Assembly (NCBI GenBank): GCA_005877205.1
Contig: VBPL01000031.1
Coordinates: 1 to 33,414, forward strand
Length of the DNA stretch: 33,414 nucleotides
Source: Nitrososphaerota archaeon
GTDB lineage: Archaea > Thermoproteota > Nitrososphaeria > Nitrososphaerales > Nitrosopumilaceae
Direction: 5' to 3'
Each line of letters opens with the position of its first letter. Positions within the stretch are counted from its first letter, which is position 1. A program made the position numbers and the translations under genes. Of this stretch, positions 1-33,414 are shown piece after piece. A model generated the notes under the pieces. That model was not told the origin of the DNA. It searched no databases and worked only from the letters and a program-made list of their open reading frames with translations.

Positions 1-465
1 ACATATGCTGGCATGTTTCTCTTCTATACTCGTGACTTTGCAAACCAGATTGCTACCCCTTTCGTAGCCAACCGTTTGGGGTATGGCATAAAAAGTTCAG
101 TAGTTGTCAGCCCAGATCAATTTGCAGAGAAATATTTTATCGTAGGAATATTTGCTTTATCGTTTTGTTTAGCAATGGCCATTAAGCCAAATTTTTTTAA
201 GCCTAAAGATTCTGGTGACTTTCTTCCGTATCCAGTATGGAAGTATAAGAAAAATTTTGAGATGATAGAAGGCCCAAAGGCAGTCAGATTAATTTCTCTT
301 ACGAGTCTACTGACTTTTGCTGAACAGCATCTGGTTGCAAGATTCAAGTTTATCACAGTAACTATAGGCGGCAAAAAATACTTGGTTTCTCCATACGATT
401 GGATTCCTGAAGGATCTACTGTAGTAAGAGACAAAGAATCTGGTTCTGTTCTAGGTATTCCCTAG
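1..465 (+). CDS. hypothetical membrane protein, probably 5'-partial
   Basis: The frame is open from the first base of the window, so the gene may begin upstream; the first internal ATG is at 13 and gives 150 residues. One hydrophobic segment (about residues 41-59 counted from that ATG) separates an N-terminal part with aromatic residues from a basic region and a C-terminal segment of about 55 residues rich in beta-type sequence, ending in SVLGIP. This fits a single-pass membrane protein with a soluble tail. I do not recognise the family and give no function. It converges on the Cas4-like gene, whose stop lies 30 bases away on the other strand. Confidence 0.6.
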   Translation, partial: TYAGMFLFYTRDFANQIATPFVANRLGYGIKSSVVVSPDQFAEKYFIVGIFALSFCLAMAIKPNFFKPKDSGDFLPYPVWKYKKNFEMIEGPKAVRLISLTSLLTFAEQHLVARFKFITVTIGGKKYLVSPYDWIPEGSTVVRDKESGSVLGIP

Positions 466-494
466 GCTAGTATTAATTCAATTAAAAAAATTAG

Positions 495-1247
495 TTATAG
501 GAAGAAGGGCTTTGGTTTGAGTTCACGCCACTTGCCACGAGCCCAGAATCCCCATTTTTGCTTGTCCTCTGAATTATAGTAGCATTTTTCGTTGTGTGGA
601 CAGTTGAGGCATCTTTCTGATGGTTCAATGGCTGGCACTATGTTATTTCTTAGTAGTGTGTTTAAGATGCGAGCTCGTCGTTTTGTTTCGTTAAGCAGTT
701 TTTCACTTTTTGGAACTTGAATTTCGTTCTCGTTCCCTTCTTTGTCAAAGTACACTATCACGCCTTCGGGTTTGTCAAACATGTATAGGTACGAATTTAG
801 TTGTATAAAGTCCTCAGCATATGGCATCTCAGGCAGCTCATCGGCAGCTCTAAACATCATTACCACATCGTCTTCTACCCTGTCTGCTCTAGCAACTAGT
901 TTTACATTAGAACCAGCGTCGAGCTCTCCCTCTATTGGCTTTTCCATGATGCTTAATGCACTCTTCTGCATTATTTTTGACATCATCTGTTGATGTGTTC
1001 GTTCCGATGGATCTTTTCGATCAAGATAGGAACTTCGTAGACAACCACTGACCTCGTCCACTGTTATTTTACTTTCGTCAACCGCTGAAGGGTTAACGGC
1101 CGCAAATACCTCTTCTATCACATCGTAAACATCAAATTTCGCTGCTGCGTCTCCTGCCGCTCTGTAATTTTCAATTCCTTCCTTTAGCTTCTCTTGGACT
1201 TTCTCTACGATTCTAGCCTTCTTGTACCTAGTTTGTGATTCTGCCAT
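495..1247 (-). CDS. Cas4-like PD-(D/E)XK superfamily protein with Fe-S cysteines
   Basis: This 250-residue protein has the layout of a Cas4/AddB-type nuclease: one cysteine in the N-terminal half (VSGCLRSSYL) and a C-terminal C-x2-C-x5-C cluster (CLNCPHNEKC), which together could hold a 4Fe-4S cluster. The core shows the aspartate strand (ARADRVED) and a QLNSYLY motif like the family's QxxxY. The strand that should carry the catalytic E-x-K reads VMMFRAAD, so Glu is replaced by Met and Lys by Arg. It may therefore be a DNA-binding or structural relative rather than an active nuclease. No cas genes or CRISPR repeats are nearby. A TATA-like element lies about 28 bases before the ATG. The fold is inferred from motifs; the function is unknown. 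Confidence 0.7.
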   Translation of the reverse strand: MAESQTRYKKARIVEKVQEKLKEGIENYRAAGDAAAKFDVYDVIEEVFAAVNPSAVDESKITVDEVSGCLRSSYLDRKDPSERTHQQMMSKIMQKSALSIMEKPIEGELDAGSNVKLVARADRVEDDVVMMFRAADELPEMPYAEDFIQLNSYLYMFDKPEGVIVYFDKEGNENEIQVPKSEKLLNETKRRARILNTLLRNNIVPAIEPSERCLNCPHNEKCYYNSEDKQKWGFWARGKWRELKPKPFFL

Positions 1248-1271
1248 TCTTTTGAAAGGGGGTTTTTGGTC

Positions 1272-1279
1272 TATAAAAG
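1272..1279 (-). promoter_or_regulatory. TATA box of the Cas4-like gene
   Basis: Plus strand TATAAAAG (CCTTTTATAG in the minus direction) is centred about 28 bases from the ATG at 1247, the spacing expected for a leaderless or nearly leaderless archaeal transcript. Confidence 0.5.
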
Positions 1280-1340
1280 GTATTTTATCCTAAAATTCCT
1301 TTTTTATGATATTATTCTTTCTTTGATATTCTTCTAAGGA

Positions 1341-1356
1341 ATAATTTTAATAAAAG
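1341..1356 (+). promoter_or_regulatory. TATA box of the PII gene
   Basis: The AT-rich element ATTTTAATAAAAG is centred near 1350, predicting a transcription start near 1376. This favours ATG 1385 over GTG 1367 as the start of the PII protein. Confidence 0.5.
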
Positions 1357-1384
1357 CATTTCATAGGTGCAATGGATCCTAACA

Positions 1385-1726
1385 ATGAAAAAAATAGAGG
1401 CTATAATTCCGGAAGACAAGCTAGATGCCGTGTTTAGCTCATTAACACAGTTAGACATAGGTGGTTTCACATATTTCACAGTGAAAGGAAGAGGAAAGAG
1501 ACCCAGACCAATGGTTTCATCAGGAAGAGGTGGGAGATTTGAATCTGCATATAATGTAAATACAAGCATCATTGTCGTTGTTCCGGATAACAAGGTAGAC
1601 AAGGTAGTCGATGCCATAACTTCGCATGCAAGCACAGGTTTGGCTGGAGAAGGCAAGATTTTCGTCTACAATGTAGATGATGCCGTCGATGTAGGAACTA
1701 AGAAGCACGGCGAGTCTTCACTCTAA
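1385..1726 (+). CDS. nitrogen regulatory protein PII (GlnB/GlnK family)
   Basis: PII proteins are small trimeric sensors of ATP/ADP and 2-oxoglutarate that bind and control transporters and nitrogen enzymes. From ATG 1385 the product has 113 residues, the usual PII length; a GTG at 1367 would add six. It begins MKKIEAIIPEDKLDAV, has a T-loop region rich in Gly and Arg (KGRGKRPRPMVSSGRGG) and ends with the typical B/C-loop block GEGKIFVYNVDDAVDVGT. The T-loop lacks the Tyr that is uridylylated in proteobacterial GlnB, so control is probably by ligand binding only. No amt gene is adjacent. In an ammonia oxidiser a role in sensing ammonium or carbon status is plausible but inferred. Confidence 0.92.
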   Translation: MKKIEAIIPEDKLDAVFSSLTQLDIGGFTYFTVKGRGKRPRPMVSSGRGGRFESAYNVNTSIIVVVPDNKVDKVVDAITSHASTGLAGEGKIFVYNVDDAVDVGTKKHGESSL

Positions 1727-1780
1727 ATTTCTTTTACATATTTTGCTTTCAGATATTTTGCTATGAGATTATTATGTTAA

Positions 1781-1790
1781 TCTATATAAC
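1781..1790 (+). promoter_or_regulatory. TATA box of the broken gene at 1812
   Basis: TCTATATAAC is centred at about 1786, 26 bases before ATG 1812, so the promoter of the interrupted gene looks intact. Confidence 0.6.
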
Positions 1791-1811
1791 TCCAGCAAGT
1801 ACAGCAAGGTC

Positions 1812-2324
1812 ATGTTCTGGCCTGGAATGGGGGATCCTGCAAAACGCAAAAAGACCCTCAGATTTCTTGCAATTTCACTGGCTGTAGGAATAGCTGTTGT
1901 CTTGGCTAGCACCACAGTTATTTCACAGATTAAGGACAAAGATCCTCTTTATCACAAATGCCTCAATGGGTTAGATGTTCAGTATCACGTATCTGCTACA
2001 TTAGAAGTTCAAGTAGACGGTAAAAAATGGATGAAACCAGATATTGCAGATACCCAAACGGATTGTGAAAGATCTATGATTTTTTCAGACGACGGAACTA
2101 TTCGTGGTGCATGGACAAAGAAATATCCATTTGAGGTAGGTCAGTTTCTATGGATGTCAAACTTTCCTTAGCGTGACATGGATGAGACTAAATCAAGGAT
2201 ATATGCAAATGGTGTCGAGTAACCTAACTTTATACACACAGTAATAGAAGACGGAGCTCATTACAAGGCTGAATTTGTTTCAAAGAATAGTGGAGCACCA
2301 ACCTTTACACCTCCTCAAAACTAG
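1812..2324 (+). pseudogene. broken gene for a conserved-looking single-TM protein (two in-frame stops)
   Basis: ATG 1812 opens a 119-residue frame with a basic N-terminus and one membrane helix (about residues 21-38), then an outer domain with two Cys (HKCLNG, QTDCER). It stops at TAG 2169-2171, just after FLWMSNFP. The same frame then reads RDMDETKSRIYANGVE, meets TAA 2220-2222, and continues PNFIHTVIEDGAHYKAEF to a final TAG at 2322-2324. The post-stop peptide looks like true protein and is in phase, so the intact gene would have had about 170 codons, with a single base change explaining each stop. From memory, thaumarchaea carry a family of this shape with an FPLRDM-type stretch at the junction; I could not check this. 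The truncated 119-residue product may still be made. Confidence 0.6.
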
Positions 2325-2367
2325 GTTTCAGAAATTATTCTAAAAACAAGGAAAAAGGAATGGAGTT

Positions 2368-2637
2368 CTACCAGTACTTTCCGTTGTCTGGTATCAAACC
2401 AATGCCCTCTCTCTCAAAGTGCTTCTCAAGTTCGGAAACCCATCTTTCTCTGGTATCTCCGCCCAATCCGTGCACTCTGAGCCAGAATGCAATGACTCCG
2501 AGAAGGAATACTGCGAACATGATGGTTGCAAATATGTAGACCATCACATCGTAGAAGAGCGGGTCATAGTTTGGACCTATTTGACCTGCAAAGTTTGACA
2601 GCATACCTACGAGCATAGCGAATATCGCGCTCATCAT
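2368..2637 (-). CDS. small conserved-looking membrane protein (89 aa)
   Basis: The protein has a short hydrophobic N-terminal stretch, a strong membrane helix (about residues 31-52, VMVYIFATIMFAVFLLGVI) and a charged amphipathic C-terminus (RERWVSELEKHFEREG) ending in DNGKYW. Start ATG 2637 has a TATA element 27 bases upstream; ATG 2634 is an equal alternative. It sits directly downstream of, and on the same strand as, another small membrane protein (2731-3039) that has its own promoter region. The shape fits an accessory subunit of a membrane enzyme. AmoY/AmoZ of the archaeal ammonia monooxygenase is one candidate identity, but I cannot confirm it. Confidence 0.75.
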   Translation of the reverse strand: MMSAIFAMLVGMLSNFAGQIGPNYDPLFYDVMVYIFATIMFAVFLLGVIAFWLRVHGLGGDTRERWVSELEKHFEREGIGLIPDNGKYW

Positions 2638-2658
2638 TATTCAAAACAATTTAGGTAT

Positions 2659-2669
2659 CATATATACAT
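2659..2669 (-). promoter_or_regulatory. TATA box of the 89-aa membrane protein gene
   Basis: The plus strand ATCATATATAC (GTATATATGAT on the minus strand) is centred 27 bases from the start codon at 2637. This indicates a separate leaderless transcript for this gene. Confidence 0.6.
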
Positions 2670-2730
2670 TTCTGTGAGTATTTCGTAAATTAGATGCACT
2701 AGGGACCTAATAAAATAAGAAAAAGAAGAA

Positions 2731-3039
2731 TTAACGAGATCTTCTTGCTCTTTCCGCTTGCTTTGCTCTTACTACGAAGGCTACAAAGATTCCGCCGAAA
2801 ACTGCACCTGCAATGATTGATGCACCAACTACACCGTTTGCATCAAGATATGGAGTACCAGAACCGGCGTGCGGATTCTTCGCTACTGCAGCGAGTCTTG
2901 CTTTTGCTAGCTTTAACTGTTCCTCCAGTGTTGACGCACCACCACCGACAGGCGTATACTGTGCCGCAGCAAATGGAGCGAACGATGAGGCTACAAAGAG
3001 AGCCAGCAGTACGGTTCCAATAATTATTGGTTTTTTCAT
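2731..3039 (-). CDS. small secreted/membrane-anchored protein (102 aa), possible AMO accessory subunit
   Basis: A clear signal peptide (MKKPIIIGTVLLALFVASSF, cleavage probably after AAA or AAQ near residue 26) is followed by a short outer helix (TLEEQLKLAKARLAAVAKN), a Gly/Pro linker and a C-terminal membrane helix (about residues 70-91) with a very basic end (KQAERARRSR). The topology is outer helix, single membrane span, positive cytoplasmic tail. It precedes the 89-residue membrane protein on the same strand and is divergent from S15. The ATG at 3039 has a GGTAGG sequence close before it and AT-rich elements at about 3071-3087, so a short leader is likely. The family is not recognised with certainty. 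Confidence 0.8.
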   Translation of the reverse strand: MKKPIIIGTVLLALFVASSFAPFAAAQYTPVGGGASTLEEQLKLAKARLAAVAKNPHAGSGTPYLDANGVVGASIIAGAVFGGIFVAFVVRAKQAERARRSR

Positions 3040-3113
3040 ATTAGTACCTACCTGAGAATCACGCCTGTTGCTATTTAACTTTTATGTAAATCTCAAGGTT
3101 GGATCTGCCAAGT

Positions 3114-3127
3114 AACATTTATGTTTC
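3114..3127 (+). promoter_or_regulatory. TATA box of rps15
   Basis: CATTTATGTTTC is centred about 27 bases before the GTG start at 3147, supporting both that start and a leaderless message. Confidence 0.5.
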
Positions 3128-3146
3128 CTTGGAAAGTTAGCCGGTC

Positions 3147-3596
3147 GTGGGACGAGTTCATTCACACAGACATGGAAAATCGCATTCGACAAGACCCGTT
3201 ACTCCTATTGCTCCCACTTGGGTAAAGCAAACTCCTGAGGAAATTGAGGAACTTGTAGTAAAATATGCAAAGGAGGGTCTCAAACCAAGCGAGATAGGAA
3301 TAAAGTTGCGCGATCAATACGCGATTCCTCTTACGAGACAGATTATCAAAAAGTCCGTAACGGAGATCCTTGAGCAAAAGGGAGTCAAGCCAGACATGCC
3401 TGAAGACCTCAGCAACCTGGTTACAAAGGCAATTGGACTACAAAAACACCTGAGAGCTAACAAGTCAGACAGAAGAAACGTCAGATCGCTTGAACTGTTG
3501 GAAGCCAAGGTTCACAGGCTATCCTCATATTACAAAGAGATTGGTCGCATTCCCAAAACTTGGAAATATAAAGCAGTCATAGCTCAACTTGAGTAA
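3147..3596 (+). CDS. rps15: 30S ribosomal protein S15 (uS15), archaeal type
   Basis: At 149 residues it is longer than bacterial S15 (about 89), with the archaeal/eukaryotic N-terminal extension beginning MGRVHSHRHGKSHSTRP. The conserved 16S-binding core is present (LRANKSDRRNVRSLELLEAK, then VHRLSSYYK). The start is GTG, backed by the TATA spacing. The stop overlaps the start of the DHH nuclease gene by one base (TAATG), so the two are probably translated together; S15 next to a RecJ-like gene is a recurrent archaeal arrangement. Confidence 0.96.
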   Translation: MGRVHSHRHGKSHSTRPVTPIAPTWVKQTPEEIEELVVKYAKEGLKPSEIGIKLRDQYAIPLTRQIIKKSVTEILEQKGVKPDMPEDLSNLVTKAIGLQKHLRANKSDRRNVRSLELLEAKVHRLSSYYKEIGRIPKTWKYKAVIAQLE

Positions 3597-5014
3597 TGAC
3601 CAAGCTTGACCAAGCATTATCCTATTTTCATGACAAAGTTTCTGATTGTATAAAAACTGGAAAAAATATTTCAGTAATAACCCATCTTGACTGCGATGGA
3701 ATTACTTCTGGAAGCATCGTAACCAAGTCTCTGATTAGATCAGGAGCCAAATGTACTGTTCGTACTGTAAACGAGTTTAGTAAGAATTTGATTGAAAAAA
3801 TCAAAAATGATTCAAGACAGTTTCATATCATAACTGATCTTGGAGGTGGCTTTTCAAAAGATCTTGATAACGTATTAGATGATGATTGGATAGTAGTTGA
3901 TCATCATCAAATTCCACAGGAAGAATTCGATAATGAAAAAGTCATCAATGCTTGGAAATACGATATTGATGGTGGAGTTGATGTATCAGCTGGCGGCATG
4001 GCATATCTAGTTTCAAAAGCACTTCACAAAGAAAATACCGACTTGGCATGGATTGCAGTAGTTGCAGCACTAGGAGACAGACAGGATCATGGAGAGAAGA
4101 AATCATTTACTGGAGTCAATCTTGAAATTGCTACCGCTGCAAAAAAAAATAATCAAGTAGAAATTGACTTGGACATTTTACTTGTTGGAAGGGAGACTAG
4201 GCCTCTTCCTGATGCCCTCGCATTTACTTCACATCCCTTTATAGAAGGTCTTACTTGGAATCGTGATGCTTGTCTCTCATTACTGAATTCATCAGGAATA
4301 AAATTAAAAGAAGGGAGTCGATGGCGTGTTCCTGCAGAACTCACAGAAGATGAAAAGAGAATTCTCCTTCAAACCATATCCAAATTCATACCTAGCAAGA
4401 ATGCGAGCGACATAGTTGAGGAACTTGTTGGCTACACCTATACATTATCGGGCGAAGACAAAAGAAGCTTCTTGCGAGATGCCAGGGAGTTCTCAACTAT
4501 GCTAAACTCATGTGGAAGAATTCGTAGGGCTGGAGTAGGAATTGCAATTTGTATGGGTGATAGAACAAAGATGCTACAGGAAGGTGAAAACATTTTGGTA
4601 GAATACAGAGCCTTCTTGAGAACCTACATGAATGCGCTTTCAAGTGAGAGATGGAGGGTCACTGACAATGGTTCATACATTCTTGTAAATGGTGAAGGTC
4701 TAGTGCCCGAAAATATGACGGGTGCGGTATCCTCACTTCTGGGTGGCTCACAGAAGAACACAGGAAAAATAATCATACTTAGAACAAATGGAGAAGAAGG
4801 CACAATCAAGTTTTCGTCTCGCAAATCAACAGGATGCAAATCAGAGGTAAACTTAGGATTACTTATGAGAGAATGTGCTTCAAGAGTCTCTGGTGTTGGA
4901 GGTGGACACGATGCGGCTGCTGGGGCTAGAATTACTAAAGACAAATTAGATGAATTTCTAGATTACTTGGAAGAAAATGTCTCTAGAATGCAAAGTTCAA
5001 GTGTTTCTAAATAA
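3596..5014 (+). CDS. DHH-family phosphoesterase, archaeal RecJ-like nuclease
   Basis: DHH/DHHA1 proteins hydrolyse phosphodiester bonds with Mn2+; archaeal RecJ-like members act on single-stranded DNA or RNA and can associate with the replisome. All metal motifs are visible in this 472-residue protein: H30-x-D32-x-D34 (THLDCDG), D81 (IITDLGGG), D102-H103-H104 (VVDHHQ) and D161 (ALGDRQDHG). The C-terminal DHHA1 domain carries GVGGGHDAAAG. The gene overlaps S15 by one base and the Pcc1-like gene by 38 bases, so it is in an operon with translation genes. Whether this is the GINS-associated nuclease or an RNase paralogue cannot be told from the sequence alone. Confidence 0.92.
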   Translation: MTKLDQALSYFHDKVSDCIKTGKNISVITHLDCDGITSGSIVTKSLIRSGAKCTVRTVNEFSKNLIEKIKNDSRQFHIITDLGGGFSKDLDNVLDDDWIVVDHHQIPQEEFDNEKVINAWKYDIDGGVDVSAGGMAYLVSKALHKENTDLAWIAVVAALGDRQDHGEKKSFTGVNLEIATAAKKNNQVEIDLDILLVGRETRPLPDALAFTSHPFIEGLTWNRDACLSLLNSSGIKLKEGSRWRVPAELTEDEKRILLQTISKFIPSKNASDIVEELVGYTYTLSGEDKRSFLRDAREFSTMLNSCGRIRRAGVGIAICMGDRTKMLQEGENILVEYRAFLRTYMNALSSERWRVTDNGSYILVNGEGLVPENMTGAVSSLLGGSQKNTGKIIILRTNGEEGTIKFSSRKSTGCKSEVNLGLLMRECASRVSGVGGGHDAAAGARITKDKLDEFLDYLEENVSRMQSSSVSK

Positions 5015-5219
5015 TCTGTCAGAAAAAAAAGCAGAGGCTATCAAAAAAGCTTTGGAGCCAGACAATGTAGATTTTCCAGAAAACCTCTCTTTTATAATCG
5101 AAAATGTTAGAACCGGCTTAGTCTTTACGTTCGAAGGTAAAGGAAATATACGAACACTGATTTCTACTATTGATGAAGTTCTTGAACAAACCCAAGTTAT
5201 ACTTAAAGTGACTGACTAA
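4977..5219 (+). CDS. Pcc1-like KEOPS complex subunit
   Basis: This 80-residue alpha/beta protein matches the size and pattern of archaeal Pcc1, the small dimerisation subunit of KEOPS, which makes the t6A37 modification of ANN-decoding tRNAs. It shows an initial beta strand (CKVQVFLNN), a helix (SEKKAEAIKKALEPDN), paired strands (LSFIIENVRTGLVFTFEG) and a final helix ending LKVTD. The start lies 38 bases inside the DHH gene; GTG 5001 is an alternative but would remove the first strand. Its stop overlaps the serS ATG (TAATG). The assignment rests on pattern and context (serS, S3Ae), as Pcc1 is poorly conserved. Confidence 0.75.
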   Translation: MSLECKVQVFLNNLSEKKAEAIKKALEPDNVDFPENLSFIIENVRTGLVFTFEGKGNIRTLISTIDEVLEQTQVILKVTD

Positions 5220-6481
5220 TGCTTGATCCAAAACTCCTTCGAGATAATCCAGATAAGATAAGAAAGATGCTCGAGGCAAGAGCAGTTAACTTTCCTCTAG
5301 ATCAATTAGTAGAAACAGACAAGGAAAGAAGGGCCCTAATCATAAGAACGGATGAGCTAAGGAAGAAAAGAAATGAAATATCGGTGGAGGTTGCAAGAAA
5401 AAAGAAAGCGTCCGAAGATGCAGCAAAGCTCATTGAACAGATGCGATCAATTTCTGAAGAGCTTAGTAAACTGGAAGAATTACAAACTGAAACTGAACAG
5501 CGCTATACAAAAATTTCCTTGTCGTTGCCCAACTTAATTCACGAATCCGTTCCGATCGGAAAAGACGAGAGCACAAATAGAGAGATAAGAGGGTGGGGAA
5601 AGGTACCCATTTTTGATTTCAAGATCAGAGATCACCTTGATTTAACGCAAAGTCTTGACCTCGTAGATTTAGAGAGAGCTGCCAAGGTGGCAGGCGCCAG
5701 ATTCTATTATCTCAAAAATAAGCTTGTTAAACTGAATCAATCATTAATACAGTTCGCACTAGATTTCCTATCTGACAAAAATTACATACCTGTTCAAACA
5801 CCATATTTGATAAACAGGAGCTCAATGGAAGGTGCAATAATTGCTCAAGATTTCGAAGATGTAATTTACAAAATAGATGGAGAGGATCTCTATCTTATTG
5901 GAACATCTGAGCACGCTGTAGCTGCAATGCATTCAGACGAGATAATTGATAGCAAAAATCTACCCATTAGATATGCGGGGGTCAGCCCATGTTTTAGGAA
6001 GGAAGCGGGAGCACACGGCCGAGACCAAAAGGGAATATTCAGAGTTCATCAGTTCGACAAAGTGGAACAGTTTGTCTTCTCACGACCAGAAGAATCATGG
6101 GATGAACATGAAAGAATGTTATCCATAGTTGAGGAGTTCTATCAAAAAATTGAATTACCCTATAGAATAATGCTCCTTTCCAGTGGCGATTTAGGAAAAG
6201 TGTCTGCTAAAACTTATGATCTTGAAGCATGGATGGCAGGACAAAACAGTTACCGAGAGATAGTGTCTTGTTCTAACTGCATTGACTTTCAAGCGAGGAG
6301 ACTCAAGATAAGATTCAGGGATAGGACTGACGAACAACCGCAGTATCTACATACCTTGAACAGTACCCTGGTCGCTACTGCAAGAACGATGGTTGCAATA
6401 ATGGAAAACTTTCAAACAAAGGATGGTCATATTGCTGTTCCAAAAATCTTGCAGAAGTACATTGGTGCTAACATAATCTAA
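5219..6481 (+). CDS. serS: seryl-tRNA synthetase (common, bacterial-type class II SerRS)
   Basis: SerRS charges tRNA-Ser with serine. The 420-residue length is normal. The N-terminal tRNA-binding coiled coil is evident at about residues 25-105 (repeated K/E/R, for example RTDELRKKRNEISVEVARKK). The catalytic domain has TSEH (serine/ATP site), motif 2 FRKEAGAHGRDQKGIFRVHQ, and motif 3 with NSTLVATARTMVAIMENFQ. It is the ordinary SerRS rather than the rare methanogen type. It overlaps the Pcc1-like gene by one base. Confidence 0.97.
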   Translation: MLDPKLLRDNPDKIRKMLEARAVNFPLDQLVETDKERRALIIRTDELRKKRNEISVEVARKKKASEDAAKLIEQMRSISEELSKLEELQTETEQRYTKISLSLPNLIHESVPIGKDESTNREIRGWGKVPIFDFKIRDHLDLTQSLDLVDLERAAKVAGARFYYLKNKLVKLNQSLIQFALDFLSDKNYIPVQTPYLINRSSMEGAIIAQDFEDVIYKIDGEDLYLIGTSEHAVAAMHSDEIIDSKNLPIRYAGVSPCFRKEAGAHGRDQKGIFRVHQFDKVEQFVFSRPEESWDEHERMLSIVEEFYQKIELPYRIMLLSSGDLGKVSAKTYDLEAWMAGQNSYREIVSCSNCIDFQARRLKIRFRDRTDEQPQYLHTLNSTLVATARTMVAIMENFQTKDGHIAVPKILQKYIGANII

Positions 6482-6493
6482 AATGTCGTACAA

Positions 6494-6502
6494 CTTATAT
6501 TT
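6494..6502 (+). promoter_or_regulatory. TATA box of the S3Ae gene
   Basis: CTTATATTT is centred about 26 bases before TTG 6525. The spacing decides in favour of this unusual TTG as the start codon of a leaderless message. Confidence 0.6.
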
Positions 6503-6524
6503 TGGCTTCAAAGGTCGATTATAG

Positions 6525-7142
6525 TTGGCTCGCCAAAAGACTACAAGGGTAAAAGACAAATGGAGAGAGAAAAAATGGGTTACAGTTCTTGCTCCTTCTG
6601 CATTTAACAAAGTACCTATTGCTTATATTCCAATTACTGATGACCAAGGTGCAGTAGGCAGAGTGGTAGAAGTGACCCTGTTTGATATTGTGAAAGGAGA
6701 TCCTTCTCAACATCAATTCAAATTGTATTTCCAAGTAAGCAAGGTAGATGGTGATACCGCCACTTCGATTTTCAAACGATATGAGTATGCTAAGGAGTTT
6801 CTCAGAAGTCTAGTAAGACGCGGTTCTTCATTAATTAATTTCATAGCTGATTTTAAAACTAAAGATGGGTATCTATTTAGAATCAAGGTCATAGCCTTGA
6901 CTCAGAAGAAGTTGAATACTTCAAGAAAACATGCACTGAGATTAATTGCAAAAGATGTGATGGGAAAGACAATCCCCGAAATGACAATAGAACAGTTTAT
7001 CCAAGCTACAGCATTTGGAAAGATAAATTCAGACATATTGGCAGCAGTTAAGAAAGTAATTCATGTGAGACATGTGGGTATCGAGAAGGCCAAACTTATA
7101 AGGACAGCAGAAGGAGAAATTGCCTTACTACAGGCTAAATAA
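6525..7142 (+). CDS. rps3ae: 30S ribosomal protein S3Ae (eS1)
   Basis: eS1 is a small-subunit protein found in archaea and eukaryotes, located near the mRNA exit region. The 205-residue product has the family opening (WREKKWVTVLAPSAFN), the central FQVSKVDGDTATSIFKRYEY and the basic stretch TSRKHALRLIAKDVMG. It starts at TTG 6525 with a well-placed TATA box and so forms its own transcript after serS. Confidence 0.95.
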   Translation: MARQKTTRVKDKWREKKWVTVLAPSAFNKVPIAYIPITDDQGAVGRVVEVTLFDIVKGDPSQHQFKLYFQVSKVDGDTATSIFKRYEYAKEFLRSLVRRGSSLINFIADFKTKDGYLFRIKVIALTQKKLNTSRKHALRLIAKDVMGKTIPEMTIEQFIQATAFGKINSDILAAVKKVIHVRHVGIEKAKLIRTAEGEIALLQAK

Positions 7143-7150
7143 ATTTAATC
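7139..7150 (+). promoter_or_regulatory. TATA box of the exosome-type RNA-binding gene
   Basis: TAAATTTAATC overlaps the end of the S3Ae gene and is centred about 28 bases before ATG 7173. Confidence 0.4.
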
Positions 7151-7172
7151 ATCAATTAAGATATTTAATAAG

Positions 7173-7595
7173 ATGACAAAACAGCTAGAAGTAACTGCGG
7201 AAATTATATTCCATGCAACAGAGGACAGCCGAAAAATCTTCGAACCAATATTTGAGTTATTTCAGATAAAAGAAGATGAATTTTCTCAAGAAAGAATCCT
7301 AGGACATTATGGGAATCCAATTTTACTTGCTAAGACCACTCTTATCAAGAAACGAGCAGAGGATTTTGTTAAGAATCTTGTTTCTAGAGTTTCAAAATCT
7401 CAGATGAATGATCTGTTAGATAATATAGAAATGTATTTCGAGGATTCTACCATGTTTCTAAGAGTCAGCAAAAATGATCTAGTGAGAGGAATAATTAGTT
7501 TACAACAAAATAATGCGATAAAGATTAAGATAAAGATACCAATTTACAAAAAGGACGAATTGACGAAAACATACATGGAACTACTCAAAGTTTGA
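7173..7595 (+). CDS. RNA-binding protein of the archaeal exosome-associated dsRBD-fold family (COG1325-like)
   Basis: At 140 residues it shows the family's opening strand and ATED motif (EIIFHATEDSRKIFEPI), the characteristic GHYGNPI motif around residues 43-49, and an alternating helix/strand C-terminus ending in a basic strand (AIKIKIKIPIYKK). The family was linked to the archaeal exosome by gene neighbourhood; the biochemical role is poorly known. Here it follows S3Ae closely with its own TATA-like element, consistent with translation or RNA processing. Confidence 0.7.
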   Translation: MTKQLEVTAEIIFHATEDSRKIFEPIFELFQIKEDEFSQERILGHYGNPILLAKTTLIKKRAEDFVKNLVSRVSKSQMNDLLDNIEMYFEDSTMFLRVSKNDLVRGIISLQQNNAIKIKIKIPIYKKDELTKTYMELLKV

Positions 7596-7627
7596 ATAGT
7601 AATTATTCCAGATTCTTTGAAGCATGG

Positions 7628-7635
7628 TTTAATAG
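7628..7635 (+). promoter_or_regulatory. TATA box of a possible small RNA
   Basis: TTTAATAG is centred near 7632 and predicts a transcription start at about 7658, the first G of the GGGAATGAGG block that begins the possible C/D-type RNA. No coding sequence starts there. Confidence 0.4.
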
Positions 7636-7657
7636 TATTCACACACCTAAAGTAAAA

Positions 7658-7727
7658 GGGAATGAGGTAATATTTTGCCGCTCCAGTCTGAGCATTAGCT
7701 GTGAAGAAGCCGCGACGAACCGACCCA
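7658..7727 (+). ncRNA. possible C/D box-type small RNA
   Basis: This GC-richer stretch in an AT-rich 185-base intergenic gap shows C-box-like ATGAGGT (7662-7668), D'-like CTGA (7688-7691), C'-like GTGAAGA (7701-7707) and a degenerate D box CCGA (7720-7723). Exactly 12 bases (AGCCGCGACGAA) lie between C' and D, and GGG/CCC flank the ends as a short terminal stem. The first guide (19 nt) and the D'-C' spacer (9 nt) are longer than usual and the D box is imperfect. The call is tentative; another structured RNA is possible. Confidence 0.35.
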
Positions 7728-7754
7728 AAATACTTGATCCAGTTTCATACGGTT

Positions 7755-7764
7755 CTTTTAAATA
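7755..7764 (+). promoter_or_regulatory. TATA box of the geranylgeranyl reductase gene
   Basis: CTTTTAAATA is centred near 7760, predicting transcription from about 7786. That fits a leaderless message starting at GTG 7787 slightly better than at TTG 7781. Confidence 0.5.
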
Positions 7765-7780
7765 GAGTCGATCCTGTTTT

Positions 7781-9238
7781 TTGGCTGTGAAAACCGATTA
7801 CGATATTATAGTAGCTGGCGGAGGTTTGGCTGGAATGATTGCAGCGCAATCGGCCTCGTATTATTCTAATCAAAAATTATCAATTCTGGTAGTAGATAGA
7901 AACCAAGAACCTACTCTTGGTAAGAAGACGATAAATGGTTGGATTTGTGGAGATGCTGTTGGCAAGAACACTGTTGACTACATGACAGAGAGGATTAAGA
8001 TATCGTGGGGAACCCCTGAGATTGAACATCCTGTCAAAGGAGTAATGGCTTTTTCTCCTGATAGAGAGACATCAATTCCTTTCGACGGCGATGGTTTTAT
8101 GTTAAACAGACAAGAGCTTCCACAACGTCAGCTTCGTGACGCAAAGAAGATGGGTGTAAACATCCAATACTCTGTTGCTTTGAGAAATTTATTGTATGAG
8201 AATGGAATGGTTATTGGAGTAGAAGGAACAAATCTACTCAATAATGAATCATTCAAAAAAACTGCAAAAATAGTGATTGATGCCACAGGTGTCACATCGA
8301 TGTTACGCAATGGCCTTTCTATAAACTCCAAAATCGAGAGAAAGATCGATCGTGATGATCTGGAATCTACAGGTAGACATATCATGAAATTTGAGCATGG
8401 TAAAGAAGACAAAACCGATTTTGATCCTGACTATTGTATTATACATTTAGATCAGGATATCGCTCCAGGTGGGTATGGTTGGGTTTTTCCAAAGGGCCAA
8501 AGCAAGGTGAATATTGGACTTGGAATCCAGCAAAAAGAACTGCAAAAAAGAAACCAGAGACTTGGAAAAAATGATGATGTAACCAAATTGATAAACGATT
8601 ACGTTAAGATGAACCAAGCGCTAAAGAATCCAAGATTGTCTGATGATCCTAGTGATTCAGTCAATGTAAGTGGCAACTGGCAAGTTTCTGTGAGAAGACA
8701 AAATGACTGTCTAGTTGCAAATGGATACATGTTAGTCGGAGACTCTGCATGGATGCCAAAACCGTTGGATGCTGGAGGTATTGGACCAGCTATTGTAGCA
8801 GCCACAATAATTGGAAAGAACGCAGTAGAAGCAATAGAATCCGGAGATGTTAGCGAGCGTGAACTATGGCAATACAATATAGATTTCATTAATGATTATG
8901 GTTACAAAACAGCTGGACTTGAAATTTTCAGGAGGTTGCTTCAAACTTTGACAAATGAGCAGATAAACTATGGGATGAAACATTTTTTGTCAAAGTTAGA
9001 CGTAGAGGCCATCAGCAAAGGAGAACATCCCGACTTTGGTACGGTTGGAAAGCTAGGAATGATGATAAGAGGAGCTCTGAGCAAAAAGTTGGCAGATGGG
9101 CTAAGATTTACTGCTCAGCAAAACAAGGTTTTGACAGAGCATTATGGTAATTTCCCAAGGACACCAGATGGTTACGAGGCATGGCATAGAACTTTACATC
9201 ATATTCTAGATGAATCATATGCAAAACTAGGAAACTAG
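7781..9238 (+). CDS. geranylgeranyl reductase family flavoprotein
   Basis: Members of this FAD-dependent family saturate the isoprenoid chains of archaeal membrane lipids. The 485-residue protein has the N-terminal dinucleotide-binding motif (IIVAGGGLAGMIAAQSA), the family's early cysteine segment (INGWICGDAVGK), a catalytic-domain block GGYGWVFPKGQSKVNIGLG and the FAD/product-side motif VGDSAWMPKPLDAGGIGPA. The C-terminal domain is helical. TTG 7781 and GTG 7787 are both possible starts; they differ by two residues. It is not adjacent to the prenyl synthase at 25674, but both act in ether lipid formation. Confidence 0.88.
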   Translation: MAVKTDYDIIVAGGGLAGMIAAQSASYYSNQKLSILVVDRNQEPTLGKKTINGWICGDAVGKNTVDYMTERIKISWGTPEIEHPVKGVMAFSPDRETSIPFDGDGFMLNRQELPQRQLRDAKKMGVNIQYSVALRNLLYENGMVIGVEGTNLLNNESFKKTAKIVIDATGVTSMLRNGLSINSKIERKIDRDDLESTGRHIMKFEHGKEDKTDFDPDYCIIHLDQDIAPGGYGWVFPKGQSKVNIGLGIQQKELQKRNQRLGKNDDVTKLINDYVKMNQALKNPRLSDDPSDSVNVSGNWQVSVRRQNDCLVANGYMLVGDSAWMPKPLDAGGIGPAIVAATIIGKNAVEAIESGDVSERELWQYNIDFINDYGYKTAGLEIFRRLLQTLTNEQINYGMKHFLSKLDVEAISKGEHPDFGTVGKLGMMIRGALSKKLADGLRFTAQQNKVLTEHYGNFPRTPDGYEAWHRTLHHILDESYAKLGN

Positions 9239-9260
9239 ACTTTCACCTGATTAAAAAAAT

Positions 9261-10097
9261 TCATTTATGTATTTTGACAGGTATCGAACCGATTCCCCAA
9301 GGTTCTTTTACCAAAAAAGAATAATTCTTTGAAGTGTCAAAGTTGCTATAAAAGGTCCAATCTAAGAATTTTTGAGTCTTAGCTGGCAAGGTAAGACTAC
9401 CGTATACAAGAGTGTTAGTTGCATAGGGAATTTCTTTTTCGCCGTCACTTAATGCATAATTACACGAGTCCTGTCGCAGACATGTAATTGTTACTTCCTG
9501 ATTGTCGTTATTTTCTACTACGAAATGGATCGTCAATAATATTTTTCCATCATCAGCAGCCTGTGATTCGCTGTCTACATAATAGAAAGTAATTGATCCA
9601 ATAACGTATAGAGTAGATTTCTCAATAGCATTGTTGATCTTGGCATCATATTCAATTTGCTTTAAACAGGTCTCTTTTTCTGCAGGTGTAGTGAATCTTT
9701 GACATTGATCTTCAACATTATTTCCAGTTGAATTCAGATCAGAATTTATGACCATAATTCCAGAATTAATAAGATATTGAATACCAGATACAAAATCATT
9801 ATCTGAAATAGTTCCATTGGCCCACCAACCAGCATTGGTTTTGATCCAAGATGGTATCTTATTTTCTTTGATTACTTTTGCATTAGAGTTGGGGATGATC
9901 ATAATTTTGTTTTGTATAAGATATTGTATTCCTCTCACAAATTCAGAATCATCTATACTTCCTTCATGCCACCACCTTGCAGTGTTTTTAATCCAAGGGG
10001 GAATTCGGAGTTGCTCTCCATTAATATGAGACAAAATACTGGATATAACAACTAGACAAATTACTAATCCGCACAAATATCGAGTTTTATTTCTCAC
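9261..10097 (-). CDS. secreted protein with two Trp-rich repeats and a C-terminal beta domain
   Basis: A signal peptide or membrane anchor (CGLVICLVVISSILSH) precedes two repeats of about 38 residues: IPPWIKNTARWWHEGSIDD (about residues 32-69) and IPSWIKTNAGWWANGTISD (about 82-119). Each continues as (D)FVxGIQYLI and ends in I-M-x-I. I recall this repeat as frequent in thaumarchaeal exported proteins, but its role is unknown. The rest (about residues 155-278) is beta-rich with a Cys pair (ITCLRQDSCNY) and resembles DUF4352-like extracellular immunoglobulin-type domains. The start is GTG with an AAGGAG-like sequence about 11 bases upstream. It would sit outside the cytoplasmic membrane. Confidence 0.75.
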   Translation of the reverse strand: MRNKTRYLCGLVICLVVISSILSHINGEQLRIPPWIKNTARWWHEGSIDDSEFVRGIQYLIQNKIMIIPNSNAKVIKENKIPSWIKTNAGWWANGTISDNDFVSGIQYLINSGIMVINSDLNSTGNNVEDQCQRFTTPAEKETCLKQIEYDAKINNAIEKSTLYVIGSITFYYVDSESQAADDGKILLTIHFVVENNDNQEVTITCLRQDSCNYALSDGEKEIPYATNTLVYGSLTLPAKTQKFLDWTFYSNFDTSKNYSFLVKEPWGIGSIPVKIHK

Positions 10098-10160
10098 TAG
10101 TTACATTACTCCTTATCTTCAAGATTAACTTGACTGCCACGCTACAAGAGATTAAGACAT

Positions 10161-10170
10161 TTTTAAATTA
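10161..10170 (+). promoter_or_regulatory. TATA box of the AAA+/vWA operon
   Basis: TTTTAAATTA is centred at about 10165, 26-27 bases before the GTG start at 10192, supporting a leaderless GTG start. Confidence 0.6.
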
Positions 10171-10191
10171 AGGAACAAACCTGAATCTATT

Positions 10192-10989
10192 GTGCTTACA
10201 GAATCATTATACATAGATTGGAATAATTCCTTTGAAGTTTTAGACAAAGCACATGAAGCCGGTTTATTTGTCCTGATAATAGGACCTAAGGGCACTGGTA
10301 AGACAACCCTAGCGAGGGAATTTGCAGCAAGAAAGGGAGCCAAGCTTGAGTCTATTAACTTTAGTTTAAGAACACGTGAAAGTCATCTCGTTGGATCCAA
10401 GACATTGGATAGCGGCGCAATAGGATTCGAACATGGTATTCTGGTACGATCTATGAAAGAAGGCAGTATGCTTTACCTAGACGAGCTAAATGCTGCAGAG
10501 GCTGACGTGTTACTCCGACTTGATGAGGCTCTTGATGACAGGAGACAAATTGTTCTAAAGGAAGCAGGCGGAGAATTAATCGAAGCTGCAAAAGAATGGT
10601 TTGTCACTGCAACAATCAATCCATTATCACATGTTGGTACAAAAGAATTGCCTCCACAATTACTGAGTAGATTTCCAGTGAGAATTAAACTAGATTATCC
10701 TCCTGAAGAAACAGAGCTTCAAATAGTAAAGAAGTATGTTTCTGGTTCTCATGAAAAGGAGATCCTGCAAGGTATAAAATTGGCAAATATTTTGAGGCAA
10801 GCGGCTGCAGTGGAGGAATTATATTATTCTCCTAGTCTACGTGAGACCATCGCGTTTGGCAAAGTACTTAATGCTGGCATGAAGCCAAGGCAAGCGGCGG
10901 ATATTGTTTTTGCCAACATATATGCTCAATGGGGAAGCGTAGAGTACCAAAAAGTAAATGATGTCATCACCTCGATGCTTGGTAATTGA
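10192..10989 (+). CDS. MoxR-class AAA+ ATPase (NorQ/CbbQ-like)
   Basis: This 265-residue single-domain AAA+ protein has Walker A GPKGTGKT (residues 31-38), Walker B MLYLDELN (93-100), a sensor-type Asn in TATINP and an arginine-finger region LLSRFPVRIKL. MoxR/CbbQ/NorQ ATPases work with a vWA protein to remodel or insert metals into target enzymes such as Rubisco or nitric oxide reductase. The partner vWA gene follows with a one-base overlap. Neither Rubisco nor NorB is in this window, so the client is unknown; the family name describes resemblance, not demonstrated function. Confidence 0.88.
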   Translation: MLTESLYIDWNNSFEVLDKAHEAGLFVLIIGPKGTGKTTLAREFAARKGAKLESINFSLRTRESHLVGSKTLDSGAIGFEHGILVRSMKEGSMLYLDELNAAEADVLLRLDEALDDRRQIVLKEAGGELIEAAKEWFVTATINPLSHVGTKELPPQLLSRFPVRIKLDYPPEETELQIVKKYVSGSHEKEILQGIKLANILRQAAAVEELYYSPSLRETIAFGKVLNAGMKPRQAADIVFANIYAQWGSVEYQKVNDVITSMLGN

Positions 10990-12554
10990 TGCAGTCATTA
11001 CATCTCAGAAACGATTCACTACTTGAGATTGCTACGTTTCTAGTTAGAAGATGGTCTGGAAAAGAAAAAGTTACAGTAAGCATCACAGAGCAAAAGGAAG
11101 TTCAATCTAATATACGAGAAAATAAAGTCCTAATGTTTCCACTAGAACGATATCAGGGAACTGACTTTCAAAAATATAGACAGTTTCGAACTGCTCTTTG
11201 GTATGAGGCTATGCGAATCAAACATTCTAGTAAAATTTTGAGCAATGATCATGCTTTTGGTTTCATTCTTAACACATTGGAAACTAGGAGAATTGAGACT
11301 GTTGGGCGATCTTACTGGCAAGGTATGGATGAAGAGATAATCTTCAGTTATGGATGTGCCTGGCTTTACAGACCATTACTAAACACGTTGTATGGAAATG
11401 CCAGAATTGTTGAAGGGTTTGCCCAGTATTTCCTCCTCGGCGACATAAAAGGAGAACTTTCAGCAAGCTCATTTGAGAAAATTCAAAGAGCATGTAAGGT
11501 GGCTATAGAAGCTGTAAAGGAAGCAATTGAGAAAAGATACGGAACGGATTGGCTCGAGAAGAAAGTTTCAGAAATAATCAAGATCTTGGAAATTGATCCT
11601 CTCCTTACAATTCCAATATCGATGCCAAAAATTACTTCAGGGATAGCCATGTCAGAACAAGATTTTGTTAAGACATTAAGTAAAATAGCAAAATATCGGG
11701 AAAGTGATTTCGGTGAATTAGATCCTAAGAGAATTGTTGAGGGCAAGCCAGTATTTGAGGAGTTTAAGGTATTATTAGACGAGGCAAAGAAAAGCGAAAA
11801 CAGAGGATTAAGCAGCGAGGTGGTAGGAGTAAGCATACCAAAGTTAACAAATGTAGATGAAACAAAGATCTATGATGCAGATTTAATAAATAATCTCAAA
11901 ACAAGATTCAAGGAGTGGAAGTCTGGTTGGAAAGAACAACATGTGTTAGCTGGCGACGAGTTTGATGAAGAAACTTTTTTGGAAGGTCATAATCCCTTCA
12001 TTACAGATAAGAAAATAGCAATTAAAACCAAAATTGTGATACTTCTTGATCATTCTTCGAGTATAGCTGGTCAAGAGATACAATACAAGAAAGCTACATT
12101 AGCACTTTGCGAAGTGCTCGAATATTTGAAAGTAAAGTTTTCCGTTTACGCCTTTAACACTGAACAAAAGCAGGTTGTTTGCTGGTTAATAAAACCCGCA
12201 AATCTCAAATGGAATAACACTGCCGCAAAGCGACTTGCACAAATAAAAGCAAATGGAAGTACGCCATTAGCTGAAGTTTATTCCTTGTTACTACCAACTC
12301 TTAGGTCAAAGAAACCAGATATTTTCCTCACGTTGACAGATGGAGAACCATCAGACCCCGATGCCGTTCGATCTATGATGAGAGATTTCAAATTATTGGA
12401 TATAAGTATGGTTGCAATAGGATTAGGTCCAGACATAGCGGATGCCACGGTAATCGCAAACAATCTAAGACGGCTAGGCTACGAACGTACTCTTGCAGTA
12501 AGTAGATTGAACGAGATTCCAAAACGAGTCTTGAATGTTTTAAGGACCGACTAG
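10989..12554 (+). CDS. von Willebrand factor A domain protein (NorD/CbbO-like partner)
   Basis: From ATG 10989, which overlaps the preceding TGA by one base, the protein has 521 residues. The first about 340 are helical and of unknown function. The C-terminal vWA domain has a complete MIDAS site: D-x-S-x-S (LLDHSSSIAG, D354/S356/S358), Thr in NGSTPLAEV (T425) and Asp in LTLTDGEPSDPD (D451). In NorD/CbbO systems the vWA protein acts as substrate adaptor for the AAA+ ring through this metal site. Co-transcription with the ATPase supports the same arrangement here. The substrate is not evident. Confidence 0.88.
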   Translation: MQSLHLRNDSLLEIATFLVRRWSGKEKVTVSITEQKEVQSNIRENKVLMFPLERYQGTDFQKYRQFRTALWYEAMRIKHSSKILSNDHAFGFILNTLETRRIETVGRSYWQGMDEEIIFSYGCAWLYRPLLNTLYGNARIVEGFAQYFLLGDIKGELSASSFEKIQRACKVAIEAVKEAIEKRYGTDWLEKKVSEIIKILEIDPLLTIPISMPKITSGIAMSEQDFVKTLSKIAKYRESDFGELDPKRIVEGKPVFEEFKVLLDEAKKSENRGLSSEVVGVSIPKLTNVDETKIYDADLINNLKTRFKEWKSGWKEQHVLAGDEFDEETFLEGHNPFITDKKIAIKTKIVILLDHSSSIAGQEIQYKKATLALCEVLEYLKVKFSVYAFNTEQKQVVCWLIKPANLKWNNTAAKRLAQIKANGSTPLAEVYSLLLPTLRSKKPDIFLTLTDGEPSDPDAVRSMMRDFKLLDISMVAIGLGPDIADATVIANNLRRLGYERTLAVSRLNEIPKRVLNVLRTD

Positions 12555-12556
12555 GA

Positions 12557-13012
12557 ATGAAGTGTCTCTCAGTTTCACAGCCATATGCTGATCTAATAAT
12601 GAATGAGAAAAAAACGATGGAGCTAAGAACATGGAACACAGGATTTAGAGGCGAATTTCTTGTTCACGCACCACTCAAAGTGAAGAAGGAGGCCTGTAAG
12701 AGATTAGGCATTGATGAAACAAGACTGAGAACCGGTGTCATTATAGGAAAAGTGGAACTTTATGATGTAAAAGTGTACACTTCACTAGGTGAACTCAAAT
12801 CTGACTATAAGAAGCACCTAGCTAGTGAGGAGTTTTTCCACCATAAGTACGGCTTTTTGCTTAGGAATCCAAAAGAACTTAGAGTTCCAATACCCTACAA
12901 AGGAAGTCTAGGGTTTTTCGAGACTAGACTACATACCCAGATAACTGATAATGACATCAGATCTGAGTTATTTGATGAAGAGTATAGATATCAATGGATT
13001 GGAAAACATTAG
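12557..13012 (+). CDS. ASCH domain protein
   Basis: The 151-residue protein opens with the ASCH signature (LSVSQPYADLIMNEKKTMEL, then R-x-W and FRGEFLVHAPLK). ASCH domains have a PUA-like fold and are thought to bind RNA or modified nucleobases. It begins two bases after the vWA stop codon and so is probably in the same transcript, though a functional link to the AAA+/vWA pair is not obvious. The C-terminal 30 residues are acidic and aromatic (IRSELFDEEYRYQWIGKH). Confidence 0.8.
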   Translation: MKCLSVSQPYADLIMNEKKTMELRTWNTGFRGEFLVHAPLKVKKEACKRLGIDETRLRTGVIIGKVELYDVKVYTSLGELKSDYKKHLASEEFFHHKYGFLLRNPKELRVPIPYKGSLGFFETRLHTQITDNDIRSELFDEEYRYQWIGKH

Positions 13013-13035
13013 TATTTAGCACTAACAATTAAACA

Positions 13036-13701
13036 CTAGATTCGGATACTTGGGTTTTCTTTCTTGAGCTTTTCCCAATCAGCTAAAAAGTTCTTTAGGC
13101 CAGCATCAGTTAAGGGATGTTTCAGCATCTTCCCTAAAACCTCTGGCGGCAAGGTCACTACTTCAGCCCCAATCTTTGCTGCGTCGACCACATGCATTGG
13201 ATGTCGTATGCTTGCAACAAGCAGTTGTGTACTAAATTTGTAATTTTGAAAGACTTGGTGTATTTCTCTGACAAGATTGATTCCATCCTGACCATTATCG
13301 TCTAATCTTCCAATAAAAGGACTCACATATTTTGCACCCGCTTTTGCTGTCAATATTGCTTGATTTACAGAGAAACATAAAGTTACATTTACCGGAATTC
13401 CTTCAGATGTTAACATTCTACATGCCTTGAGTCCTTCTGGTGTAAGCGGGCATTTTACTACGACGTTATTTCCGTACTTTCTGAGCCTTCTCCCTTCTTC
13501 CAGCATTCCTGACGTTTCTGTGCTTAAGACTTCGAGGCTAACATCGCCTTTAACAATTCTAACAATCTCTTCCATTGTTTTCTGAGGATCACCACCTTCT
13601 TTTGCCAGAAGTGATGGATTAGTAGTAATTCCATCTAAAAGACCCATATCGTTATACATCTTTATTGCAGCAAGATTTGCAGTGTCCAGAAATATCTTCA
13701 T
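13036..13701 (-). CDS. tal: transaldolase, short MipB/TalC type
   Basis: Transaldolase moves a dihydroxyacetone unit between sugar phosphates in the non-oxidative pentose phosphate pathway. At 221 residues this is the short (alpha/beta)8 form shared with fructose-6-phosphate aldolase. It shows the opening MKIFLDTANLAAIKMYN, LDGITTNPSLLAKEG, the Schiff-base Lys strand VVVKCPLTPEG, the LCFSVNQAILTAKAGAKYVS block and FIGRLDDNGQDG. Its ATG overlaps the stop of tktB by four bases (ATGA). Discrimination between transaldolase and F6P aldolase activity is not certain from sequence, but the operon favours transaldolase. Confidence 0.93.
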   Translation of the reverse strand: MKIFLDTANLAAIKMYNDMGLLDGITTNPSLLAKEGGDPQKTMEEIVRIVKGDVSLEVLSTETSGMLEEGRRLRKYGNNVVVKCPLTPEGLKACRMLTSEGIPVNVTLCFSVNQAILTAKAGAKYVSPFIGRLDDNGQDGINLVREIHQVFQNYKFSTQLLVASIRHPMHVVDAAKIGAEVVTLPPEVLGKMLKHPLTDAGLKNFLADWEKLKKENPSIRI

Positions 13702-14666
13702 CTGGTTTTACTCCTGATATCCTTAACAGCATTAGCTATATGAATTGATGTTATACCATGTTTTTGTAGCAGCAATGAAATTTCGCTGTCTCTTGCTGAT
13801 TCACCGAATTGGTCTCTTACTCCTATTCGTCTCATCGGTACGGGATATGTCTCAGAAACAACCTCAGAGACTGCAGAGCCGAAGCCCGCTAAGATATTGT
13901 GTTCTTCACTTGTAACTATTCCACCTGTCTCACGTGCTGCCTTCTCTATAAGGCTAGCATCTATCGGTTTAATTGAGAACAAATCTATCACTTTGCATGA
14001 AATTCCTTCTTGTTTAAGAGAATCAGCTGCTTCTAGCGCCATCTTTACAGTAATCCCACAAGAGGCGATGGTGCAATCTGAACCATCCCGAAGTATTATC
14101 CCTTTGCCAATTTCAAATTCTTGCTCTCTTGAATGTACAAGTGGAGTCTTAGATCTGGCCATTCTCATGTAGAATGGTCCATGCACTTGAGAAATTAGCC
14201 TGATGAGTTTCTCTACTGCCACAGCATCAGCGGGTATTAACACTTTGATGTTAGGGATTACTCTCATTATAGCAATATCTTCTATTTGCTGATGCGAGCC
14301 TCCGTCTGCACCGACGGTTAGGCCACCATGGGAGACTACCATCTTTACGTTTAATCCATTTTGGCCGTTTCTTGAAGGATATGCTATGGCATTACGGATT
14401 TGATCGACACATCTACCTGGCAAGAACACCGCGTATGTACTAGCAAACGGAATTTTTCCTTCATTAGCAAGGCCTGCTGCAATAGTAATAAGATTAGCTT
14501 CTGCAATTCCAATATTAAAAAATCTATTTGGAAATTTTTTTCCGAATGGTCTTGTTTTAAGAGAATCTGTTGTATCTGCACCCACTACTACAACATTTGG
14601 GTTCTCCTCTCCGATCTTGATGAGAGTTTCTCCATAAACTGTTCGCATATCTGTCATTTCGGTCAT
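13698..14666 (-). CDS. transketolase, C-terminal subunit
   Basis: This 322-residue protein carries the pyrimidine-binding and C-terminal domains of a split transketolase. Visible features are the TPP-activating Glu in NIGIAEANLITIAAGLA (E56), the substrate/TPP loop FASTYAVFLPGRCVDQIRN, SHGGLTVGADGGSHQQIEDI and IPADAVAVEKLI. It needs the N-terminal subunit encoded immediately upstream (four-base ATGA overlap) to form the active site. Starts at residues 1, 4 and 7 are all Met; the first is taken because of the overlap. Confidence 0.95.
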   Translation of the reverse strand: MTEMTDMRTVYGETLIKIGEENPNVVVVGADTTDSLKTRPFGKKFPNRFFNIGIAEANLITIAAGLANEGKIPFASTYAVFLPGRCVDQIRNAIAYPSRNGQNGLNVKMVVSHGGLTVGADGGSHQQIEDIAIMRVIPNIKVLIPADAVAVEKLIRLISQVHGPFYMRMARSKTPLVHSREQEFEIGKGIILRDGSDCTIASCGITVKMALEAADSLKQEGISCKVIDLFSIKPIDASLIEKAARETGGIVTSEEHNILAGFGSAVSEVVSETYPVPMRRIGVRDQFGESARDSEISLLLQKHGITSIHIANAVKDIRSKTR

Positions 14667-16330
14667 ACAAAACCTGCCTCCTTTGCTATCTGCAAAAGTT
14701 CTAGTTTTTTCTTTCCTACTTCATGAAGGTCTATCCACTTGTTTACAAGTTCTGTTCCTCCAAGACTATATGCCTTGTGTATCAAAAGTTTTCTTCTTGC
14801 GTGCATCAATCTTTTTCTAAACTCGGCAATGGTCCCGCGAACATCCTTTTGTTCTATTATAGCGCTACCACCGACGAATACTCTTGCGCCATCCAAAAAG
14901 CACGATTCAACGTTTGATAAATCAACCCCTCCATCAGCCTCTATGAGACCTTCAAATTTTCTCTCAGCAAGGAATTTGGCAATTTTTTGTGTTTTTTCGT
15001 GCGTCGATTCTATGTACTTTTGACCTGATTTTCCTGGAACTACGGACATCACTATGAATTGATCCAAATCTGGAATGAATCTCTCTGCCCAAGAGGGTAA
15101 TTCAGTTTCCGGATTTATTGCCAGACCTACACTCACCTCATTTGATCTGAGTACGTCATGAATCTCGCCGAAACTTGATTCATCACATACCTCCGCATGA
15201 ACAGTGATTATATCACAACCAGCATCTACGTAGTTCTTTACTTTCTTGACTGGTTCATTTATCATTAGATGTCCATCGAAAGGAATCTGGGTTACTGGCC
15301 TAAGCTGTCTTATCTTTTCATGATCAAATGTCTTGTTTGGCACAAACATACCATCCATAACGTCAAGGTGAATAAAGTCAGCTCTACCATGAACAGCTCT
15401 CTTAACCTCGTTTTCTAAGTTCGCCATATCCCCAGCTATTATTGATGGTGCTGTCAGAAATTGACAGTCAATCTCAAGTTCGATTATAGGAGAGAACTGC
15501 GGGTTAGGAGCAACGCCGTGCCATTTTGGATTATCTTCCATATGTTCGACTGATTTTCCCTTTATCGTCCGTGCAACTATAATCGAAGGAGTCCCTTTTG
15601 TCTGTAATGCAGAGTTTACTGCCTTGACAATTTGTTCTATACGATGTCCGTCAATTTCTAACACGTTCCATCCAAATGATCTCCACTTGTCACCTACTTT
15701 CCATCTTGCCGCATTCTTCCACATCTCTGATATATCATCTCCAATCAATTCTTCATCTAGTGGCATAACCCTCTCGGTATAGTCGTCTTGTTGAATGAAA
15801 TTTCGATCTAGGAAGACGGTGATATTATCCAATTTGAATTTTGATGCTGCCATTGCTGCCTCCCATACTTGCCCTTCATCAGATTCGCCGTCGCCTATTA
15901 TAGTGTAAATATGGTGCTTCTTATCGTCGATTCTTGCGGCAAGGGCAATACCAATAGAAAATGAAAGCCCTAATCCAAGCGAACCGCCACAAAACTCTAC
16001 ACCGGGACATTTGTAGTCAGGATGACCTTGCAATATGCTTTCGAATTTTCTCAGACTTTCAATTTCAGATTTGTCAAAATAACCTGCCACTGCAAGATTA
16101 GAGAAAAGTCCTGGGGAAGCATGACCTTTTGATAAGACTAATCTATCTCTGTCTGGCCAGAGGGGGTTTTTTGGATCGTATCGCAAGTATTTGTAGTACA
16201 TACATCCCATCATTTCGGCCATAGAGAAGGAACCTCCAGGATGACCAGATCCTGCGCTAGTTGTTCCTCTTATGACAAGTTTTCTTGCTTCGCGTACTCT
16301 TTTTAGAATATGATAGTAATTTAGGCCCAT
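14663..16330 (-). CDS. transketolase N-terminal subunit fused to ribulose-phosphate 3-epimerase
   Basis: The 555-residue protein is a fusion in one uninterrupted frame. Residues 1 to about 282 form the TPP-binding half of transketolase: TSAGSGHPGGSFSMAEMMG, SKGHASPGLF, and the TPP motif GDGESDEG (146-153) with Asn in FLDRN (about 177), ending near KWHGVAPNP. Residues about 289-508 form a complete ribulose-phosphate 3-epimerase: APSIIAGD, IHLDVMDGMFVPN (H321, D323), FDGHLMI (H354), MSVVPGKSGQ and EADGGVD (D466). These match the four metal-binding positions of the family. A basic 47-residue tail follows. Split transketolase N-subunits usually end near residue 280. The fusion would couple Ru5P/Xu5P interconversion to transketolase, and transketolase C-subunit and transaldolase genes follow with ATGA overlaps. 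Confidence 0.95.
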   Translation of the reverse strand: MGLNYYHILKRVREARKLVIRGTTSAGSGHPGGSFSMAEMMGCMYYKYLRYDPKNPLWPDRDRLVLSKGHASPGLFSNLAVAGYFDKSEIESLRKFESILQGHPDYKCPGVEFCGGSLGLGLSFSIGIALAARIDDKKHHIYTIIGDGESDEGQVWEAAMAASKFKLDNITVFLDRNFIQQDDYTERVMPLDEELIGDDISEMWKNAARWKVGDKWRSFGWNVLEIDGHRIEQIVKAVNSALQTKGTPSIIVARTIKGKSVEHMEDNPKWHGVAPNPQFSPIIELEIDCQFLTAPSIIAGDMANLENEVKRAVHGRADFIHLDVMDGMFVPNKTFDHEKIRQLRPVTQIPFDGHLMINEPVKKVKNYVDAGCDIITVHAEVCDESSFGEIHDVLRSNEVSVGLAINPETELPSWAERFIPDLDQFIVMSVVPGKSGQKYIESTHEKTQKIAKFLAERKFEGLIEADGGVDLSNVESCFLDGARVFVGGSAIIEQKDVRGTIAEFRKRLMHARRKLLIHKAYSLGGTELVNKWIDLHEVGKKKLELLQIAKEAGFV

Positions 16331-16420
16331 ATCAGTTCCAAAATTTGAAATCCAAGGTTATCACTAGAATACAAATTCATGATCCTTAGCGTATTTGGAG
16401 CAAATAAAAAGTTATTTCAC

Positions 16421-16430
16421 AAAATTTTAA
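16421..16430 (+). promoter_or_regulatory. TATA box of the DCC protein gene
   Basis: AAAATTTTAA is centred near 16426, about 28 bases before ATG 16454. This spacing is the reason for choosing that ATG over the in-frame ATGs at 16379 and 16430. Confidence 0.45.
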
Positions 16431-16453
16431 TGCGGAATAAGCTAACAAAAAAT

Positions 16454-16840
16454 ATGAGCATTGAGGATCTACCTCCCATCGTGATCTATGATGACAGATG
16501 TTATCTTTGTTCCAGATTTGCAAGAGGTGTAAGTGTTTTAGCGAGAAGGAAAATTCTGATAGTTGGACATTACTCGGAATTGGGTATGAAAATTAAATCA
16601 AAGATCTTCCCAAACGACTATAACTCTACTAGGATGTTCTGGTTTGTAACTGGAAAAGTTGCCTATGGAGGGAGAGCAGCAATTTTGCCTCTACTATGTT
16701 TCATCCTTAGTAATAAATCAACAAAATTCATTCCACCGGAGATACCAGCAGAATGCGATCAGAATTGTAAGACACCTAAGGCATTTTTTAGGAGAACGGG
16801 AAGTATTCTTTCTAATAGTGAGAAAATAATTCTCAAATAA
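16454..16840 (+). CDS. DCC-family (DUF393-like) thioredoxin-fold protein
   Basis: From ATG 16454 the protein has 128 residues. It opens IEDLPPIVIYDDRCYLCSRF, the classic start of DUF393/DCC proteins: a beta strand, then D-x-x-C-x-x-C, here CYLC. Such proteins are predicted thiol-disulphide oxidoreductases. A second Cys pair, CDQNC, lies near residue 96. It is not fused to another domain. In-frame ATGs at 16379 and 16430 would add 25 or 8 residues without known motifs and would place the TATA box inside or too near the gene. Confidence 0.7.
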   Translation: MSIEDLPPIVIYDDRCYLCSRFARGVSVLARRKILIVGHYSELGMKIKSKIFPNDYNSTRMFWFVTGKVAYGGRAAILPLLCFILSNKSTKFIPPEIPAECDQNCKTPKAFFRRTGSILSNSEKIILK

Positions 16841-16868
16841 CTGAGAATCTTGTTGCAGGAGATTGTGC

Positions 16869-16997
16869 TTAGTAACCTCTACTATTTCTGTCTGGAGTAT
16901 TATTATTTGAATTCCTGAAACCGTGTTTTTCCATCATGTGGTTTAAGAATCGCATGTCGTCTGTGAATTTTTCACCGCAAATTACGCAGCTACTCAT
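16869..16997 (-). CDS. 42-residue C2H2 zinc finger protein
   Basis: Read directly from the sequence, this short frame encodes one perfect C2H2 finger: C-x2-C-x12-H-x4-H (CVICGEKFTDDMRFLNHMME, ending KH), followed by an Asn-rich tail ending DRNSRGY. The residue after the second Cys is Gly, and Phe and Leu occupy the usual core positions. Small single-finger proteins like this are common in archaea and may bind nucleic acid or protein. ATG 16997 is preceded on the minus strand by CCTAAAAAG about 31 bases upstream; an in-frame GTG at 17009 would add four residues. Its 3' end lies 28 bases from the end of the DCC gene. Confidence 0.75.
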   Translation of the reverse strand: MSSCVICGEKFTDDMRFLNHMMEKHGFRNSNNNTPDRNSRGY

Positions 16998-17023
16998 AGA
17001 TCTTCTCACTGATCACGATCTTT

Positions 17024-17032
17024 TTAGGCTTT
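17024..17032. promoter_or_regulatory. AT-rich element between two divergent small genes
   Basis: CTTTTTAGG lies in the 54-base gap between the zinc finger gene (start 16997) and the HicB-like gene (start 17052). It is about 24 bases from the plus start and about 31 from the minus start. It could serve as the TATA box for either or both. Confidence 0.35.
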
Positions 17033-17051
17033 GTAGTCATATACACTAGGC

Positions 17052-17309
17052 ATGGTAAAGAATCAAAGGTTACACAAACTAACCTTTACCATCTCACCCA
17101 ATGCAAATGGATATGTTGTTGGATGTAGTGAGATACCCTATCTATTTACTGACGTAATATCAGTCGGAGAGATTGACAGGACGATAAGAGATCTGGTTTC
17201 TGATTATGTTGACAGTTTTCCTGATGATGCCCAAAAAAGAGGCATTGACAAAAACATTCCTACGCAAACTATATGGCGTGCCTCTCCAAATTCTGTAGCT
17301 TTAGAATAG
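17052..17309 (+). CDS. HicB-like small protein (85 aa)
   Basis: The first half has the pattern of HicB/UPF0150-type domains: a hydrophobic strand (KLTFTISPNANGYVVGCSEI), P-Y-L-F-T-D, and a helix corresponding to the family's EEA-x-x-N-I-K-E-A segment (VGEIDRTIRDLVSDYVDSFP). No HicA-type partner lies beside it and no DNA-binding extension is present, so a toxin-antitoxin role is not supported here. It ends two bases before the 3' end of the 5S rRNA gene on the other strand. Confidence 0.55.
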   Translation: MVKNQRLHKLTFTISPNANGYVVGCSEIPYLFTDVISVGEIDRTIRDLVSDYVDSFPDDAQKRGIDKNIPTQTIWRASPNSVALE

Positions 17310-17310
17310 A

Positions 17311-17429
17311 GGCGCCAGCACTACTGCTTCCCAAGGGCTCTCGCACCTTAGTAACACAGTAGCGACATTGGGTTTGACTTCCGGGTTCGGTATGGGACCG
17401 GGTCGGACCCCAACGCTGTGGCCGGCTTG
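17311..17429 (-). rRNA. rrf: 5S ribosomal RNA
   Basis: The minus strand reads GCCGGCCACAGC near the 5' end, the near-universal CCGAACCCGGAAGUCAAACC-type loop in the middle, and ends GUGCUGGC. GCCGGC (17421-17426) pairs with GCUGGC (17314-17319) as helix I with one G-U pair. Ends are approximate by a few bases. No 16S or 23S gene is next to it. A TATA-like TATTAA on the plus strand (about 17453-17458) is well placed for its transcription. Confidence 0.93.
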
Positions 17430-17469
17430 TTATTTTCACTTTTAATGTTCTGTATTAACCTTGCTTGAT

Positions 17470-17478
17470 AGAGATATA
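17470..17478 (+). promoter_or_regulatory. TATA box of the ABCE1 gene
   Basis: GATATAAAT is centred 28 bases before ATG 17502, predicting a leaderless message divergent from the 5S gene. Confidence 0.6.
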
Positions 17479-17501
17479 AATTGAGAATGAAGTAGCTACA
17501 C

Positions 17502-19286
17502 ATGACTCATAGAATAGCAGTTTTAGATAAAGAAAATTGTCAGCCAAAAAAATGTGGTCTGGAATGTATCAAGTACTGCCCGGTGAATAAATCAGGAGCA
17601 GACTGCATAATATTGAATGAGGAGATTGCCAAAGCGCAAATCGATGAAAATATTTGTAATGGATGCGGAATTTGTGTGAAGGTTTGCCCGTTTGATGCCA
17701 TAACAATTGTTAATCTTGCGGAAGAGCTAAAGTCAGACAAGATTCATCAATATGGGATAAACGCATTTAGAGTATACCGAATTCCAACTCTAAAGGCAGG
17801 GCAAGTAATGGGATTGCTTGGTAGAAATGGAATAGGAAAAAGTACAATAGTCAACATCCTATCTGGAAATCTAAAACCAAACTTAGGTAATTATTCTGCA
17901 CCTCCAGAATGGGATGAAATTTTGAAATACTTTCATGGTACTGAATTAAAATCTCATTTTGAGAAAATTACAAATAAAGAGTTAAGAGCTTCCATAAAAC
18001 CTCAGCAGGTCTATAACCTAACAAAAGTATTTGACGGTACTGCAAAAGAATTATTAGAAAAATACGACGAGCGAAACAAATCACATGAACTAGTACAGGA
18101 GTTAGGACTGCAGAATTCACTTGAAACTAAACTTACTGACTTGAGCGGCGGGGAACTACAGAGAATTGCAGTTGCAGTAGCTGCTTCTAGAGAAGCAGAC
18201 TTCTATTTTTTTGATGAGCCCTCTTCATATAATGACGTATTTCAAAGAATAGGAGTAGCGAGAGTTATTCAAGGTCTTGCAAAGCTTGGAAAAAGTGTAA
18301 TGGTTGTGGAACATGACCTAACCCTGTTAGATTACCTCAGTGACTTTATCGAAATTCTTTATGGAGAGGCAGCAGTGTATGGAATAGTTGCGAATGTTCT
18401 TTCAACAAAGGTTGGAATCAATGTGTTTCTAGATGGTTATCTACCAAATGAAAATGTAAGATTCAGAGATACTGCATTTAGATTTGATGCTTCAACCTCG
18501 ACTGATGAATTTGTCACTACTGAAAATATAATTGAATACCCAGCTCTGGAAAAGAAATATTCAACTTTTTCTGTTTCAATAGAAGCTGGCAAAGTACGAA
18601 AAAGCGAAGTACTTGGCATAGTTGGTGCAAATGCATTAGGCAAAACAACCATGATGAAAATGATTGCCGGTGTAGAAAAACCAGATTCTGGAACCATTAA
18701 AAGTAAAGTCAAGATTGCTTACAAACCACAGTACCTGTCAAATGATTACGATGTGGAAGTAATTTCACTTTTGGAAAAGGCTAACAGTGGTGGAATAGAA
18801 GGTACTGCTGAAGAAGAGCAGATCATCCACCCCATGAAAATAAAAAAGCTTTACAACAAATCTGTCAAGAATCTGTCAGGGGGTGAACTACAAAAAGTAG
18901 CAATAGCAACATGTTTGTTACAAAAGGTGGACCTTTACGCACTTGATGAGCCTTCTGCATTTTTGGATGTGGAGGACAGAATAGCGATAGCAAAAATGAT
19001 TCAGAGATTTGTTCGTTCGTATGGAAAATCGGCTTTAATAATTGATCATGACATACAATTGATGGATTTAATTTCAGATTCGCTAGTAATTTTTGAAGGA
19101 GTTCCAGGAAGAGAAGGACATGCAACAGCTCCTAAACCCAAGGTTGATGGCATGAATCGATTCCTAAGATCTCTTGAGATTACGTACAGACGAGACGAAA
19201 CAAGCATGCGCCCACGTGTAAATAAATCAGATAGCAGATTAGACAGAGAACAGAAACAATCTGGACACTTTTACTATAGAAATTGA
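17502..19286 (+). CDS. ABCE1/Rli1 ribosome-recycling ATPase
   Basis: ABCE1 splits ribosomes after termination with aPelota/aRF1 and acts again at initiation. The 594-residue protein is complete. Its N-terminal Fe-S domain has eight Cys in two groups (CQPKKCGLECIKYC...C, then CNGCGICVKVCP). NBD1 has Walker A GRNGIGKST, signature LSGGELQRIAV and Walker B FYFFDEPSSYND. NBD2 has GANALGKTT, LSGGELQKVAI and LYALDEPSAFLD. The hinge-type basic C-terminus (SLEITYRRDETSMRPRVNK) is present. The stop overlaps a possible TTG start of the next gene. Confidence 0.97.
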   Translation: MTHRIAVLDKENCQPKKCGLECIKYCPVNKSGADCIILNEEIAKAQIDENICNGCGICVKVCPFDAITIVNLAEELKSDKIHQYGINAFRVYRIPTLKAGQVMGLLGRNGIGKSTIVNILSGNLKPNLGNYSAPPEWDEILKYFHGTELKSHFEKITNKELRASIKPQQVYNLTKVFDGTAKELLEKYDERNKSHELVQELGLQNSLETKLTDLSGGELQRIAVAVAASREADFYFFDEPSSYNDVFQRIGVARVIQGLAKLGKSVMVVEHDLTLLDYLSDFIEILYGEAAVYGIVANVLSTKVGINVFLDGYLPNENVRFRDTAFRFDASTSTDEFVTTENIIEYPALEKKYSTFSVSIEAGKVRKSEVLGIVGANALGKTTMMKMIAGVEKPDSGTIKSKVKIAYKPQYLSNDYDVEVISLLEKANSGGIEGTAEEEQIIHPMKIKKLYNKSVKNLSGGELQKVAIATCLLQKVDLYALDEPSAFLDVEDRIAIAKMIQRFVRSYGKSALIIDHDIQLMDLISDSLVIFEGVPGREGHATAPKPKVDGMNRFLRSLEITYRRDETSMRPRVNKSDSRLDREQKQSGHFYYRN

Positions 19287-19291
19287 CAAAG

Positions 19292-20119
19292 ATGCTAAAA
19301 CAAGCAATGGCAGGAGTACTGTCAGAAAAAGAAATGGACGAGTTGTATGGAGCCTTTGATCAGATAGGAGAAATAATAATATTGAGAATTCCAGAATCCC
19401 TATTACCCAAGAGAAAAATAATTGGCAAAGTTCTCCTAGATAAAGTGAAAACTGCAAAATCAGTTTTCTACCAATCATCTCCTGTAAAAGGCGATTATAG
19501 GATACGGCAACTAGAATTGCTTGCTGGAGAAGACAATACCCAAACAGAGTACAAAGAGCATGGTTGCAGATTTAAGGTAGATGTTGAAAAGACCTTCTTT
19601 TCTCCGCGGCTTTCAACAGAACGTCAGAGAATTGCTGATTTGATTAGCGACGGCGAAACCGTAATTAACATGTTCGGAGGAATTGGTATGTTTTCCATAG
19701 TGGCTGCAAGAAGGAAGAAATGTCATGTTTACAACATAGACATTAATCCGTTTGCCGCAAAGCTATGTTCGGAAAACATTATGCTAAACAAGCTAAAAGG
19801 AACAGTTGAATCTATAGAAGGCGATACTACGCAGATAATAGAACAGAGATTGTCTGGTAAGGGAGATAGAATTTTGATGCTATTACCTGAGAGATCTGAT
19901 GAATTCTTAGACTCGGCAATAAAGGCCTGTAAGGACTGTGGGATAATCCATTATTACTGTCACACTCATGCTGATAAGAAAAGTGATGTTCCTACTTTGG
20001 CTACACAACATTTCTTAATGGCTGCTAAGTTCCAATCAACAATATTAGGATCAAAAATAGTAAGACCTGTAGGTCCAAGATTTTATCAAGCTGTAGTAGA
20101 TGTAGCTATATCCAGATAG
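19292..20119 (+). CDS. Trm5/TYW2-family tRNA methyltransferase
   Basis: Class I SAM-dependent enzymes of this family act on tRNA position 37 (m1G or wybutosine pathway). The protein shows the Met-10 type sequence EHGCRFKVDVEKTFFSPRLS followed by TERQRIA, the SAM motif VINMFGGIGMFSIVAAR, and acidic motif VYNIDINPFAAKLCSENI. The usual Asn-(Leu/Pro)-Pro motif reads DRILMLLPERSDEFLDSA, so Asn is Leu here. ATG 19292 gives 275 residues; TTG 19283, which overlaps the ABCE1 stop, would give 278. It is in the same direction as ABCE1 with almost no gap, suggesting an operon of translation genes. Confidence 0.85.
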   Translation: MLKQAMAGVLSEKEMDELYGAFDQIGEIIILRIPESLLPKRKIIGKVLLDKVKTAKSVFYQSSPVKGDYRIRQLELLAGEDNTQTEYKEHGCRFKVDVEKTFFSPRLSTERQRIADLISDGETVINMFGGIGMFSIVAARRKKCHVYNIDINPFAAKLCSENIMLNKLKGTVESIEGDTTQIIEQRLSGKGDRILMLLPERSDEFLDSAIKACKDCGIIHYYCHTHADKKSDVPTLATQHFLMAAKFQSTILGSKIVRPVGPRFYQAVVDVAISR

Positions 20120-20344
20120 CTACTTTTTGTCATCTGTTACAAGAGAAGATGGAGAGGGTCTAGATGTTGCCATGTTGTATCCAATCCAAGATATAACTCC
20201 CAAAATACCACCGACTGCCATCAGCACTGATAGCTGAAGTACTATTGGACTCCATTCTGAAAGCATTAGCAGATATGCATAGATGAAAAAGCCCGCTATT
20301 GACAAAACAAAGATCGTGATTCCAGCAGTTCGCTGTCTTGTCAT
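20120..20344 (-). CDS. two-TM small membrane protein (74 aa)
   Basis: Two hydrophobic helices (about residues 8-28 and 33-55) are joined by a short acidic/aromatic loop (LSEWSP), with a short polar C-terminus ending VTDDKK. The N-terminus MTRQRT is basic, suggesting both ends are cytoplasmic. It converges directly on the Trm5-like gene with no gap. I do not recognise a function. A TATA element lies about 26 bases from the start. Confidence 0.65.
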   Translation of the reverse strand: MTRQRTAGITIFVLSIAGFFIYAYLLMLSEWSPIVLQLSVLMAVGGILGVISWIGYNMATSRPSPSSLVTDDKK

Positions 20345-20365
20345 AAGGCTAGAGTCTTTTGTTGA

Positions 20366-20379
20366 CTTATTTATTTTAA
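20366..20379 (-). promoter_or_regulatory. TATA box of the two-TM protein gene
   Basis: The minus strand AAATAAATAAG is centred about 27 bases from ATG 20344, in the 36-base gap after the acetyltransferase gene. Confidence 0.5.
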
Positions 20380-20380
20380 T

Positions 20381-20881
20381 CTAGTAAGAAAACTCAATTG
20401 TCATAAGATAAGCGTCTTCACCATCACGGTAGTAGGCTTTGAGTCTCTGCTTTATAACAAATCCAAGTTTTTCATACAATCTTATGGCTTCGTTGTTACT
20501 ACATCGAACTTCCAAGTACAATTCATCCGCTTTTTTCAGTTTCACGCCGATAAGAGATTCCTCAACTAATGCTCGTCCAATTCCTTTGTTTCTGCGCTCC
20601 GGCAAAACGGCTACAGATACAACATGACCTTTCTTTACAAATCCAAGCTTCTTGAAGTTCGAAAAACCATATTCAATTTTACACATTATATAACCAACTA
20701 ATTTCCTTTCAATTTCAGCAACAAGAAATGCTTCTGGCAATTCTGCAAGTAAACTCTCATAAAAATAATCAGAGTAATGTTCAGGTAGTGTTTTTAGATT
20801 TATTTCCATTACTGGTATTATGTCTGACGGATCACATCTACGAATAACACAATTCCCAATTTCTCTTAAGGCTACCTGCAT
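20381..20881 (-). CDS. rimI: GNAT N-acetyltransferase, RimI/Ard1-like
   Basis: Archaeal RimI-like enzymes acetylate the N-terminal residue of proteins. The 166-residue protein has the GNAT core: VIRRCDPSDIIPVMEIN, the acceptor-site loop LPEHYSDYFY (YSDYFY-like motif of the Ard1 group), the acetyl-CoA motif VSVAVLPERRNKGIGRALVE with R-x-x-G-x-G/A, and the C-terminal LEVRCSNNEAIRLYEKLGF block. A TATA element lies 27 bases upstream. It diverges from the M50 protease gene. Confidence 0.9.
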   Translation of the reverse strand: MQVALREIGNCVIRRCDPSDIIPVMEINLKTLPEHYSDYFYESLLAELPEAFLVAEIERKLVGYIMCKIEYGFSNFKKLGFVKKGHVVSVAVLPERRNKGIGRALVEESLIGVKLKKADELYLEVRCSNNEAIRLYEKLGFVIKQRLKAYYRDGEDAYLMTIEFSY

Positions 20882-20902
20882 CCTGAAAATACATGAACTA
20901 GT

Positions 20903-20913
20903 AATTATTTAAC
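20903..20913 (-). promoter_or_regulatory. TATA box of rimI
   Basis: The minus strand GTTAAATAATT is centred about 27 bases from ATG 20881, consistent with a leaderless message. Confidence 0.5.
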
Positions 20914-20960
20914 TTTAAGCAAATAAAAGAATTAATTTGAAGGGCTTCTAGAAAGGATAA

Positions 20961-22043
20961 TTGAGTGTGCCAACAGTAGACGAAATTGTCTCGATTGTTT
21001 CTTCTTTTTTCACCATAAAAGGAATTAACCAAAGTTTAAGTACGTTAGAAATGGAGATTGAAGAGGCTGATCTTACTCAGAAATTCCGAGAGCTCGTACA
21101 AAAGATAGAACCAAAAAATCTAATTGCGCGACTTGAAAGGAATCATGGAAAAACGTTTATTATAATATCAAGATTTGAGGTTCCCTCAGCAAAAAGGATT
21201 TGGGTTCCACGTGTCCTATTTGTTGCAACCATAACCACTGTGATGATTGATGGTTATTACAGAGCTATAGCTACGAACTCGATTGCAAAGGTAGGTGACC
21301 CTCTCCAGATAGCAATTTTGTACACAGTATCGCTAATGGGGATTTTGGGTATTCATGAACTAGGTCACATTATTGCATCAAAGAAGCACCGGCTAAGAGT
21401 AAGCTGGCCTTATTTTATTCCTGGAATTCCTGTGTTTGGCTTTGTACCTACTTTTGGAGCTCTGATCATGTCTCGAGGTCTAATCATAAACAGAAACATA
21501 CTTTTTGACATAGGAATTTCAGGTCCGATAGCAGGTCTTGCTATAGCAGTTATTGTTTCAACTTATGGAGCATATCTATCACCCTTGATACCAAATTCTG
21601 AAGCTCAAGAACTTTCCACAAAATCAGGACTTGTGGAGATACACTCAAGCATTCTGATGGATGCAACGATTGCTTTGGTCGGAAAACATCTCCCTGACCA
21701 AGAGCTCATAATGTCGCCAGTTTTACTCGCTGCATGGTTTGGTTTTCTTATTACCTTTCTCAATCTTCTTCCAGCATGGCAGCTTGATGGCGGTCACATT
21801 GCCAGGGCAACATTTGGATTGAAATGGCATAAGATTTTGACTTTCGTTAGTATCGGATTACTTGCCTCGATTGGCTATTTTATAATGGCACTTTTTGTAT
21901 TGATGTTTAGTATGAGAAGCCCTGATGTTAAACCGCTAGATGATATCTCTCCATTGTCCAGGAAAAGAGTATGGATGTTCGTACTGGTTATGATACTTGC
22001 CTTTCTTTGTGCTCCGCTACCATTTTCTATATTACCTAAGTAG
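20961..22043 (+). CDS. M50-family (site-2 protease type) membrane metalloprotease
   Basis: This 360-residue polytopic protein has the zinc motif HELGH (residues 132-136) in a membrane helix and the third-ligand motif LDGG (275-278, PAWQLDGGH), with the family's conserved SGPIAG block near residue 188. The first about 75 residues form a soluble cytoplasmic domain. No PDZ domain is seen. Site-2 proteases cut substrates inside the membrane, often to release regulators. The start is TTG 20961 or GTG 20967; a GAAAGGA sequence lies just upstream and an AT-rich element at 20931-20938. The 3' end overlaps the opposing gene by 12 bases. Confidence 0.9.
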   Translation: MSVPTVDEIVSIVSSFFTIKGINQSLSTLEMEIEEADLTQKFRELVQKIEPKNLIARLERNHGKTFIIISRFEVPSAKRIWVPRVLFVATITTVMIDGYYRAIATNSIAKVGDPLQIAILYTVSLMGILGIHELGHIIASKKHRLRVSWPYFIPGIPVFGFVPTFGALIMSRGLIINRNILFDIGISGPIAGLAIAVIVSTYGAYLSPLIPNSEAQELSTKSGLVEIHSSILMDATIALVGKHLPDQELIMSPVLLAAWFGFLITFLNLLPAWQLDGGHIARATFGLKWHKILTFVSIGLLASIGYFIMALFVLMFSMRSPDVKPLDDISPLSRKRVWMFVLVMILAFLCAPLPFSILPK

Positions 22044-23120
22044 TACACGGGAACCATCTGAAACTATAGCAATCTTTTGCCTTTCGCCGTACGTCTTGAG
22101 AATATAGTCCATTGCTTTTTTCGTTCCTTCAAATGGGATCATTGCAAACTTATCTTTTGTGTAAAAGTGAGGTAAGATAGACACAATTCCTATTTTGAAT
22201 TTTTTTCCAATCTCAGTCAGAAACAAGAGATCTTCCATTCCATCAACATACTTTGCAGGACTTTTCAGTCTGTCCACACTCATTCTACCCTCAACATATT
22301 GCAGGATGGCTTCAGAACCCAAACCATTTTTACATTCGGCCAAGAGAATTACAAGACCTTCTTCTTTCACTGCGTTTGAGCAATTCCAAATCGCCGACAG
22401 TGATCTACTCAACGTTTCATTACTTGCTTCCTTTCCAGTACTGATTACAACTATTCTATGTTTGCCAATTTCATTTATTGCAATAGACGATAATGATTTG
22501 GAAGCAGATGCAGTGGATGATGGATGACCTGTTGAAATGTCAACAATTCCTGTCTGATTTGCAACAATCTCTATTGCAGATATATCAAAGCTGTCAGTGA
22601 ATTTTTTTGCAATCTCCATTGTTCTCAGTTCGTCACCGGGAAGGGGCAGATTTCCATTTCTTTTCTCATAAGCTTCTAACATACTTTCTTTTCCAAACCT
22701 TCGTAGTAGTTTAGTAGACAACGTATTGTATCCAAATAAACCGTCAAATTCCATTTCACCAACAAAAATTAGGTTACCATTAGAAAGCTGAGAGTTATCG
22801 AATTCAGATACTGATATAGACGGATCAGAAAAGACGTTTTTTGCCAGATGTATGTTCGATTTATCAACAAGAATTTTCGGTTTTGTCACTGATTTCTGGG
22901 CACATGTCTCAAGAAAGACTGAAATGACTTTCTGAACGGCTTTGGTATATTCCATAATAACGAGTTCAGTAGGTTTTGTCATGTCTAGAGTCACAAGCTT
23001 GGAAGCAATCTCAGAATCAGTCAAATTTGTGCCTCCAGGCGCTATTTGCTTCTCAAGGTTCTCTGCCTTTACGTCAAGGACAACATCTGTAGGACCATAG
23101 CTAAGCCAAATTTCTGGCAT
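22032..23120 (-). CDS. LarA-like protein (nickel-pincer racemase family), divergent
   Basis: The 362-residue protein resembles LarA/DUF2088 proteins in overall layout: a strand-rich N-terminus (MPEIWLSYGPTDVVLDV), a central Rossmann-like part, and the C-terminal block EEGLVILLAECKNGLGSEAI, which is close to the family's AEC-x-x-GxGSE segment. The catalytic G-T-H-R-P type motif and other His ligands of lactate racemase are not evident, so racemase activity is doubtful. It shares a 50-base divergent promoter region with pyrE. The family assignment is moderate; an unrelated function in this fold is possible. Confidence 0.5.
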   Translation of the reverse strand: MPEIWLSYGPTDVVLDVKAENLEKQIAPGGTNLTDSEIASKLVTLDMTKPTELVIMEYTKAVQKVISVFLETCAQKSVTKPKILVDKSNIHLAKNVFSDPSISVSEFDNSQLSNGNLIFVGEMEFDGLFGYNTLSTKLLRRFGKESMLEAYEKRNGNLPLPGDELRTMEIAKKFTDSFDISAIEIVANQTGIVDISTGHPSSTASASKSLSSIAINEIGKHRIVVISTGKEASNETLSRSLSAIWNCSNAVKEEGLVILLAECKNGLGSEAILQYVEGRMSVDRLKSPAKYVDGMEDLLFLTEIGKKFKIGIVSILPHFYTKDKFAMIPFEGTKKAMDYILKTYGERQKIAIVSDGSRVLLR

Positions 23121-23140
23121 ATAATACCCGATGGGACAGT

Positions 23141-23150
23141 TAAAATAAAT
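23141..23150. promoter_or_regulatory. shared TATA element between pyrE and the LarA-like gene
   Basis: TAAAATAAAT sits almost midway in the 50-base gap between start codons at 23120 (minus) and 23171 (plus), about 25 bases from each. A single bidirectional element could therefore direct leaderless transcripts both ways. Confidence 0.5.
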
Positions 23151-23170
23151 CTAGTTCAGTAAATTTTGCT

Positions 23171-23779
23171 GTGGATTTTGTCAAAGACTTTGCAATGTTT
23201 TTACAAGAAAGTGGAGCGATCAAGTTTGGCAATTTCAAACTCTCTAGCGGCAAAGACAGTGTATATTACATTGATCTAAGGTTAGTACCAAGTTTTCCCC
23301 ATCAATTCAGAAAGATGGTAAAAGCTCTTCAAAATTTAATATCAGAAAAAATCGGTTTAGATAGTTTTGACTGTATTGCATCAATACCAACATCCGGACT
23401 TGTAATAGCCTCTGCCTTGTCCATTGAAACGGTAAAACCTCTGATTTACATCAGACAGAAGCCAAAAGATTATGGCACAGGCAGCACTATAGAAGGTGAG
23501 GTCTCTGCCGGGTCGAGAATACTGCTTATTGATGATGTAGGTACTACCGGTCAATCTTTACTAAATGCTATAAAAGCTCTAAAAGAAGCAAAAACGACTG
23601 TTACTGCTGCGTTTGTCATATTAAATAGATTTGAGGGGGCAAGAGAGCTACTAGCCTCGCAGAACGTCAAGTTATATGAGTTGACTGATGTTCTAACAAT
23701 CTCGAATATCTTGTATGACGTAAAACTGCTTGATGAACAGACCTTTAGTCGCATTAAAAAACAAATGAGCCGAGTCTGA
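23171..23779 (+). CDS. pyrE: orotate phosphoribosyltransferase
   Basis: PyrE converts orotate and PRPP to OMP in pyrimidine synthesis. The 202-residue protein has the N-terminal substrate block FGNFKLSSGKDSVYYIDLR, the flexible-loop segment IYIRQKPKDYGTGSTIEG, and the PRPP-binding motif ILLIDDVGTTGQSL. The GTG start at 23171 is supported by the TATA element about 26 bases upstream. Confidence 0.95.
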   Translation: MDFVKDFAMFLQESGAIKFGNFKLSSGKDSVYYIDLRLVPSFPHQFRKMVKALQNLISEKIGLDSFDCIASIPTSGLVIASALSIETVKPLIYIRQKPKDYGTGSTIEGEVSAGSRILLIDDVGTTGQSLLNAIKALKEAKTTVTAAFVILNRFEGARELLASQNVKLYELTDVLTISNILYDVKLLDEQTFSRIKKQMSRV

Positions 23780-23799
23780 ATCTAAAGGGGCTTGCAGAG

Positions 23800-24363
23800 T
23801 TAGCTTTCGTAGATCATTAGCTCTTTTTCTTCAAGAAGTGTGTGTAGGTTGTGTACTGATCGATATACATCGGATTCCCTTTTTGCTCCAGTACATACAA
23901 GTTTTCCAGACGCAAATAGCAGGATAACGGTTTTGGGATCAAGCATCCTGTGTATTAGACCAGGGAATTGTTCCGGTTCGTACATGCTTCTTGGTAGGCT
24001 TCTTGCGGCTTGTTCTAGATGTATCTTTCCTCCAAGGCTAGCAGACGCTACCATGTTCTGTATGATTATTACGGCATCTTTTTTTATTTTGATTCCGCCT
24101 TTTCTTAGTTTTTGAACAACACTTCCAACTGCTTTAATTGCTTGTTCTTCTGATTTTGCGCCGGTACAAACCATCTTGCCAGAACTAAAAATCAATGTTG
24201 CAGTCTTCGGTGATTTTAATCTGAAGACTAGACCTGGAAATTGATCAGGATGATATTCAACATCCGGAAAGGTTTGTGTTATGACATTAAGATCAATTCT
24301 TTGATCAACCGAAGCCGAAGCCACAACATTTTCTATGCTGACGATGGGCTTTGTTTGAGTCAT
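23800..24363 (-). CDS. tbp: TATA-box binding protein (TBP)
   Basis: The 187-residue product consists of two direct repeats of about 90 residues. Repeat 1 has VASASVDQRIDLNVITQTFP, then PGLVFRLKSPKTATLIFSSG and KMVCTGAKSE. Repeat 2 has MVASASLGGKIHLEQAARSL, PGLIHRMLDPKTVILLFASG and KLVCTGAKRE. This saddle-shaped factor recognises TATA boxes and recruits TFB. Two TATA-like sequences lie directly upstream of its start, which suggests autoregulation. Confidence 0.97.
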   Translation of the reverse strand: MTQTKPIVSIENVVASASVDQRIDLNVITQTFPDVEYHPDQFPGLVFRLKSPKTATLIFSSGKMVCTGAKSEEQAIKAVGSVVQKLRKGGIKIKKDAVIIIQNMVASASLGGKIHLEQAARSLPRSMYEPEQFPGLIHRMLDPKTVILLFASGKLVCTGAKRESDVYRSVHNLHTLLEEKELMIYES

Positions 24364-24369
24364 TCTGGT

Positions 24370-24392
24370 CTTTATATATGTGCTTTATATAT
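24370..24392 (-). promoter_or_regulatory. tandem TATA boxes upstream of tbp
   Basis: The plus strand CTTTATATAT occurs at 24370-24379 and again at 24383-24392 (ATATATAAAG on the minus strand). The distal copy is centred about 25 bases before the ATG, at promoter spacing. The proximal copy is centred about 11 bases before it and would overlap the transcription start region. Confidence 0.7.
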
Positions 24393-24452
24393 ACTCTGTA
24401 ACATCTCTTGGTGATGTTCTTCGTGTCAAATTCATCAGATCTTTTGTAACAA

Positions 24453-24524
24453 TTTTGGCGGCTCAGACAAATGCCTTTACATCATTTTATCAGCCATAAC
24501 TCTGATTCCTCATTGCTGCCAAAC
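24453..24524 (-). ncRNA. C/D box small RNA with dual guides
   Basis: On the minus strand all four boxes are present with normal spacing: C box ATGAGGA (24513-24507), 13-nt guide ATCAGAGTTATGG, D' CTGA (24493-24490), 4-nt spacer TAAA, C' ATGATGT (24485-24479), 12-nt guide AAAGGCATTTGT and D CTGA (24466-24463). A terminal stem closes the RNA: GTTTGGCAGC before the C box (24524-24515) against GCCGCCAAAA after the D box, with two non-pairing positions (one A-C inside, one G-A at the end). A TATA box lies about 26 bases upstream. Such RNAs guide 2'-O-methylation of the target base opposite the fifth guide position from D or D'. I could not assign the rRNA targets. Confidence 0.8.
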
Positions 24525-24540
24525 CAAGATAGTTTACTGC

Positions 24541-24553
24541 ATATTTTAAAATT
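24541..24553 (-). promoter_or_regulatory. TATA box of the C/D box RNA
   Basis: ATATTTTAAAATT is centred near 24547, about 25 bases upstream of the first base of the terminal stem at 24524. It is a near-palindrome, so orientation rests on the RNA gene. Confidence 0.55.
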
Positions 24554-24676
24554 AGTATGTTAACTTGGATGTGTACCTGGATATGACCAAAAAACTGAAA
24601 ATTTCATCAATTGCTATTTGCAATCTTGTAATTATCCTCTTTGTATTCTTTCTACGTCCTTATTCTCCGCTTAGAA

Positions 24677-24690
24677 ACAAAAAAATTCAT
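24677..24690 (-). terminator. T-run terminator after the CAT tRNA
   Basis: On the minus strand ATGAATTTTTTTGTTTC follows the tRNA 3' end by a few bases. A run of seven T is a typical archaeal terminator; no hairpin is needed. Confidence 0.55.
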
Positions 24691-24692
24691 AG

Positions 24693-24766
24693 TGGGCCCA
24701 AAGGGCTTCGATCCCTTGGCTCACCGGTTATGAGCCGGTTACTCTACCAAGCTGAGTTATGGGCCC
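24693..24766 (-). tRNA. tRNA with anticodon CAT (elongator Met or Ile2)
   Basis: A complete 74-nt cloverleaf can be drawn on the minus strand: acceptor GGGCCCA/TGGGCCC with discriminator A, D arm ACTC-AGCTTGGTA-GAGT, anticodon arm ACCGG-CTCATAA-CCGGT, variable GAGCC and T arm AAGGG-ATCGAAG-CCCTT. CCA is not encoded. The three consecutive G-C pairs of an initiator anticodon stem and the A1-U72 pair are missing, so it is not the initiator. The GGGCCC acceptor and GGCTCATAACC loop fit tRNA-Ile2, in which C34 would be modified to agmatidine, at least as well as elongator Met. The T-loop has A54 where T is usual. Confidence 0.92.
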
Positions 24767-24788
24767 CACGGAAAAGCAATTTGTCACG

Positions 24789-24801
24789 CAGTATAAAATG
24801 G
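24789..24801 (-). promoter_or_regulatory. TATA box of the CAT tRNA
   Basis: The minus strand CCATTTTATACTG is centred about 29 bases upstream of the tRNA 5' end at 24766, inside the 42-base gap after the CADD-like gene. Confidence 0.5.
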
Positions 24802-24808
24802 TATAGAG

Positions 24809-25447
24809 CTAACAGTATGCCTCGCAACAGCTATCAAGTAAAAGATTTTGAGTAATCAGTGATTCATTAGCTGTTCGAACTAGATCTTCTTCTCGTGATG
24901 TAGCAATGCTCTCAAGAATTCTTCTCCAAAGTGCAGCGTGTCTTATGTCTGCCTCAGCATGGAGCCTAAAGTATTCTATCGAGTCATCATCTACTATACC
25001 ATAGAATTTCCTCAAACCATCGATCTTTGAGATGCTTATTTTTGGAATTTCCTGTTCTAAAGCATACATTGCCGCGGCGCCTTCTTCGAATGAATTCATT
25101 AAACTCGATAGGTTGGATATGGCATGGCCCGTTTTATCAAGACCTTTGTAGTTTTCAAGATATTTTTGAGAGACCCCAAGAGCCCCAGCGAATTTTATCC
25201 ATGGTCCTATGTGTTCGTATTCTTCTTGCTGGTTTGAGGCAATTTCACTTCTCAGATTATCCGGGCTATTTTCCATTATTGCCCCTATGAAAGAAGGAAC
25301 AGATTTGACTAGTTGAAAGTATTCTTTAGAGTAGCCATTAAGAGATTCGAGAGATAGCTTTCCTTCATTCCACATTATGTAAAATTTGTGTTTTAGCAAA
25401 CTTTGTTCTTCAATGATTCTATCAATTCTTTGGACAAGCGAATTCAT
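24809..25447 (-). CDS. CADD/PqqC-like diiron (heme-oxygenase-fold) protein
   Basis: From ATG 25447 the protein has 212 residues; longer readings would run over the tRNA-Glu gene. All-helical features of the PqqC/CADD group are clear: EEYEHIGPWIKFAGALG, the Glu helix AAAMYALEQEIPKISISKI followed by DGLRKFYG, and the ligand motif H-x3-D-x2-H in FRLHAEADIRHAALW. Chlamydial CADD and a Nitrosomonas relative supply p-aminobenzoate by an oxygen-dependent route, whereas PqqC makes PQQ; no pqq genes are seen here. A para-aminobenzoate-type or other oxidase role is inferred. A TATA element lies 26 bases upstream. Confidence 0.8.
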   Translation of the reverse strand: MNSLVQRIDRIIEEQSLLKHKFYIMWNEGKLSLESLNGYSKEYFQLVKSVPSFIGAIMENSPDNLRSEIASNQQEEYEHIGPWIKFAGALGVSQKYLENYKGLDKTGHAISNLSSLMNSFEEGAAAMYALEQEIPKISISKIDGLRKFYGIVDDDSIEYFRLHAEADIRHAALWRRILESIATSREEDLVRTANESLITQNLLLDSCCEAYC

Positions 25448-25467
25448 GCGAATTATGAAAGTAGGGC

Positions 25468-25480
25468 AATAAAAAAATCT
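25468..25480 (-). promoter_or_regulatory. TATA box of the CADD-like gene
   Basis: The minus strand GATTTTTTTATTG is centred about 26 bases upstream of ATG 25447. This spacing decides against longer readings of the gene. Confidence 0.5.
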
Positions 25481-25496
25481 TTTGAATTGCTTCAAA

Positions 25497-25507
25497 AGGA
25501 TTTTATG
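25497..25507 (+). promoter_or_regulatory. TATA box of tRNA-Glu
   Basis: AGGATTTTATG is centred about 29 bases upstream of the tRNA 5' end at 25532. Confidence 0.45.
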
Positions 25508-25531
25508 GATAAGAAACAGGATGCAGTGCGG

Positions 25532-25623
25532 GCTCCAGTGGTGTAGACCGGTCAAGCATATCGGCCTTTCAAGCCGGGGATCCCGGGTTCAAATTCTAAA
25601 CGATGAAAATCCCGGCTGGAGCA
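25532..25623 (+). tRNA. tRNA-Glu (TTC) with a 16-nt T-loop intron
   Basis: The cloverleaf has acceptor GCTCCAG/CTGGAGC with discriminator A, D arm GTGT...GCAT, anticodon arm TCGGC-CTTTCAA-GCCGG (anticodon TTC), variable GGATC and T stem CCGGG (25583-25587)/CCCGG (25611-25615). The T-loop TTCAAA|T is interrupted after position 59 by 16 bases (25594-25609). Removal restores a 76-nt tRNA with loop TTCAAAT. CCA is not encoded (A73 is followed by CCT). Confidence 0.93.
25594..25609 (+). other. tRNA-Glu intron at position 59/60 with BHB motif
   Basis: The pre-tRNA folds into an exact bulge-helix-bulge. The T stem CCGGG:CCCGG is the outer helix and UUCA (exon, 25588-25591):UGAA (intron, 25604-25607) is the 4-bp central helix. 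AAU bulges of three bases lie on each strand (25592-25594 and 25608-25610), with an inner UC:GA stem and loop UAAAC. Cutting after the second bulge base on each side releases UUCUAAACGAUGAAAA. This is a non-canonical intron position; most tRNA introns are at 37/38. Confidence 0.85.
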
Positions 25624-25673
25624 CCTACAAAAGCATTAATATTCTCATTGTTTACGCTCCTTAGTGCAAATTT

Positions 25674-26528
25674 TTGGATAGAAAGAATTTTGAGATAAAC
25701 CCTCTCATAAAAGACTATAGGAATTACATTGGCAGAATTGATACAGCACTTAAAGATGAATTAGAACTTTATTCAGCTTCAGAATTCTTTGAGCCGCTTC
25801 AGTATGCTCTTGAGGGCGGGAAGAGAATACGACCTTTAATTCTAATATTATCATCAGAAAGTGTCGGTAGTTGTGACGAAAATGCATACGCTGCAGCGTG
25901 TGCCGTAGAGCTATTACACACAGAATCTGTAATTCATGATGATATTATTGACAATGAAATTCTAAGAAGAAGAAAGGATCCCTTTCACATTAAGTATGGA
26001 TATAATACTAGTATAATTACAGGAGATTTTGTTCTTGGTTTAATCTTGAACATATCATCCCGCCTAGATAACCCAAGAATAGCTAGGGAGCTAGCAAATA
26101 CTGCTATGATGATGAGCGATGGTGAGATGATTGAAACTAGATTAGAGACAAGTGAGGATATCACCTTTGATGATTATCTCAAGGTTATCGAATACAAAAC
26201 CGCTACCGCATTCGAAGCAGCATCAAAGATAGGAGCAATACTAGGCGGTGGCACTGAAGAACAGATACTGGCACTTGCAGAATACGGCAAGAATATGGGA
26301 ATAGCATATCAAATTCGTGATGATTTGCAGGATTGGAATAATGAAGATAAGCTATTCAACATACTAATCAAGAAAAGTTCTGATCCACGTATTGTGTTTG
26401 ATCATATGGATATGCTTTTGAATAATTTTTCTAAGAAAGCAAAAACAGCACTTAAAAAAATTGATGATGATTCTGCTAGAAGGCGACTTGAAAGTCTTCT
26501 GGACTTAACTCTGCTTAGTGTATCGTAG
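25674..26528 (+). CDS. polyprenyl (geranylgeranyl/farnesyl) diphosphate synthase
   Basis: Trans-prenyltransferases condense IPP with allylic diphosphates to make the C15/C20 precursors of archaeal lipids. The 284-residue protein has FARM DDxxD in VIHDDIIDNEILRRR, the GGKR substrate motif (ALEGGKRIRPLIL), the KT pair in EYKTATAFEAAS, and the second Asp-rich motif QIRDDLQDW. The start is TTG at 25674, the first start-like codon in frame after the tRNA. The residue pattern before the FARM that sets chain length cannot be interpreted safely. The 3' end overlaps the nuoN stop by 14 bases on the opposite strand. Confidence 0.92.
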   Translation: MDRKNFEINPLIKDYRNYIGRIDTALKDELELYSASEFFEPLQYALEGGKRIRPLILILSSESVGSCDENAYAAACAVELLHTESVIHDDIIDNEILRRRKDPFHIKYGYNTSIITGDFVLGLILNISSRLDNPRIARELANTAMMMSDGEMIETRLETSEDITFDDYLKVIEYKTATAFEAASKIGAILGGGTEEQILALAEYGKNMGIAYQIRDDLQDWNNEDKLFNILIKKSSDPRIVFDHMDMLLNNFSKKAKTALKKIDDDSARRRLESLLDLTLLSVS

Positions 26529-28002
26529 CTACATTAGTTAATACTGGTACCGCAGATTTTGCAAATTCAATAATTGGATCAGGGTAAACTCCTATTCCAA
26601 CAATGAAGATTATTGAAAATATCATAACAGCAATTATCGATTTTGGTTCTTTCACTCTCTTCTCTGACTCACCTTCTTCAAAGTACATCTTTCGTATTAT
26701 CCAACCATAGTATGCAAGAGAAAGAGCACTGTTAAGAACTCCAGCGACAGCTAAATACGGAGCCCATGACATAGTGGAGCCTGCGTTTATTGCCGCTCCA
26801 AACAACATGAGCTTACTCCAGAATCCATTGAGCGGAGGAACTCCAGCAAGAGCCAGAAGAGATATCACCAAACCAAGTGAAGTAATAGGCATTCTTTTAC
26901 CGAGGCCTCTTATCTTGTCGATGTGTGAAACTGACAAGGTTGTAATTATTCCAGCCACTGCAATGAATGCAGAAGCTTTCATGACTGCATGATTTAGGAT
27001 ATGAAATAGCGAAGCTTGTATACCAATTTGTGAAAAGGGTGCGATGCTAAGACCAATCAGAATGTATCCAGCATGACCTATACTAGAATAAGCAAGCATC
27101 CTAGGAAGATTCTTTTGCATTATCGCAGCAAGATTTCCAACCGTCATAGTAACAATTGCAATAATGGCAAGAGCAAAAGACCAATTCAGGTCAAGTGCTA
27201 TCGCGCCCATTATTATGACTCTCAAGGCAGCTGCAAAGCCAGCTTTTTTTGTACCTGCTGCAAGTAGTGCCGATATGGTGGGAGGTGCCCCCTCATAGGT
27301 ATCAGGAAGCCACATGTGGAAAGGTACCAAACCTATTTTGAATCCAAAACCAGCTATGAACATGGCAACCGCTAAAAGTGCAAGTGGCATCATGTCAGGT
27401 CCAAGCTTTGAGAATCCAGTAATGACTTGCTCTATATTCGTAGAGTCAGTAAGACCATAAGCTATCGAAATTGCATAGATTATAATTCCTGAAGAAAGCG
27501 CACCAAATAGGAAATATTTCAGAGCTGCTTCATTGGATGATGGATCTTTTTTGATAAATCCAGCGAGAACATATGTAGGAATGCTCATGAGTTCCCAAGC
27601 AACAAATAACATTACCAGATCAGTTGAATATGCTATGAGTACCATTCCAATTGACGACAGAAGAATTAGAGAATAGTACACAGCTGGGTTAGCCTTACCG
27701 CGCATGTAGTTGAATGAACCGACTGTTGTCATTATTGCAACAATCAACATGGCAATTGCAAAGAAGGCACCAAATGTGTCATCGACAAGAACATTCTTTG
27801 AAAAAATTGCGGCGGGTGTAACGTGTTTAGAAAGTATTTGGTATCCTACAAATGCTATCGCCGCAATTAATGCCGCAAAAGCTATGCCACCGTAAAGTGA
27901 GGAACCTTTCTCTTTTCTTGCTACACTAACTACAGGAATAATTATTCCTACAGCTCCCAGTATCATAGTCAGGATTATTGGTGTTGAGGTAAAGTCTATC
28001 AT
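26515..28002 (-). CDS. nuoN: complex I-type subunit N (NuoN)
   Basis: This 495-residue antiporter-like membrane subunit has about 14 helices. Key charged residues of the proton channel are visible: Glu in FVAWELMSIPTYVL, Lys in GFGFKIGLVPFHMWLPD, and Lys in LLAAGTKKAGFAAALR. It is the last gene of the leftward Nuo cluster, 10 bases after nuoL, and has no further gene behind it in this direction. Confidence 0.95.
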   Translation of the reverse strand: MIDFTSTPIILTMILGAVGIIIPVVSVARKEKGSSLYGGIAFAALIAAIAFVGYQILSKHVTPAAIFSKNVLVDDTFGAFFAIAMLIVAIMTTVGSFNYMRGKANPAVYYSLILLSSIGMVLIAYSTDLVMLFVAWELMSIPTYVLAGFIKKDPSSNEAALKYFLFGALSSGIIIYAISIAYGLTDSTNIEQVITGFSKLGPDMMPLALLAVAMFIAGFGFKIGLVPFHMWLPDTYEGAPPTISALLAAGTKKAGFAAALRVIIMGAIALDLNWSFALAIIAIVTMTVGNLAAIMQKNLPRMLAYSSIGHAGYILIGLSIAPFSQIGIQASLFHILNHAVMKASAFIAVAGIITTLSVSHIDKIRGLGKRMPITSLGLVISLLALAGVPPLNGFWSKLMLFGAAINAGSTMSWAPYLAVAGVLNSALSLAYYGWIIRKMYFEEGESEKRVKEPKSIIAVMIFSIIFIVGIGVYPDPIIEFAKSAVPVLTNVATIH

Positions 28003-28012
28003 TTCTTATTTC

Positions 28013-30097
28013 CTAAATTAGCAGAAGTAATACAACTATCAGGATACCAGCACCAAAAACGTAGAGATAAGATTGTGAGATTCCCGTCTGTGTGGCTTGC
28101 ATTATTCTTGCACCGCCTGCCATCGTTTTTTCTGGCACTAGGTTGAATCCCTCTATCACGAAATTCTCAAAGTAGCGATAAACACCTCTGGCAAAGTACA
28201 AGGGTGCTACAACAAATCCCCAGTAGATTAATGCGTTGAGGTACCATCTGTTCAAGAAAAACTTGTGTATAGCATAAAAGAAGATATTTGAATTTACAAA
28301 TTTCACAGGATCTGCAAACCTTCCTATGTAGAAGATGTATCCAAGTCCAAATCCAATCGCAAATGCAGATAATGAAGATATAAGGGCTACAGGGTTAACT
28401 CCCTCCAAAAAGCCACCTAACACTGACTGAGATTCCATCGCGACATTTCCTATATCGGATTTTATTCCAAATGTTGAAGCTAGATATTCTGTGAAAATGT
28501 GATGGATCTGATGTTCAAAGACAAGGCCGATAACTCCTATTCCAATTGTCAATACTGCAAGAATTCCATATGGAATCCACATTGATGGGCTTGCTTCGTG
28601 AATGTGATAGCCTTCCTTCTCCATTTCTTCCACGTGTTTGCTCTTGTTACCGAAGAAGACCATTCCTATCATCCTGGTAGTGTAGAAAGTAGTCATTACT
28701 GCTGTAATCAAAGCTAGAGCAAATATTGGAAGGGCCCAGGTATTCCCTGATTCGTATATGGCCGCAAAGATTGCATCCTTGCTCCAGAAACCTGTGGTGA
28801 TGAAAGGAGCCCCCATAAGTCCCAGTCCTGCGGCCCACATGAAAATATAGGTCTTTTTTATATGTCTCCTCAGTCCTCCCATGTCTGTCATGAATCTGGA
28901 ACCGACTATGTGCAATAATGAACCTGCTGCCATGAACAAAGAGGCTTTGAACATTGCATGGGAGATTAGGTGGAAAAATCCTGCAGTGTAACCATCTACA
29001 AATTGCCTTGAAAGACCTGCTACACCAAGTGCCATCATCATATATCCAATTTGTGAGCCAGTAGAATACGCGAGAACTTTCTTTATTTCTGGATGGACCA
29101 TTCCTTGTGTTGCAAGCAGAAATGCGGTAATCGCACCAACCCATGCAATTACCTCAAAGAACTGATCCATATTGATACCAATTGCAGCCAATGCAAAGAA
29201 CAGCGGTCCCAACCTTGCTACCAAAAATACTCCTGCTTTTACCATTGTTGCAGCATGAATAAGAGCTGATACTGAGGTTGGTCCTGTCATTGCCTCAAGT
29301 AGCCACTCGTTTAGTGGGAATTGAGCAGACTTTCCTATTGCTCCTCCAAAAAGTAACACTGCAGCTGGAATTAGCAGATGTTGAGAAGACATTGCAATTG
29401 CCCAATTTGTATTCTCAATTAGCTCTCTGAATCCAAATGTACCAGCAAATGCAAAAATAAGAAACATTCCAGCTAACATCATGATGTCACCAACCTTTGT
29501 CATTATGAATGCCTTAATACCAGAGTGAGTGGGGGAATAGTAGTCCATCAAACCAAGGACTCTACGACCTTCAATTCCCACATGATCTTTCTTTTTGTCT
29601 CTATACCAGAATCCTACCAATGCGTAAGAGGCTAAACCTACTCCTTCCCATCCAAAGAAGAGCTGCAAGAAGTTGTCTGACAAAACAATTAATTGCATAG
29701 AACCAACGAAAAATGCCATCCAGAACCAAAATCGAGTAATATCTTTGTCACCTTTCATGTAACCAGTGCTGTAGACAAAGATCAAAAATGAGATCCAAGC
29801 TACTACATTACTCATCAAGGCTGCTAATGGATCTGCTAGTATTCCGGCCTTGAGTCCAATTGATGAGATCCATGGGATTTGATTATGAATTTCATTGTTG
29901 CCAAGAGCTAACGGTAGAAGTGTAGTTGCTGAAATTGCACTCGCAAGGGCAAAGGCTACAGCAACACCACCAGTGGCTCTCTTTGAGAATTTTGCTACAC
30001 CTGGAATTATGACGGCTGCAACAAATGGCAGTATCCAGATCGCCCAAGCATTCAATGCAGTTGCACTCAAACCAAACTCAGAGGGTCCAACAGCCAT
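28013..30097 (-). CDS. nuoL: complex I-type subunit L (NuoL)
   Basis: At 694 residues this is the largest antiporter-like subunit, normally at the far end of the membrane arm. Conserved features include FFGWEGVGLASYALVGFWY, GKSAQFPLNEWLLEAM with the channel Lys, and SALIHAATMVKAGVFLVARL. The long C-terminus contains a further set of helices consistent with the lateral helix (about residues 560-694). It starts four bases after the nuoM stop codon. Confidence 0.95.
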   Translation of the reverse strand: MAVGPSEFGLSATALNAWAIWILPFVAAVIIPGVAKFSKRATGGVAVAFALASAISATTLLPLALGNNEIHNQIPWISSIGLKAGILADPLAALMSNVVAWISFLIFVYSTGYMKGDKDITRFWFWMAFFVGSMQLIVLSDNFLQLFFGWEGVGLASYALVGFWYRDKKKDHVGIEGRRVLGLMDYYSPTHSGIKAFIMTKVGDIMMLAGMFLIFAFAGTFGFRELIENTNWAIAMSSQHLLIPAAVLLFGGAIGKSAQFPLNEWLLEAMTGPTSVSALIHAATMVKAGVFLVARLGPLFFALAAIGINMDQFFEVIAWVGAITAFLLATQGMVHPEIKKVLAYSTGSQIGYMMMALGVAGLSRQFVDGYTAGFFHLISHAMFKASLFMAAGSLLHIVGSRFMTDMGGLRRHIKKTYIFMWAAGLGLMGAPFITTGFWSKDAIFAAIYESGNTWALPIFALALITAVMTTFYTTRMIGMVFFGNKSKHVEEMEKEGYHIHEASPSMWIPYGILAVLTIGIGVIGLVFEHQIHHIFTEYLASTFGIKSDIGNVAMESQSVLGGFLEGVNPVALISSLSAFAIGFGLGYIFYIGRFADPVKFVNSNIFFYAIHKFFLNRWYLNALIYWGFVVAPLYFARGVYRYFENFVIEGFNLVPEKTMAGGARIMQATQTGISQSYLYVFGAGILIVVLLLLI

Positions 30098-30100
30098 ATT

Positions 30101-31657
30101 CTAAACTCCCACCAATCCTTTCATGAAGGGAATTATCTGGTTAAAGAAGATGTCAGGATATATTCCGATAACGATAGTAAATCCTGCCAGTACCATCATT
30201 GGTCCAGTAACATACCAGCTCGCTTCTTTGGTATTTTCTAGATTTTCTGGCAGTTTTCCAAAGAAAACTCTCTTTATCATCCACAAAACATAGGCCATGG
30301 TAATAACGGTTGCAACCAGTCCTAAACCGAATGCGACCATTCTAATGGTAGAGCCTTGTTGAATTGCAGTTTGTAGGGCTCCATAAAATAGTGTCCATTC
30401 TGCCATGAATCCACTGGTTGGTGGCACGCCCATTATAGTAAGAGCTCCTATCACAGCACAAACAGCGGTTATCGGCATTTTTCCTGCAAGTCCACCCATC
30501 TTGGTAATACTTCTAGTTCCAACTTGTAAAACTATGGCACCTACCATCATGAAGAGCAACACTTTGCCAAGACTGTGAGAAACGAACATCATTTCAGCTC
30601 CAGAGAGTCCTAGTGATGATGCAGAGCCGATTCCGAAGATGATATAACCCATCTGGCTTATGCTCGAATAAGCAAACAACTTTCTGATGTCATCCTGTAT
30701 CAATGCCATTATTCCACCATACATCATTGTGGCAAGACCCCACAGATTCAGGAATAATGCAAAGTGACCATATTCTCCTGGCAAGAGCATTATTAGTAAT
30801 CTAAAGAAGCCGTACGCACCAACTCCTAACATTGCACCTGATGACAGTGCATTTAGCGGTGTGGGTGCTGCGCCATACACGTGGGGGAGCCATATGTGTA
30901 CCACAAATGCTGCCATCTTCACACCAAGTCCAATCGTTATTCCGACTGCAGCAAGTGCGAGAATGTTTTGCGGTATTCCGTGTTCCTTGATATCAGCGAA
31001 ATTAAAACTTCCAACGTTCAGTCCTACCGCAAGAAAACCGAGAAGAAGAATTACTGCTCCAACATGTGTCCAGAAGAAGAATAACAGAGCTACTCTCCGT
31101 TTTGCTTCGTATCCCCAGAATGCTATCATGAAAAATGCTGGAATCAGCATTACCTCAAAGAATACATAAAATTCTATCAAGTTGGTTGCAAGAACTGCAC
31201 CCAACATTCCCATGGCCATAACTAGAAACAGTGCAAAGTATGCGCCGATCTGATTATTGACATAATTTTTCAGCGATGACGATTCTATCATGGTGGTTCC
31301 GCCACTAATCAATTGTTTTTGTGAATTGGCTCTTTCTTCAAATTGTGAAGTTATTCTTGCGATCATGTATGGTTTTGAAAATAGTGCTACTACAGTAGAT
31401 ACTACATAGATTATTATGGCAAATGGCGATGCAAGACCATCAAGTAAGAGGCCGAATTCACCAAATAACTGAGTCCAGCGATAATGCTCTTCATAGGTTC
31501 CCGAGAATATAGGCATGATCATTATTGTTGTACAATACAACAGGAGCCCAAAGCTGAACCATGCTGATGCGTTAGGCCCCGACTTTCTTCCAAGTAGATA
31601 TGCTACTGGTGACAATAGTAGCGGTAAAAAAACCGCCTGTAGTAAGATATATTGCAT
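30101..31657 (-). CDS. nuoM: complex I-type subunit M (NuoM)
   Basis: This 518-residue antiporter-like subunit has the conserved Glu in FYVFFEVMLIPAFFMI and the channel Lys in GVKMAAFVVHIWLPHVYGAA. The following helix reads LSSGAMLGVGAYGFFRL; many homologues have Lys at the position of the Gly after MLG/LLK. The start ATG overlaps the nuoK stop (TAATG). An N-terminal charged loop (about residues 85-118, QFEERANSQKQLISGG) is longer than usual. Confidence 0.95.
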   Translation of the reverse strand: MQYILLQAVFLPLLLSPVAYLLGRKSGPNASAWFSFGLLLYCTTIMIMPIFSGTYEEHYRWTQLFGEFGLLLDGLASPFAIIIYVVSTVVALFSKPYMIARITSQFEERANSQKQLISGGTTMIESSSLKNYVNNQIGAYFALFLVMAMGMLGAVLATNLIEFYVFFEVMLIPAFFMIAFWGYEAKRRVALLFFFWTHVGAVILLLGFLAVGLNVGSFNFADIKEHGIPQNILALAAVGITIGLGVKMAAFVVHIWLPHVYGAAPTPLNALSSGAMLGVGAYGFFRLLIMLLPGEYGHFALFLNLWGLATMMYGGIMALIQDDIRKLFAYSSISQMGYIIFGIGSASSLGLSGAEMMFVSHSLGKVLLFMMVGAIVLQVGTRSITKMGGLAGKMPITAVCAVIGALTIMGVPPTSGFMAEWTLFYGALQTAIQQGSTIRMVAFGLGLVATVITMAYVLWMIKRVFFGKLPENLENTKEASWYVTGPMMVLAGFTIVIGIYPDIFFNQIIPFMKGLVGV

Positions 31658-31962
31658 TATCCTTTCAAACTCCTGAAATCTGCGATATCAATATTTTTGT
31701 ACATTCTATATGCTACTATAACCAATGCAAGCCCCACTGCAACTTCAGCTGCAGCAATTGCAATAGAAAAGAGAGCTAACGTCTGTCCTTGACTATTTGG
31801 AATGAATCGTGCAAAGGCGACCAAATTTAGATTTGCTGAATTAACAATCATTTCAACTGCAAAAAGCATTCTAATTGCATTTCTTTTCACTGACAGTCCG
31901 TATATTCCAATGGCTAACAGCGCCACCGAAACTAGAACAAAATCAATTAGCGCGTTGGTCAC
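31657..31962 (-). CDS. nuoK: complex I-type subunit K (NuoK)
   Basis: The 101-residue, three-helix protein has the two membrane Glu residues typical of NuoK (LFAVEMIVNSANLNLVAF and AIAAAEVAVGLALVI). It starts at GTG and overlaps nuoJ by 20 bases. Confidence 0.95.
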   Translation of the reverse strand: MTNALIDFVLVSVALLAIGIYGLSVKRNAIRMLFAVEMIVNSANLNLVAFARFIPNSQGQTLALFSIAIAAAEVAVGLALVIVAYRMYKNIDIADFRSLKG

Positions 31963-32455
31963 TTGTCACGTCCTCCCTTTTAGCTAATGTTAAAGCTCCT
32001 ATTACTGACGAGGTTAGAATAAGCGCCATTACTATAAGCGCAGGTGAATAATAAGTAAGAAAGTCCTCACCTATTTTTTTGTAGTCTACTGATGGAGCGT
32101 TGGTGTCCATTGATTTCAGGCCTGAACCAATGATTATTGTTCCAATTCCAAGCATTACAATTATCATTAATCCTATTCCTGCGTATCTTCGTCTTGTATC
32201 TTCTATCTTGTTGAAGATAAGTTCACGTCTTACTAGCATGACAGTGAAAAGTATAAGCACTGCTATAGAACCCACGTATACAGAAAGTTGGAACATTGCT
32301 ACGAAAGGGGCATCCAAAAGTAAGAAAAAGCCAGCTATGCCGGATAATGTCAGCATAAGAGCTATTGATCCGTAAATTAACGAACGTATCTCAAGTGAGG
32401 CTATTGCACAACCAATTGTTAAAACAGAAAGAGCTAAGAATATTGAATCAACCAT
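31943..32455 (-). CDS. nuoJ: complex I-type subunit J (NuoJ)
   Basis: From ATG 32455 (MVDSIFLALSV) it has 170 residues and five helices, with the NuoJ signature FQLSVYVGSIAVLILFTVML. An in-frame ATG at 32473 would add six polar residues (MTGVHH). The start lies inside the end of nuoI (8-base overlap), showing tight translational packing. Confidence 0.93.
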   Translation of the reverse strand: MVDSIFLALSVLTIGCAIASLEIRSLIYGSIALMLTLSGIAGFFLLLDAPFVAMFQLSVYVGSIAVLILFTVMLVRRELIFNKIEDTRRRYAGIGLMIIVMLGIGTIIIGSGLKSMDTNAPSVDYKKIGEDFLTYYSPALIVMALILTSSVIGALTLAKREDVTSDQRAN

Positions 32456-32945
32456 GTGATGCACCCCTGTCATCGATCTTTATTTCTACATCTTGCGATA
32501 TCTTCGGTTTTACAGCAAGCTGAGCAGGGGTATATATTAAAGCAGATTTGGTAAAAGAAGAAAGCTCGTAATCGTTTGTCATGTATAGTGCATAGAAAGG
32601 GCATGCATCTACACATAGACCGCAGAAAACACATTTACCATAATCTATCTGTGGCATTATTGCTTTCTTGTTTTGTTTCCATGTCTCGTTTACCTTGACC
32701 ATACCTATGGCCTCTGCTATCCCTTCACACGCTACGGCACAAAGCTGGCAGCCAGTACAATTTTGGTGGTATAATATGTGTCTCCCTCGCAGTCCAGCAA
32801 TTCCTACTCCTATTTCTGGATTGTATTGAAAGCCATCACCGACAAATTTCAATTTCTGTTCCGGGTATCGCAATGTAAATCTCTTGACAGCAAGATGTTT
32901 TACTCCTGAATTGAGTGCTCTAATAATGCCAGCTGCAGTACTCAA
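32448..32945 (-). CDS. nuoI: complex I-type subunit I (NuoI), 2x[4Fe-4S] ferredoxin-like
   Basis: The 165-residue peripheral subunit has two Cys clusters, CTGCQLCAVACEG and CVFCGLCVDACPF, holding clusters N6a and N6b that pass electrons toward quinone. The first ends in CEG instead of the usual CP. The start is TTG 32945, overlapping the nuoH stop by two bases (TTGA). Confidence 0.95.
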   Translation of the reverse strand: MSTAAGIIRALNSGVKHLAVKRFTLRYPEQKLKFVGDGFQYNPEIGVGIAGLRGRHILYHQNCTGCQLCAVACEGIAEAIGMVKVNETWKQNKKAIMPQIDYGKCVFCGLCVDACPFYALYMTNDYELSSFTKSALIYTPAQLAVKPKISQDVEIKIDDRGASHG

Positions 32946-33414
32946 TGTAGTAATCCTCCTGGTCCCAAGACACCTGCATATAGCAATCCGAGAGCTATAA
33001 AGACGTTAACGAATGCCAAGCCAATCCATTTGTACCAACCAGTGTGCAAGAGCATATCGATCCTTATTCTTGGAAAGACGCCGCGTGGCAACAATATCAA
33101 AAGAATTACTCCTACAGTTTTTATAACAAACCACAATGTACCGTTGAGCATTTCCTGATCAAATAATGGAAGACCTGGGAACTTTGCTGTCACAGGGCCA
33201 ATTGTAATTCCCTGTGTGATGATATCTTGTGGGAATGGCGGCCACACCATTGGCCCATTCCAGCCTCCCAGAAATAGAACAGTAAATAATCCAGCGAATG
33301 CATAGAGTTTCAAGTAGGTTCCGAGCTGAATCAGTCCATACATCATACCTGAGAATTCTGTCAACCATCCTGCAACTATCTCGCTTTCCGCTTCGGGTAG
33401 ATCAAATGGTATTC
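32942..33414 (-). CDS. nuoH: complex I-type subunit H (NuoH), 5'-partial
   Basis: Only the C-terminal about 157 residues are in the window; the frame stays open to the right edge. The conserved quinone-site loop is visible at the edge as IPFDLPEAESEIVAGWLTEF, followed by four hydrophobic segments ending GVLGPGGLLH. TTG 33364 is an internal Leu codon, not the start. The missing N-terminus should lie beyond the window, probably with nuoA-D further upstream. Confidence 0.95.
   Translation of the reverse strand, partial: IPFDLPEAESEIVAGWLTEFSGMMYGLIQLGTYLKLYAFAGLFTVLFLGGWNGPMVWPPFPQDIITQGITIGPVTAKFPGLPLFDQEMLNGTLWFVIKTVGVILLILLPRGVFPRIRIDMLLHTGWYKWIGLAFVNVFIALGLLYAGVLGPGGLLH

Follow-up and report, generated by a model that had tools for sequence, protein, structure and literature searches.

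A conserved 16-nt bulge-helix-bulge intron at position 59/60 of tRNA-Glu(TTC) in a Nitrosotalea-group archaeon

The tRNA-Glu(TTC) locus

The window analysed here, a stretch of DNA of 33,414 nucleotides, derives from an ammonia-oxidising archaeon that belongs to the Nitrosotalea group and is placed in or near the genus Nitrosotalea by a scan of named genomes (35 records). Its tRNA-Glu(TTC) gene, the features of which are collected in Table 1, is flanked by a divergently oriented TENA/haem-oxygenase-like gene and, on the other side, by a polyprenyl synthase gene. The gene runs from G1 at 25532 to A73 at 25623, does not encode CCA, and has the acceptor stem GCTCCAG:CTGGAGC, while the T stem, CCGGG:CCCGG, encloses a loop with 16 additional bases. 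The upstream block CAAAAGGATTTTATGGA is likely, judging from its conservation, to be the BRE/TATA promoter of the tRNA. Elsewhere in the window, a single open frame (14663-16330, minus strand) fuses a transketolase N-terminal domain with a ribulose-phosphate 3-epimerase domain and adjoins the transketolase C-terminal part.

With default settings, neither ARAGORN nor Rfam calls the tRNA-Glu(TTC) gene in the window, where only a tRNA-Met is reported, and the gene is absent from the 37 matches of a whole-genome Rfam tRNA search. Deletion of 25594-25609 restores a standard tRNA, which ARAGORN names tRNA-Glu(TTC), of 76 nt.

Table 1. Coordinates in the window of the tRNA-Glu(TTC) gene, its intron and associated elements.
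Feature	Position	Strand	Basis
Conserved CAAAAGGATTTTATGGA block	25493..25509	+	Near-invariant among congeners; bases between block and gene vary
tRNA-Glu(TTC) gene, precursor form with intron	25532..25623	+	ARAGORN recognises the spliced form; only Glu(TTC) found in the genome
5' exon, positions 1-59	25532..25593	+	Closely similar in 30 of 36 congeners
Anticodon TTC	25568-25570	+	Within the 5' exon
T stem, 5' strand CCGGG (outer helix h)	25583..25587	+	Pairs with 25611-25615
Central helix of the bulge-helix-bulge, exon strand UUCA (positions 54-57)	25588..25591	+	Covariation of exon and intron strands, with U55-A replaced by C55-G in some genes
5' bulge AAU, predicted cut after 25593	25592..25594	+	Exon AA fixed, third base T/A/C among relatives
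16-nt intron UUCUAAACGAUGAAAA at 59/60	25594..25609	+	Intron-less orthologues lack it at exactly these junctions
16-nt intron, letters TTCTAAACGATGAAAA	25594..25609	+	Sequence reading
Inner helix h' (UC:GA) closing a 5-nt loop	25595..25603	+	3-6 bp in relatives' longer introns
Central helix, intron strand UGAA	25604..25607	+	Covariation
3' bulge AAU, predicted cut after 25609	25608..25610	+	Exon T60 fixed, second base A/G/C/T among relatives
3' exon, positions 60-73	25610..25623	+	Sequence reading
T stem, 3' strand CCCGG (outer helix h)	25611..25615	+	Pairs with 25583-25587

Structure of the intron

The insert folds into a strict bulge-helix-bulge (BHB) motif, in the order T stem, AAU bulge, UUCA:UGAA helix, AAU bulge and inner helix. 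The two 3-nt bulges lie on opposite strands with the 4-bp helix between them, flanked by the outer and inner helices. The hBHBh' of the initial annotation, with its AAU bulges, UUCA:UGAA helix and T stem as outer helix, stands as drawn, with an inner helix of just 2 bp (UC:GA closing UAAAC).

To set this fold against chance, 200,000 random 16-mers from the window were inserted at the 59/60 site and scored for a strict BHB with an inner helix of at least 2 bp, in any register giving the same mature tRNA. Since 0.38% of these random genomic 16-mers and 0.29% of shuffled introns form such a motif, the BHB of one sequence on its own is moderate evidence for an intron. Folded by itself, the extended T arm gains little stability over its alternatives, with the central pairs at a probability of 0.34-0.38. 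The folding energy of the whole precursor is of no help as support for the BHB, the cloverleaf with the BHB reaching -27.3 kcal/mol versus -31.7 kcal/mol for the unconstrained optimum.

Conservation and covariation

At the level of sequence, the case for an intron is made decisive by its conservation, its covariation and its precise absence in orthologues. Of 36 congeners, 30 match the 92-base query over its full length, with differences in the T arm falling almost entirely within the intron loop, and the named-genome scan found the intron-bearing gene in Nitrosotalea devanaterra, N. bavarica and strains TS and FS. A covariance model was used to search 300 genomes of the order, with sequences read for 48 of them. 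In this search, many genera of the same family carry a Glu gene of 90-96 bases, while others have solely genes of 75-76 bases. Introns at 59/60 measure 14-20 nt across the family and are longer in other families.

A shuffle test on close relatives is uninformative for the BHB, as the pairs hardly vary there, and the wider set of 58 distinct Glu genes that carry a 59/60 insert was used instead. Position 55 is paired as U-A in 51 of these genes, as C-G in five and as U-G in two, whereas the pair at position 56 is invariably C-G. The change to C55-G occurs in five genes from three genera, pointing to a structure kept by compensatory change. Mismatches in the central helix are confined to one other family with longer introns, and given its one mismatched central pair, homology of the introns at that depth is uncertain. 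In a further family of the order, two tRNA-Asp(GTC) genes (L179 and L188, read by eye) have an insert at 59/60 with the helix UUCG:CGAA, in which the intron appears to follow the exon base at position 57, making them a parallel to the Glu intron. Among relatives, the first intron base is T, A or C and the last is A, G, C or T, while exon bases 59 and 60 are constant; the cut register is thus fixed independently of the fold.

Clean absence complements these observations. Among 60 chosen genomes, 20 have a 76-base Glu gene from which exactly the predicted intron is missing, at the orthologous locus beside the same polyprenyl synthase gene, and these intron-less orthologues equal the predicted spliced sequence. 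Together with the conservation and covariation, these junctions bear out the 16-nt T-loop intron at 59/60, its sequence and its BHB register as first annotated.

Within the genus, tRNA-Glu(TTC) occurs with two forms of anticodon arm and variable loop (25561-25582 in the window, and relatives), one with TCGGC...GCCGG and a 5-nt variable loop, the other with TGGGA/GGGGA...TCCTA/TCCTC and 4 nt. The remaining exon sequence is identical between the two forms, and gene conversion is a possible origin.

tRNA-Glu genes and other interrupted tRNA genes in the genome

For the initial annotation, a second, intron-less tRNA-Glu(TTC) serving as the functional copy would have spoken against the intron. No such gene was found in the genome (98 contigs, from which a copy could be missing); the other Glu gene found, on contig C48, is an intron-less Glu(CTC). 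Congeners G006 and G035, each complete in a single contig, likewise show no full Glu(TTC) match besides the gene with the intron. Genes in the window use 257 GAA and 129 GAG codons among 6,223, and with GAA this frequent a working tRNA-Glu(UUC) is needed.

A pattern search for other T-loop BHB introns in the same genome returned the tRNA-Glu(TTC) intron as its sole match. Two further tRNA genes of the genome appear to carry inserts elsewhere. One, at G000:C57:61813-61916 (L035), is called Pro(AGG) by ARAGORN and reads by eye as a tRNA-Gln(CTG) whose D loop holds an insert, CCAAACAATTTTTGGG, of about 16 nt and which has a further intron at 37/38. The other, at G000:C46:1021-1128 (L036), is called Trp(CCA) by ARAGORN and resembles a tRNA-Asp(GTC) in which a long insert precedes the anticodon and the T stem contains an A-C mismatch.

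Splicing endonuclease and ligase

The genome has two PF01974 genes, of 177 and 189 aa, and a pair of such genes is present in 19 of 20 genomes checked. The 177-aa alpha subunit matches the catalytic subunit of Aeropyrum pernix over its whole length (PDB 3p1z_B, E 2.3e-44) and keeps the active-site Tyr, His and Lys. Its alignment with A. pernix EndA is gapless through the specificity loop, where Lys35 occupies the position of Lys44 of the Crenarchaea-specific loop; the 12 other alpha subunits retrieved from the order all have this loop lysine too. In A. pernix, this loop and its lysine confer broad specificity (PMC6379350). The 189-aa protein is without the histidine and is likely the structural (beta) subunit. 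The classification of the endonuclease genes suggested at the outset thus yields a two-subunit enzyme, predicted to be of the heterotetrameric (alpha-beta)2 type with broad specificity, and an RtcB ligase is encoded as well. The likeness to the A. pernix (alpha-beta)2 endonuclease (PDB 3p1z, 3ajv) lies in the catalytic Tyr/His/Lys and the loop position of Lys44; the beta subunit, in contrast, is closer to full two-domain endonuclease subunits (M. kandleri, M. jannaschii) than to its A. pernix counterpart. The beta gene (G000:C48:3231-4450) lies about 1 kb from tRNA-Glu(CTC), and a tRNA-Glu-like match is similarly near the beta gene elsewhere in the order (genomes G038, G061 and G142).

The initial annotation reasoned from the intron position to a broad-specificity endonuclease. 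An enzyme of the predicted type was indeed found, although position alone is no proof that it is needed, because the motif is a strict BHB. Likewise, the intron is short, as had been remarked, but not at the limit of functional size, given that relatives reach 14 nt and published archaeal tRNA introns range from 11 to 175 nt (PMC2738675).

Proposed explanation and alternatives

The locus is almost certainly the single-copy tRNA-Glu(UUC) gene of a Nitrosotalea-group archaeon, interrupted at 59/60 by a genuine 16-nt archaeal BHB intron; we infer that its precursor is expressed, cleaved and ligated. In the precursor, UUCA of the T loop (54-57) and UGAA of the intron would form a helix that stacks on the T stem, each strand contributing one 3-nt bulge. 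In both bulges, the two-subunit endonuclease would cleave 3' of the second base; ligation of the halves by RtcB would then give a normal 7-nt T loop, UUCAAAU, such that the spliced T arm would read UUCAAAUCCC.

That standard tools overlook the gene might suggest a pseudogene or inactivated copy with a chance insertion, another tRNA-Glu(UUC) being in use. However, the lack of any other Glu(TTC) in this genome or in the complete congeners, the conserved exons, the conservation and covariation of the insert and the commonness of GAA codons leave this reading a negligible probability. It is also highly improbable that the insert is retained and the tRNA functions with an enlarged T arm. The T arm could fold into a single long hairpin, and inserts in the family keep to a narrow size range (14-20 nt), but the exact identity of intron-less orthologues with the predicted spliced sequence argues against retention, as do an insert bounded by the BHB cut positions in nearly every relative with free variation inside, and the dedicated endonuclease and ligase encoded.

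A different question is whether the genuine BHB intron is kept for a function, such as splitting a 3' integrase attachment site or aiding modification. The hypothesis that introns block integration has been published (Randau and Soll, as cited in PMC3218864), and 59/60 lies within the usual 3'-half integration target. Against this, the intron has been lost repeatedly in the family, and mobile elements of Thaumarchaeota integrate in intron-containing tRNA genes, in 10 of 39 cases (PMC6563490), so that a role as an integration barrier is unsupported and a functional reason for its retention is unlikely. The intron is probably tolerated rather than useful.

Relation to known archaeal introns

Non-canonical tRNA introns have been described across archaea, Thaumarchaeota included (PMC3218864, PMC8450103), and two-subunit splicing endonucleases of Thaumarchaeota are likewise published (PMC4090602, PMC3218864); the tRNA-Glu intron is therefore a well-supported but ordinary case of an already known type. 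tRNAscan-SE 2.0 models the non-canonical introns of Thaumarchaeota, of which 107 were counted in their genomes (PMC8450103), and the present intron, short, outside 37/38 and with a BHB at its junctions, does not differ from that set in kind. With the T-arm introns described for archaeal tRNAs (PMC12397907), it shares the T-arm site and a splicing endonuclease that has a specificity loop and is predicted to cut it; it differs from them generally in that its BHB is strict and is conserved across one ammonia-oxidising family. What the analysis adds is the depth of the intron in the order, its covariation and its repeated clean losses at one locus.

Evolution of the intron and its implications

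On a tree of the neighbouring polyprenyl synthase protein, explaining the intron state takes six changes, and well-supported branches force at least five of these; the sample was picked to include both states, and its proportions are not frequencies. The tree method itself does not distinguish gain from loss, and bootstrap support is not fully settled. Given that intron-bearing species are spread over nearly all genera sampled, the intron probably dates far back in the family, with several clean losses since. The comparison with the tRNA-Glu of relatives, suggested in the initial annotation as a way to date the intron, shows it in 30 of 36 congeners and in many genera of the family. Slippage between flanking repeats was rejected as the sole route of loss: recombination between the AAAATC repeats (read from one genus's introns) would leave one extra A, and since no intron-less gene has it, slippage alone would be insufficient unless selection removed the misfits.

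The intron-bearing species L261 and the pair L262 and L264 sit within an otherwise intron-less clade of the neighbouring-gene tree. With two intron-bearing lineages so placed, regain by transfer is conceivable, although loss and regain of the intron at one orthologous locus within a single family is, from these sequences, rather unlikely. If true, transfer or recombination would have restored the intron, and the intron state of tRNA genes would move between species.

In practical terms, default ARAGORN and Rfam tRNA searches overlook essential tRNA genes in such genomes. For the evolution of tRNA introns, the locus offers a clean natural series, with constant neighbours and the same intron position, which holds intron-bearing and exactly intron-less orthologues within one archaeal family.
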